Positions 1 to 64,000 of a stretch of 64,000 bases of DNA are shown piece after piece (position 1 is the first letter of the stretch; each line of letters opens with the position of its first letter). Location of the stretch: contig LLCB01000066.1 of NCBI GenBank assembly GCA_001414345.1, forward strand, positions 62,001-126,000, written 5' to 3'. The translations under genes and the position numbers were made by a program. A model generated the notes under the pieces. It was not told the DNA's origin, ran no database searches, and saw nothing but the letters and a program-made list of their open reading frames with translations. Source of the stretch: Hymenoscyphus infarciens. Taxonomy: Eukaryota > Ascomycota > Leotiomycetes > Helotiales > Helotiaceae.

Positions 1-1390
1 ATAATGTAGACGAGAACCTCAAAACTCAAAACCCTTGGACCCCGAACCTTGGACTCCGTACCTTCACCCAGCAAGTTAACAAACATCAAGTACTCAAACA
101 TCACCTCCGAGAGGACAGTCGCGAGTAAGCTATAAACTGCCCAGTAAGCCGAACTCAACCTGGAGAGTAAGCCAAACAAAAACCAGCTTACTCATAACTT
201 ATTTTTAGCCCCCAAACTTGTACCCAGTAAGCCATCAAACCTCAGGTAAACCAACACGGGGTTTTGGGGGCCAAGAAAGGTGTGAAGGGTAAGCCAAGAA
301 TCACCCAGTGCGCCATCAAACAACTAGTAAACCAACACGAAGGTTTGGGAACCAAAAAGAAGTCACGAAGTAACCCCAAACTCAAGACCTCATCGTCCAA
401 CAAGTGAGCTACCGAAACCCAAATCTCAAATTATGAATCTGCACCAAATTCGCCAACCTCCAATAATAACCACAATAAAGCTCCACCAGTATGGAACACG
501 AGACGCGCATTACAGGAAGAAGCAAAAAAAGCTAGGGTTGAGTATTGAAAAAGCAACGCTATCAAAACCCACCCCAGGAATTTCCACCCCCTCGCGTAAA
601 GTATTGCTTTTGTTGACCTGTACTTGCGTTGACGATGGCAAAGGACTCTAGAATGGAGGGTTTATCTCATGTGAGGCTTTCTTGGTTCTTGTATTTTGCG
701 AGTCGGCGTTTTACTTCTTTAGATAGAGATCTTGGAGAAACGCGTCGGGTTATGGAGCTCGTAAGGCAACTAGACTGTAAGTATGCTTATTAGAAATTAT
801 GTTTAAAGTTGTAAGTATAAAGAGAGTGGTAGTAATCTCTAATCTTGGGCGTCAAGTACACATATAACCTAATGAAATGGCCGAAGCTTAAGCGAAGTTA
901 TGTTACGTTTTCTCTTCAACTGATCTATGGGAACTCGCTTCTAGTTACTGTAAAGATTGCATTGTAGTTGCGAATTTTCATTCATAGAATTAGACGAGTT
1001 CTGCGCAGCACCACTGGAGCCTCAATCATTGACTATTGTCAGAATCCTTCCACAGGAAACGTTCCTTTGTGCATCACATCAGCTTTTTATCTATTCTGTA
1101 ACATCAGAGTCATGTTCTCGACACAAAGAGGGGAGGGTGGTCGGTTGCGTCGGAACCTCACTTCTTTGTTTTGTTCTGGCAACTTAATTCGGTCCCTCAA
1201 ATTTTTTCGAGATGCAACAACAACACTCGGGTGGAATCGACATTCGGAATCAAAATTTGGGGTCTTCTTTCTCCCTTCATTTTGCTCTCCAGAGAGGAAA
1301 AACCATATTCCGAGTTTCCCTTCCTTCAATCCCGTAATCCACAGACCATAACCAAAACCAAAAGCCTCCCCCTCAACCTCGCCTAATACA
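1..1390. other. Intergenic; degenerate tandem repeat at the left edge
   Basis: No convincing gene is seen. Bases about 140-400 hold two, possibly three, diverged copies of a unit of about 81 bases. The clearest pair begins at about 223 and 304, each starting with CCCAGT and containing GCCATCAAAC and GTAAACCAACACG. The rest is ordinary non-coding DNA leading into the gene that starts at 1391. Short open frames here have no protein-like composition. Confidence 0.5.
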
Positions 1391-3135
1391 ATGCCCCCAC
1401 AAAAGATGGCAGACTCCCAAGACCGGCGCGAGGGGATCCTCGAAATCCTAGCCCTGACAGTCTTCCGCGGCGTCCAACTCTCCCTCATCCGCGCCGACAT
1501 CCGCCGCTACAACACACACACCCTCATGACCCCCCTCCGCGTCCCGCACTTCCAAGGCGACCACCGCGTACGCGAAGCCGCCGGCGCCGAACTTTTCGCC
1601 GACCTCCTAACCTACGCCGTCCCCCGAAAAGACTGCGTTTCCTTCCTACACATCACGGATTCTTACCGCATGGCTCCTACCGTGGTATACCTCGCGAATC
1701 AAAGCGCTATTGATCATATAGATTTATACACGACTAGAAGGGCGAGAGAGGAGCCGGTGGAAGCGGTGCTGGGGAATATGGGGGAGTTGTATAGACTTGC
1801 TTTGACCGAGGCGAGTACGGAGGAGGATCAGTGTTGGAGGTTGGCGTTGCCGGTTATTGGGACGAAGTGTTTTGAGACGTTCCCGTGGAGAGCGGCGATT
1901 CCGCTGGCGATGCAGGGGGTGAGGGAGAAGATTTTGGAGTGGGATGGTGATCCTGAGCAAGAGGGGATTCGGGAGATTGTTTGGGTTGTTGATACGCCCC
2001 TGAGGGATGATGGGGTGGTGCAGACGCAGTTGCCTGATTATCGGAGGAGGGAGAATGAGGTTATTGAGGAGTATCATAAGAATTTTGAGAAGTACTTTGT
2101 TAATCTGGGCGCGCTTATTTTGCCTGATAATCCGGTGGCTGAAGGGGGTGGTGGCGATAGAGGAGATGGGGGAGGTGATGGTGGTGGTGGTTTGGATTTT
2201 GGTGAAGGAGGGGGCGGTAGAAAAAGAGGGAGAGGAGCAGGGGATAAAGGAGGAAGGAAAGGGGGAGAAAAAAGGGGAGGAAGAAGAAGACCCGAGGAAG
2301 ACGAAGATGTGGAGGAAGGGGTGGAGGGAGATGACGAAAATGGTGCAAATTCAGACACGAGTACTGACACTGACGAGGAGTCTCCTTTACATGGAGATCT
2401 ATTCCCCGAAGCGCCCAAAGCTGCCCCGATTAAATCTAAAGTCAAGACTCCGACAGCCAGATCTCTCGAGGTGGGTCTTCTTGTCTGAGTTCCCCTTCAG
2501 CATGGAGGTTTCGGGGAGGTGAGATTTTCTTTCCTCCTCATGCAGGCTTCTTGAAAGGACAATACTGACTCTGACATCTTCCGTAGACCGGGATGCTAGC
2601 GTTACAGGGAATTTCAGCGCCAGCAACAGCACCACGCAAACCTCCAGTAGAACGTGTGCCGCTTGAGGAGTTAACACCCCCCGCGAAAAGAAAACCAGAA
2701 ACGACAATAGAAGAAGATTCAGGTGACTCAAGTTATTCAGAAGGAGAACCCGAGGAGTCCGAGGGAACCCCCCCATCACCGCCAGAGAATTTAGATTCAG
2801 AGGAAAGCGCTCGAGAGACAGGAGAAGAATCAAATGGTTCGGATGACTCGGATTTTGATGGTAAACCAAAGAAGAAGTATTATATTTGTGAGGGAGAAAC
2901 TCAAACGGGAAGACCTTGTCGGAACAAAGTCCACACAACAGCTGATGGAGTGAAGTTGTGTCCTCTACATAAACACCAAGCTAAGGGTAAAGAGAAGGGA
3001 AAGGGAACGAAAAGAAGTACTACGCGCAATACTCGTAATTCAAGAGAAAGCACGCAAAGTCCGCAAACTGCTCCGGAGACTACCTATACCACGCGAAGTG
3101 GGCGGAATACGCGACAGACGCGATATGGCCCATAA
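1391..3135 (+). CDS. Macro-like domain protein with acidic/basic linker and C-terminal Cys3His cluster
   Basis: Two exons, 1391-2470 and 2587-3135, separated by a 116-base phase-0 intron (donor GTGGGT, acceptor TAG); the product is 542 residues. A second ATG lies 15 bases downstream and could be the true start. Residues about 45-215 resemble a macro (ADP-ribose-binding) fold, especially the stretch LALPVIGTKCFETFPW followed by a helix and the strand EIVWVVDT, which match the C-terminal half of macro domains. The N-terminal half is divergent, so activity is uncertain. Residues about 250-320 are Gly-, Lys/Arg- and Glu-rich, suggesting a disordered, possibly nuclear segment. Near the end the pattern C-x8-C followed by CPLH looks like a small zinc-binding cluster, and the tail is rich in Thr, Arg and Ser. 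Function is inferred only: perhaps an ADP-ribose-linked chromatin or stress protein. Confidence 0.65.
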
Positions 3136-5606
3136 AGGCTCATGTAGATAATGTTATAGAGGTCATAGCTAGAGTTTAAACATAAAACTCTTGAGAATCT
3201 CTTGTCTGAAAATGGAGAAAAAAAATTGGTGGTGAAAACTTAGCTGGTGGTAAGAATGAGGACATTCGTCTCCGCCCACCATCTTTTCTTATGACTCCAA
3301 GTATTCTCAGGTAATCGTACGAGAAGGTCTAGAAAAAGTGAGAAACCAGGTTTCTGATTCTGGTAGACCTTTCCCACAATAATTATCCTAGAACTTTCCA
3401 TGCAAGTATAGATTATTGAATAACAATCCTTGTGAGGAGGTTCACAGGTTTCGAGCTCGACTTGGGCTTCCTCAAGATCCTCTTGAGCTTCATCAGCCGC
3501 AAGGTTGCGAAAAGCCTTGTCCGCCATTTGGCTAGGTAATTTGTTAGTTTATGAAAATTAATATCGAGAAGGGTAGGAAAGGACAAAGCAGTAGAAAGAT
3601 GCCCGATTCTCTCACCTTGCTTCCTGTAGACTCTTTTTGAAGTAATTGAAAACCGAGTTGGACAACTTACGTTGATAGTCAGGCCCCGAGCCTTGCTTCG
3701 GACCTGACATTGGCCAAGGCCTCTCACGGCTTTATTGTGCCTGATTAGAAGCCACATACCAGGTCGGACAGGTCTTACAAAATGCAGTCTGCACCCCACG
3801 GCTTCACCGACTTTTTTGAATGATGTGCTCCAGGTTGCTCGCTTTTGGAGTCCAGTGAGAGCGTCCCAAGTCTACCAAGTGCAACACGCACGTGTACGAC
3901 CATAAGTTTAATGGAGCACTAAAGGAGTGGGCTGACGAGTCATAGGTGGTTTGTGGTTTCTTCTGTATGAGCGTTTTAAGCCAGCGGGGACCTTGTTTTT
4001 GTCTTGGAAGGTTAAGCGGAAGCAGATTCCGTATCTCCATTAAACCATTTCGATCAGAGTCAAGCCCCCAAGACTCCAGAGTCCAGACTCAAGACAATTG
4101 CGTGGAGGTCAAGTTTCTCCAGCAACATGGAACCTCTTTGGATAAGGCAGGGAGGGCCAAGGGTCGGTCGACAAGGGGGATGTTTATGTGGGCGGCTACT
4201 CGTGAGTCGTGAGTCGTGACCCCTTCCCATGAGTGCACCAGCCCAGCCAGAGCCTCCTGAAAAGGGCTTGATTTTCTGCAGCCGAGGTACTTGATGCGAG
4301 ATGCGAAGAATAGGACGAGATGAGGCCTTTTTCGGCTTTCTGATGTCCACCAGTCAGGCAGAGAGTGTCAAGAGCAGCAGAATGGGATGAGGCAGGAGAA
4401 GAAGGAGATGAAGGAGAAGAAGGAGAAGAAGGAATGGCAGAGGTGGCATGTGTGCCAGCAAGCACTTGAAAACGGCAGTCGACAGACACACCGGGATCGT
4501 CTCCCAGGAGCTGATGGGGGAACGTTGAGGTGTCACCTTGAAGATACTATGTACCTATGCTGCCGTTACCCAAATCTGACCCAAGTAGGTAATTGTGAAA
4601 TCCGTTTGTGTCGCGTCCATGTGCCCTCGTTTGTTCTCCAGGTTGCTCACGCTTACGTGCGGTGTTCCGGCTCTTTTTGGAATGCCCAGGTCTGCCCAGC
4701 CGTCACAGGAAGGTCCATCAGTATTGGCCCAGCATCACTTTCATTATGTTCTGCTATCTAGAACTCCCAAGGCCAACCGGCGTGAAACTTCTGGGCGGAG
4801 ACGACGATACATTGGAGACCTGTCTGCCGCATCGAATAATTTCAGATCGGCCTGCATCTCGCTGCTGCGTTTTTAGGTGCAAGCATTGTGTTGCTGCCAA
4901 GTGATGAAGCTATCGGCAAGCGAGACTGGGCGTTATCGGAAATTCCCTAATCGTGCCACGGTGATTGGCGGGGAGGAGCCAATTCAGACCTCAGGGTGTT
5001 CTACTATGCCAAGCAAAGTGAGTGGTGGTGGTGGGTGAAGTTGCCAAGGCAAGCGCAAGCGCAACCCCACCATGCTATGGCCGGGCAGATCAGAGGGACA
5101 GAGGGACAGAGGGACAGCAGAAGCAAAGACGGGAGGGACAGACAGAGCGATGCGAGGTGACTGGGGTCATTCCCTCTCTTCAGAGCTTCACTTCAAGCTT
5201 GAGCGAAAAGCCGATGTCATAAAAACCCCGACCTCCACTGCAGGGCAAGACTCACCTCACCACGCCAGCATCCTCTCCACCCAACAAAACCCCCTCCCTC
5301 CCCCTTCTATTCATAATTTCCTCACCCCCATTCATTCCTACACCCCCAACCCAACACCAACTCCATCTCCATTGATTGCGAATTGCTTCGGTGCACACGA
5401 CAAACGTCCAACAGAAGCTCGTGAAGCTCGGAATTCACCCCTCGCTCCGGCCGGCCACGGTTGCTCTCGGTATTCAAAGCAAGCTCCCAGAGCTTTGTTT
5501 CCCTCCAACGAACGAAACCAAATCAACCCCCTCATCCCTTGGAGCTCCTTCTCCTCCATCTTCTCCCTCCTACAACTCGCCCTTCTTTCGCGCAACACCT
5601 CTCACC
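3136..5606. other. Intergenic and pyruvate carboxylase upstream region
   Basis: No gene is supported. There is a purine tract (GAAGGAGAA type) at about 4385-4435, three copies of GAGGGACA at about 5092-5117, and a pyrimidine-rich leader at about 5270-5600 just before the pyruvate carboxylase start, typical of strong fungal promoters. A CCAAT box in reverse orientation (ATTGG) is at 4964-4968. Minus-strand open frames at 3240-3527 and 3413-3799 lack recognisable protein features. Confidence 0.4.
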
Positions 5607-8600
5607 ATGGCCGATCAGGATCATCAACACCATGGCCCTAATGGCGCCTACAGCGAGGTCTTTGAGGACACCGACGTCAAGCACCCTCAAACCATCCACC
5701 GAATTCGTGCCAATTCCAGCATCATGCAATTGAAGAAGCTTTTGGGTATGTCCCTCCAATCCCAATCCTGGCGCTCTTCTACCCCGCGAAAAAGGAAGGA
5801 GACAGGAAAGAAAGGCTTGCTAATTCACTTGGGTGACGATAGTGGCCAACAGAGGAGAAATTCGTAAGTACCTCCACTCCTTCAATGGTGCCGTGTTCGC
5901 TGGCTGACAACGGTATAGCTATTCGGGTATGTTCTGTCAATGGGGCGGGTGACGCGGGGTAATTGAGCTTGCTAACTTTCTGCTGGGGATAGATTTTCAG
6001 AACAGTAAGCTTTCCCCGACCCCGTTTCGGTCGACAATTGCTGACCCCTCCATAGGCACACGAACTGTCACTCCAGACAGTTGCAGTCTTCAGGTAGATT
6101 CCCCTTTCGCCTTTTTGATGTGGTGGGCGGAACTGACAATTGCTAGTTACGAGGACCGACTTTCCATGCACAGACAAAGTGGGTACCGCCCGCGGGGTAG
6201 CAGAGTCAGAGAGCGGTCTGCTAATCAAAATTCCACTTTTAGAAGCAGACGAAGCCTATGTTATTGGAAAGCGAGGTCAATACACACCAGTCGGGGCATA
6301 TTTGGCTGGAGATGAGATTATCAAGATTGCACTGCAACATGGAGTACAGATGATCCACCCCGGTATGATGGAGTAACCCAACCTACACGGAAAAGTCATT
6401 CTAATTTCCCCTCCCAGGATATGGTTTCCTCTCTGAGAATGCCGAGTTTGCACGAAACGTTGAGAAGGCTGGCCTAATTGTACGTTGTTTCATCCTCTCT
6501 TCGCTTCCCCCAACTACTGGTAGTGCACCCGCTAACTAGTCCTTCTGACAGTTCGTTGGTCCCTCTCCCGAAGTCATCGACTCGCTAGGTGACAAGGTCT
6601 CCGCCCGAACTCTGGCCATCAAGGCGGGTGTACCCGTGGTTCCGGGAACCGAAGGTGCCGTTGATAAGTTCGAGGATGTCAAGAAGTTTACCGACGAGTA
6701 CGGCTTCCCAATCATCATCAAGGCTGCATACGGAGGTGGTGGACGTGGTATGCGAGTTGTTCGGGAACAAAAGGACCTTGAAGACTCCTTCACCCGAGCC
6801 ACTTCCGAGGCCAAATCGGCCTTCGGGAATGGCACCGTTTTCGTGGAGAGATTCCTCGACAAACCAAAGCACATCGAGGTCCAACTTCTGGGAGATAACC
6901 AAGGAAACATTGTTCATCTCTATGAGCGTGATTGCTCCGTTCAACGCAGGCATCAAAAGGTCGTTGAATTGGCACCAGCAAAGGATCTGCCAGCCAGTGT
7001 CAGAGACAGCCTTCTTGCCGACGCTGTCAAGCTTGCAAAGTCGGTCAACTACCGAAATGCTGGTACGGCCGAGTTCTTGGTTGATCAACAAAACCGATAC
7101 TACTTTATCGAGATCAACCCCCGTATTCAAGTCGAGCACACCATTACTGAGGAAATTACCGGTATCGATCTCATCGCTGCACAAATCCAAATTGCCGCTG
7201 GTGCAACATTGTCTCAGCTAGGTCTCACCCAAGACCGTATCTCTACTAGAGGATTTGCTATTCAATGCCGTATCACCACGGAAGATCCCGCCAAGGGATT
7301 CTCACCAGATACTGGAAAGATTGAAGTTTATCGATCAGCTGGTGGTAATGGAGTCCGTTTGGATGGTGGTAATGGATTTGCAGGCGCAATCATCAGTACG
7401 TCCCCATTCTCTCCTCCCTCCCCCCCCCCCCTTGGCTCGTGATTTGACGTGAAAAACATGTGCTAATTTCTTATAGCTCCTCATTATGATAGGTTAGTTT
7501 CTCCAGCTTTTTTCTCCAGGCATAAATCTAGAAATGACATTACTAACCCTGCCGCAGCATGTTAGTCAAGTGCACTTGCCACGGCTCCACATACGAAATC
7601 GCACGACGAAAGATGTTGAGAGCCTTGGTTGAGTTCCGTATTCGTGGAGTCAAGACCAACATTCCTTTCTTGGCAACTTTGCTCACCCACCCTACTTTCA
7701 TTGAGGGTAACTGCTGGACCACCTTCATCGATGATACGCCAGAGCTCTTTGATCTCGTTGGTAGTCAAAATCGTGCTCAAAAGCTTTTGGCATACCTCGG
7801 AGATATTGCCGTCAATGGCAGTAGCATCGCTGGTCAAATTGGCGAGCCAAAATTCAAGGGCGAAATCATCATGCCAGAACTTCTCGATGACGCCGGAAAC
7901 AAGCTTGATGTTTCTGAGCCATGCAAGACTGGATGGAGAAACGTCCTGGTTAAGGATGGCCCAGAAGCTTTCGCAAAGGCCGTCCGTGCCAACAAGGGTT
8001 GTCTTCTTATGGATACCACTTGGCGTGATGCTCATCAATCTTTACTGGCAACCCGTGTTCGAACAGTTGATCTTTTGAGCATTGCAAAGGAGACTAGTCA
8101 CGCTTACAGCAACTTGTACAGTCTTGAATGCTGGGGTGGTGCTACTTTCGATGTAGCCATGAGATTCCTTTATGAGGATCCTTGGGACAGACTCAGAAAG
8201 ATGCGCAAGCTCATTCCAAACATTCCCTTCCAGATGTTGCTCCGTGGTGCCAACGGTGTCGCATACTCTTCGCTACCGGATAACGCAATCTATCACTTCT
8301 GTGAGCAAGCAAAGAAGCACGGTGTCGACATTTTCCGCGTCTTCGATGCTTTGAACGACATTGATCAACTCGAGGTCGGTATCAAGGCTGTCCACAAGGC
8401 TGGAGGTGTCGTTGAAGGTACCATTTGTTATTCCGGAGACATGCTTAACCCAAAGAAGAAGTACAACTTGGAATACTATCTTTCACTGGTTGAGAAGCTT
8501 GTCGCTCTCAAGATTCACATCTTGGGTGTCAAGGATATGGCAGGTGTTCTTAAGCCCAAGGCTGCTACCCTCTTGATCGGCGCTATTCGCAAGAAGTACC

Positions 8601-9944
8601 CAGATCTCCCAATTCACGTTCACACTCACGACTCCGCTGGTACTGGTGTTGCTTCCATGGTTGCTTGCGCCAACGCAGGTGCGGATGCCGTTGATACTGC
8701 CACTGACAGTTTGTCTGGTATGACCTCTCAACCAAGTGTCGGAGCCGTTCTTGCCTCTTTAGAGGGTTCGGATCTCGACCCAGGATTGAACGTCCACCAC
8801 GTCCGAGCCATCGATACATACTGGGCACAACTCCGTCTCCTTTACTCACCCTTCGAGGCTGGTCTTACAGGTCCTGATCCAGAAGTTTATGAGCACGAGA
8901 TTCCAGGTGGTCAATTGACCAACATGATGTTCCAAGCCTCCCAACTCGGTCTTGGTGCTCAATGGGCTGAGACCAAGAAGGCCTACGAGGCAGCAAACGA
9001 CTTGCTCGGCGATATCGTCAAGGTCACCCCTACCTCCAAGGTCGTCGGCGATTTGGCTCAATTCATGGTTTCCAACAAACTTAGCTTTGATGATGTCCAG
9101 AAGAAGGCTGCTGAGCTTGATTTCCCTGGTTCAGTTCTTGAATTCTTCGAGGGCTTGATGGGTCAACCATACGGAGGCTTCCCTGAGCCACTGCGCACCA
9201 ATGCTCTCCGAAACAGAAGAAAGCTCGACAAGAGACCTGGGTTGACCTTGGAGCCACTTGATCTCGCAAAGATCAAGAAGGAGATTCACACCAAATGGGG
9301 CAGTGTCACCGAATGCGATGTGGCCAGTTATGCCATGTACCCCAAGGTCTTTGAGGATTTCCGAAAGTTCACCCAAAAGTATGGTGATCTCAGCGTTTTG
9401 CCAACAAGATACTTCTTGTCCGCACCTCAGATCGGCGAGGAATTCCACGTCGAGTTGGAGAAGGGAAAGATTTTGATCTTGAAGCTGCTTGCAGTTGGTC
9501 CTTTGTCTGATACTACTGGTCAACGTGAAGTGTTCTACGAGATGAATGGTAAGCTTTTTTTGTGATGTGTCTTGTAAGCACTGCTAACATAACCCAGGCG
9601 AGGTCCGACAAGTTACTGTCGATGACAACAAGGCCGCTGTTGAGAATACCAGTCGTCCAAAGGCCGATCCTAACGATTCAAGCCAAGTCGGTGCACCAAT
9701 GTCTGGTGTCGTTGTCGAGATTCGTGTCCACGATGGCCACGAGTGCAAGAAGGGTGATCCGATTGCAGTACTTAGTGCCATGAAGATGGTAAGTTGTCAC
9801 TCTCCTTCCCCTCATCGCTTTTCTAACAAATCACCCTAGGAAATGGTCATCTCGGCACCACATGCTGGTAAGGTTGGACACCTTCAAGTCAAGGAGGGTG
9901 ATTCCGTCGGAGGTGCAGACCTCATCTGTAAGATTGAGAAGTGA
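5607..9944 (+). CDS. pyc1: Pyruvate carboxylase
   Basis: Makes oxaloacetate from pyruvate, bicarbonate and ATP, refilling the TCA cycle and feeding gluconeogenesis and aspartate synthesis; cytosolic in most fungi. Thirteen exons: 5607-5745, 5843-5863, 5929-5936, 5993-6004, 6056-6093, 6147-6178, 6243-6362, 6418-6479, 6552-7395, 7477-7492, 7558-9548, 9598-9788, 9840-9944. All junctions keep frame and give 1192 residues, the usual fungal length. Domains in order: biotin carboxylase (VANRGEI near residue 53, ATP-grasp glycine loop [17 protein letters not shown]), carboxyltransferase ([10 protein letters not shown], then HTHDSAG), and C-terminal biotinyl domain with AMKM, biotin lysine at 1157. 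The 5' part is unusually fragmented, with exons of 21, 8, 12 and 16 bases. The start is the first ATG of the conserved frame, in context CACCATGG. Confidence 0.97.
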
Positions 9945-11699
9945 AAGGGCTTTGTCTGAGAATGCAGGTCGCAAGGCTTTTTAAGGAAAAGTTATTAGTA
10001 GAAAACAGAGGCCATCGCTTCGTCTTGGGATTGATGAAGTATAGAATGATAACGAGTTAACGAGGTCAAGAATTTTGGGTGGCTTGGTTGGTGGATTGAT
10101 TGATGAAGGGGTAAAGGGAAAGAATGGTTTTGGGCTGCAATTGCCTGTGATTGAGACTTCTTACTTCCTATGAATATGTATGGTCTTCAACAACTTTTGT
10201 TCTTGGTGTTTTCGTGAAATGCATGCTGTTGTGAAATTGGTTGCCAAGGGGTAGAAGGATTTTTTCTTTCTTTCTAAAAATAAAAACACTGTTGCGTTTG
10301 ATTTGCTCTAGAAGAGTGGAGATGACATATATACAGCTTTGTTAGGTGAGAATTAAAGAACATTAAGATTAAATCTTAGTTTAAATTAAAAATACTTTTA
10401 AACTTCTATATTTACCTTCTATTCTTTAGAGAAGTAAACTAGAGTCTAAGAACTAGATTTTAAGAAAAGTAACTAGAGAAGAAGACTGATATTTCTCCTT
10501 TTGTTTTTTTTTTTATTTTGTTTTTTATTTTTATTTTTTTTATTTTTTGAGGAATAGGTGTTACTTGTAAAATTTCCAATACCCTTGAAATAGAAGAAAT
10601 TACTACTTTTTAGATATTGATTGACTTTACTAAGAATTATATATATTAATCTATAATATAGTATATAATTCTCCATATCTTTACAAAGACGATTATAAAT
10701 ATAGAAAGATTTATAACAAAGTAGAGAAAGAAATATAAAGTAAAGTAAAGTAAAGTAAAGAAATAAAGAAATAAATAAAAGAGATAATAGATTCTTTGAA
10801 GAAAAGAACCTTCTAAAAGAAAGACTAACTATACTTACTTACCTTAAAAGAAAAAAAGAAAAAAAGAAAGAAAGAAAGAAAAGCGAACGTAAACGTAAAT
10901 GTAAAAAGTAGAGAATTATTCTACGTCTCTTTATATTTAGCTCAGTTGTGAAAGGTGCTAGCTAGGTAGGTGCTTACTCGCGAGTAGAGTATGCGATAGC
11001 GCACTTACGAGTATGGTAAAAGTAGCGGCGTATTTATAAGAAACTCGTGGCTTACTTGTAAGTAGCTTGCTTAGAGTTTAGAGGTTCCTGGGACCTCTTT
11101 AGCCTAGCTATTTGAATGTTAAGTAATATATTATATAAAAGATTTGTATAGCTAGAAGATAAAAAGTCGATTGATCAAGAATACTTGAAACCTTTCGGAA
11201 ATCTAGATGCCCGACGGAGCAATACCAAAACAAGAACAAGAACAAGAACAATACGGTGGACCGATGCTATGGTAATTTCCAAAGCCATACATCAAGCACA
11301 TTATATCACCAAACCCAGGGAAAACGCAAGATGATATAAAGTAGCATAATATAGAATTAACATTCTCAGCTAGGAGTCTGAATACGATCTTTGTAATGTA
11401 TCAGCACAACAACTAATTCATATGCCACCCACACCATCCCGCCCAATCATTAATTATTACATCTACACATCAGTCATGACCTTTCGTTCATTTCCAATCA
11501 TAGACCAGCCAGTTCGTCACCCCCTTCCCCCCGTAAGTAGACTCGGAAAAGAAGAAAAAGAAAACAAGCTATGGAGAAAGTGTGGTATCATCGCACAAGA
11601 GCAAGAAAATAACACGCCATGCAATGCCTTTTTCCTCCCCAGACGAAGACCAGAAAATCGATGAGATGAAAATTCGCTCCAAACAACATAACGCTAGAT
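9945..11699. other. Intergenic with AT-rich island
   Basis: After the pyruvate carboxylase 3' region, about 10330-11180 is strongly AT-rich with short A/T homopolymers, AAAGT repeats (about 10738-10760) and AAAG repeats (about 10850-10882). No coding frame survives. This is the look of an old transposon relic degraded by repeat-induced point mutation, but no element can be named. From about 11200 composition returns to normal as 3' flank of the CLIP gene. Confidence 0.45.
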
Positions 11700-14328
11700 C
11701 TAGAATGCATCCTCAAATGGGCAATCAATACTATCGTGACCCTCTCGCTCGCAGACACCACACCATTTATCCATGTTAACTACACCGCTCTCTTTGCCAG
11801 CTACAGGTCCCGATTCCATGGGATTAGGAATAATCTGAACAGGGTGCTTTTCTGTCGGTGATTTCTTCTGTGGTGAGAGTGGAGCTGGCTTGTAGTCGCC
11901 GTGGTGGGAGGGAGAAAGTTTGAGACCTTCCCTTACAGCATCTTTGCCGGTTCGCTTGTGAGCGTTCAAGTCTTCCCGGGATTGGTTGTTGCCATTGGAA
12001 TTGCCGTTTGTGCTGAACATATTGGTACATGTCAAAATATCGTGTCCTGAAGTCTCGCATAGCTCGCAGAAGTTGCTCTCGGCTGCAGATGAGTATGTGT
12101 CACTCTCTGGCATAGTCTCAAGCGTGTTTCCTCGTCTGTGTTCTGGTGACCTGGGCAAATCTCTCTCTCGCCAACTGACGATGGTCCCCTTAGAATCGCG
12201 TGCCGATGCAAAGTCTTGGGTAACGGTACCAGTGCTACCAATGGTCATTGCACTAGAGCGATGGTGGTTTAATTGATTGGCACTACCTCTGCGGGCACGC
12301 TCAAGCTCGCGTTCAAGCTCATCCTCTCGGTTTGTCTTGGCTTCAACAACTGCACGAAGTTCCTTGAGCTCTCGTTCAATTTTCTCCCGGGCCGCCCTGT
12401 CTTGAGTGGAGTCTCCACCAACACTACCTTGGCGTCGTTGAAAGCTCCCTTGACGTTGGGTTGGTGTCTTTTGAAGATCTGGGGTCGAATTTGAAGTATC
12501 CGGCACAGCATCTCTACTCAAAGAGTGGATAATGGCTTTCAATCCACGAATCTCATCGTCCCGTTGTTCAACCTCTTTGGATGTGGTATTGGTAGAGTTC
12601 GATTCTCCATTGGCACCATTGCCATTGATTGCTGCTGCTGCCTTCTCACGCTCCCGGCGTAGCTCTGATCTTGTACGCTCAACTTCTCCACGCAAGAATT
12701 CAACCTCTCCTCTAGCTTCAGCTTCTCCTCGTCGAGCATCCTCCAGACCTTCTTCCAATTCCTGCACAAGTTCTTCGAGCTGTTTAAGTTGCCTGGCAAC
12801 ACTATCGACATCATCGGTGCGTTCCTGGTATTCTTGAACTTCGTGCAGCAAATCATCAACGCGCTTTTCATAAACACGTTCAGTTTCGGTGCTGGCTAGT
12901 TCGAGAGTGTCGATCGTGCTTCTAAAATCTGCTCGGTGTGCGTCGAATTCTGCGGTCAACATTGCTATCTTCTCGTTCTTTTCTCGGAGTATTGCTCGCA
13001 GTTGTGGTGCATCTTTGTCCTCCAAACTGCCCCTATTATTCCTAGAGCTGTGTGGGCTCCCCTCTGCCGCTCCCATTAATGATTGTACTTCCGCCAGCGC
13101 GCTTTCCATCTCTGCCAAGCTCGTTGCTTGGTCTTTGAGTTGCTTCTCCCGCTCCTCTAGCTGCCCCCGCAATCGATCCGCCTCATCATTATGGTCGTGT
13201 GCTCTGGATCCTGTGCGAGATGCCGCCCGGGATGCGGCTCGTGAAGCTGGTCGTATTTTGGAAGCGAAAGAAGATATAGAGCCAAGACTTGCGTTTGTAG
13301 TAGTACGAGCTACTCCAACGGGTGTGGTCTCATCTTCGCTGATGCTCATGGGGGTTTGTCCCAGAGCAGAGGCACTTCTTGGGCCAGGTGTTCCCATCAT
13401 TCCCGTTCTTGGTGTATATCCAACTCTCTTACTTGGGTCTCCCGAGTCCTTTGTACCCCTCACACTCTGCCCGAACTTGGAAGGAGCAGGGCTGCCATAT
13501 CGCGGAGGTGCTTTTTGTGATGGCGTCGCGATCGAAGGTCTCGCGCCGATTTGTGGCCTTCGCAGAGGAGACTCGGGACGCGGGAGTGAGGGACGAGACT
13601 TCTTGAAGCCAGGACTTGGAGCTCTTCCTGGCCCAACCGACTGACTGAATTTGGGCAATGACGGAGTCGGTGGTGTAAAGGTTCTCGAAACTTGACCTGC
13701 AACCTTGAAGCTGCTTCCAGCCGAAGGAGTCGAAGGCGTAAGAGGAAAGGATCCATCGCGGGAAGAGGCAGAGGCGCGTCGAGTCGCCCTGTTTATCGGG
13801 AGGAAGATACCGGCACCAGGGACCTGGGTTTGGAAATACGATATACTACGCGATTTAATCAGTATGAGTTCATGGAGAGGGCGTTTGCTTGTCTCACCCC
13901 TCAACATCGCCATTATTCTTGCCCCGGCGCGCAAACTCTTCACTTAATTCCACCCCTGCGAAGAGACCCTTCTTGCCTTGTACCGTCCCAACAAACTTGA
14001 CCGTACCGTACATATTCCCAGGCACATCGACCGTGTCACCGACCTCCAGCTCCTCACCGTCACCATGTGAGGGTGTTGTGGGTGCCATTTTCTTGGGTGT
14101 GAGGGAGTTCTTGCTCTGCACCGTGTTCAAGCCGTATCCTTTGGTCGCATCTGGGATGGTCGCCAGGCTACTGTGAGTGAGTGCGCTAAGAGATATTTTC
14201 TTATTTAGTGACGTAGGAAAAGGGTTGTTCGTTCGCTGAGCGGAGTATTGGGAATTTAAATTCGGGCTGGAGGCAGTGCCGAGTGACTGACGAGGTCTGA
14301 GTGAGCGTCGAGGAGTGTGTGTTGACAT
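11700..14328 (-). CDS. BIK1: CLIP-170/Bik1-type microtubule plus-end tracking protein
   Basis: Binds growing microtubule plus ends and helps link them to cell polarity, dynein and nuclear movement. Two exons on the minus strand, 14328-13898 and 13845-11700, with a 52-base intron that interrupts the CAP-Gly domain in phase 2; the product is 858 residues. The CAP-Gly domain spans residues about 95-165 (LEVGDTVDVPG, GKKGLFAGVEL, then GISYF completed across the intron). A Ser/Pro-rich segment follows (about 170-370), then a long heptad-rich coiled coil (about 375-660). The C terminus carries two CCHC zinc knuckles typical of CLIP proteins: FCELCETSGHDILTC (about 736-750) and WCGVCEREGHDSIDC near the very end. 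This architecture is complete for the family. Homologues include tip1 (fission yeast) and clipA (Aspergillus). Confidence 0.93.
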
Positions 14329-16658
14329 CTGGTCGATTTATTGTTTTCTACACCGTACTACGCACCACACCAATCAGGGTCACCACCCCAGCTACTATGA
14401 AGCTCTGTCCACCCAATATATTGATTTTGATAGTCTCTTCTCCGAAATTGCTGTTTCGACGTGTTGAATGCGTTAATAAGGTGTTCTGGGAAGTAGGATC
14501 GTGGGTTTGGTGAGGGTTAGAGATGGTGAGGGAGAGGTGCAGGAGAGGAACCTTTACACACCAACAGATTGCGCAGCAACCTTCAGCCATGTTCCCCACC
14601 CCTTGCGTTGCTTTGCCCTCCGGCTGTTACGTCGTGGCCCAATCGGAAATTAGTCTCCTGAAAATATAAGCTGTGAGAACAACACTTCTTTTGTTTCTAT
14701 GGTTTGGATCTCTGTCGCTGACGATCGAACAGTTTCTACGAATGCATTCCTTAGGCCCTCTCTTTCAATGACTTCCGATACTTGGGTTTGAAAATGTTTT
14801 TGATCCCTGTTATTCAGACAGGCTTCCTCCAATGGCCCAAAATGACATTCAGATCTCGGACGGCATTCCTCTTTCAACTGATTTTTAACTTCCAATCTAC
14901 TGGTAGAACATCATGGACCAGATGTTTATCCGTCAGAAAACCGTTAAAACTCCCCTCCTCAATTTAAAACGGAGAATTAATGTGTATTTGCTACTCGTAT
15001 TTGAAGAAACAACAACTCCATCTTTTCCCCTTGTTGGCATCAAAAATCTACGCCACCCCCTCTATTTTCAACTTCACAAGCTTTGAGTACATGAACCATA
15101 TCGGATATTTCCCGACGCGATTGAGTATTTCATCAGAGACATCCTCACAGGGATGTCCTGGTCACAACACAAAGCGGGAGCTGAAAAAAGACCCCGATAT
15201 GCAACTTTGTCACTTGCGCTGTGACTCTCCGAGATCTCGGATGATTCAAGACTAAAAAGGCATGATGTCAAGCTCTGAAGGCCTGAAACTTCCAAACAAA
15301 AACTGTCGAATGTTGCATTTCTCGGTTGCAGTTAATTATCAAAAGAAGTATCAAGTATCGGATTTTCCAGAGCATTTTCCTTCCAAAACAAGTCGATTTT
15401 CACTGAAACAAAATTGTATCATTTTCAGATGAATACAGGAGAAATTCGAGAACAGAAAGTTCAATTATTAATGAGTATATCCCTTCGGGTTTCCTATTAT
15501 CAAATCCTCTCAAGATTTTATGACGACTACTCGTAATACTATTCCGCTGTTTGATCGTCAGAGCAATTATCAAGTCTATTATTGTTACAAGTCTCGAGTT
15601 TAGAATACCTAGGTAACTACTCGACAGCCCCACTCAAAAAAACTATATCACTCGAGATAATTATTATTGTCATTCATGATTTACTAATTCTCGTTCAAAC
15701 TTACTACTGGGTAATTTTACTTCATTCTATACTCCACCTGGTCATTAGCCCTAGATAAACCACCCAGCCTCAAGTCCCTCTTCGTGAGCGACAGCAAATA
15801 GTTCTCATTATTCTGACTTTTCAGGGCTTAGTATTTCAGGAAAATTGAAAGGATGTTTGATGAACGATATATATGATTATGCAAACTTTCCAAGAAAGTT
15901 GGCCCTCCTACCCCGCCGCTTTTACCCTCTCACGTTCCCACCAACCCATTCAAGCCTAGCCTCTTGCCCCGCCCCACATTTATTTTTACTATATATTCTC
16001 CCGTCCTCTTTGCAAAAAACTTCTTTTCTCTTCGTGCGGCGATAGGATTTAAAACCCCCAGTGTTGCTCAAACATCCGCGGTACTCTGTATCGTCCCATG
16101 ATGTATTGTCAAATAATTTTCTGAGCGTCAATCCTATCACAGAGAAAACTCAATTGCAAAGACGGCCTTTTTCACCAAAGCTCCTGTGTTGTGTTCGCAA
16201 CCCTACCGATTTGTCTTAACGGGCTCGCTGGGTTTTGCTGGATGCGGGGCGTGATGGGGAGGGCTGGACATTTATACTTGTTCCTTTGGGGAATTTAACA
16301 TGAGGGATGGGATGGAGGGCGAGCGTTGTATTGGGAGGGGAGGGAAATACTTGGGGAAGGCGCGAGATGCCGGGCGTCTGCGAGGCCGTTCGATGACAAG
16401 GAAATCCTGGGAGTGACGGGTCAGACACAAATGCGTCCAGGCTGTCAAGTTGTCAAGTTCAATTGGTGTGCGACGTAGATTAATTTATTTCAAGCTGTTC
16501 AAAAAGCAAGAGGCTTCATCTGGGGACAATCATCACATTTTCTTCTCCACTGTGTCTACCGTCATCGCCATATCTCAATATTCCCTCATTAACATGATTC
16601 CTTGTTCATGCCAGTCATTCATTCATGCTACCCAGGTATTCCGCAATCGCTATCCCCT
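14329..16658. other. Intergenic, no gene seen
   Basis: This stretch lies upstream of the CLIP gene and downstream of the thioredoxin-PITH gene, both on the minus strand. It is moderately AT-rich between about 14650 and 15900. I see no open frame with protein-like composition, no tRNA and no inverted-repeat element. Confidence 0.4.
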
Positions 16659-17776
16659 TCACTCGTCACTAACTTTTTCTATCTTACCATCTCTCTTCTC
16701 GCCCGTCTCGCCGATTATTCTGAGTCTGTCAACGCGAACCCGCTCTCCTTCTCCATCTCCATCCACGATGAAGATAACTAAACTGGTGACATTCTGGAAC
16801 TTGACGAATCGCAGAGGGATAGTCGCCGTACCAGTAGCGTCCCAGTCAGTTTCGGAAAGTGTAATGCTTTGGGTGATGGGAGTATCGTCTGCCTCTTCGA
16901 AACCGAGAATGTGTGGGCGATTGGAGTATATTTGGATGGTCTTGGGTCGCATAGGAACTTCTTCGTCATCTTCGGCTTCTTTGGGTGGCAAGGAGGTGAT
17001 CTGTGACAAAAGTTAGCTATGATATAATCTCGCGGGAAGGTATCGCATACCTGTAAAGTATGGATCTTTAGTAGAGCCTGGAAGGGCATGTATAGCATCA
17101 GCTGCTCATCCGTATCACTCTCTACCCAATCCTTGACAGCATTTTCAGATGCCTTGCCCTTCTGCAGACCAGTTGGTTTGCTGCCCTCCACCAAGACTCG
17201 TACAGTGCCAAATTCGGTATCCGAATTCAAGAGCTCCAACCCCTTCACATCGATTTGATCGTTGATATCTCCATAACCCTTTGGCAACTCTCCTTTGCGC
17301 CAATCGCCACTGCTTGAGCCTCCAAATCCGCTTGAAGCGCCATCAGCTTCAGCAGCCAACTGTTTAATGACAGCCTGTAACTTCCTGGCATCCGCGCCCT
17401 GAATCTTCTCAACGACCTTGCCTTCCTTGAATATCATAAAGGTTGGCATGGCAGTGACGGCATAATTCGCAGCGATCTCCTTTTGTGCATCCACGTTAAC
17501 CTTGGTGAAGGTAATGCGATTCGGTCGCGTTAGCTGCGCCGAGAGCTGCTCGTAGATTGGGGCGATTTGTTTGCATGGTCCACACCAGTCTGCGTAGACT
17601 ATAGGAAGTTAGTGTAGGCTCTGCGAAAGTGTTGAAGCTATTGTTTGCTTTGCGTGCTATGGAGGACGAGGGGTAAGGTGGGGTAGGAGCTTACAGTCTG
17701 TGACGACGATTTTTGAAGACTTGAGGAGACTTGAGAATTGTGCAGGCGAGGCGATTTGTACTGTTTGTGAGGACAT
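16659..17776 (-). CDS. Thioredoxin domain-PITH protein (TXNL1-like)
   Basis: Cytosolic thioredoxin-like protein; relatives (human TXNL1) associate with the 26S proteasome. Three exons on the minus strand: 17776-17695, 17598-17051, 17000-16659; all junctions keep frame and the product is 323 residues. Residues 1-110 are a thioredoxin fold with the active site WCGPC (cysteines 33 and 36), and TAMPTF contains the cis-proline. A Gly/Ser linker (about residues 128-140) joins a C-terminal PITH domain (about 150-310: RVLVEGSKP, NRPHILGFEEADD, SLVIFIVDGD). The first exon is not visible as a long open frame but is fixed by the clean donor GTAAGC and by the thioredoxin strand before WCGPC. Both catalytic cysteines are present, so redox activity is likely. 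Confidence 0.93.
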
Positions 17777-18967
17777 GGTGAGGGGAGGTTGTTAAGAGAA
17801 GGGTTGTTTGCTTGAGTTTGCAAACATATCACGAAGGTCGGTACGGCGAGCTCAGGCACCAAACGGGTGACGCGACCTTGTCAGCATTCACAATTTTGAC
17901 AAACGTCACTACAACACGTTCTCTCAACCGCGCAACTTCAATTGAAGCTCTTCAAATCAGTTCTGCATCTCGAATTTGGTTACTGGTGTTTAAAATACTG
18001 ATATATTAGTTGCTCAGCCATGCAGCTCCGTGAAAGCATCTGTGAGCCATAATATGGCAAAGCGTACGATTTCCAGTCATGGAACCTGAAGAATCAAAGT
18101 TGTAACAAATGTTGTTCAGGCGGTGCAGTAAGAGAAGCGAGCATTGCTCTCCTGCACCTACTTGGCTTTCATATACAAAGGATTCTAGAAAATGTCATAA
18201 GTATTGTTTAAGAAAGTTTAGAAGAATTAGAAAGTGGGTTTCTTGATTCTCCTAAACTATCTCAGATAATAAATTCATTTATTCTGAATAATCTCGTGTG
18301 TTTAGTAGGGCAGGTGCCATAGAATAAGCACTCAATTTTCTAGAAATGATGGAGTTGTGTCGAATTATGGTGCTATCACGATCCTTTGCAAAGAAGAATC
18401 CAAAATGCTGTATCATCATTCACTGGAATTGGAAAGGTTTTTTCAATTTTAACCCAGATGTCTGGGAGAATTGAAGTTCATTGTCCCAAAGGTTTAGGAG
18501 ACTTCACTTGAATTACCCTAGTCCGCTGGAACAACGAGCCAAGGGGGCAGGTACGTCTCGACCTGCCATTGTCCAGTCTAAATGTCTGGCAAGTTTTCAA
18601 GAGGAGCTAGCATTGCGGCAGCACAATATCCTCAATATTCTGCCGCAAATTGTTTGTTAGGGATTCACCATCAACGTTCGCTAAGCCTTTCTTCCAAGAT
18701 CACAGGAGACATATGTATTATTATTATTATTTTGATTTGATTCGTTTGCAATGGCCTTCAGTATGTACAGGAGATTATCGACGTCAAAGCTCATCACACA
18801 TCTCCATAAAAACCAGATATCCTCAAATCCTGAACTCGAATTGCCGTGCTAGCACAAGGTGTTTTCGTCGTCAGTCGGGAGGCCAATGAGTATCGTCATT
18901 AAACAGGGAATCGCCATTGGAAATATGACAACGTTGAAACTCAAAGTTGAGGTCGTTATGTAGACGT
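17777..18967. other. Intergenic, no gene seen
   Basis: Promoter side of the thioredoxin-PITH gene and 3' side of the small secreted protein gene. A short TAT trinucleotide run lies at about 18715-18731. No coding frame, RNA gene or mobile element is supported. Confidence 0.4.
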
Positions 18968-19329
18968 TTACAAGAACTGGAGATTTGTTAGTATATGCTT
19001 TTGATATGAGTTGGATTGTATAGGGGACGTACCAGAGCAACACCACCAGCGACGATCATGGCCATGGCGGAGACGCTGTTTGCACCAGCACCACCAGTGT
19101 ATGGCAATCCAGTGGCAGTTGGAGCGACGACACCACCAGTTGATGCAACGGTTGGAGCGGCGTAACCTGATGGTGCGACAGCGGTGGATGATGGACCACA
19201 AGCGTAGACGGTGACAGTCCTATGATGTGTTAGCAATTTATCGAAAGGTTCCATGTGTCGATCTACTTACTTCTCAGCAGTGGCAACAGCGGCCATGACG
19301 GCGAAGAGGGCGACGACGGAGAATTGCAT
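18968..19329 (-). CDS. Very small secreted, probably GPI-type, Ala/Thr/Val-rich protein
   Basis: Three exons on the minus strand: 19329-19271, 19219-19033 and a 9-base last exon 18976-18968 coding Phe-Leu-stop. Junctions keep frame; the product is 84 residues. It starts with a classical signal peptide (MQFSVVALFAVMAAVATA). The short mature part is rich in Ala, Thr, Val, Pro and Gly with one cysteine, and ends in a hydrophobic tail (AMAMIVAGGVALFL) after a small-residue stretch GGAGANS, the layout of a GPI-attachment signal. Such tiny wall-linked proteins are common in filamentous fungi; none has a role I can assign here. The last exon is the least certain part: without it the frame runs on about ten residues from the donor site. 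Confidence 0.62.
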
Positions 19330-21570
19330 CTTGAAGTTTGGGATTTGGTAATTGATTGAAGAGGTTGGAAGGTTTGAGGTGGGTTGAAGGATTGAGGTTT
19401 GTAGAGGAAGATGTGTGAAAGAGAGTGGATGAAGTATCAAAAGAGTGTACTTGAAGTTGGATGGGGAGGAAAGAAAAGAAGGTGGAGAGGAGCGAGGTGT
19501 TGGAGTATAAGTAGTACGCGTCGAGCTTGTCTTTGATAACGTCAACGGTCAACCCTCCCAATGCCTCTCAATAATCCATACTCACTCGGAGGTGAGCCTT
19601 GGGTTGTCCACTCAACCCCTCCCAAAGATATAGTCCCCACATTAAGGGATGAGACTTTTTGATATCAACTTGCCAGGGCTGCGACTCTGCAGGTGCTTCC
19701 AACGGTAAAACGCCACATCAATTTCCAAGGGACGACTTTATCAAAATGTCTCTTTTATGGGGGATGAGAGATGTGGCACCGAGCTTCTGTGGGGGTATAT
19801 CTTAAAATTAGATCTAGCATTGCAAGGCAAGCGAAGTTTGGAAGGTTTAGACAGCGAACACATAAACAATTCAAGAGTCCTGTTTCTGAGTAAACAACGC
19901 GTCAGATGAGGGAGGTATTACCATTTCGAGCTCAATGACACCCTCCTTCCTTTCTTTCCAGAGGTAGGGATGATATTTTATCGATATCTGCAACCGAGGA
20001 GCTTCCTTCCTGAAAGGGGGTACGATATCGACGGTACCTGCATACATCCCTGAATACCCAAATCGTTGGCTTGTGGATGAATTGGTGCCCTGCCCTGTTG
20101 CTCTCATAATCTTACTCTGGGTCTCCAATGAGACGTGACTCTTCGGTTTATGGCAATTGGTCTTGCGGAAGGTGTCGGTTGGAAGATTGACTTGGTGTTG
20201 CACCACACGTGCTTATCCAGATTGCGATCAGTATTCTCGAAAGGGGCGAAGTGAATTTGAGGCTCAGCAATGGATCTGGAGAATTGATTTTCCAGAAATC
20301 ATGAACAGATCAGCGAGATTGATGTTCTGGATTCCAAGGTTTTGGTGAAGAGTGGTGTTTCGAGTTGACCGTTGCGATATTACACGTTCGTCGATCATTT
20401 TTAGGAGGAGATAAGAAAGCCGTTCGACGGAGATTTCACACGGGTTCATATGAATGGCGTTTATTTATATCCCCGTAAGTTCAAGAAGATCAAACTCGCT
20501 GACCACTTGATGAACTGGTTCAATGATGGAAGCATGAAGGATGAAGACTGTGGGGAACCCTTGAATGGATACCCCCACATTCAGGGCGTAAAATGAGGCG
20601 TTCAGCGTTCAGCGCTCCAGCCACAGGCCACGAGTTGACAATTCATACATGGACCTCATTTTCAAGGTCTGCCTTGGGAAGGGAGAACGTTTGAATTATT
20701 CAAGTCAACGAGGGAGAGTCCAAGAGGGCGGACATGTTGAGGGTGCTACGGTGACTGAGGGCGAGTGAAAATGTGTCTTAGCCCTCCAATTTGAGATTCA
20801 AGGCCATATTTCAACAGCCCTCCAATCTTCAGTTCCACCAGGGCAAGCAATGAAGCTGCCATAGAATCCGATCCTTCCTCGTCTTCTGGTATCACTCGCA
20901 GGTAGTCGTGTGGTATTTATGTTCAATCATTGAAACCCTCTCCATAGGGTAAAGGAGAACGCTTCACCCATAATCGAGCACTTTCTTCTCCGTTTCTACT
21001 GACGAACCGGTTGTCATGGAGCCTCACATCATCCGAAGACGACGGGCTTCTCGAACTGATTGCTTTGAGCGAACGTGTTGTTTTGCGTTGAGTAAATAAA
21101 TTTACTTTGTTGGAGAAGAAAAGAAGAAACTACGAGCCTCAAAAAATTAGAATAAGTAGAAATTTTTCGCCGACTAGCGTCGTGGCCTGAATTGCTGCCC
21201 AAGGCCTTCATCGACATCGCGCGCCACTTGATGGGAAAGCGGCGCTGTTTGCGGGTTCGCGGCGAACCTGGAGTTTGATAGCCAGCAAGAATTGCTTTCG
21301 ATTGTGGTATTCTTGTGGTATTCTTGTGTTTGTAGGGTATACAGAGTAGGACCACTCTGATACAAAATTTTCCCAATCGTAATGAGTTGTCTTTAACGTT
21401 ACACTTTGTACGGCTGATCTCGCTTACAGCGGCGTGCCATTTTTCAAACGGCCGGAGACGACGTCAAATAAATTTTGGTGGGGTTGACCCCGCCAAGTTA
21501 CTTCATTCTTTTTTGATTATTTACATTCCCACCAATTTGGTCCAGAATCGAATATCAGAACTTGGTCAAC
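19330..21570. other. Intergenic, no gene firmly supported
   Basis: Divergent upstream region between the small secreted protein gene (-) and the purine-synthesis gene (+). Minus-strand open frames at 19871-20206 and 20264-20449 are not joined by any convincing intron and match nothing I recognise. No tRNA or repeat element is seen. Confidence 0.35.
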
Positions 21571-23935
21571 ATGTCGGTAATTCGCAAGACAGGTACGCTT
21601 GATAAACTTGAAGAACGCCCCCTCCGTTTCCAGCTAATCGTTGCCAATAGCGATCATCTCGGTTTACGACAAGACAGGCTTGCTTGACTTGGCCAAAGGA
21701 TTGATCCAGCAGAATGTTCGACTTCTTGCTTCTGGGGGCACTGCCAAGATGATTCGGGAATCTGGCTTTGCTGTGGAGTAAGTTCTTTTCCATCTGCTCC
21801 TCCCTGTACCATATTCTCGATTCCCTGAAGTCAGTTGGAAAGAAAGTGAGAACCAACCTTGATTATAACCATCAAAAGTGGCATTGGGATGATTACCTCT
21901 AGGTAGCTGCCCTTCTAATTCCCCGTCTTGTCCACCACCTTCTCATCCTATCTTAGGAAGTTTTCTTTGCGCTGCTCGCCTTCACTTCCCCTTCACCCCA
22001 AACCGATTTCTAACTCCCAACTAGAGATGTTTCTGCCATCACCCACGCCCCCGAGATGTTGGCAGGCAGAGTCAAGACCCTCCACCCAGCCGTCCATGCT
22101 GGCATCCTTGCACGCGACCTTGCCTCCGACGAGAAGGACCTTGCCGAGCAAAACATCAACAAAGTTGACTATGTCATCTGCAACCTATACCCTTTCAAGG
22201 ACACAATTGCCAAGATCAACGTCACAATCCCAGAGGCTGTTGAGGAGATTGATGTTGGAGGAGTCACCTTGATCCGTGCTGCCGCAAAGAACCATGGCCG
22301 AGTCACAATCTTGAGCGATCCAAAAGACTATCCCGAGTTTTTGCAGGAGTTGGAGAAGGGAGAGGTCAGCGAACGCAGCAGAAACCTATACGCCTTGAAG
22401 GCCTTTGAGCACACTGCCGATTATGATGCTTCCATCTCAGACTTCTTCCGCAAACAGTATGCTGGTGAAGGAACTCAACAATTGGCTCTCAGATATGGTG
22501 CAAACCCTCATCAAAAGCCTGCTGCTTCATACGTCAAATCTGCAGCACTGCCATTCAAAGTTCTTGGCGGATCTCCTGGCTACATCAACTTGCTTGATGC
22601 TTTGAATGCTTGGCCTTTGGTAAAGGAATTGAAGGCTGCTCTTCACCTTCCAGCAGCGGCAAGCTTCAAGCATGTCTCTCCTGCTGGAGCTGCCATTGGT
22701 GTTCCTCTAAGTGTAGATGAGCGCAAGGTCTACATGGTGGATGATATTGAAGGTCTGGAGAACTCTGCATTGGCACAAGCATATGCACGTGCAAGAGGTG
22801 CCGATCGTATGAGCAGTTTTGGAGACATGATCGCTTTGAGTGATGTTGTCGATGTGCCAACTGCCAAGATCATTTCCAGAGAAGTCTCTGATGGTGTCAT
22901 TGCTCCTGGGTATGAAGATGCAGCTCTTGAGATTTTGAAGAAGAAGAAGGGTGGCAAGTACCTCGTCTTGCAAATGGATTCTGAGTATGAGCCATCTCCT
23001 CAAGAGTCGAGAACCGTTTACGGTATTACCTTGACCCAACACCGAAACGATGTCAAGCTCTCCCCCAAATCATTTACTTCCATCATCACACCAAAGAACC
23101 CCGCTCCACTTTCAGAGTCTGCTCTTCGGGATTTGACTGTTGCTACTATTGTCTTGAAATATACTCAAAGTAACTCGGTCTGTTATGCTCTCAATGGTCA
23201 AATTATTGGACTTGGTGCTGGACAACAATCACGTATCCACTGCACTCGTCTTGCCGGTGACAAGGCAGACAATTGGTGGTTGAGATTCAGCCCTCGTGTT
23301 TTGGATATCAAGGTTCGTTTATTTACTTTTCTCAATGCTTACGTTTTATCTGGGGTCAAAACATACCCTTAAACCTTTGTACTTGGGATTGCCATTTCCG
23401 CAATGGAAGCAGCCGAAATTTCACATTCCCAAATGATCTTTTTCTAGTTCGCCAGGCGCTGCTTGCAGGGCTTTTTTTATCAGGAGCGAGAAAATATAAC
23501 TCTTTTAATACTTTACTAACTTTATCTCTACTGTAGTGGAAGAAGGGTACCAAGCGACCAGATAAGAGCAATGCAATCGATCTATTGGTTAGCGGCGAAC
23601 TTCCAGAGGACGGACCTGAGAGAGTTGGTTATGAGGCCTTTTTCGATGAAGTTCCAAAGGCATTCACCAAGGAGGAGCGAAAGGAGTGGCTCTCGAAGCT
23701 CAAGGACGTTGTCGTCTCTAGTGATGCATTCGTAAGTTTCCCATGCCACAACTCTAGATTTCACTAACATCATTTGCAGTTCCCCTTCATCGATAATGTC
23801 TACCGCGCTGGACGATCAGGAGTCAAGTACATTGCAGCACCAAGCGGTAGTCAAAACGACGCGGCGGTTTTCGAGACGGCTGAGAAGTTGGGTATTACCT
23901 TTGTTGAGCAGAGCATTCGTCTCTTCCATCATTAA
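21571..23935 (+). CDS. ADE17: Bifunctional AICAR transformylase/IMP cyclohydrolase
   Basis: Catalyses the last two steps of de novo purine synthesis: formylation of AICAR with 10-formyl-tetrahydrofolate, then ring closure to IMP. Five exons: 21571-21592, 21651-21777, 22025-23312, 23537-23731, 23780-23935; the product is 595 residues, as usual for the family. The first exon is only 22 bases (MSVIRKT plus one base) and the second intron is long at 247 bases. Residues about 1-200 form the IMP cyclohydrolase domain ([33 protein letters not shown]). The rest is the transformylase with [11 protein letters not shown], the catalytic Lys-His pair in [10 protein letters not shown] (K265-H266) and [10 protein letters not shown]. 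The C terminus [11 protein letters not shown] is family-typical. Complete and apparently functional. Confidence 0.96.
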
Positions 23936-26420
23936 ATGCCTTTTACTTTTTAATTCTTGTAGATAGATACCCGATTTTAGAAGCGTTCCGGTGGGGAGGA
24001 AATCAAAAAAGCAACATCTTGAATGTGACATGGTATGTTGGGAAGTTAAGAGCTTCAACACTCAACGAGCAATGAATGAAAGTTTAATTCAACATCATAT
24101 CCTACTGATTTTCAAAGCTGGTTTCTTGGTCAGTATACTAGGGTACAAGGGGCTGGTTTCTCGTTTTCGCGTGTTTGAAGAAGAGTGGTTGCAATTCTCG
24201 TTTCTCATTAGCCCTCTCCTAATTTTACTTTCTGTCTTTCACTTTCCCATTTACTATTTCTCGTTTCTATTGTGGTTTTATCAGAAAGGCCGTGCCAGTA
24301 GCCCAAATATAACGGGGCTGATCTAAGATCTCGTTCTATTTTATGTTTTCAAACCACCCCTCCCCTTCCTTGGGAAATTTTATTCTTGTTTTTTTTTCTT
24401 CACGTTTTGTGTTTACAATCACTAGATCCTTGAAACTCGTTATGAGAAAGAGCTTAGCTACTCTAGGCCTAAAGATCTCGTGTACTATTCCTTTCTTATT
24501 TTTTTCAACACCTCACTCTTTCCTCCTCCTTAGTACCCTTTATAAGATGGCATTTCCGTTTCTAGGGATCTGGTAAGAAAGAAAAGCGGGGGGGGGGGGT
24601 GGTTGGCTGAGAGTTTTATTCCGGTTTTGTTTGTTTCTGGGTTCTTACTTTCAGGTTTTTTTTAAAAATGGATTCCCCCCCTCATAGGTAAATATAGAGC
24701 TTAAATTTTCGTTTTTGGGATACGGTATACTGTATACGGGTAATCATTTAAGAGGAAGGGGACCTTTTTTTAAAAATAAAAATAAAAAAACCCTACCTAT
24801 TTCCCCCCTGCGAGCGAGGAATATGAAAGTCCGTTTCTTGCTTCTCAGATCCGGTTGAATATAAGCGCAAGCAATCACAAGCGCAATCCTGGCAAACTAG
24901 GTGCACCTTAAGCTCTCATTTCGGTGTTTCGCACTCCATGTTTTCCTTTCCTGCGAACCCGGGACTTTGACAAGCGGGATTTCAAGATGCCTGTTTTTAG
25001 TTCTTGTAACTTGTTTCTCAGATGATTGATACCTACCTACCTAAACGAACGGGATGGATAGATAGATAGGCAGGCCAACTCTGGACCTCGCTTTTTCCTT
25101 TGATACTTGTTATGAATATTCTAGGATAGCAGTTCCTAGTTCTTTCTCGTTTTGTCGGATGTCTGTCTTAGAAAAATAAAAAGGGGGGGGGGGAAAGTGT
25201 TGTATAGATGGAAAGAAAGGTATGATATTATGCTGTTTCAAGGGTGGGTTTTTTAAACTTTTGGATTTTTGGGGGGGTTTAAGCTCTCTTGAATTGTTAC
25301 TGTTACTGTAGGCGGAACGTGGAAGGTTTTTTTTTTATACGTTGTGTATGTTCTTTTAAAGCTTTGAGCTTTCGGAGGAGGTTGAGGTGGGAGGGAAGTT
25401 CTTTTTTTTTGTTTTTTTTTTGGGGGGGGGGGGGGTATATGGATCGATGAGATGAGATGAGAGGAGATCAAGGTGGTGTTTGTAAACGAATCACGACGTT
25501 TGGAGTGCCGTTTTTAAAGAACTAGTTTTTTTGTTTCTTCGTTCCTGGATTTCGGAATCTCGATTCTTGGTTACATACGAGAAGAGAAGTCTGGCGCAGA
25601 CGTGATGAGATAGACAAGTCTAGGATTTTCTGTTCAGTTTCTCATTTGATGTTCTTCTTATTTGTCAAAGAAAGATGCTTCATGTTTTCCTGTCCTCTCC
25701 TGTTCTCTCTTCCCAGTTCTCGGGAAAGTAGAAATAGGTTTATAGAGAGGGGGATTTAAATTTATACTCGTGTTCTAGATGGGATGGGGTAAGTCCCTTG
25801 TTTCTGATTCTTGTTTCTGGACCCGATCTGGGGAGTGATGTTGTAGATGCTGTTTCCTGATTATGGGTTTTTTTTACATTCCTATTACTTAGTCTTCGTT
25901 TCTCGAGACTTGGAAATTTCACTGGTGGAGATGTGATGGGAAAATACAATTTCTTATTCTGGTTTTTCACTTCACGTCGATCCCCTAGGACACGCGAAAG
26001 CCTCACTTCCCATCTCCCATTCCCCATTTCCCATCTCACTTCTTCACGGTCGCGCGATGGAAATAGGTACCACCCCTACCTATAATGGTACACCTGCGAA
26101 GGTTTCCTCCACGGTCGCGCGATGGAAATTTCACCTCCCTCCCTCTGGTCAAGAAGACGTGACGAACCAGAACACGGGATGACGGACCGATCTGAATTGA
26201 CCTATTCTAGGCTCCCTGGGGCAAGACTAACAACTAACTATTTAGGGGTGTGCTGTGCGTTGAGGTGCAGATTACTTGCAGGTGGATGCGGTTAAAAGGT
26301 TGGCTTACCACCCCCCTTCCCCCCCCCCTTGCGAACGACACAACATGGGTGATTTGTTGATGGGACCCAAGAGTGTGGTTGCTATCTTAGCCTAAGTACC
26401 GGTTTAAATCATTTCCTTGT

Positions 26421-26489
26421 TGGTTGGTATAGTGGATGGTTGGTATAGTGGATGGTTGGTATAGTGGATGGTTGGTATAGTGGATGGGT
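26421..26489. repeat. 16-base tandem repeat, about 4 copies
   Basis: Direct tandem copies of TGGTTGGTATAGTGGA; the first four are near-perfect and the last decays into TGGGTGGTA. Non-coding. Confidence 0.85.
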
Positions 26490-27383
26490 GGTACTGTACT
26501 TGAGTATCGTACGATCGAGGTTACGTGCGGTTAGGGAATTTGGATAGCGGTGCTATCTTTGTTGGAGGTTGTGATTGGCTGTGATTGGCGGTATTTTGAT
26601 GAAGGTGTGGTGCTTTTCTGGATTTAGGACTTCTTTCTGTATACGTGGGTAGGTTGGGCAGTACCTTACTTTATGTTACCAATTAGGTACGTGGTCAAGC
26701 AGTCCGTTTTGGTGTACGAAATTAACTTTACGGGATTTGCGAGTGCATTCAATTCAGGTACTCAAACACAACCTTCCATCGATCGGGTACCTATCTAGGT
26801 ACATTTCACAAATCAAGGTTGTGATACTCCGTACTCGAACAGCGGGGTACCTCCTACAAGGCTTCGCGAAACCTTTCCTTCCTCTCGTCTATCGTCTATC
26901 GTTCGCAATACCCCTCACCCATCGATAAGGACGATAAGCGTCTACTTCCCCAGAAAGAGGAGTCTTCACGGGCCTTTTTGTAATACTTCTTTTCTTCAAC
27001 TCTTACGATAGGTACGGCGATTGTAGTTGGCTGGGTTGGGCTAGTTTACGGACCGGTCTTTCGTTTCCATCGATCCGGTTTCCATCGATCCGTTTCGCAA
27101 TCGGATCTTTAAATAGCGATGCGATACCGGGAGCCGAGACTCTTTTTGGGGGTCTCGCTTGGGAGCAGAAGGTAGGCGCAAAAATACCCGTTGTCAGATG
27201 CGGTGTGGATACATACAGGGCAGGGGGAAAAGCCAAGGAGAAGGAAATCAGCACTAATCTCGAAAATGCAATCTTTCGGACAAGGTCTATTACTAAATTC
27301 GTTGGAACTGCAGTCATCATTTTTCTTCTCTTTATTTTTATGATGGGTGGGTGGTATACTTACCAGTACTATTCAATCTATCC

Positions 27384-27413
27384 ACGCACGCACGCACGCA
27401 CGCACGCACGCAC
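27384..27413. repeat. (ACGC)n microsatellite
   Basis: About seven to eight head-to-tail copies of the tetranucleotide ACGC in non-coding DNA. Confidence 0.85.
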
Positions 27414-27798
27414 GGCTGGAGAAGCATCTCCGAGGGAGAGAGGACGTGTGCGCGCGAGACGAGGTGGTGATCTTGCAAGTGGGTTGTTTGTCAGAGAAGG
27501 AAATCATACTTGGGACGGAGTTGGGATGCCGGGCGGATAAAGATATTAGATTGTAGAGATGGGGATTCTATATGGATATTGGATTGCGGTTAATCGTCGT
27601 CGTTGAGGAAGAGTTTCGTTTCGCGCTGAAGACGGAATGCGATGCGACGGGTCACGGGAGGTCTTGACTGAGAGGGGTATGGCGTGTTTTCCTTGCCGCC
27701 TCAGTTGAACGCCCTCCACTCTTTTGTTCCCTCTCTTAGCTCCGACTCTGACATTTTCTCTTTTTTGCCTTTCTTAGGCCAACATCAAGGCGTGGGCG

Positions 27799-27830
<32 letters not shown>

Positions 27831-29211
27831 GGATGAAAGACAGCGGATCGACGATGTACATCATTCGTCGAAAGATGAAGTGAGGTGGCCAATCAAGTGA
27901 GATGTTTCCTTTGTGAGCCTCGGCCACACAGGGGAGTGAAGAAACAAAGTTGAAGCGGCGACACCTTCAAGTTCTGAACCGTGCGATGGCAGTTTTCTTC
28001 ACTTCCTCCACTCCCAACTGCCCTTCCCTTCCCTCGTGGTGCCGCTTTCAAAATCCTTGCATCCTCGGCTGGAATGGGAATAGTTTGGGTGTGATTGTTC
28101 GATACCCTTGTTTCTATATCCGGCGGCTCGAGGCTGGAGCAGTCCAATGGGAGTTCGTGTTTCGCTGGTCACTGCATAGCTGCAATATGCACGCGCTGAA
28201 GGAGCGTCAACGGCAAGGCGAATCACCACCTCCCACACTCACATCGCCCTTCCTCACCCCGCTCGAATGCCTCAATGCCTGCTGCATCTCACCTCACCTC
28301 TCACCCATCATCCCATGGATGGAGGGTGTGAAGCAAGACTCTGGTTGCCGCCCGGGGAAAGTCCTGCTGGCCAGAGACATTTCCATTTCTCTCTCTCTCT
28401 CTCTCTCCCGGAATCTCCATGTTCTTTTCCGTTTTTCCTGCTCGCACGCGTAACCATCGTTTTGTGAGCCTCATCGAGTCTATCGTTCTTTGTCTAGAAA
28501 AGCAAGCACTCGTCAAGATCTTGGAAATTGGTTGCACGGTCGTCATCTCCAACTTCAATCCTCCCCAACTCCCAACTGCACTCCCCCTCAATTCTCGCTA
28601 CTCAGCCTCGTTGGCAGAGCATCGTGCGTCTGCTCTGCAAAACCCCTCTTTTCCTTCTTAAGCAGCACAACAGCCGGCACTCGCAGCTTGTACTCTACCC
28701 AGGCCAGCACCCAGACTAGTCAACCACACGAACATCACTTCTGCAAGGTCGAGGTCGAGGGCGTCTATTTTCGACTCGACTGGCTGCGAGCTCTGCACAT
28801 TCATTGGGCCGTCATATCAAAAGCGCCTTCTGACTGGTGCCACCACCCAACCAGACTCCCTTCCCTGGTTAGTACCCACGTCTTTCAATTGCCTTGATCT
28901 CCCGAGTCTTTCTCTCTTCTGGGAGTTGCCTCGATCGTCTCAAATTAGACCGTCACATCTTGGAGCGCGCGCGTCCGCACAAAACCCGTCCTGCCCCCCC
29001 GCTACTACATCACACTTCTCTTTTCCTCTGATAGCTGGTCTCTATCTGTAATTCTTTATCTGTCAAAAAGTTTCCTCCTTGGCTTTCACAGCTTCCCTAC
29101 TTCACTGTACCACTGGTTGATTGCTCTTAATTGTGTCTTCGTACGCATTGCACTTTCTTCCTTGAATTACATTAATAGACCTTTTCTTTCCTATTTCACA
29201 TCACCGTCGTC

Positions 29212-30924
29212 ATGTCGAGTGAGTCTGATCATCTAATCCGGAAGAACAGGAAGCTGACAAGTTCAGCCATCACAGAAAAAAGACGGCCGCCACCACTGGC
29301 TCGCACGAGGACGTCGACGAGTTTCTCATCCGACTCATCACTAGAATCCCTCAAGGTTCCAAGAACACCACGATTTGCTGAAGCAACGACTGTATACTCT
29401 CCTATAGACCCGCCGGATAGTAGTCAATCACCCTTTGCCGATCCTCCGGGAACAAAACATAAAACACAATCCCATATGGCTCAATCACAGCCATCGGATA
29501 TTGGCTTCGGCTACATATCACAGAATGATTCTTCGAGGCATGACCAAGGTGTACCGGTCGAGATTCCACAGACTCCTGGGTCACCACTGAAGAGCGCGAT
29601 GAGGATACCGGGGACACCTGGGCGGAAGATTGATAACCCACTGAGTCCAACGTTTCGGGAAGAGCAGATTCTGGAGAAGCACGAGGATATGACGGATAAG
29701 GAGCAGGCAAAGGACTTGGTACGCTTTAACACCAACAGCTTCTCAGTCAAATATGCTAACAGGTTCTTAGAAAATAAAAACAAGAGTACGAATAGCAAAG
29801 TTCCTTCTCCGAGGAGTCAGCTTCAGTTGTAGTCTTATCGTTCTCGCCATGGTCTCGATGACCTTTTCCATCTTCAGAGCCACCAAAACTCTGTCACCAC
29901 GAAACAACCTTCCTCCTTGGGCTGCTGGAACCAAGACTTGGCCTCAGATACTCGTCCTCTGTGTCTCTTGCGTATCATTGACATTGTGCTTGGTCGTATT
30001 TTGGAATTACTGGAGGGGTGGTCACAAGCGAGCTGAGAAGGTTGCCGTTTACTACACCTTATTCGCCGTGGCATTCTTCATCTTCAGTGTCGTTATGTGG
30101 GGTATGGCAGCTGGTATTCTCCAAGGTTCCAAGAACAGTAGCAACAACAAGGATATCTGGGGTTGGTCATGCGTTGATAACAAGAGACGAGAACTTTTCG
30201 AGGAGAAGATTGACTATGCCTTGGTTTGCAGAATGCAGGTATGTTTAACTCCTCCTTTCTTGAGCTGATCTCAAACTAACAACATCTTCAGTCCTGGTCC
30301 CTGGTCTGCTGCATCATCGAAATCGTCCTCGAGTTAATCTCCATCATCCTCTACGCCGTCGTCTTCTACAGATACTACTCCAAGCAACGTCTACGCAAGT
30401 CCATGGACGTCCGCGACCGCGCTCGCTCCGATCTCTACCTCGCCCAACTCCGCTCGCAATCTGCACCCAACACACCAGGTTTCGGCCCCATGTCCCCCTC
30501 CTACTCTACCCACATGAAATCCCCACGCTTCCCACCATCCGCCTACAATCACTCCTCAGACGCCGAAGAGGGATTCGCTGGCGCGAGATTCGTCGAGGCC
30601 AAACCCTCGGGCTCGCTATCGGAGAAGAAACCTTTTACCCTTCAAGCTCCTCCTATCAAAATCCATAACGCTACACCTAAAACCCCACAAAATGGCTTTG
30701 GAAACGCACAGTTACCGCCTAGACAACACGTTGAGGCTGCGCCGGGTGAGCAAACTTATGAGAGTGTTCCCATCCCTGGAGCATACAAATCCCCTGCGCC
30801 TACCAAGACGACTTTTGGTGATGTAGGATTACCACCTGTTGGGGCACCAGGACAGGCTGTTACTAGTGATGCGAGGATTGAGAGTCCGCCTTCGAGTCCT
30901 AGGGGTTGGGAGAGGAGATCATGA
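29212..30924 (+). CDS. Four-pass membrane protein with long cytosolic tails
   Basis: Three exons, 29212-29718, 29771-30238 and 30292-30924, both introns phase 0; the product is 535 residues. Residues 1-170 are polar, Ser/Pro/Thr-rich and likely cytosolic, with repeated TPG/TPR motifs that could be phosphorylated. Four hydrophobic segments lie at about 180-204, 226-247, 260-286 and 327-350. The loop between segments 3 and 4 contains WGWSCV and KIDYALVC with two cysteines. After segment 4 comes YRYYSKQRLRKSMDVRDRARSDLYLAQLRSQ, a basic then amphipathic stretch shared by uncharacterised ascomycete membrane proteins, followed by a Pro-rich tail. The topology resembles MARVEL-like or tetraspan proteins, but no family is claimed. 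The long 5' non-coding region suggests complex regulation. Confidence 0.8.
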
Positions 30925-31361
30925 GGTGTGAGGGGGTTATTTTTTTTTCTTTGTTTAAATCTTTCTACTTGCAACACCACTTTATATATGCAGCCTTTTT
31001 TGGGGGGGGGGGGGGAGTTGGGGTGTTTGAACTTGTATACCATTCACTCGCTAGAGATGGACCAGTTTGGATATTTTGTCACATAATATGTTTTGAGGAT
31101 GAAATGAAAATCTTTATATATATCTATCTGTCTTTCCCTTCTCTTTTGATGTTGACCTTCACTCTTTCTTCCCTTGGCTCTTGCCTTGTTGTTCCTCTCC
31201 GGGGATTTTTGATTGTCCGAATTCGAATTGAACCTTGGAGTCTCTCGAAAGTTCAAGAGGTCGCTGTCTCTTTCTCTTTCTCTTTCTCCACCTTGGGCTG
31301 TCGAAAAGAGCCGAGAAGAACTCCCGACAAGCCGATGAGTTAGGTACACGAAAAGGAAGAG

Positions 31362-31428
31362 GACTCAGCTCAACTCAGCTCAACTCAACTCAGCTCAACT
31401 CAACTCAGCTCAACTCAACTCAGCTCAG
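31362..31428. repeat. 15-base tandem repeat (CTCAACTCAACTCAG)
   Basis: About four tandem copies built from the 5-mer blocks CTCAA and CTCAG. One frame would encode a repeated Ser-Thr-Gln-Leu-Asn, but no gene model uses it. Confidence 0.8.
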
Positions 31429-32604
31429 CTCCCGGGTTGTTTCCCAACTCCATCGGTACATACTTAGTTGAAAACGTACATGCCTCCGGTCCGGGGTATG
31501 ATGATTTCAAGTTTCCAGTTTCAAGTTTCATGATTCACGTATCAAGATTGATTTATTTAATTCTCTATTTCATTAATCCCTTCACCGGGGGCCGGGGGGA
31601 TTGAGAGGGGGGAGAAGAGGGCTGTATGAATTCGTGACTATTAAGTATTTATCCTCAAAAGTCCTTGCTTGCTTGCACTTCCACCACCATTGTTATTGTT
31701 CCATGGTATAGTAATATCTTTGGAGTAATGTTTGAAATATTGATAGAGGAATTATGTTTGAAATATAGAGATATATAGAGATATATATATATAGAGGAAA
31801 ATCTTGAAGAATAGGTACCGCATTAGTTAGGCCTTTTTGGGATGATGGATGTTTTGGGATGATGGATTTTTTGGGATGGTGGAATGGAATGGAATGGAAT
31901 TGAAGGGAATGGAATGGAATGGAAGTTAAGTTAAGTTATCGAGTCTCGGATGAATGAACGATGTAAGGAGAAGCAGAGGAGAAGCTGGTCAACCATTCAT
32001 TCATTCGCCAGTCCTCACGGTACTGCTGCTGCTGCTGCTGCTTCTTTCATGTTATACAAGTACGTACATACGTAAACTTACCACTGACTAGTTGACTGAC
32101 TGACTGACTGACTGACATGTTTTTTTTTGCTTTTTGTTTTTTTTTTGGGGGGGAAAACTACGCCACTCGACTCGACCCCCAATTCCGAATTGTTGTTTCT
32201 GGGGCGCTGCCATGCGGGCCACTGTCACGGCCACGGATCGTGTGTTTTGAGGGTGAGTACGTACGTGTTGGATTTCAACGGTGGATATGGGTTGGGTTGG
32301 GGGATGAGTGGTTCGAGTTGGAGTCTTTGGGGTGTGGGACTGTTGGATTCTTGCAAATCTTGTTATTAGTGTTTTTTTTCCAAACCTAGTTCCTTAGATC
32401 TCGTTTCTTGACCTCTATAAAGCTCGGCAAGCCCCCTCCCCACAAAGGGTTGTACGGCATCCTAAATCTACAAAAGTCTACGGCCAACACTAATCGCGAA
32501 TTCTAAATTATCAATCGTAAAATGTTACTTTTTTCAAGTAAAAAAGAGAATAATTACATTCCCTCTCTCTCTTTCTCTGTATCAAGACTAGATAGTCTTA
32601 ACTG

Positions 32605-32717
32605 TATTAAGACTAGATAGTCTTAACTGTAGTAACTAGCTACTTGAAGAATAGAGAGAGATAATAAGTATCACGTATATAGTAGTGATATCGCTCCCTC
32701 GCTATCGTCTCCTTACT
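32605..32717. repeat. Direct repeat A, first copy
   Basis: A 113-base unit beginning TATTAAGACTAGATAGTC and ending GTCTCCTTACT, repeated almost exactly at 32908-33020. It contains a small hairpin (AAGACTA-GA-TAGTCTT). The same hairpin motif occurs once more just upstream at about 32584-32599. Confidence 0.85.
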
Positions 32718-32895
32718 ATTGTATTCTTTTTATTATTTCTAGATGAATGAGAGAGAGAGAGAGAGAGAGAGAGGAAGAGGAAGAGAGGAAGGAGGCTAGG
32801 GGATTGTTTACTACTTTAGCTAAACTCCTTCTATCTATGCTAGGAAACACTTTCCTCTAAAATGTTTCCTTACTCTCTTACTCTCTTACTCTCTC
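32701..32895. repeat. Direct repeat B, first copy
   Basis: About 190 bases from GCTATCGTCTCCTTACTATT through a GA run and GGAAGGAGGCTAGGGGATT to TTTCCTTACTCTC. Repeated at 33606-33795 with differences mainly in the length of the GA run. Confidence 0.85.
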
Positions 32896-32907
32896 TCTCT
32901 CTCTCTA

Positions 32908-33020
32908 TATTAAGACTAGATAGTCTTAACTATAGTAACTAGCTAATTAAAGAATAGAGAGAGATAATAAGTATCACGTATATAGTAGTGATATCGCTCC
33001 CTCGCTATCGTCTCCTTACT
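32908..33020. repeat. Direct repeat A, second copy
   Basis: Same 113-base length as the first copy at 32605-32717, with a few substitutions (for example AGCTAATTAAAG in place of AGCTACTTGAAG). Confidence 0.85.
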
Positions 33021-33289
33021 TATTTATTTATTTATTTATTACTATTTAACGTTAGGCGGAGTCTAGATCGCGTGGTCTAGGTCCTAAAAAGTCCTAAAGG
33101 AGGGCAAATGACGCTAGAGGGGTGCTCTAGGCTATAGGGGGCGTAAACGAGTAAGCTAATTTACAAAAGATAGTTTAAAGAGAAGCTCTACTTTTGGAAT
33201 AGCCCTTATTCTTAAATAGTTTAACGAATTAGAAGAAGATAAAGGAGATATGTAAAAGTATAAGAGAGGGGAGAGAGAGGAAGTAATTA

Positions 33290-33604
33290 AACTATCTTAA
33301 GAGATAGATCTTTATAAAGAATTTAGTCTTAGTATAGACCTTGTGAAAGAGTTCCTCGGACCCGGGTCCGAAGAGGAGTTAAGGCTTTCCCTCGGCCTTA
33401 GCTAATAGCCTTGGGTCCTTATTGTTTACAAGCCTGCAAAAGAGTAGGTAGAATTGTGTCTTTGCCTTCTTACATTTACAGTTCCCTGACTCTAGAAGTG
33501 TATCGAAGTGGAAGAAGCGAAGGTGGTACGCTGTAAAGTCTCCATGGCCAGTGCGAGCTGCAATTAGCCGAGCTAGGATCTCTCTTGGTAGCTTGAGGGT
33601 CCTA
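33290..33604 (-). mobile_element. Decayed LINE (Tad/I-clade type) retrotransposon, C-terminal fragment
   Basis: Read on the minus strand from about 33604 downward, the translation PREILARLIAARTGHGDF, then AYHLRFFHFD and a cysteine cluster GNCKCKKAKTQFYLLFC, matches the conserved C-terminal tail of fungal Tad-type LINE polyproteins, which carry a GHGDF-AYH-RF motif followed by a CxCG-type finger. Beyond about 33390 the frame is broken by stops while residual similarity seems to persist. The fragment is flanked on one side by repeat B. No intact reverse transcriptase is present; this is a dead relic. Confidence 0.72.
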
Positions 33605-33605
33605 G

Positions 33606-33795
33606 GCTATCGTCTCCTTACTATTGTATTCTTTTTATTATTTCTAGATGAATGAGAGAGAGAGAGAGGGGGGGGAGGGAAGAGGAAGAGAGGAAGGAGG
33701 CTAGGGGATTATTTACTACTTTAGCTAAACTCCTCCTATCTATGCTAGGAAACACTTTCCTCTAAAATGTTTCCTTACTCTCTTACTCTCTCTCT
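33606..33795. repeat. Direct repeat B, second copy
   Basis: Second copy of the repeat at 32701-32895. It abuts the LINE relic directly at about 33605, so either B was inserted into the LINE or the junction marks a rearrangement. Confidence 0.85.
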
Positions 33796-34220
33796 TCTAC
33801 ACTCTTACCTATATTCTTATCTATACTCTCTTAGTCTCTATAATATATAAAAGAATAGAATAAGAAGTAATAGAGTAAGTAGATAGTATAATATAAATTA
33901 TAATTAGCTATAGCTCTTAGAGGCCTTAGTCAATCTAGCTATAAATACTTAACTTTGGCGATTTACGATTGAGTCGTTTTTAGACTTTTGCACTTTTAGT
34001 TAGAACGCTCTAGGTTGCTAATCAGCTTATATCTAAATAAGTCTCTTTTTACCTCTGGTCAATCGAGGTTGCTCCTGTAATTCCTCTCCGGGTGTTAATA
34101 ATGTAATTCCCCAACCTTTTCTTCTTTTTTGCATTTTTATCATTTTTTAACAGGCCACCATGCAAGCACAACTAGTCTCAAGTTCTACATCTTCTTTTGG
34201 CATTATTAGCCAGTGTATAT

Positions 34221-35566
34221 CTACAACCCAGCCAAGACCCGGAACCCCCTCCAAAGATCATCCCTAAGATCCTCCCACCCCTCAATCCCAACACTTATTC
34301 TCAGAAGACTAGTATCAACCGTGGGATCCGTCAAAGCTCTCCACTCAATCAAACTCTCCACACCACCCAAGCTCGTAGCATGATGGAATAAGTCCAGTTT
34401 GCTGGGAAGCACACGAGCCAATCCCTCGTTCTTCAACACGATACTGAAAACGGGTCCAAACCCATTAGGCATCTGCTTCACCAACCACCCATCTTTGATA
34501 GCCTCCTCTTGCAAACTAGCATGTTCAATTCTCTCCAAAACAGTTTTAATAACCTTCGCTTCCTCGGTGGTAGGAACATCCCTTTCACCGGAAAACCTTT
34601 CCGGACGTAAACCCGCATCTAGCCATCTCACAAGCTTGGTCGTATTCTCAGCCTGTTTCTTGACTCGGATTTCGAGAGTTCGGACGGATCGAACACCCAG
34701 CCAACTCTCCATATTGCCCATCACATTCCCAAGAACTAACCGTTCACTCTTCAGCTTCTCATACCAGTTTTCCTTGCTGTGAATAGGATTCACAGTTAAA
34801 ATCCCGCAAAGCATGTCAGAATGTCCTCCGATATATTTAGTCCCCGAATGCATCACCACATCCGCCCCCCACAAGAACGGGTCTTGCAAAGGTGGAGGGC
34901 CGAACGTAGCATCTACAGTCAAGAAAGCCCCCCTAGCATGAGCCTTCTCCGCAAACGCCTTCAAATTAGATGCAGTACCAGAAGGATTAAGAGGTGTCTC
35001 GATATGTATAACATCTCCCGCCTGCAAATCTTCAATCTCGCAGTCCAGAGGGAGTTTCTTAAGACCAGAGAGTTTCTGATGGATTTCTATCACGCCGTGA
35101 CATCCGTGGTATCCTGCACCGATGGAAATGCGTTTGGGGTTTAGGAATATCAGGAGAGCGTGGAAGGCACTTAATCCCGAGGCATAGGTGAGTGTGGGAC
35201 CCTTGAGTATCTCTGTGAGGATCGCTTCGAAGCGCGTGGTGTTTGGAGCTGTGTGGCGGGAGTAGATGTGCCCTTCGTAGGGGATGTTTGGCTAGGAGGG
35301 AGGTCAGCTGATTGTGTGTCATTTTCATTGAATTTTCATTATTTAAAAGTGGGAATTTTTACGTCGTGTTCCGCCCATTTTGTCAATTGGGTGGGATCTC
35401 GATTGTAGCGGAACGTTGTTGATACATGCAGTGGTGGTGCCACATCTTGCCCTTTGTTGAGGAAATCGTCTGCGTGGACGGTTTGGGATGATAGTGAGAG
35501 GTTGGCAAGTCCGTGATCGGAGGGGTCGGTTTGGTTGCCTTCAAGGCCCGGTGCGGAATTTGCCAT
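34221..35566 (-). CDS. Cys/Met-metabolism PLP-dependent enzyme (cystathionine gamma-lyase/synthase-like)
   Basis: Pyridoxal-phosphate enzyme of the transsulfuration family. Two exons on the minus strand, 35566-35363 and 35291-34221, intron 71 bases in phase 0; the product is 424 residues. After a short variable N terminus the sequence shows DVAPPLHVSTTFRY, the phosphate-binding YSRHTAPNTTRFE, YASGLSAFHALL, the cofactor aspartate in FLTVDATFGPP and the Schiff-base lysine in HSGTKYIGGHSD. The GYHGCHGVIE segment resembles the fungal subgroup that includes yeast YHR112C more than classical Cys3 or Str2, so its exact substrate is uncertain. All key residues are present. It is co-oriented with the Mlh2-type gene 528 bases upstream. 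Confidence 0.88.
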
Positions 35567-36093
35567 TCTGAGTCTGAAGAGTTGTTTGATGAGAATGAAT
35601 TCAGTTGTGAAGTTGTCAAGATGTTAAAATATGTCGTGGAAGTCACTCTCGTGTGTCTTGAGTCATACTGACGCCTTTCAAGTTGTGGAGCGTGAAGTGA
35701 ATGTCAAGGGTGGGACTCGCTTCCAGTTGTTAGCAGCCCCGAATTTAAAAAAAGGGGGCTCTCCTTTGATCCTCCTATCATCAATGTTTGAATAATCATT
35801 ATTGATGATGGAAATCTGTAAGAAATGGTTTCATCACTTCAATCCCATAAGCAGACGAAAAGGCCATCACGTGCATCTGTTTAATCACAAGAGTTCACTA
35901 ATCGAGCCTCTTCTGACCACCATCTCTTACTTGTCATTGAATGTATATTGTAGCGTAATTCTATTCAGCAAAGGGGTATCTTATAGTAAAACAAAGCCAA
36001 AATCCGAGTATAATGCAAACCCCGGCGGCAACAAGCCAAACACCGACCTACTTCAAATCCCGGCAATAAGATAGCAAAAAACCCCCGACATAT
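35567..36093. other. Short intergenic region between two minus-strand genes
   Basis: 3' flank of the Mlh2-type gene and promoter of the PLP-enzyme gene. No further gene or repeat is seen. Confidence 0.4.
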
Positions 36094-38865
36094 TTACATT
36101 GTAGCTGGAGCTCTCAATTCATGTAGATTTTGGAACTTATAGTCAACCTCACATTCCATTTCCCCTTTGGCCATCCACTCCTCGACAACGACCTGAAACT
36201 TCCTAAATATCTCCTTTTTGCTGGAGACATCACCACCAAGACCACATTCTTGAACTCCGCGAGCCACATATCGATCATACCCAGCTATGACTTGGGCAAG
36301 CTTCTGTACATCATTCAAACCCATCGCGTATTTCAAAACCAATTCTGTCGTCTGGCTCTTTTCGGGGGTTGCCTCCAAAGGAAGTTTCATTGACTTTGCT
36401 CGAGTCAACTTCGATGGCCCACCTCGAACAGCCGATAGTTCTTGTTGTCTCATTAGGTAGGAACGCGGGTCATTGCGAGGTAAAGATACTCTGGCAGGCT
36501 CTTGTTCCGTAGTTTTCTTGACGAGAGACGCGAAATTTTCGACATCGAGTGCTGCTATTGCTGCGTTCTGGCGGATTTTGTGCGGAGAAGACTGGCAAAT
36601 TTCATAGGCTTTATCCGCTTCCTTCTCCCTCTCCTTTACTTCCTTTCTAGCAATACGACGTTCTTCGCGTAGCTGTTGAGTTGCAAGCTCCTTGTTCTGT
36701 TCGTAAGCCATTGCCCAATCGAGCTCCGAGATTTCATCACCGCGATCCATTCCTCGTGAACTGACATTCTGTCCTTGGGGGGGAGATAGCGTGGTTTGGT
36801 ACAGTGAAGTTGACGGTCCAGTCTCCTCAGCGACTCTTCGTGGTGGCACAAACGGCTTGTCTAGCCCATTTGATCTCTTAGGAGCACGTCTTTTTTGAGT
36901 AACAGGTGGTGACAGAGGCATGATCTCTGACATATTTCTTGCACTGATAAAGTCGTTTTGTGGTCGCTGAAAAGCTGGTTGCTCTCTGGTCTGCGACATA
37001 GACATTTGCGGCTGCGGCGATGGCAAGAATTCATGTAAACCGAGAGAATCTTGACGTCGACGAGGTTGAGTCCTAATCATATTCGGGGATTCTACCAATA
37101 AATCTTGTTCTAAGCTGCCGTATTGTCTCAGTCGAGGAGGGGAAACAGTTTGTTCTTGTGTATCGGCTAATAGTGTAGGGGCAGAAAAGAGATTTTGAAT
37201 ATTGGATGAAGGCTGCTGTTGCGGGTTGGTGATTGATGAGGACGACATGACCTGAAGCGCTTCATGATGAGTTGCACTTGTTTGAACAGGTGCCGTCATT
37301 TTAGCAATAACCCATGGATTGAGTTGGCCCGTTGATTCCAATGCGGGCTGTGGAGACGCATTCTGTGCTGGGGGACGAAAACCGTTTCGTTTCTGGATTT
37401 TGCTGTTTCTATCGGTCGTATCAACTTCAACAAAGTCTTTTGACATATCAAAATCCCATCTGCGATGGCCATTGCCAACATCGCTTGCAGGGCTATCTTC
37501 AATACTTTTTCGAATTCTTTCTTTGTCAGGCATAGAAAATGCCGGAGGAGACGATGCTGAAAGAGGGCTATTCGGGGCGGAGAAATATACAGCAGGCGTA
37601 GAAGTCTCTCTGGCCAAAGATTCCGATTGCACTGAAAGCTCCGAGGCGGGTAACTCAGCACTTGGTTGTGAGGGTACGGCTGGCTTCCGTGCTAGAAGTA
37701 TTTCGAAATCGTCCAGTTTCCTGTTCAAATTCGATCGCAGCGCGGCAGCTGGTGTGACACTTTTCTCCCCATACAACCCCTTGAAAAACGACTCGAATGA
37801 TTCGAGAACAAATTCTTCACTCCCGAATAGGACATCATCTTTTGCAGGCTCCACGTTCGGGTCATAGCTAGCAACGGGACATCTGATATCAAACCGAAGG
37901 AAGGGATTCTTGATATCGGCATGCTCCCCAAGAGCCACTTTGAGATACCCCTTGAACAAAGTCACGATGCGCTTCATAGTGCCCTTGTCATGGGACACTG
38001 GCCGAGCATCGATAGAGAGAAACTGGCCACGTCCAATTTTAGAGGGATCAGCGTCTGGCCTGGGAAGATATATTGAGACGTGGAATTGGTTGTTCGGAAC
38101 TTGATCGGTGTCATTTGTACCGCCATCAACCTGAACAATCCCAGTCGGCTGAGACTCGGAGAAGGTGAAAGATTTTCCCACGCATTGCGCAGAGGCATCT
38201 TTGCCTATGACATGGGAGACAGCTTCCTTGATGCCATCACTCGGACGCGGGGCGTATGAAAAGCCGCCCTTTGATTCCTTGAGGACTTTCAGACTGAATC
38301 GAATTGAAGGACGAGCAAGAGCATACGCCTGGAGCAGCTCTTTGACTTTGACAAGTGTCTTTGAAGAAGATTTGAGAGCGGTCTGTTTTCTGACAGGTAG
38401 TTTATACATGAAATTGAGAACACAAATGGTGGTACCGACGGGATGAGATGTGCGGCTTTGGCGAGCAACTCCTCCAGGGGCTTTCAGAACGGCTGTGGTA
38501 GCCACGGGTTCTCCATCAGTTCTCGTGGTGACGGAGACTTCTCCCAACTGAACGGCACTGGCAAGTGCTTCTCCACGAAAACCCAGGGTTGTGCCTCCAA
38601 TGGTTCTCAGCTCCTCGAAATTTGTTAGCTTGCTGGTATGACCGCGTCTTCCCAGGGCGTCGAGGTCTTCCAGTGGGATACCACGGCCATTGTCACGGAC
38701 TTGGATCTTGTCCAGAGTGTTTTGAGAGATGAGAATTTCCACGGATGTTGCCTTTGCATCCAGAGAGTTGTCAATGAGTTCTTTGATGAGGGAAGTCGAG
38801 GTAGTCAGAGCTTGGGCGGATCCAAGGAGGTGGATTGTCGACTGAGGGAGCGCGTGGATGGCCAT
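36094..38865 (-). CDS. MLH2: MutL-family mismatch repair ATPase, Mlh2/PMS1-like
   Basis: A single-exon gene of 923 residues. The N-terminal GHKL ATPase is complete: KELIDNSLDA (motif I with the catalytic Glu), VRDNGRGI (motif II), TSKL and TLGFRGEALAS (motif III), followed by the transducer domain to about residue 370. The N terminus MAIHALPQSTIHLLGSAQAL fits Mlh2 better than Pms1 or Mlh3. The middle is long and disordered (Pro, Ser and Gln rich). The C-terminal region lacks the endonuclease motif DQHAxxE, as expected for Mlh2, which acts with Mlh1 as an accessory factor. I also see no obvious MutL dimerisation domain, though this could be divergent. It is transcribed divergently from valyl-tRNA synthetase with 418 bases between starts. 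Confidence 0.87.
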   Translation of the reverse strand: MAIHALPQSTIHLLGSAQALTTSTSLIKELIDNSLDAKATSVEILISQNTLDKIQVRDNGRGIPLEDLDALGRRGHTSKLTNFEELRTIGGTTLGFRGEALASAVQLGEVSVTTRTDGEPVATTAVLKAPGGVARQSRTSHPVGTTICVLNFMYKLPVRKQTALKSSSKTLVKVKELLQAYALARPSIRFSLKVLKESKGGFSYAPRPSDGIKEAVSHVIGKDASAQCVGKSFTFSESQPTGIVQVDGGTNDTDQVPNNQFHVSIYLPRPDADPSKIGRGQFLSIDARPVSHDKGTMKRIVTLFKGYLKVALGEHADIKNPFLRFDIRCPVASYDPNVEPAKDDVLFGSEEFVLESFESFFKGLYGEKSVTPAAALRSNLNRKLDDFEILLARKPAVPSQPSAELPASELSVQSESLARETSTPAVYFSAPNSPLSASSPPAFSMPDKERIRKSIEDSPASDVGNGHRRWDFDMSKDFVEVDTTDRNSKIQKRNGFRPPAQNASPQPALESTGQLNPWVIAKMTAPVQTSATHHEALQVMSSSSITNPQQQPSSNIQNLFSAPTLLADTQEQTVSPPRLRQYGSLEQDLLVESPNMIRTQPRRRQDSLGLHEFLPSPQPQMSMSQTREQPAFQRPQNDFISARNMSEIMPLSPPVTQKRRAPKRSNGLDKPFVPPRRVAEETGPSTSLYQTTLSPPQGQNVSSRGMDRGDEISELDWAMAYEQNKELATQQLREERRIARKEVKEREKEADKAYEICQSSPHKIRQNAAIAALDVENFASLVKKTTEQEPARVSLPRNDPRSYLMRQQELSAVRGGPSKLTRAKSMKLPLEATPEKSQTTELVLKYAMGLNDVQKLAQVIAGYDRYVARGVQECGLGGDVSSKKEIFRKFQVVVEEWMAKGEMECEVDYKFQNLHELRAPATM

Positions 38866-39283
38866 TCTTTCAGGGTGCAGAAGGATATTACAAGAATTAA
38901 AACTTCCACGCGTCTGCGAAAAAGATAAGGGTGCACAGAATTAATATTGATGAAAGATATCCATTATCGATGTGTTTTGGTGTTGATGTAGGTTTTTGGA
39001 GGAAGACCTCGGCGTCATTGATCTCAAGCTTACAGCCTTGCACACAAGGCTGACTTTTCTCCCGACAGGGTTTCCCTTGATTGGCCCGCACATTGGAGTC
39101 ATCGACGGTGACTCCAAATTCAAATAATAAACGGATCTCCTGCAGCTTCGGAGCGACCCCTCGGAGCGACCCCTCAATACACCAATTTTCCCTCAAGACG
39201 CCACGACGTCGAAATTTATGCCCAGAGCGCTCTGGGTGCGCAGGTCGCTTTTCAGAAGTACTTTCAGATATCCGCTGGTTAGA
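38866..39283. promoter_or_regulatory. Shared divergent promoter of MLH2 and VAS1
   Basis: 418 bases between two head-to-head starts. It includes a CCAAT box in reverse (ATTGG) near 39079 and two direct copies of GGAGCGACCCCTC at about 39150-39175. No other gene is present. Confidence 0.55.
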
Positions 39284-42200
39284 ATGGCTACCAACTCTGC
39301 TTCGGCAAACCCAAGTAAGAATACCAGTCATTTGTCCGCGGTATGTTTTCTAATCAGGCATTGAAACAGTTGGTGAGAAGACGGGACCCGTAACAGGACC
39401 ACCACCTCCCCTTTCAAACGAAACCAAAGCAGCAGTATCCGAAGCCGCAAAATCATCACCCACAGGATCTCATGTACCAGGGCAGGATGCAGGCAGTAAG
39501 GTTGGCACAGCAGAAGCTGGCGAGGGAGAGAAGAAAGTAAAGAGCGAAAAAGAATGTAGGCAACCCCACTACGCTTCAGTTTGGAAAGTTTTTGGGGTGT
39601 ACATCCACAATTGAATGCATGTTGACTCATTTTATAAACAGTAGAACGAGAGCGCAAGAAGGCCGAAAAGCAAGCCAAGTTCGATGAAAAGAAAGCCAAA
39701 GCAGCGTCGAAATCTGCCGTACCTGCGACTAGCAAGAGCAAAGAGAAGAAAGCCAAGGCCGAAAAGAAGGCTGAGGAGGATGTTTTGCCAGCATACGTCG
39801 AGGAGACACCTGAGGGGGAGAAGAAGAGTAGGTCATACCTTTCATTTTACCAGAGGGCAGCCTGGCTAACTAATTATAGTCATTAAATCCTTCGATGACC
39901 CTCAATACAAGGCCTATAACCCTATCGCTGTCGAATCTGCGTGGTATTCCTGGTGGGAGAAGGAGGGGTTCTTCAAGCCTGAATTTACCCAAGATGGCAA
40001 GGTGAAGCCAGAGGGCTCCTTCGTCATTGTAGAACCGCCTCCAAACGTCACCGGAAATCTTCATATGGGCCACGCCTTGGGCAATGCGCTACAGGATGTG
40101 ATGATTAGGTGGAATCGAATGCATGGCAAGACCACCCTATGGCTCCCTGGCTGTGATCATGCTGGTATTTCAACACAAAATGTGGTTGAAAACATGTTGT
40201 GGCGTCGTGAGAAGAAGACTCGTCATGATTTGGGAAGACCAGAATTCGTGAAAACTGTCTGGGAGTGGAAAGACGAGTACCACAAGAAGATTAATACTGT
40301 TCTAAAGAGAATGGGAGGTTCATTTGATTGGACTCGTGAGGCTTTCACCATGAACCCAAATTTCGCTGGTGCTGTCACAGAGACTTTTGTTCAGTTGCAC
40401 GACGAGGGTATCATTTACCGGGCGAATCGACTTGTTAACTGGTGTACACAACTAAACACTGCCCTGTCAAATCTTGAGGTCGTCAACAAGGAGCTCACCG
40501 GTCGAACTTTACTCGATGTCCCGGGATATGATAAGAAGGTAGAATTCGGCATCATTGTACACTTCAAGTACAAAATCGAAGGAACCGACGAGTTAATCGA
40601 AGTTGCAACCACACGTCCCGAGACAATGCTTGGAGATACAGGTGTTGCAGTCCATCCTGACGATGATCGATACAAACATCTTGTCGGAAAGAATGCCATC
40701 CATCCTTTCATTGAGGGCCGATTGATGCCAATCGTCGCCGATGACTACGTCGAGAAAGACTTTGGTACCGGCGCAGTAAAAATTACCCCTGCCCACGATC
40801 CAAACGATTTCGCACTCGGCACTAGGCATAAATTAGAGTTTATCAACATCCTGACAGATGACGGCAAGATGAACGAGAATGCGGGTCCTTACGTTGGCCA
40901 AAAGCGATTCGATGTTCGATATACTATCCAGGACGACTTGAAGAAGGCCGGTCTATATGTCGACAAGAAGGACAACCCCATGACTGTTCCTCTCTGCGAA
41001 AAATCAAAAGACGTTATTGAACCCATCATGAAACCACAATGGTGGATGCGTATGTCGGAGATGGCTGATGCGGCTCTGAAGGTTGTGACCTCGGGAGAAA
41101 TCAAGATTCTGCCTGAGTCTGCCGAGAAGAGCTACATTCGATGGATGTCAAACGTAAACGACTGGTGTCTATCTAGACAACTCTGGTGGGGTCATCAAGC
41201 ACCAATGTACTTTGCAGAAATTTATGGCGAAGAAAACGACAGAGCAGACGGCAAGCTCTGGTTTGCGGGAAGAACCCAAGAAGAAGCTGAAGAGAAGGCT
41301 AGAAAAGCTCTACCGGGCAAGAACTTTGCACTCAAGAGAGACGAGGATGTACTTGACACATGGTTCTCATCTGGTCTTTGGCCTTTTGCAACTATGGGTT
41401 GGCCCAACAAAACCCACGATCTCGAACATTTGTTCCCAACAAGTGTTTTGGAAACCGGTTGGGATATCTTGTTTTTCTGGATCGCCCGTATGGTCATGTT
41501 CAGTCTCAAGTTGACTGGAAAGGTGCCATTTACTGAGGTTTATTGTCATTCTTTGATCCGAGATTCAGAAGGTCGAAAGATGTCCAAGTCATTAGGCAAC
41601 GTCATTGACCCTCAAGACGTTATTGAGGGTATCACCTTAGATGATCTTCACATGAAACTCACACTCGGTAACTTGGCCCCAGGAGAAGTTGAAAAGGCAA
41701 AGAAGTACCAAAAATCAGCTTTCCCTGATGGGATTCCACAATGCGGCACAGACGCTCTTCGATTTGCCTTGGTATCCTACACTACCGGGGGTGGGGATAT
41801 CGCCTTTGATGTTAAAGTCATCCACGGTTATCGTAAATTCTGTAACAAGATTTACCAAGCAACTAAATTCGTCTTGGGTAAATTGGATGCAGACTTTGTG
41901 CCTTTGAAGCAGAGCGGAATTACAGGAAAGGAGTCTCTTTCCGAGCGATGGATTCTTCACAAATTGACAATCGCTGCGAAAGACGTCAACCAGGCCATCG
42001 GAGACCGGGAGTTCATGCGCTCTACATCTTACATTTACCACTATTGGCTCAACCAGCTTTGTGATGTTTACATTGAGAACTCCAAGGCAATTTTACAAGA
42101 CGGTACCCCGGAAGAGAAGCGATCGGCACAAAACACATTGTACACAGCTCTCGAAGGCGGTCTGACATTGATCCATCCATACATGCCATACTTGACCGAG

Positions 42201-42846
42201 GAGTTGTGGCAGAGATTACCTCGTCGACCCGAAGACAAGACACCTTCGATTGTCCTTGCCAGATATCCTGTCTATGACGCAAAGATGGATGATCCAAAGT
42301 CCGAGGAAGCCTACGAGTTGGTTCTCAGTATATCCAAGGGTATTCGCTCTTTGATGGCGGAATACTCCCTCAAAGACGAAGGAAAAGGTTAGTTCCTTCA
42401 AAGCACTAGTCCGTACAGTCTTTCTAACAATTCTAGTTTTCATTCAAACCAACGATTCTACCTCTCATGACACTGCAACCTCCCAAACACAGTCCATCAA
42501 ATCTCTCTCCGGCAAGGGTGTATCATCCATCACCATTCTCCCACCCTCTTCACCCCGCCCTGCAGGCTGCGTAATCTTTCCAGTCTCTTCCTCGGCCGCT
42601 GTCTTCCTCCACGTTAAGGGTCGTGTTGACATTGACGCCGAAATCGCCAAAGCTTCCAAGAAACTCGAAAACACCAAGAAAGGTCTCGAGAAGCAAAAGA
42701 AGATTTTGGGTGATGAGGGTTACAAGGAGAAGGTTAGTGAGGAGTTGCAGAAGGTTGAGCAAAACAAGTTGAAGGATTTGGAGAGCGAGGCGAAGGCTTT
42801 CAAAGAGACTATTGGTCAGTTTGAGAATCTCAAGCTAGAAGCCTAG
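39284..42846 (+). CDS. VAS1: Valyl-tRNA synthetase
   Basis: Charges tRNA-Val; class I synthetase, in fungi usually serving both cytosol and mitochondria from one gene. Five exons: 39284-39314, 39358-39555, 39642-39827, 39880-42387, 42437-42846; the product is 1110 residues. The first intron is only 43 bases and the first exon codes ten residues. Residues 1-140 form a Lys/Glu/Ala-rich eukaryotic extension ([12 protein letters not shown]). The core follows with [16 protein letters not shown] (HIGH-type motif at 200-203), an editing domain ([17 protein letters not shown]), the [11 protein letters not shown] motif and KMSKS (705-709). An anticodon-binding domain and a coiled C-terminal arm ([20 protein letters not shown]) complete it. 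An alternative downstream start could make a cytosolic form, as in yeast, but this is not shown by the sequence. Confidence 0.96.
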
Positions 42847-43262
42847 ATGAGTAGATTCAATCTTGGAGTTTGGCTTCTTGTATTCCTTTACTCTTGTCAT
42901 TTTTGCTTCACGAAAAATAGTTCTTCATACCAAAGCTAAGCACATAATAAAAATTTACCGGGGGCGTTTTGGATCAGGTGCATCTGCGGCTGAAAATGCG
43001 ACATTTCCCTCCCGCACTCGCATAGCAACTCGCTCAGCAGCTGAAGAGACATCTACCAAATTGGAGACTTTCAAGGCCAGCCACAGTTACACTGCAGGAT
43101 CAGCACATGGTCCCTTTATTCTCAACTAAGAAGTATTACTTCTTCAGCCGCAATTGATAAGACTCAAGTCAGCATGTAAAATGCACGAAGAAAAAAAGAT
43201 CAAATTAATGTGCAACGTTTGTAAAATTTAATTCAACACTGTTTTCTGCAAGCTCAATCGTC
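42847..43262. other. Intergenic, no gene seen
   Basis: 3' flank of valyl-tRNA synthetase. The 88-residue open frame at 42863-43129 has no protein-like features. Confidence 0.35.
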
Positions 43263-43685
43263 ATGTTTATAAGACAGCCTCCAAGTTATCGACGGCCAGC
43301 GCCTCCAATTTATCGAGCGCGAGCACATATCCCAGTCGAGCCCCGTATTGAAATCCCAAACGAACCGAGATTTACTGACAATAGCCACAACGTGAATCGA
43401 GAAACAAGGACGAATGTCCACAGATTCCGATCCACTGAACACCTGTGGAACCGACCCATTTCTGCATATTATCAAACCGGCGAGGGAGTTGGAGATGTCG
43501 AGGCTCTCCTTCCAGAGGATTCGGAAGATGAAGGGCCCAGACGTTGGTCTAGTTTAGGAATACGAGGTGGTGGTTGTTCTCACCAGTGGCAGAGGAAGAG
43601 GGCAAGACTCTCCTCCAAGAAAGTCGCAGAAGACCCAGAAAAGTGCGAGTGCGGAGAGGATAAAATACCGAAATTTGTGAAGTAA
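43263..43685 (+). CDS. Hypothetical small protein, Arg/Pro-rich
   Basis: An intact single-exon frame of 140 residues that I do not recognise. It is basic and Pro/Arg-rich at the N terminus (PPSYRRPAPPIYRARAH), acidic in the middle (LLPEDSEDEGP), then basic again, and ends with a CECGED cluster, giving three cysteines. There is no signal peptide or membrane segment. The irregular, non-shadow composition and lack of an overlapping gene favour a real lineage-specific gene, but there is no independent support. Confidence 0.38.
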   Translation: MFIRQPPSYRRPAPPIYRARAHIPVEPRIEIPNEPRFTDNSHNVNRETRTNVHRFRSTEHLWNRPISAYYQTGEGVGDVEALLPEDSEDEGPRRWSSLGIRGGGCSHQWQRKRARLSSKKVAEDPEKCECGEDKIPKFVK

Positions 43686-44106
43686 CACGCTCTAAGCGTC
43701 CAATGTGCCTTCGCAACTTTCTGACTGACTGATAGATTCAAATTTGCCCTTATACGAAGTGGGAAATTTGTTCAAAGTCATCATGTATCGTATCCTTATC
43801 CATTCAAGGATACTCCCGCGAGAACGGATGCTTGGCTCGTGGATCAAATGAGGACGGCATATTATAAGGATCTCAGCTACACCCTGCTCGTCCCCATACG
43901 GAGAATTGGGTTCGCAACTTTTATAAGGGTACTTTCCCTCACTTTGCTCAATAACAAGGGTATCTACTAACACAACATAACAGATAGAAAGACTCGCAAA
44001 GGTATGGACATAACCCCACGCTATTGACACCATCTGATGAAAGAAGCGAAAATTCGGAGAACAATGGGAATATCCCTTTTATCATACAACTGCGAAGATC
44101 GGATTT
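43686..44106. other. Intergenic, no gene seen
   Basis: Non-coding spacer. A minus-strand frame (43692-44033) lacks recognisable features. Confidence 0.3.
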
Positions 44107-44741
44107 ATGCGGAATGCCAAAGCCAAATCCAAAAGTATTTTCAAACGTCATTTAGATTACCCAGAAGAAGAAAACCTAGCAGCAACTGAACGTCTCTGGC
44201 TCGCAAAACTCGACAAGTTGATCCAAGCAGTTGATGGAGATGCCGAGTTCATAATTGAACTGGATGAACGAATGAATTTTTGGTACGACCCTACCCATCC
44301 ACGTTAGGATGAAGCATGCTAAAGCCATCGAGGTTCTTCTTCTGTCTTCTGATTTTGGCAATTCTTATAAGTGTGGGAGCCGGAGTCTTGTATGGGGTCA
44401 TGAGAAAAGATGTTGCGACTGCAGTTTCGCTGGCTTCGTATATTGTGACTTGTCTCGCCTTATTGCTGGCTCTAATCGCGGCAGGAGATTACGTTGGCTT
44501 GCAGAAATCAACAGGTGAGGTTAACTTTGATTTTAATTCGGAGACGGGGGATTTTGATGAGGCGACCGGTGAAGGACTCAAGGATGGGTTGTCCCCTGCT
44601 GCTCAAGCGAGACTTATGGTATCACTGAGAAAGAAGCAATCAAGAGGCAGGGAGAGAAGCAGACCGAGAAGCAGACCGAGAAGCAGACCGAGAAGCAGAC
44701 CGAGAAGCAGACCGAGAAGCAGAATGACGATGGCGGAATAG
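44107..44741 (+). CDS. Putative two-pass membrane protein with Arg-Ser-Arg-Pro tail
   Basis: I join two open frames, 44107-44282 and 44333-44741, by a 50-base intron (donor GTACGA, branch-like TGCTAAA, acceptor GAG), which restores one frame of 194 residues. The N-terminal part is soluble and looks conserved in style (DYPEEENLAATERLWLAKLD, FIIELDERMNFW). The intron then leads straight into two hydrophobic segments (about 60-82 and 92-113). The tail is acidic, then basic with a run of Arg-Ser-Arg-Pro repeats encoded by six copies of a 12-base unit. If the intron is wrong, the second frame could start at the ATG at 44316. I do not recognise the family. Confidence 0.48.
44650..44722 (+). repeat. 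12-base coding minisatellite
   Basis: About six tandem copies of GAGAAGCAGACC within the membrane-protein gene, coding Arg-Ser-Arg-Pro. Copy number is likely to vary between strains. Confidence 0.8.
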
Positions 44742-45067
44742 AAGGTTTCTAGCCTGTGTTTGATAACAATTCACTCGACCTTAGGAAGTATCGAATCTCT
44801 AGTGAAGAATATTAGCCGAGCTTTGTGATTAGGCCAGGCACGTACCAGGCACGACAGGCTAGTCAAAAACCTCTAGGTCTGTGAAGCAAATTTAAGTTGC
44901 ACTATGACGAAAGGTGCGCACGTGAGAGCGCGTTGCTGCCTAGAATTGGCGTGTTCTTTCTCCGCGTTTGGGCTGTACTAAATCCCTATCTAAAGAAGAA
45001 GAACCCCACACCAAAACCCCAACTTTTTTCAAATTCAATCCCACTACAAACTACAAACAACGAAAAC

Positions 45068-45933
45068 ATGCCTCGAAGATCGACTCGGTTGTTGGGTCGC
45101 CTTCCAGACCAAAATGAGCACCCTTCCTCAATTCCTCGCTCACTCTCGATTGAGCCAATCGCTGCACCGCTACCTACAATAAACCCTCAAGCAGCGTCAG
45201 GCCTTTGGAAACTCTCCTCCGAAATCAGAAACATGATCTACCGTCTTCTAGTTGTCAAGCCAAAGTGCAGGCAGCCTATTGAGCCAAACATTGACGAATT
45301 GTTCAAGCGCGCGGAACAACTCGAGAAAACTGAGCAACCACCTCCAAACGAAACATTTCTTGCTTTTGCACGAACTTGTCACCTAGCCCACGGAGAAATC
45401 ACGGCAAGTTACTACGGCGAAAATCATTTCAGCTTCAAGGGCACTTGGGAGATATATGTTTACCTGTACATGATTGGTTGGCATAACAGGCGTTGTTTGA
45501 TGGATGTGAAGGTAGTATGGTCTGGTACCGATTTGGCGAGTGCGAGGAATGCTGCTGCTTTGATTGGAGAGTGTAAGAGATTAAGATAGTGAGCATTGCT
45601 TCTTCTGTGTTCGAATTCACGGGTGTGGTACTAACCTTTTCCAGTTTGACAATCAGAGTCAACGAGTATACAACCTATGGCGCCCCCGGAAAGACACTCT
45701 ACAACTTATCGAAAGCATCGCATCCAAAGCAGTTGAAGAGTATCAAAGGCCTGCTCAATGTCAATGTATCCATCATCGACAAATATAAATGCTTCAAAGC
45801 AGAGCATGTCTCGGATTTTCAGCGTTTGCTACAGGAGGAGATGAGGAAGGAAGGCGATCCCGATCTTGAATTCCAGGATGAGATTGAGAAACAACGAGAG
45901 AGAGATGAAAGACGGAAGATGTTGGGTAACTGA
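45068..45933 (+). CDS. F-box-like/2EXR-like hypothetical protein
   Basis: Two exons, 45068-45588 and 45645-45933, 56-base intron with a clean GTGAGC donor and CAG acceptor; the product is 269 residues. The motif LWKLSSEIRNMIYRLLVV (about residues 53-70) is the hallmark of a large group of fungal F-box-like or 2EXR-type proteins, in which a short helical module is followed by a variable region; typical wording is LPPEIRNMIY. The segment FLAFARTCHLAHGEITASYYGEN is also characteristic of this group. The C terminus is charged and helical. Functions of this expanded family are largely unknown; substrate recognition for ubiquitin ligases is possible but not shown. The start is the ATG in context AAAACATGCC. 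Confidence 0.62.
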
Positions 45934-46280
45934 GGTTATCGGAGGTGGATATTGAGGTGATGCTTGCTATGTTTTCGATCTTCTCGCAAATGGCACGGAC
46001 TCTTCTGCGTTTGGGGGGAGTTATTTGATGATGGTTGAGCTAATGATATTGATGATAAGGAGGCGTGGGGTTGGGAATACTTCGTTGGAGGTCTTCCTGG
46101 TGAGCGGGTTCAGGAGATGACATCATGAACTTTCTTAGGTTAAACTAGGTCCGAAAGCTGGATCAAATACCTAATTCCTTCCCCAAATGGCTTGATTCAA
46201 CAACCTTCAGAACTGACACCCACCAAGAAACTTCACTTGTTTTCGACAATTACACTCAAAGCATCGGTATCATTCTCTTA
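45934..46280. other. Intergenic, no gene seen
   Basis: 3' flank of the F-box-like gene. Nothing else is seen. Confidence 0.35.
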
Positions 46281-46463
46281 CTAGCTACCCCGCGTTTCTT
46301 TATCCGGCCACCAGTCTCGAAAGGACCAGAGCAACTTCTTTTTTTTTCCATTTCCGGCGGCAATTGTATTTGAATCGTTCTCCCAATACCGAGCTTGAAT
46401 TGAGGCGGCAGTGATGCCGGTGATAATGAGAGCGAAAAGGTGGATGGAGCTGCTTGATTTCAT
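46281..46463 (-). CDS. Possible very small secreted peptide
   Basis: A 60-residue frame that begins with a convincing signal peptide (MKSSSSIHLFALIITGITAA), followed by a short polar, Trp- and Lys-rich mature part (KKKKLLWSFRDWWPDKE) without cysteines. There is no family resemblance. It lies at the edge of the transposon-rich segment. The frame may be a chance one, or a first exon: a GT is available next to its stop codon. Confidence 0.3.
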   Translation of the reverse strand: MKSSSSIHLFALIITGITAASIQARYWENDSNTIAAGNGKKKKLLWSFRDWWPDKETRGS

Positions 46464-46995
46464 GATTGTGATTTTGAATTTAATACTAGAGTCGAGAAGT
46501 TATTGATAACTAAGTGTTAGATTTATGTTTCTCGAGCTATATTAGGCGTAAGATAAGGGCACGTAGATGTATTTATAGACAAAGAAGTGCACATAATGTA
46601 AGCATCTTATCACTCAGACCTACCTTGCAGCACCACCTAGTGCTACCACTCACAAAAATTACGAGCACTAAAGCCACATTCTTACAAATCGTAAAATATT
46701 TCTCTCTATATAAATAGTTATTTACCTTCCCGAACAGGAATATTTGTTTAGCAATAGCCTTATTTCCGTGATTCAAGCATAAAACTACGTACATTAGTAG
46801 ATAATATTTTCACGTAGCTACACACGATTGGATTCTTACCGTAGTCACTTCAATATGAACGAAATTCCTTGTACTTGACTGTTTACTTTGGTACAGTAAT
46901 TGTGAAGACACTGTCGTAAACAACTCTTAATTTCTGAGACTAGCATACTCAGCACGTCATCATCGTATCTCCCCACTTTTTGGAAACCATTTATG
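46464..46995. other. AT-rich intergenic DNA
   Basis: AT-rich DNA leading into the first inverted-repeat element. No gene is seen. Confidence 0.35.
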
Positions 46996-47286
46996 AGTTT
47001 TGCTAAATCCCCTGACCCTTTTGACTAAATCGCCTAATCTAACTAAATTAGGACATTTTCCGGTCGCGAACACTACTAAAGTACAAAATCATATATTACT
47101 AACCCTTATCCCTAGCCCTAACCCATACCCGATCCCTAACCCTAACTAACTAACTAACCCTAACCTTAAAAACCAGATTACTATCCCTGGAATAGACAAT
47201 TAGTGTTATGCGCGCGCAATAGGAGTGAATAATCGGGTTAGAGTCAGGCGATTTAGTCAAAAGGGTCAGGGGAGTTAGCTGAAGCC
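46996..47286. mobile_element. Candidate MITE with 42-base inverted repeats and telomere-like interior
   Basis: The left arm (47002-47043) and right arm (47237-47279) are inverted copies, identical over a 28-base core that includes TCCCCTGACCCTTTTGACT. Flanking both sides is the 9-base direct repeat CCATTTATG (46987-46995 and 47287-47295), which would fit a Mutator-like target duplication. A TA dinucleotide next to each arm would alternatively fit a Tc1/mariner insertion. The interior (about 47098-47165) is rich in CCCTAA-type repeats. There is no coding capacity, so the element is non-autonomous. Confidence 0.75.
47098..47165. repeat. Degenerate telomere-like (CCCTAA)n tract
   Basis: Several CCCTAACC units mixed with variants (CCCTTATCC, CCCTAGCC, CTAACTAACTAA). 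Fungal telomeres are usually TTAGGG repeats, so this is an interstitial telomere-like sequence, here inside an inverted-repeat element. Confidence 0.7.
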
Positions 47287-47688
47287 CCATTTATGCTTGA
47301 TAACTATTTATAGATCGCACAAATGACTCATCATAAAAAGGAAGAAGAGCAGTATTAATCGCAAGGGCAGTGATTTTCTATTGAAGAGAGGAAAATCTCG
47401 ACTTTTTCGACGGCGGGCCTCATTTGTGATCCCGTCTTTCTTATGGAAGTTCTGGGCTTCCTTCCGAGAACACTACCTGATTTTTTTATTTCAGATAGTC
47501 TTCTATTATGAAATAGTCTCTCTCTCTCTTTTTATTCTCCTAGGGTTAGTGTTTTCTATTGTCAGAAGGGGCAGGTGAACCTTGAAGGAAGTCATCTGAG
47601 GTTTAATCTTCGACTCAGGTTAGTGAATTAGACTAAATTAATGACTTGGCTACTCTTGTGTAATTTTGTTTTTGCTAATAAGCATTTT

Positions 47689-48207
47689 CAGACTTGGGCG
47701 GCGATATTACTGGTGGCATATTAAAGGGGTCTACGAGATTTATCGTATTATATTAAGTAATCTGATTAATACCAGATTTCTAAGAATAACTAATAATATA
47801 TTAATTATCGGCAGAAAATAGTTAATCTAAAGGATAATAGTTCTTCTGGCCTGAGAGCTAATCGAATACTTAGTCTCACTTTTTCTAAAATTAAAGAGGA
47901 AGTTATATGATTTTTCTAATAAGTCATAGTTTTTATAACTTTTAAGAGATTACTTGTCTTATTATAAGTCCGTTCTACTAAAGTTATATTTATATATAAT
48001 AATAATAAAGCTAATTTTTAAAACGAAAAGATAAATTATATAATATCTATTTAGTACTATAAGGCACTAGCGCTAAAAACCTGATATTTAATTGATTATT
48101 ATTACTCTTTTAACGATATTTCTTATATTAGATAAGAATTTATAATATTTATTATATAATATATATCACGATATTACGATAAATATTATATCGCCGCCTA
48201 AGTCTGA
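47689..48207. mobile_element. hAT-like MITE, 519 bases, with perfect 8-base target duplication
   Basis: Terminal inverted repeats CAGACTTGGGCGGCGATAT (left) and, reading inward from the right end, CAGACTTAGGCGGCGATAT agree at 18 of 19 positions. The element is flanked by exact 8-base direct repeats AGCATTTT at 47681-47688 and 48208-48215. CAG-starting ends with 8-base target duplications define the hAT superfamily. The interior is very AT-rich with no transposase frame, so this is a non-autonomous or RIP-degraded copy. Confidence 0.85.
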
Positions 48208-48215
48208 GCATTTTT

Positions 48216-49637
48216 CATCTGTAATAGAAAGAGAATTCGATTCACATTATTTGACACCAATTCACATCATAGTAGCTTCGTCTAAGGTTTGAAATACTTG
48301 ATGTGCCAGCTTAGTCTTAATCGATACTGACTGACCTGTCACCATCGAGACTGGGATATAAGCCCCGCATGCCCTTATAGAGCCTCCTGAACTGAGGACA
48401 TCATCAACCACAGCAACAACAGGTATTGTGGTCAGTTGTTTGATAGTGTCGGATAAAATGTTAGCCTCTCGACGGCTAACGGCTAAATCTTTCACGCCAA
48501 CCGGTTACGACTTTGCTGCGGAATTTGGTACAAATTCGCCCCCTAATTTCACAAGGCTGCTTCTTGTATATGATGAGATCTTGGTATATTGGAACTTGTT
48601 TTGGAGAGAATAAGTGATACACGGTGGCCTCTCTCCTTACCATAGTAGACACTGATGAAAGACAATTAGCCACATAAACAATCCAAGTGTAAGAGTGATT
48701 TTTCTACTGAGCGCACGAACGAACCAACTTGCCCTCAGTCATAGACCGAATATAATTCTGTGGCCACTTGTGAACGATTTTCCAAGTCCTTCGATAAGGT
48801 GATTTCTGACGGGCATATCTCTTTCGGGAGTAGAGTCAAATATGAGGAAGAAACGAGAACTCCAAAATTCAAGTGCCACTCTTCATCCCAGACCCAGTCA
48901 GCTCTATTAACTCTTACTTAGCTTTCCATATCTCTATTTTTCTCTATTACCTGTTCACTACAACCCACCCGTTTTCTAGGTAGGTATCTACTCACTAAAT
49001 TTGACGTCAGCCCTCTTTTCATATCAAAATACTTCATCAGATTCGTCCTAGCCAATCAAGTCAAACAATGCTCGCTCAATATTCTGACTTGACTTAAATA
49101 TATAACCAGCTACTATAATATTGTTGATTTGCTTCTTCCTTCTTGTTGTTGCCCATAACCTGTGACTGCTGATATATGTTTTTTGATTTGTTTTGGTGAA
49201 GACTTCAAGACTATCAATAGTGAAATAAAACTAGGTTACCTCGCCTGACACTGTTTGTTACTAAATGAATAGAGTCGAGTTGAGCGATCGCCTGTTACTC
49301 TACTCTGCTTACCTACTTATGAGTAACGTTTAATTACACTGAGTAATTAAGTAGTTTGTTAATACGCTGTCTCTCTAAGAGCCCAAGCTATTGGTGTTTG
49401 ACTCCGACTAGAATATTTCTATTAACAAGTATATTTTGCTTGAGGATTCATGACAAGAAATGTCTCTTTGAGTAACGATTTTTCACTTAACGTTGATTCA
49501 CATACACAACATAAGTTGGTCTATATAACGCTGGTTACTTTGCCGTAGCTGTCCTCCTTAACTTTCTCATTACACTATTTTTACAATTCGCAAGAAACAA
49601 CGCACAAATACAATAAGCACTTCAAAACAGTAGCAGA
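48216..49637. other. Intergenic; possible broken coding fragment on the minus strand
   Basis: On the minus strand, two overlapping frames (48673-48476 and 48495-48262) read as protein-like text including YHLFSPKQVPIYQDLI and then VVAVVDDVLSSGGSIRACGAY, in different frames as after a frameshift. I do not recognise them. The rest (48700-49520) is AT-rich upstream DNA of the cysteine-rich protein gene. Confidence 0.3.
49522..49528 (+). promoter_or_regulatory. TATA box of the cysteine-rich secreted protein gene
   Basis: TATATAA lies 110 bases before the start codon at 49638, a suitable distance for a core promoter of a highly inducible fungal gene. Confidence 0.6.
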
Positions 49638-50272
49638 ATGTACCCAAATACTCTTATCTTCCTATTCTTGGGATATGCTATGATGGTAAGTTACTATCTA
49701 TCTTCGATTCTCAAGTCTTTGCTAACATGGAATTTGGTTAGCTCTCAGCGTCGCCTATCGTCATCCCTCAAGTACTCCCAAGGACCAACAATACTCTAGA
49801 AACCCGGCACAAAGTAAGCATACACTAACCCTCTCTGATTCAACCTTTGCCTCACTTAGTCGGGAGTCGACTGCGGTTTCTGCAGAGATAAAGGATATGT
49901 CGGAACCGGCTACAATTCAGTGAATGGCAATGCCGATTACCTTAAGGGCAAAGGCGGCAGTTGTTTTGTCAAGTCCAAAGGAGAGGCGCGTGTTGCCTGC
50001 GAATCTAGCTCTGCTATATTTCTTTACAACGAGGTAGGTTTACGCATTTATCTTCTTCTATCACCCTCCCTTTGAACTAAACTGACTGATGAATTTACTA
50101 GAACGACTACGATATAGCCCCAAATTGCGAGTACATAGGTACCTATGCAACGGATATTATCACTGCCTGTTACTATCCTGGGAGCGGAACCGCCGTCTGT
50201 GGTAAAGCGTCTGATACTGATAACTACAGTGTCGTTGTCCGAGCAGCAAACTGCAAAACCGGCATGAGATAG
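49638..50272 (+). CDS. Small cysteine-rich secreted protein, family member 1
   Basis: Four exons, 49638-49685, 49742-49813, 49860-50033 and 50102-50272, all introns phase 0 with GT donors and AG acceptors; the product is 154 residues. The N terminus is a signal peptide (YPNTLIFLFLGYAMMLSASP). A short segment ending LETRHK follows, possibly a propeptide. The mature part has eight cysteines at 45, 48, 75, 87, 107, 121, 131 and 149, so four disulfides are possible. Landmarks are GGSC, VAC, IAPNCEY and CGKASDTDNYSV. It is clearly paralogous to the minus-strand gene at 60530-61147: seven cysteines coincide and exon lengths match (48, 72, 174/177, 171/153). I do not recognise the family. Size and cysteine pattern suggest an apoplastic effector or antimicrobial-type protein, with a KP4-like fold as an untested possibility. 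It lies beside transposon relics. Confidence 0.78.
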
Positions 50273-52924
50273 GAGGCTTTTAGTACCTGCGGATACAAAT
50301 CCTGTGTTTGTTTTTGCACTAAAATACTTGTCATAGCTACGAGCACATACGTGGCTACCGTCAAGGCGCTAATAGAAATTCTTTTATTTCGGCTGGTTGA
50401 GTTTAGATCCTGGCGTTATAATGTAACTTATGGAGGGAACTTCTTAAGTATTCTAAAAGCTGAGTTGGTTGGAACTTGTCTTGAGGGAACTAGATAGCAC
50501 GCCGGCTGTGCTTATTTCCTTTTCATTTTGTACATCGATGAAAGGATAACTTATTCATATCAGACTTTGAAGTTTGAGAATTTTATTTTATTTAAACGAA
50601 ATTGACTCATTAGCCTTCTCGTGAAGTTCAGTAAACTCCATCTCATTTTATCCTCGGTGCTAAGCGAAAGATCCCGTGTGATTATGACCCGCCGACTACT
50701 CACCACCCTTTGAGTAAAACAACTTATCCAGAAGCACAGACAAGTTATCTAACCCTGTTTCAGAACTCGAACTCCAATCATCAACGGGCCCAAGTTTGTT
50801 CAATAGCAAGAGACGTGCTGAAACAGGCTCATAAAAGCTGGAAAGTCCTCAGAGATTGCTTTCGGAATGTAATGTTCCGTCGGCAAATGTCATCGGAAAG
50901 AACACCACCAGGTTAGGGAACTCATTTTGGCATTGCGCATTCCTTTGCACTGTGTATTGATTTCTACAAAAGATATATTCATTCTAACTCAACAGTCATG
51001 CAGAAAGTAGGCCCATCAGTTGCGACAAAGCCTTTGGCGAGAAGTTTGACTACGCGACGGGGTAATTGTTTACTTTACATCCAGAGAGAGAATCCAGTCA
51101 TTAAACCGTGTTCTTCCGGCCTGTGAAATCCGAGGGTAGGGTCTCAAACTACAGAACAAGAGCTACTGCCCTCACAATGAAATTGAGCAATTGAACCTAG
51201 AGTGACAGCAGCGCGAGCTCACCTGGAGTTCCTGGCCTCATCATCTCATGCCTTTCCCAAATGGCGGCGTACTTTCGCGTCGTTCCCGCATAGAGGGAGG
51301 TTTCGTATGGCATAGACCGGGAAAACTGTCCAGACCTGAAAGTCTCGTATTGAGCTGTAACAGGAAGGTTGGTTTATAAGCTGCCTCTATATGAAGTCGC
51401 TCATTACCGGATCGGTCCACTTGGTCGTGAATTTAAGCTTCGCAATGGCTTGATTGAGACTGGTGAGATGGTGAAGGTGGTGAAGTGGAGTGCCGTCAGG
51501 AGCTTTATCTGTGGCGGTGAATTTCAGCCACAGAGAGCTCCCGCGTTGCCCCCGTGGGATTTCACCGCCGCAAGCAAACCTGAGCTTCCGATGCATTGAT
51601 GCAACTCCCCAGCTTCATATCGCGCGATGCACCGATTGGCGATGTCGATGGCACCTTGATACGATTTGACAAGGTCCCGTCTGTATCCCCCGTACCGTAA
51701 CGATTTGTACTCGAGTACTGATTCGCCGGTATACCTGGGACACTTTGATGAGTTGAGCCTCGGTTTGATGAGAGCACCTTGAACTCCTGAGGCAATCTTA
51801 ACCTCCAATCCACCGGAGTCCCCTATCACAACATCACAACATCTCATCGCCACCACTGAAGTCCAACAGAGATCTTCTCCTCAGCTGCTCTGCTCCTTGA
51901 GGATCTACGAAGTGCTCGATAACTTTTCCCCCAATCCAATCCCTCCCCCACAGTCGGACCAACTGACCGAGGACCCCTCATGACCAATTCATGGCGGATG
52001 ACGGCAGGGCCTGTCAACTATCGACATTTGTTTTTGTTGGTGCACCTTCCTAGATGGGACTGATATCCGCATCCGCACTCTGGAATGCTTAAAGCCTTCT
52101 CGCACGGCCACGATAGGGTATTAGCCGCTCACATCCGATCTTTCGACTTCGTCAAACCTTATTCCACCTTCTGTGAGGACTCAGGAGGAACCGAGGAGGG
52201 GAAGGAAGAGCTTCGGGTCGGTGGCGGGTATTTTTGGGTTGCATCCATTTTGATACACGGACTTTTATGGCTTGTAGAAGTACCTACATATTCTTCCGGA
52301 GCGATCATGTTCCTCCTCCTTTTATTCGCCGATATCCGCCCCTAGAAACGGAAGCTCATCTTGAGTCTCCTTCTTGGTCGGGTCTAGGTTCAGGAACAAC
52401 GGTAGGTTAGGCGAATCATATCACTCTAAGTACTACAGTTATGGAGTAGGGCTAAATTTAAGATCGGCACGTCCAGATTCAAGCTTCGCTTGGCTCTCCT
52501 TTTGCATGCATCCAGTCTTTGCTGGTAATCTTGGCTGCCGACGATTGAGTGAGTGGTGTCTGGGAAAGTGAATACTCCTCCGAAGTCTTGGTTGGCCCTC
52601 GCGCTTCTAATGCTTGTGAATCTACATTAACGAGGGATCCGAGGAATCTGATTCGTCAAGGCGATATCCGATCTCTATCAGTTCCCCAAGCCCTGCCGTA
52701 CGAGGGAAGCAGTGCATGGTGCAATACAGCTAAGCCTTGCATTCAAGCAGTTCACCACCATGTATAAAGGCTTGTCTACTTCCTCTCTGTTTCTTTCTTC
52801 TCCATCCTCAAGTTCAAGTTCAAGCTCGCCTTCTCGGTCTTCTTCCACTTCTCTTGGTCTTCAAGTTTGCAATCTTCCTTCGCTTTAATCATCAACTCTT
52901 TGAAGTTACACACCTTCTTTCAAG
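50273..52924. other. Gene-free stretch, 2.65 kb
   Basis: No gene is supported. Open frames at 51369-51599 and 51524-51856 lie on opposite strands of the same DNA and neither looks protein-like. An imperfect inverted pair around GGCGGTGAATTTC (about 51513) and ATTTCACCGCC (about 51560) could form a hairpin. The last 160 bases are the TATA-containing promoter of the aspartic protease gene. Confidence 0.4.
52763..52768 (+). promoter_or_regulatory. TATA box of the aspartic protease gene
   Basis: TATAAA lies 157 bases before the start codon at 52925 and is followed by a pyrimidine-rich leader. Confidence 0.55.
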
Positions 52925-54265
52925 ATGTATTCTGCCTTTGCTCTTCTCGCTCTTGCCGCTTCGGTTCAAGCAGCCCCTGTCGCTGAGGTCGCTGAAGTTG
53001 CTGTCGTCGGTGCTGCAGAGTTCTCTGCACCCGCCATCAAGAACCCCAACTACACTCGCAATGGAACTGCTGCTTTGATCAAGGCATACGCCAAGTACAA
53101 CTTGTCACCACCTCAAGCATGTTCCGAGGCGTTCACTGCCGAGTTGAACGGTCTCAAGTCAGCCAAACAAAAGCGTCAAGACAGCTCTGCACCAGCTTCC
53201 CCTTCCGACGGAGTTGAGTATTTGGTTAGCACAAACGTTGGAGGACAGAAATTGAACTTGGATTTCGATACGGGATCTGCTGACTTGTAAGTCCTCCTCT
53301 TTACCGAGACCTTTGTTTCCAACTAACATAATTTACAGGTGGGTTTTCTCAACCTCGTTGGCCACTTCGTCCCAATCTGGACACCATATTTTCAACCCAA
53401 CCTCCAGCAAGAGTTTCAAGAAATTGACCGGAGCTTCTTGGAAGATTACATACGCAGATGGATCTGGAGCTTCTGGAACTGTTGGTACTGACACAGTAAC
53501 CGTTGGAAGCACTACCGTCCAGGGCCAAGCGGTTGAACTTGCCACCAAAGTGTCCTCCCAGTTCGTTCAGGATACCTCTGACGGACTTCTTGGTCTCGCA
53601 TTCAGTAACATCAACACTGGTAAGTTTACACTCATCAAATCATAGCGAGCACGGCATTCTAACGAATCACAGTTACCCCAACCCAACAAAAGACCTTCTT
53701 CGACAACGCCAAGAGCTCTCTCACCAACCCTCTCTTTGCTGCTTACCTCCCATCGAACGCAGATGGAGCTTATGACTTTGGTGCTGTCAACGCTGCTCAC
53801 CACACTGGCTCCGTCACTTACGCCTCAGTCGATTCCTCCGGAGGGTTCTGGGAGTTCCCATCTACCTCTTACAAGGTTGGCACTACCGCCCACACACTCT
53901 CCGGAGCCACTGCTATCGCAGACACCGGAACCACCCTTCTCCTCATGCTCGACTCTGCCGTTACTGCCTACTACGCTCAAGTGAAGGGCTCTTCGTTCGA
54001 TTCGACCAACGGAGGATATATCTTCCCTTGCACTGCCACCCTCCCAGATATCTCTCTCCGCATCGGCACCACTTCCTACGCCACCATCCCAGGAAAGTTG
54101 ATCAACTTCACTCCAGCTGACAACAGTGGCAAGTCCTGCTTTGGAGGACTCCAGTCTGTTGGTGGTGGAAGCCAAAGCATTTACGGAGATGTTTTCTTCA
54201 ACGCCAACTATGGTGTTTTCGATGCCAGCGGACCTAAATTTGGATTCGCTCCTATTGCTGCATAG
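52925..54265 (+). CDS. Secreted aspartic protease (A1 family, aspergillopepsin-like)
   Basis: Extracellular acid endopeptidase that degrades host or environmental protein. Three exons, 52925-53286, 53339-53619, 53673-54265; the product is 411 residues. Signal peptide MYSAFALLALAASVQAAP; a propeptide runs to about residue 85 and ends with a dibasic Kex2-type site (KQKRQ). The two catalytic motifs are present: DFDTGSADLW (Asp115) and AIADTGTTLL (Asp298). The flap region contains ITYADGSGASGTVGTD. A disulfide pair near the end is likely (FPCTATLP and GKSCFGGLQ). The C terminus is family-typical (SIYGDVFFNANYGVFD). One N-glycosylation site lies in the propeptide (NYTRNGT). All catalytic residues are intact. 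Confidence 0.95.
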
Positions 54266-55177
54266 GGTGTGATTCGGTGGATAGCTTAAATACCTGACGG
54301 ACTTTGCGTTTCTTTTGTTATTTTTTCCATGAATTCATGATGTGTGCAGAGAGACAAGGGTGGAGCTGGATGACAATGGCTGATAATTTCTGATTGGACT
54401 TTATCGATCGGGCTTTTCGTCTACTCCATGAAAAATAATACAATACCATCTTGAACATGTTTTGATTTTTAGGGGTTTCCATTCTCTCTCCTTGTCATGT
54501 GATACAAGATGTAATAGCCACGTGGACGTGCGCTAGATCGGGAAAAGGGGCTCGGCAGTGGAGACCGAGTATGATCGGAATTGGAAACGTGGAAAACGGA
54601 GCAATTCCAGCATGCAGAAACAAGATCGTTCGTCGAAGACAAACCCCATTCATTCTCTTTAGTGTAGAATGCGTTCCCAATGATATCCTCAAATGGCGGA
54701 TTTCTCTCCTTCTCTCAAAGTTCGCATTACTCTACTACCGTAGTACAGCCATCCCAACTCCCCACGCGGGATGCATGGCGGTAACGTCATTCCACGTTCC
54801 CAAACCAGGGCGGGGCGGGCAGCGCGCAAGACCTGAGGGTGCTCGAGTACGGTACCCCACTACGCCCTCATTCAGTCTCTCTCCTCGTCGACTGGACTGC
54901 CTCTCGTAATCCATTTCCTCAGTTGCAGATATATATTTATATCTTCAATCTCCCTTCCTCTCACCTCGCACATCGCACATCGCACGCATTGAATTCAAGC
55001 CCTCATCCCTCAGCCTCACCCACATGTTGCACCTCGGCATCTGACGCTCTTCTGCCCAATGCCAATGTCAATGCCAATGCCAATGCCTTCGTGAACCAAA
55101 AATTAAAGTCACCTCTGGTCCGCACTGTGCAGCGCCAGGCTCAAGTTCGTCTCGCCCATCGCCCACGCCCCACCTCG
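54266..55177. other. Intergenic, promoter and leader of the PKA gene
   Basis: 3' flank of the protease gene, then a C-rich upstream region. A run of CAATGC-type repeats (ATGCCAATGTCAATGCCAATGCCAATGCC, about 55059-55088) lies in the leader and is open in the kinase frame. No separate gene is seen. Confidence 0.4.
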
Positions 55178-56863
55178 ATGAAATCGGTGTCGCAAATGGC
55201 CACGGAGGTCATACGCCGAACGGCGCATCCTCTCTCCTCGTCCTCATCTGTTAATACTAATAATCCCAATCCTGCCCCTCCTTCAAATCGCACCCATACT
55301 TCCGACATGGAGAGTACCACGACGACGACGAGGACGACTGCGCAGCAGGAAAAGGAGTTTGTGGCTCATTATGCGGATCAGACTCGTTCGTTGAGGACCG
55401 AGGAGATACAGGAGGATAGGCGGAATAAGGAATTGGGTCATAGTTCTAAGAGTTTGTCGGTCCACGATTTCGAGTTGGTTCGGACTTTGGGGACTGGTAT
55501 GTCTCCATCTTTTTCTTTCCTGTCGATGGACTTGTTGTACATTGTACTCCCGTTTTCTGGGGGGTTCTTGCATGTGCGTCCGTTTTTGGCGCATACATGC
55601 GTGGGCTTTGCTTGTGCGAGGCGGGAATGCGCAGAGGACATGAGGCCAGAAGGAAGGATACTTGCTGATATGCGTGGGCTACAGGGACCTTTGCGAGAGT
55701 ATGGTTAGTACGGCTTGCGAATCCGGCCGAGGAAGATCGCGATAAGGTGTTTGCATTGAAGGTTCTAAGAAAGGTTGAAGGTATGTGTGTCCCTCCTATT
55801 ATGTGCAAAGTACAAGTCAAATCGGGAACTAATTGGTTGGAATTGGGCGCAGTGATCAAATTGAAGCAAGTGGATCATGTCAACCACGAAAGATCAGTTC
55901 TTGCAGATGTCGCCGGACACCCATTCATCACTACATTAATTACCTCCTTTTCCGACCACGATTCTTTATACATGCTGGTAAGCCGCTTTCACAAAGTCAG
56001 TCGGAGTTTGAACTTGGACTGACAAAGGAATAGCTGGACTATTGCCCTGGCGGTGAAGTATTCTCCTACCTGCGGAAAGCAAAGCGATTCGACGAAAACA
56101 CCGCACGATTCTACGCCGCAGAAATAGTCCTCATAATTGAATTTCTACACGAGGGAGAAGGAGTAGCATATCGAGATTTAAAACCAGAGAATTTACTACT
56201 AGATGCAGATGGACACATAAAACTGGTAGATTTCGGATTTGCAAAACGACTTGGAAATAGTGAGTTTCTCCCAGTTCGCATGCGAATCAAGGCGAAGGAA
56301 CTAATGGAAAAATAGGGGAGACATACACATTATGCGGAACTCCAGAATACCTAGCCCCAGAAGTAATCCAATCCAAAGGCCACACAACAGCCGTAGATTG
56401 GTGGGCCCTCGGAATCTTAATATACGAATTCCTAACCGGCTACCCCCCCTTCTGGAATTCCAACCCCATAGAAATCTACAAACAGTACCTTTCCCCCCTC
56501 CCCTCCATCCCCCCCTCATTAACCCTTTCTCTCAGAATAGTATCCAAACCCGTCCACTTCCCCAGCGAACCCTACATCTCGCCCGAGGCCAAGGACATAA
56601 TCCTGCAATTCTGCACCGTCGACCGCTCGCACCGATTAGGAAATATCAGCGGAGGCGCGACAAGAGTTAAGAATCATCCCTTTTTTAAGGGCGTTTATTG
56701 GGATGATGTTTACTATCGGAAGTATCGGGGGCCGATTATCCCGCCTGTGAGGTATCCGGGGGATACGCAGTGTTTTGATCAGTACCCGGATGAGAAGGCT
56801 GGGAGGGAGGTTTATAATGAGGAGCTGAGGGTGAAGTGGGAGGATCATTTTAGGGATTTTTGA
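55178..56863 (+). CDS. cAMP-dependent protein kinase catalytic subunit
   Basis: Ser/Thr kinase of the cAMP pathway controlling growth, carbon sensing and, in many fungi, virulence. Six exons: 55178-55496, 55685-55780, 55853-55977, 56034-56259, 56316-56484, 56536-56863; the product is 420 residues from the ATG at 55178. The frame stays open upstream, and the ATG at 55196 is also possible. A Ser/Thr/Asn-rich N-terminal tail (about 1-95) precedes the kinase domain: glycine loop [18 protein letters not shown] with the ATP lysine, YRDLKPEN (catalytic Asp228), VDFGFAKR (DFG Asp246), [10 protein letters not shown] and [11 protein letters not shown]. The C-terminal tail ends HFRDF, the hydrophobic motif of PKA. 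The sequence looks closer to the second fungal isoform (pkaB/cpk2 type) than to the main one, which is an inference. Confidence 0.93.
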
Positions 56864-58350
56864 GGGGGGGGAGATTCCACTGGATACGAAAAGGGGGGGG
56901 GGAACCTGGAAGAAGAGGGGGGGTGGGGAGTAGGGAAGGAGTAGATAGATGGGAGGAGAGGAGGAAATGTATTATTGATTACGACGCTATGAAGGTGGGT
57001 TTTGTTGTTGGACTGGGCTGGGTGGAAGCTCTTTGGGGGCATATACTTATATATACAGGCATGTGTTTCTTTTTTGTACAGAACAGGGTTGGTCAGTACA
57101 GGCGTTGAAATTGGATGTGGAAAGACGCCTATTTGGCTGTTGTTGGAAAGATCTTTGTTTGAGATTCTTAGTGTAGAAGAAGACCCTTTTTTTCATCGGA
57201 TGGAGAAATATATATACGATTTCCGATAATTAATGGGAGAAGAGTTGACTTACGAAGAGGGGTTGCTGAGGATTTGTGTTTTCTTGTCCGAAATGTCTCG
57301 GACGAAACTGATGACCCCGCCAAACCTGTAAGAGACGTGCCTTTTAATAAGTAATATACGAAAATATTTTGGACCCTTACATCTATTCTCCGAAGGGTTT
57401 AGAAGAATCGGGAAATCGACTCCTCTGAACGTCCAACGTCCGCGTGAAAATAATCGACGAGACAATAGAAGGAGGGGTGTAAAGCCCGGAATGCACACAA
57501 TTCCTATTCATGTTTCGATTTGTCGTTTATGTTTTCAAATCCTTTTTTCATCCTGCTACATTTTCACGATTCAATTGATTACTCTCTCCCGACCTCGGAA
57601 CTAGTCTACGAGTAGAATCCCGTTTTACTACCTGAACGTAAACGAACCCTACCTATATATCAGTGTGAGTACGGGATACAAATAAAATCTGAAGCCACGG
57701 GAAAGGAAGACACGACAGTTGCATAAGCACCCCTGGTATTAGTGGAATAGTTGCCACATCCTCGCATTCCCAAGCATTCCTTCCCACGAGTTTTTGTCAC
57801 CTTATCTCTCCTATTTGGCATCCTGCTCCATCTTTTGCTTTCATCATCACAGGCTCCGAACCTCGGTCGGTGGATGCGGAACCCTGGTTTCTGGAGGGGA
57901 ACGCTAATCAAACGATTATGCCGGACCTTGCGGCTTACGGAAACACGGTTAACTGGGGTATGGTATTTGCATTTTTCCCAAAGTCTTGGGCGTGGGTTGA
58001 ATGGGTGTGCTGAATAACCTGGTGTGCGTTTCGAGGCGCATTTTTGGTGGTGTGTTTGATAAAGGTATATAACGAGGTAGGGAACGAGGTTTGTGTTTCG
58101 TTTTGTGTTCCCGTTACTCGTATCAGCTTTCTTATACTATCTCCATCAACAGCAAGCATCGTCTGTTTTTAGCTGAAGTCTTTCGACGTCATCATCCGAG
58201 GTCTAGATTAGAGCTTATCGTGCAAGCTACCCATTCCTTTGCTGGATTCACGACTACTTGTACAACACCAACAGCTGATACCAGATTCGCATACATACAC
58301 AACGAGGAATTGAAAGGAGGAAAACAACAAACCCAAGAAGAATAGGAATC
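56864..58350. other. Intergenic, no gene seen
   Basis: Immediately after the kinase stop are several G tracts (about 56864-56935). The rest is ordinary non-coding DNA, with the leader of the DUF4336-like gene at its right end. Confidence 0.4.
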
Positions 58351-59313
58351 ATGGCAAACGCTGGCCCCACGAACCCAGATGAAGTGATGGTTATCCGCGA
58401 GCTCGTTCCAGGCGTCACAACCGTCTCGCTGCCCTTCCTTCGAATGGGAAGAATAAAGTTCGGAGGAAGAGCAACAATTGGTATTTCCCCTCCTTCTCCC
58501 TCTCCCTCTCCTTCTCCCTCTCCCTCTCCTTCTCCCTCTCCCTCTCCCTCTCCCTCTCCCTCTCCCTCTCCCTCCGCACATCCAAATACTCATCTCCCAC
58601 CAGTCCGTCTCCAATCCGGCAACCTCGCAGTCTTCTCCCCCGTCGCCCTCACACCCAACCTCAAAACCCACGTCCAATCCCTCGGCACAACCGTCTCCTA
58701 CATGGTAGCCCCCGATTTCGAACACCACATGTTCCTCTCCTCCTGGGCCAACGCCTTCCCCGGCGCGCACATCATCGGCCCCGAAGGACTGGCTGAGAAG
58801 AGGGCACAAATGAACAAAACCGATAAAGAAGTCACGATCTTAGATTTTAAAACGATATTTACAGCCAAAGACAAAGCAACCACGAAAATCAGCGAGGAAT
58901 TCGACAAGGAATTTGATTACGAATACGTCGACACCCATCCTAACAAAGAAATCGTCTTCAACCATCGTCCTTCGCAGACTTTGATACAGGCAGATTTAAT
59001 CTTCAATTTACCAGCTACGGAACAATACTCCAAGACTCCCGGGCAGGATGCCACGAGCGGGTGGGCGACCAGTCTTTTCTCCAAGTTGGCGAATACGAAG
59101 GGGAGTGCGATTTGGCAAAAGAGGTTGCTTTGGTATGTGATGGTGAAGAAGGGCGATCGGGAGGCGTTTAGTGCTAGCATGAGGAGGATTAATGGGTGGC
59201 AGTTTAAGAATATAGTTCCTTGTCATGGGGAAAGTATTTTGGGGGATGGGAAGGGGGTTTTTGAGAAGGTTATGGGGTGGTATTTGGAGGGGGGGAAGAA
59301 GTCGAATTTGTAA
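58351..59313 (+). CDS. DUF4336-like protein (metallo-beta-lactamase-like fold)
   Basis: Two exons, 58351-58480 and 58604-59313; the product is 279 residues. The 123-base intron consists mostly of CTCCCT/CTTCTC repeats. It starts GTATTT and ends CACCAG, is phase 1, and joins GGRATI to VRLQSGNLAVFSPVALTP, the family-typical text. Because the intron length is a multiple of three and has no stop, the DNA also reads straight through as a 320-residue frame with a Ser-Pro repeat; the spliced form is preferred. Conserved features are YMVAPDFEHHMFLSSW, GAHIIGPEGLAEKR, VFNHRPSQTLIQADLIFNLP and the late motif IVPCHGE. DUF4336 proteins resemble metallo-hydrolases but lack a known substrate. Confidence 0.85.
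   Translation: MANAGPTNPDEVMVIRELVPGVTTVSLPFLRMGRIKFGGRATIGISPPSPSPSPSPSPSPSPSPSPSPSPSPSPSAHPNTHLPPVRLQSGNLAVFSPVALTPNLKTHVQSLGTTVSYMVAPDFEHHMFLSSWANAFPGAHIIGPEGLAEKRAQMNKTDKEVTILDFKTIFTAKDKATTKISEEFDKEFDYEYVDTHPNKEIVFNHRPSQTLIQADLIFNLPATEQYSKTPGQDATSGWATSLFSKLANTKGSAIWQKRLLWYVMVKKGDREAFSASMRRINGWQFKNIVPCHGESILGDGKGVFEKVMGWYLEGGKKSNL
58487..58576. repeat. (TCTCCC)n pyrimidine microsatellite within an intron
   Basis: About fifteen hexamers of CTCTCC or CTTCTC type fill most of the intron of the DUF4336-like gene. Confidence 0.85.
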
Positions 59314-60529
59314 TGATGGGGATGTTGGTGGGGTAATGAGGGGTGTTGAGATGGGTGGGGGAATTTTTGGGTAGGGAGTTTGTTTGATATCTCTCTTTAC
59401 TTTTGGTGTCTGTATAACGCAACTATAAATTTTCTTGTTATTACCTTGGTTTATGTTACAAATCTAATGTCTCTCAAACTATTGGCACTCTTTTCTGCAC
59501 ATGGTTGGGTGAGTTTTCTTTCTCCTAAATATTATCCGGAAATCTTTCGACAATTAACAACGGCAACGTGTACCCCTAAAGACGATGTAGTGGTGATTTC
59601 AAGGGGATTCTGAAAGCTTGTTTTAAGTAATCTTTGCTGTTTGACAACAATTACGCCACAAATGTTGAGAAAGTAAAAGTGTAATAAGGGACTAGGTAGA
59701 TGTACCGAGAACGATGCTACGGACTCTTGCTTCGGAAGAAAAGAAATCATAGGAACCCTTGGACGTATTTCATAAAGAGAGCACCTACGCTTTGAAGTCA
59801 ATGTTCCAGAAAACGTTGGAGTATTTTCTTTGCAATTCTCGGAAGATGGTGGCATCTCCACAGACTTTTCGTTCCTTTGCGCGACAACTATCTCAACGTT
59901 GGCAACATATTCCATTTCAACAACCATTTTTCTCAAGTGAAAGATCAAGAACTGACTCGTATTTCGTGTGCTTCGAGTGAAGAAAGCAAATTCTCAACTT
60001 AAAGCTTATAGGCATCTCTTCAGTATGTCAGTTGCCAGCAGCAGATCGAAGTATACCAAGTATACCGGATAGGGAAAAATCAGGAGAATCAACAAATACT
60101 AGCCTGCGGCGTTTTTTCTCAGAACTATGAGAAGAGACCCTCTCGCTTACTAAAGACTCCTAGCCAATCAGGCGATTCATTCACAAGAAAGGGAATACAT
60201 ACCCCGTATTTTTTTGAAATAGGACGTCTTTAAAGCCTGAAGCCTCAAGTAATCTTTTAATGATATCACTCACAGGATAAAACTACACAGGTGAGTAGAG
60301 ATTATGCCTAGTGACTAAAATTCCATTGCAAGTCCTTCAATCAAGTCCCCCGCCAAAATTAAAATTAAATCCAACCAGTTTATGCCCATAAATTTCCCAA
60401 TAAAGTTTCTATGCAGATAGCTTCCATCGCGGATGTCCAAAAAAGGCGCCAAATCAACATCAAAATAAAGCACGAGCTGCTATATCTAGGCCTACTGTCT
60501 CCTGAGCATCTGAAGCTTCTCTCGCAAAC
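59314..60529. other. Intergenic between convergent genes
   Basis: 3' flanks of the DUF4336-like gene (+) and the second cysteine-rich secreted protein gene (-). Overlapping open frames on opposite strands at about 59532-59980 have no recognisable features. Confidence 0.35.
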
Positions 60530-61147
60530 TCAGCAAGGCACAGCCTTGATATTGACATTATATCCATCGGTATCAAATCGCTGACCACAAGCCGGGTAAA
60601 ACCCAGCACTTCCACAGTGTTCAATGATCTCCTGAACGTAGCCGGATAGGTACTCGCAACTTGGGGCTATAGAAGTTTCTCTCTGTAAAACGAATTAGTT
60701 TCAATTGGGAGTGGGAGCTTAAAATACTTGCATCGTTGCAAAGTGTAACTGCTGTCCCAAATTGGCACGCAATAACCGTACAACTACGCGCACCAACGAC
60801 ACAGGAGCCACCGTGAGCCCTCAAGTAATCCCTGTTTTCAAATGTGAATTGGAGCGCGGGGAATCCGTAGTCTGTAAGATGGCTTCCGTCGCAGCAGAAG
60901 AAGCCGTCCTAAGTGAGGAAAGATTTGGTTAGCTCTTTGTTGATTAGAAAGTCAAGCTTTCTTACCTTGTTGCGAGCTTCAAGGCTACCTGTGGTCTCCG
61001 GATTTGCTAGTGGGATGGCGGTTGGGGATGCAGAAATCTGCTGAGGGGTTTGGTTAGCTGAGACAATACACTCAAGGGGAAAGAATGAGAATAACTTGCC
61101 ACCAACGCCCATCCAAGAAATGACCCGGTAAGAGTAGTTGGGTGCAT
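60530..61147 (-). CDS. Small cysteine-rich secreted protein, family member 2 (GC-AG introns)
   Basis: Four exons on the minus strand, 61147-61100, 61037-60966, 60908-60732 and 60682-60530, all phase 0; the product is 149 residues. Introns 1 and 3 appear to use GC donors in an otherwise strong context (GCAAGT); intron 2 uses GTAAGA. A GT one codon earlier at intron 1 would give a 15-codon first exon. Exons 1 and 2 have the same lengths as in the paralogue at 49638-50272. Signal peptide (HPTTLTGSFLGWALVISASP), then a segment ending LEARNK, then a mature part with ten cysteines (45, 46, 76, 83, 88, 97, 108, 122, 131, 149). Cysteines 83 and 97 are additions relative to the paralogue and could form an extra disulfide. 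Landmarks are GGSC, IAPSCEY and CGQRFDTDGYNV. The same frame is open upstream to an ATG at 61354, but homology to the paralogue supports the start at 61147. Function unknown. Confidence 0.74.
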
Positions 61148-62684
61148 TTGGGTAAGACGTTTAGAATGTTCAGATAATCGATGGCCTGCAAACTTCTGAC
61201 GAAGTTGTAGGGAATTGAGCTTGTGAGGAGGTGGTTTGGTAAAGAGGGGGTGTTGTGGTAAGAAGAAGGTTGCAAATCGTCTTGTAAAGCTGCAGTAAGT
61301 TCGTGAAGCGGAGATTGTAGGAAGATGTTGTAAGGGAGAAGTCGGTATGGACACGCCCCAAGTAGAGTAACCCGTCTTATATAGTGGAGGTTTTGCTGTA
61401 GAAGTGAATATTCAGATAGCCACTCGCTTGAATCTCACTCCACATTCCCATTTGTCGATTCTTCAAGGTCACTTGGACAAAATTTGAATAATACGAATTC
61501 AGCTGCGCTACACTGGATGTGAATCAAGTATTCAAGAATAGTCGCTTTGAAGCAAAACTCGACTTGGCTAGAAGCTCCTGGTTTTGATGAGAGTTTAATA
61601 TAGGGACGATACTATTTAGAGATGATTACGCTTATAAGCACATACTACAAGTTTGGTCAACTCTAAACTTGTAGTCAGATGAACGCTCTGGAGTGGACCA
61701 CTCTTCTCTTTCGTGGAAAACAATTGAAGCATGTGCCTTCAAGTCACTTATGTAGAGCTCAAGTCATAGCCGGCCCAGGTGAGAGTGCCAGGTGGGCTTT
61801 CAATTGAAATTATAATGGTCTGCTTTTGATACATAACGAAGGGCAATTAGAATTTAGTTTGAATATCTCCCCGGCCTTTGTGAATCCCTGGAAGCAAAAC
61901 CTAAGATGGGAATCATAACATCTCAAGGTTTGGTATCCTTCTTGCACGTGCGGACAGATGCTTGTCAAGACAAGAATTGAAGTCAGTAAAAAACTCCGAG
62001 CCAAACCCTCCGATCTTGTGATATCCCCAACATCCCAACGCCCGGGAGAGACTTTGGATAACTTGAAACTTATCTATCTCGGACCCAAGAAAATGCGCCG
62101 ATCCTGGGTTTTCGGGATACGCAGGTTTTGAAACAAATAAGAGTCAACATACAAAATCCTGGACCATGTTGAAATGCTTACATAGGAAATGGATACGGTG
62201 ATATCGCTTAATAAATGAGAAAGGTTGTCTAGTAAGTTTAAATGAGCGATGGTATAATATGTATCGAGATATCCACACGAGAGCGCTGCTCTTTTCCATA
62301 CACTTCTCGTGTGAAGAAATTCCCCGAGATTGCTTGACTGGATCAAGAAAGCAAGTTCTCATTCCTCTGGAACTTTCCTGAAGAGTTCTTGTTTCATAGC
62401 AAGTAGATGTACCCAGAGCGATGATTGAATCTTTCAGCAACACCACCAAGGGCGAACTTGCCCCGGACTCAGACACCGAAGAGACATAATAGAATTTGAT
62501 AGAAAATGGGTCGAAACGAGAAACAGCGGGGAACTCGCTAGAAACCGAACTGTGCTACTTTCAAGTTCTGTTGCAAATTTTCTCAAGGCAGCTTGTTTCA
62601 TCAACAATCCCCTCTCAAGAATAAGTACAGCCCAACCTTCCTACTTCCACCGCCACAACCAACATCACATCATCAACCGACAAA
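61148..62684. other. Intergenic, promoter of the secreted protein gene and spacer
   Basis: On the minus strand, TATATAA at 61377-61383 lies 230 bases before the start of the cysteine-rich protein gene, and there are upstream ATGs between. The rest, to the Gag-like frame, holds no recognisable gene. I looked for a long terminal repeat before the Gag-like frame and could not define one. Confidence 0.4.
61377..61383 (-). promoter_or_regulatory. TATA box candidate of the second cysteine-rich protein gene
   Basis: TATATAA, read on the minus strand, lies 230 bases upstream of the chosen start. The paralogue has the same heptamer 110 bases before its start. Confidence 0.5.
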
Positions 62685-64000
62685 ATGGACGCTGATATCG
62701 TTAGACCAAGAAAAAAATCACCAAGAAAACCAACCGAAGAAATGGCCGAGGATCTCATGACTTTCGAGAACGAGAATACACCTTCAACATCAGACAACGA
62801 AATGGATGCTAAAAGCGATGTTTCGGGCGTTTCTACTCCAAGAAAATCAAACGAAAAAATTAACGCTCATAGTGTTACTTCCAACACACCTCCGCCACCA
62901 AGCAATCCAATTACCGGCGTCCGACATAAAATGCAAGAAGAATTGGAAGACTTGGAAGACTTGGACGACTTGGACGACTTGGACGACGAAATGGACGTCA
63001 ACATCGTTACATCCGACACCCCATCTCAAATATCAACCAGCATAATGGATGCTGACATCGTTACTTGCGCCCACAATCTCAAAAGCATCATCGATGACAA
63101 CCCCGAGCTCGAGCTTGAAATCAACACGAACGCTAGCCAACTTATCACCATGATCACAAAGGCGAATCCGATCCCCTGCCCTTCCATTCTCTCATCATTG
63201 ACAAAGGAGGACATGGAAATTGAGTTGACTCGACTGGAAAACTTGATCTTCAACCGTATCACCGAATCAGCACCTCCATCTGACGGCGGCACCTCTAGAA
63301 CCGTCAAACTCCAACCACTCCTTCCGGACCCAGCCGTATTCGATGGAAACGTTAGCGAATTCGAGGACTGGTACTTTTCCATGCGGGACAAGCTTAGAGG
63401 AGACAACTACTTCTTCGTTAGCGAGGTGCAAAAGATCGCCTATATTTCTCGTCATGTCAGAGGTCTTCCCAGAGACTACATCAACTCAAAGAACAGCCCT
63501 CGGGGCGTCAGTAGCCCTCGTTGGGTAACTGCCGTTCAGCTGATGGACGAGCTTTGGAGAATCTATGGGGACAAAGACATAAAGAAGCGAATTCGGTTCT
63601 TTTTCGAACAACTCGAGCAAAATGATCGGCCAATTGAAGTTTTCAAAGAGGAGTTCTTGACACTGGCCAGAATGTTGGAAATGGACGACGACACTATGGT
63701 CGAGAAATGCAAGCTGAAGTTTACAAGCGAGTTGAGAAAATATATCAAGGAAAATACTGGGAAGCAGGGGCTGTCTTTCAACGGCCTTTTTCGAGCTCGT
63801 GAGCATTTCGAAGAGAGCAAGTTGCAGCGAAAACGCGAAAAGGAGGTGCGATTCAAGAAAGGCGAAGAGCCCACTGCCTCTCAAGCCACTCCTGAATCCG
63901 AACCTTCCATTGATGAACTAAACGAGCAACCCGAAGACGATCCGTTCGAGGAAAAGGCAAAGCTCAAGGGCGGAAAACAGAAAGCAAAGACAGCCAACGT
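62685..64000 (+). CDS. Retrotransposon Gag-like protein, partial at window edge
   Basis: An open frame of at least 438 codons from the ATG at 62685 with no stop before the window ends. The N-terminal half is acidic and low-complexity, with a Glu/Leu/Asp repeat (LEDLEDLDDLDDLDDE). From about residue 208 the text is that of a Ty3/gypsy-type Gag capsid: LQPLLPDPAVFDGNVSEFED, KIAYISRHVRGLPRDYI, an ELWRIYGD segment and FFEQLEQNDRPIEVFKEEFL. A basic tail follows where a zinc knuckle and pol frame would be expected beyond the edge. Codons show no sign of RIP damage. It could be a recently active LTR element or a domesticated gag gene; the missing right side decides. Confidence 0.72.
   Translation, partial: MDADIVRPRKKSPRKPTEEMAEDLMTFENENTPSTSDNEMDAKSDVSGVSTPRKSNEKINAHSVTSNTPPPPSNPITGVRHKMQEELEDLEDLDDLDDLDDEMDVNIVTSDTPSQISTSIMDADIVTCAHNLKSIIDDNPELELEINTNASQLITMITKANPIPCPSILSSLTKEDMEIELTRLENLIFNRITESAPPSDGGTSRTVKLQPLLPDPAVFDGNVSEFEDWYFSMRDKLRGDNYFFVSEVQKIAYISRHVRGLPRDYINSKNSPRGVSSPRWVTAVQLMDELWRIYGDKDIKKRIRFFFEQLEQNDRPIEVFKEEFLTLARMLEMDDDTMVEKCKLKFTSELRKYIKENTGKQGLSFNGLFRAREHFEESKLQRKREKEVRFKKGEEPTASQATPESEPSIDELNEQPEDDPFEEKAKLKGGKQKAKTAN

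What the first reader, a model, noticed from the sequence alone, without database searches (positions are those of the whole stretch)
49638..61147. Two paralogous cysteine-rich secreted proteins with the same exon architecture, a possible new effector-type family
Genes at 49638-50272 (+) and 60530-61147 (-) encode secreted proteins of 154 and 149 residues. Exon lengths are 48/72/174/171 and 48/72/177/153, all introns phase 0, and seven mature cysteines align (45, 75/76, 87/88, 107/108, 121/122, 131, 149). Shared landmarks are SASP, GGSC, IAPxCEY and DTDxY. One copy has an added cysteine pair (83 and 97). The first lies next to transposon relics. I do not recognise the family. A pair diverged this far but keeping gene structure suggests an old, selected secreted-protein family.
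Basis: partly seen in the sequence, partly recalled or inferred. Interest (0 to 1): 0.85.

Follow-up and report, generated by a model that had tools for sequence, protein, structure and literature searches.

The report
KP4-fold secreted protein family, Helotiales fungi
Two small secreted proteins in this fungal genome belong to a previously unnamed, multi-copy family whose predicted shape and inferred disulfide wiring match the KP4 killer-toxin fold, which points to a role in contact with other microbes or host tissue.

Summary
Both genes are present with the stated exons, phase-0 introns and cysteines, and the proteins are 38% identical. They belong to a dispersed family: 20 further places in the same 65.6-Mb genome, a broken third copy 1.2 kb upstream of gene A, and relatives in Glarea, Hymenoscyphus, Halenospora and Tricladium, all Helotiales. 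Pfam, NCBIfam and PDB sequence searches gave only chance-level hits.

It also occurs in species that I recall as saprotrophs, so 'effector' is not established; antagonism between microbes fits at least as well. Gene B's 'added' cysteine pair is ancestral and was lost in gene A. In passing: an introner-like element (40 places) supplies extra introns to three family members.

The parts
49638..49685 (+). gene A exon 1 (signal peptide)
   Evidence: ATG, GTAAGT donor
49742..49813 (+). gene A exon 2 (end of signal peptide and presumed propeptide, ends LETRHK)
49860..50033 (+). gene A exon 3 (first half of mature domain; C1, C2, C3, C5; lacks C4 and C6)
50102..50272 (+). gene A exon 4 (second half of mature domain; C7-C10) with stop
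61100..61147 (-). gene B exon 1 (signal peptide)
   Evidence: followed by GCAAGT donor
60966..61037 (-). gene B exon 2 (presumed propeptide, ends LEARNK)
60732..60908 (-). gene B exon 3 (C1-C6)
   Evidence: GCAAGT donor after it
60530..60682 (-). gene B exon 4 (C7-C10) with stop
48337..48480 (+). broken relic of a third family member (exon 4 part, two in-frame stops)
   Evidence: best E 4e-7 to P0005; also seen
46988..47291 (.). MITE-like repeat of about 300 bp with inverted ends, upstream of the relic and gene A
   Evidence: 39 other copies, 85-95% identity, among 40 scored of 94 candidates; 34-nt inverted arms

Best explanation
Genes A and B encode secreted KP4-fold proteins. Exon 1 makes the signal peptide, exon 2 a short propeptide ending L-E-x-R-(N/H)-K, and exons 3 and 4 a mature domain of about 110 residues folded as a beta-(alpha-beta2)2 sandwich held by up to five disulfides (1-8, 2-9, 3-7, 4-6, 5-10). 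The family occurs across several Helotiales, has multiplied by dispersed and local duplication, and loses copies by decay. Most likely mode of action (inferred): after secretion and trimming, the disulfide-armoured domain acts outside the producer by binding the surface (wall glycan or membrane protein) of competing fungi or other microbes and slowing their growth, as reported for KP4 and Zt-KP4. Copy diversification would then reflect changing targets. Shown: gene structures, homology, distribution within what was searched. Predicted: fold. Inferred: disulfides, secretion, propeptide, antagonistic role.
Confidence: 0.5

Rival explanations
1. Plant-directed effectors: secreted into plant tissue, they alter host immunity or physiology; the KP4 fold is only a stable scaffold.
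For: The KP4/ginkbilobin-2 fold is one of the most widespread orphan effector-candidate folds (PMC10462633, passages). Gene A sits in an AT-rich, repeat-containing stretch (GC 0.38). Decayed copies exist.
Against: The family is present in Glarea, Halenospora and Tricladium and in both Hymenoscyphus species, which I recall as mostly not pathogens. No expression data in host contact.
Confidence: 0.25
2. Secreted lectins: the domain binds a specific glycan like mushroom Y3, LDL or ginkbilobin-2, for defence against animals or for wall recognition.
Against: Zt-KP4 is the closer match in both models. Glycan-binding residues were not compared, since coordinates were not at hand.
Confidence: 0.15
3. 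The similarity of A and B and the exon match are chance or wrong splicing.
For: Gene B needs GC donors at two introns; no transcripts were available.
Against: Splices that join conserved blocks at the same codons recur in paralogs, and homologs predicted by other groups show the joined sequence.
Confidence: 0.02

Closest known systems
Zt-KP4 of Zymoseptoria tritici (PDB 8acx)
   Same: predicted fold, strand and helix order, small
   Different: 7-8% sequence identity; called Hce2 domain-containing in one paper (PMC11952758, passage), while no scanned member here matches Hce2
KP4 killer toxin of Ustilago maydis virus (PDB 1kpt; Pfam PF09044)
   Different: no Pfam Kp4 match; family mostly acidic, KP4 basic; encoded in the fungal genome with introns and a presumed propeptide
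Ginkbilobin-2 / plant DUF26 domains
   Different: lower structural score; no DUF26 match in the Pfam scans
Mushroom lectins Y3 (5v6i) and LDL (4nds)
   Different: no sequence similarity found by PDB sequence searches
IGY protein family of Marssonina (PMC4367982, abstract seen)
   Same: expanded secreted family of a Leotiomycete with uniform gene structure
   Different: defined by an N-terminal IGY motif; genes A and B hold no IGY by my reading; no direct comparison was run

Membership tests
KP4-fold (KP4 / Zt-KP4 / ginkbilobin-2) structural class | beta-(alpha-beta2)2 sandwich | tested here: met
KP4-fold (KP4 / Zt-KP4 / ginkbilobin-2) structural class | KP4 disulfide order 1-8, 2-9, 3-7, 4-6, 5-10 | tested here: inconclusive
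   Co-loss picks this pairing uniquely, but the KP4 reference wiring is recalled; two paper searches and the passages opened did not show it
Pfam Kp4 (PF09044) | match above the curated cut-off | tested here: not met
   0 of 2 window proteins, 0 of 9 members of A2, 0 of 12 of A6 match
Pfam Kp4 (PF09044) | strongly basic mature protein, as KP4 itself | tested here: not met
   21 of 23 rows have pI below 6.5; KP4 pI 9.0. Whether all Pfam Kp4 members are basic was not tested
Hce2 / Ecp2 (PF14856) | match above the curated cut-off | tested here: not met
   the genome-wide search is uninformative, as its controls were silent
Killer toxins by activity | growth inhibition of other fungi, relieved by calcium | not testable with these tools
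   Needs purified protein
Plant effectors | expression in planta and a host target | not testable with these tools
   No expression data

The most novel reading that the evidence does not exclude
A Helotiales family of acidic KP4-fold proteins, with more than 20 places in one genome and continual birth, cysteine-pair loss and decay, forms an unrecognised chromosomal killer or recognition arsenal in fungi that are not mainly pathogens. Individual copies would differ in target because whole disulfides are gained or lost as units.
Probability: 0.2. Interest if true: 0.6.

Novelty: new member of a known kind. Interest (0 to 1): 0.42.

Why it matters
It ties an unnamed fungal protein family to a structural class with members that block fungal growth, and gives a sequence profile, an exon signature and a testable disulfide map. 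It shows again that orphan secreted proteins can be placed by fold, and that such families need not be limited to pathogens. The co-loss of cysteine pairs is a clean case of disulfides evolving as units.

Tried and rejected
Pfam, NCBIfam and PDB sequence searches gave only weak scattered hits to unrelated families, dismissed as chance (best single ones DUF2824 at 0.0021, an oxidoreductase model at 0.0033 and a heme oxygenase model at 0.0034, one member each). The two-sequence protein search found nothing (682 candidates, none at E 10 or better); nine members reached Glarea and eleven reached the other genera. The viral structure library gave no convincing match (no E of 0.001 or better). The first gene-model enumerator gave no model for 8 of 15 loci and was replaced by a spliced alignment. 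The tree of 22 rows is mostly unresolved (3 of 19 inner branches starred); its row P0009 was cut too short by my pattern, and it warns of long branches meeting, A with C470 among them. I use it for P0006 with C739, P0001 with P0008, P0004 with C357 and C524 (all starred), and, less surely, to group C305, C336 and P0009. A and B being sisters is not shown. 1kpt is listed for model 1 only and ginkbilobin-2 (3a2e) for model 2 only; I draw nothing from the absences.

Cysteine count: shifted cysteines were counted as present by eye (C2 of gene A; C3 and C7 of P0005; C8 of C305; C10 wherever a cysteine lies at the very end). Deposited models P0002, P0003, P0011 and P0012 lack parts and were left out. 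C126, C376, C236, C37, C1 and C287 were left out as decayed or unclear. C448 and C91 were added only in the second count (24 rows: still the unique best, 4 discordant cells against 8; each of the two rows adds one break of the pattern). The two discordant cells of the main count are C10 of C344 and of C470, whose gene ends are uncertain. By my reading the paired losses are seven or eight independent events.

Weak matches C27 (E 6e-4), C737, C20, C74, C102:298993 and C470:200461 were not examined.

Full report
The observation. BLASTP between the proteins gives 38% identity (59 of 156 columns) at E 2e-34. Aligned codons agree at 60%, 59% and 46% of first, second and third positions, and NG86 gives dN 0.57 against dS 1.32, so both were held by selection, with the caution that dS is near saturation. 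Two of the three introns of gene B begin with GC. Eight, not seven, cysteines correspond.

Not a pair but a family. Six protein queries against the window's own genome (65.6 Mb, 742 contigs) found 20 further places that I fetched, all on other contigs. For 17 of the 20 at least one query gave E of 1e-3 or better; the other three (C470 0.019, C37 0.055, C102 0.9) rest on the residue pattern or on similarity to another copy (C102 to C739). Six more weak matches were not examined. A stop-ridden relic lies at window 48337-48480. Of 22 modelled places (20, 2, the window genes included), eight keep phase-0 introns 1 and 2 (A, B, C55, C337, C357, C336, C403, C470), and all of these but C55 keep phase-0 intron 3. 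Several of the other 14 look broken, and the rest have altered or uncertain exons. C55, C357 and C403 have a further phase-1 intron near the end. None of this is checked by transcripts.

Relatives elsewhere. Profile searches of 5.8 billion proteins found 3 hits and then 11: Glarea lozoyensis (three genes), Hymenoscyphus fraxineus, H. albidus, Halenospora varia, Tricladium varicosporioides and proteins of unnamed source. The four genera looked up are all Helotiales. Those with a name are called hypothetical protein (one also 'Secreted protein'), and none of the 11 carries a precomputed Pfam domain. The search reaches only relatives sharing short exact words, so absence elsewhere is not shown. 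Six of the twelve proteins returned (P0001, P0007, P0008, P0010, P0011, P0012) carry a longer N-terminal region with a shared G-x-(I/L)-G-G motif. P0006 groups with C739, and P0004 with C357 and C524, but their species is unknown. C336 joins H. albidus P0009 with weaker support (95/73), which would make that subfamily older than the two species.

Disulfides. The ten conserved cysteines disappear in pairs: 3 with 7 in six members, 2 with 9 in three, 4 with 6 in two (gene A and C470), 5 with 10 in two (10 alone in two more); 1 and 8 are never lost. Of all 945 ways to pair ten cysteines, 1-8, 2-9, 3-7, 4-6, 5-10 has the fewest discordant cells (2; next 6; median 26; 22 rows). It remains the only best one with two doubtful copies added. 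Shifted cysteines and cysteine 10 were read by eye, because the alignment leaves some out of register. I recall that KP4 has the same order, but two paper searches and the passages opened did not show it, so this comparison stays a lead.

Function. A paper on killer toxins says that KP4 blocks L-type calcium channels, that high calcium protects against it, and groups Zt-KP4 with proteins cytotoxic to fungi (PMC13211469, passages). It lists in its references a 2025 paper on Zymoseptoria KP4- and KP6-related effectors that, by its title, inhibit fungal growth (PMC12382754), which is not held here. The present family is acidic (21 of 23 rows below pI 6.5; fragments included, P0009 cut short), unlike KP4 (pI 9.0, PMC5844984, passage). 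I therefore hold 'KP4 fold, secreted' as very likely (about 0.9), 'acts against other microbes' as the best single reading of function (0.5), plant-directed action as next (0.25) and glycan-binding defence as third (0.15).

Membership. By sequence the family is neither Pfam Kp4 nor Hce2; by predicted fold it lies in the KP4 structural class. It works like a KP4-class protein if the fold predicts function, which it need not.

Side finding. Three family members (C528, C739, C102) contain the same sequence of about 128-146 bases as an extra intron, at two different sites (aligned). A genome search gave 48 matching pieces in 40 places, with 40 of 71 candidates scored; many pieces cover only one end of the element. 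In the six further copies that I fetched, similarity begins at the GT donor and ends at CAG or TAG, with a CTGAC-like branch site just before it. In three of the six (C241, C70, C263), splicing joins a readable conserved protein by my own reading: a polyketide-synthase ketoreductase-like, a short-chain dehydrogenase-like and an argininosuccinate-synthase-like sequence. These names come from no search, and the other three contexts were not readable to me. One more copy, on contig C55 (L010:297-417), has neither splice end intact. Taken together this fits an introner-like element. Such elements are reported for Dothideomycetes (PMC4457414, passages) and for Pezizomycotina in a survey of eukaryotes whose main text does not hold the terms Leotio- or Helotiales (PMC9860276, term search); its supplement was not seen. 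One paper search on the subject was made.

Noticed in passing
L019:5150-5277(-), L020:4631-4761, L023:4557-4702, L047-L052: Introner-like element: a sequence of roughly 110-147 bases starting with GT and ending in a branch-like CTGAC plus CAG or TAG, found in 40 places (48 pieces, 40 of 71 candidates scored). It supplies extra introns in three family members and, in 3 of 6 other fetched copies, an intron that exactly splices a conserved-looking gene. One copy (L010:297-417) lacks intact splice ends.
   Followed up: partly
window 46988-47291: About 300-bp MITE-like repeat with inverted ends; 39 other copies at 85-95% identity among 40 scored of 94 candidates.
   Followed up: partly
window 48337-48480 (+): Stop-ridden relic of a third family member, 1.2 kb upstream of gene A.
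   Followed up: yes
window 60530-61147 (-): Two of three introns of gene B begin with GC (GCAAGT) instead of GT.
   Followed up: no
P0001, P0007, P0008, P0010, P0011, P0012: Longer relatives share an N-terminal region around G-x-(I/L)-G-G before the KP4-fold domain; origin and role unknown.
   Followed up: no
window 20915-21097 (-): Match to Rfam Afu_182, a small RNA named after Aspergillus fumigatus, 85.8 bits against a cut-off of 65.
   Followed up: no
L015, G000:C337:58602-58712: A weak partial second copy of exon 4 lies downstream of paralog C337 (E 0.1-0.6).
   Followed up: no
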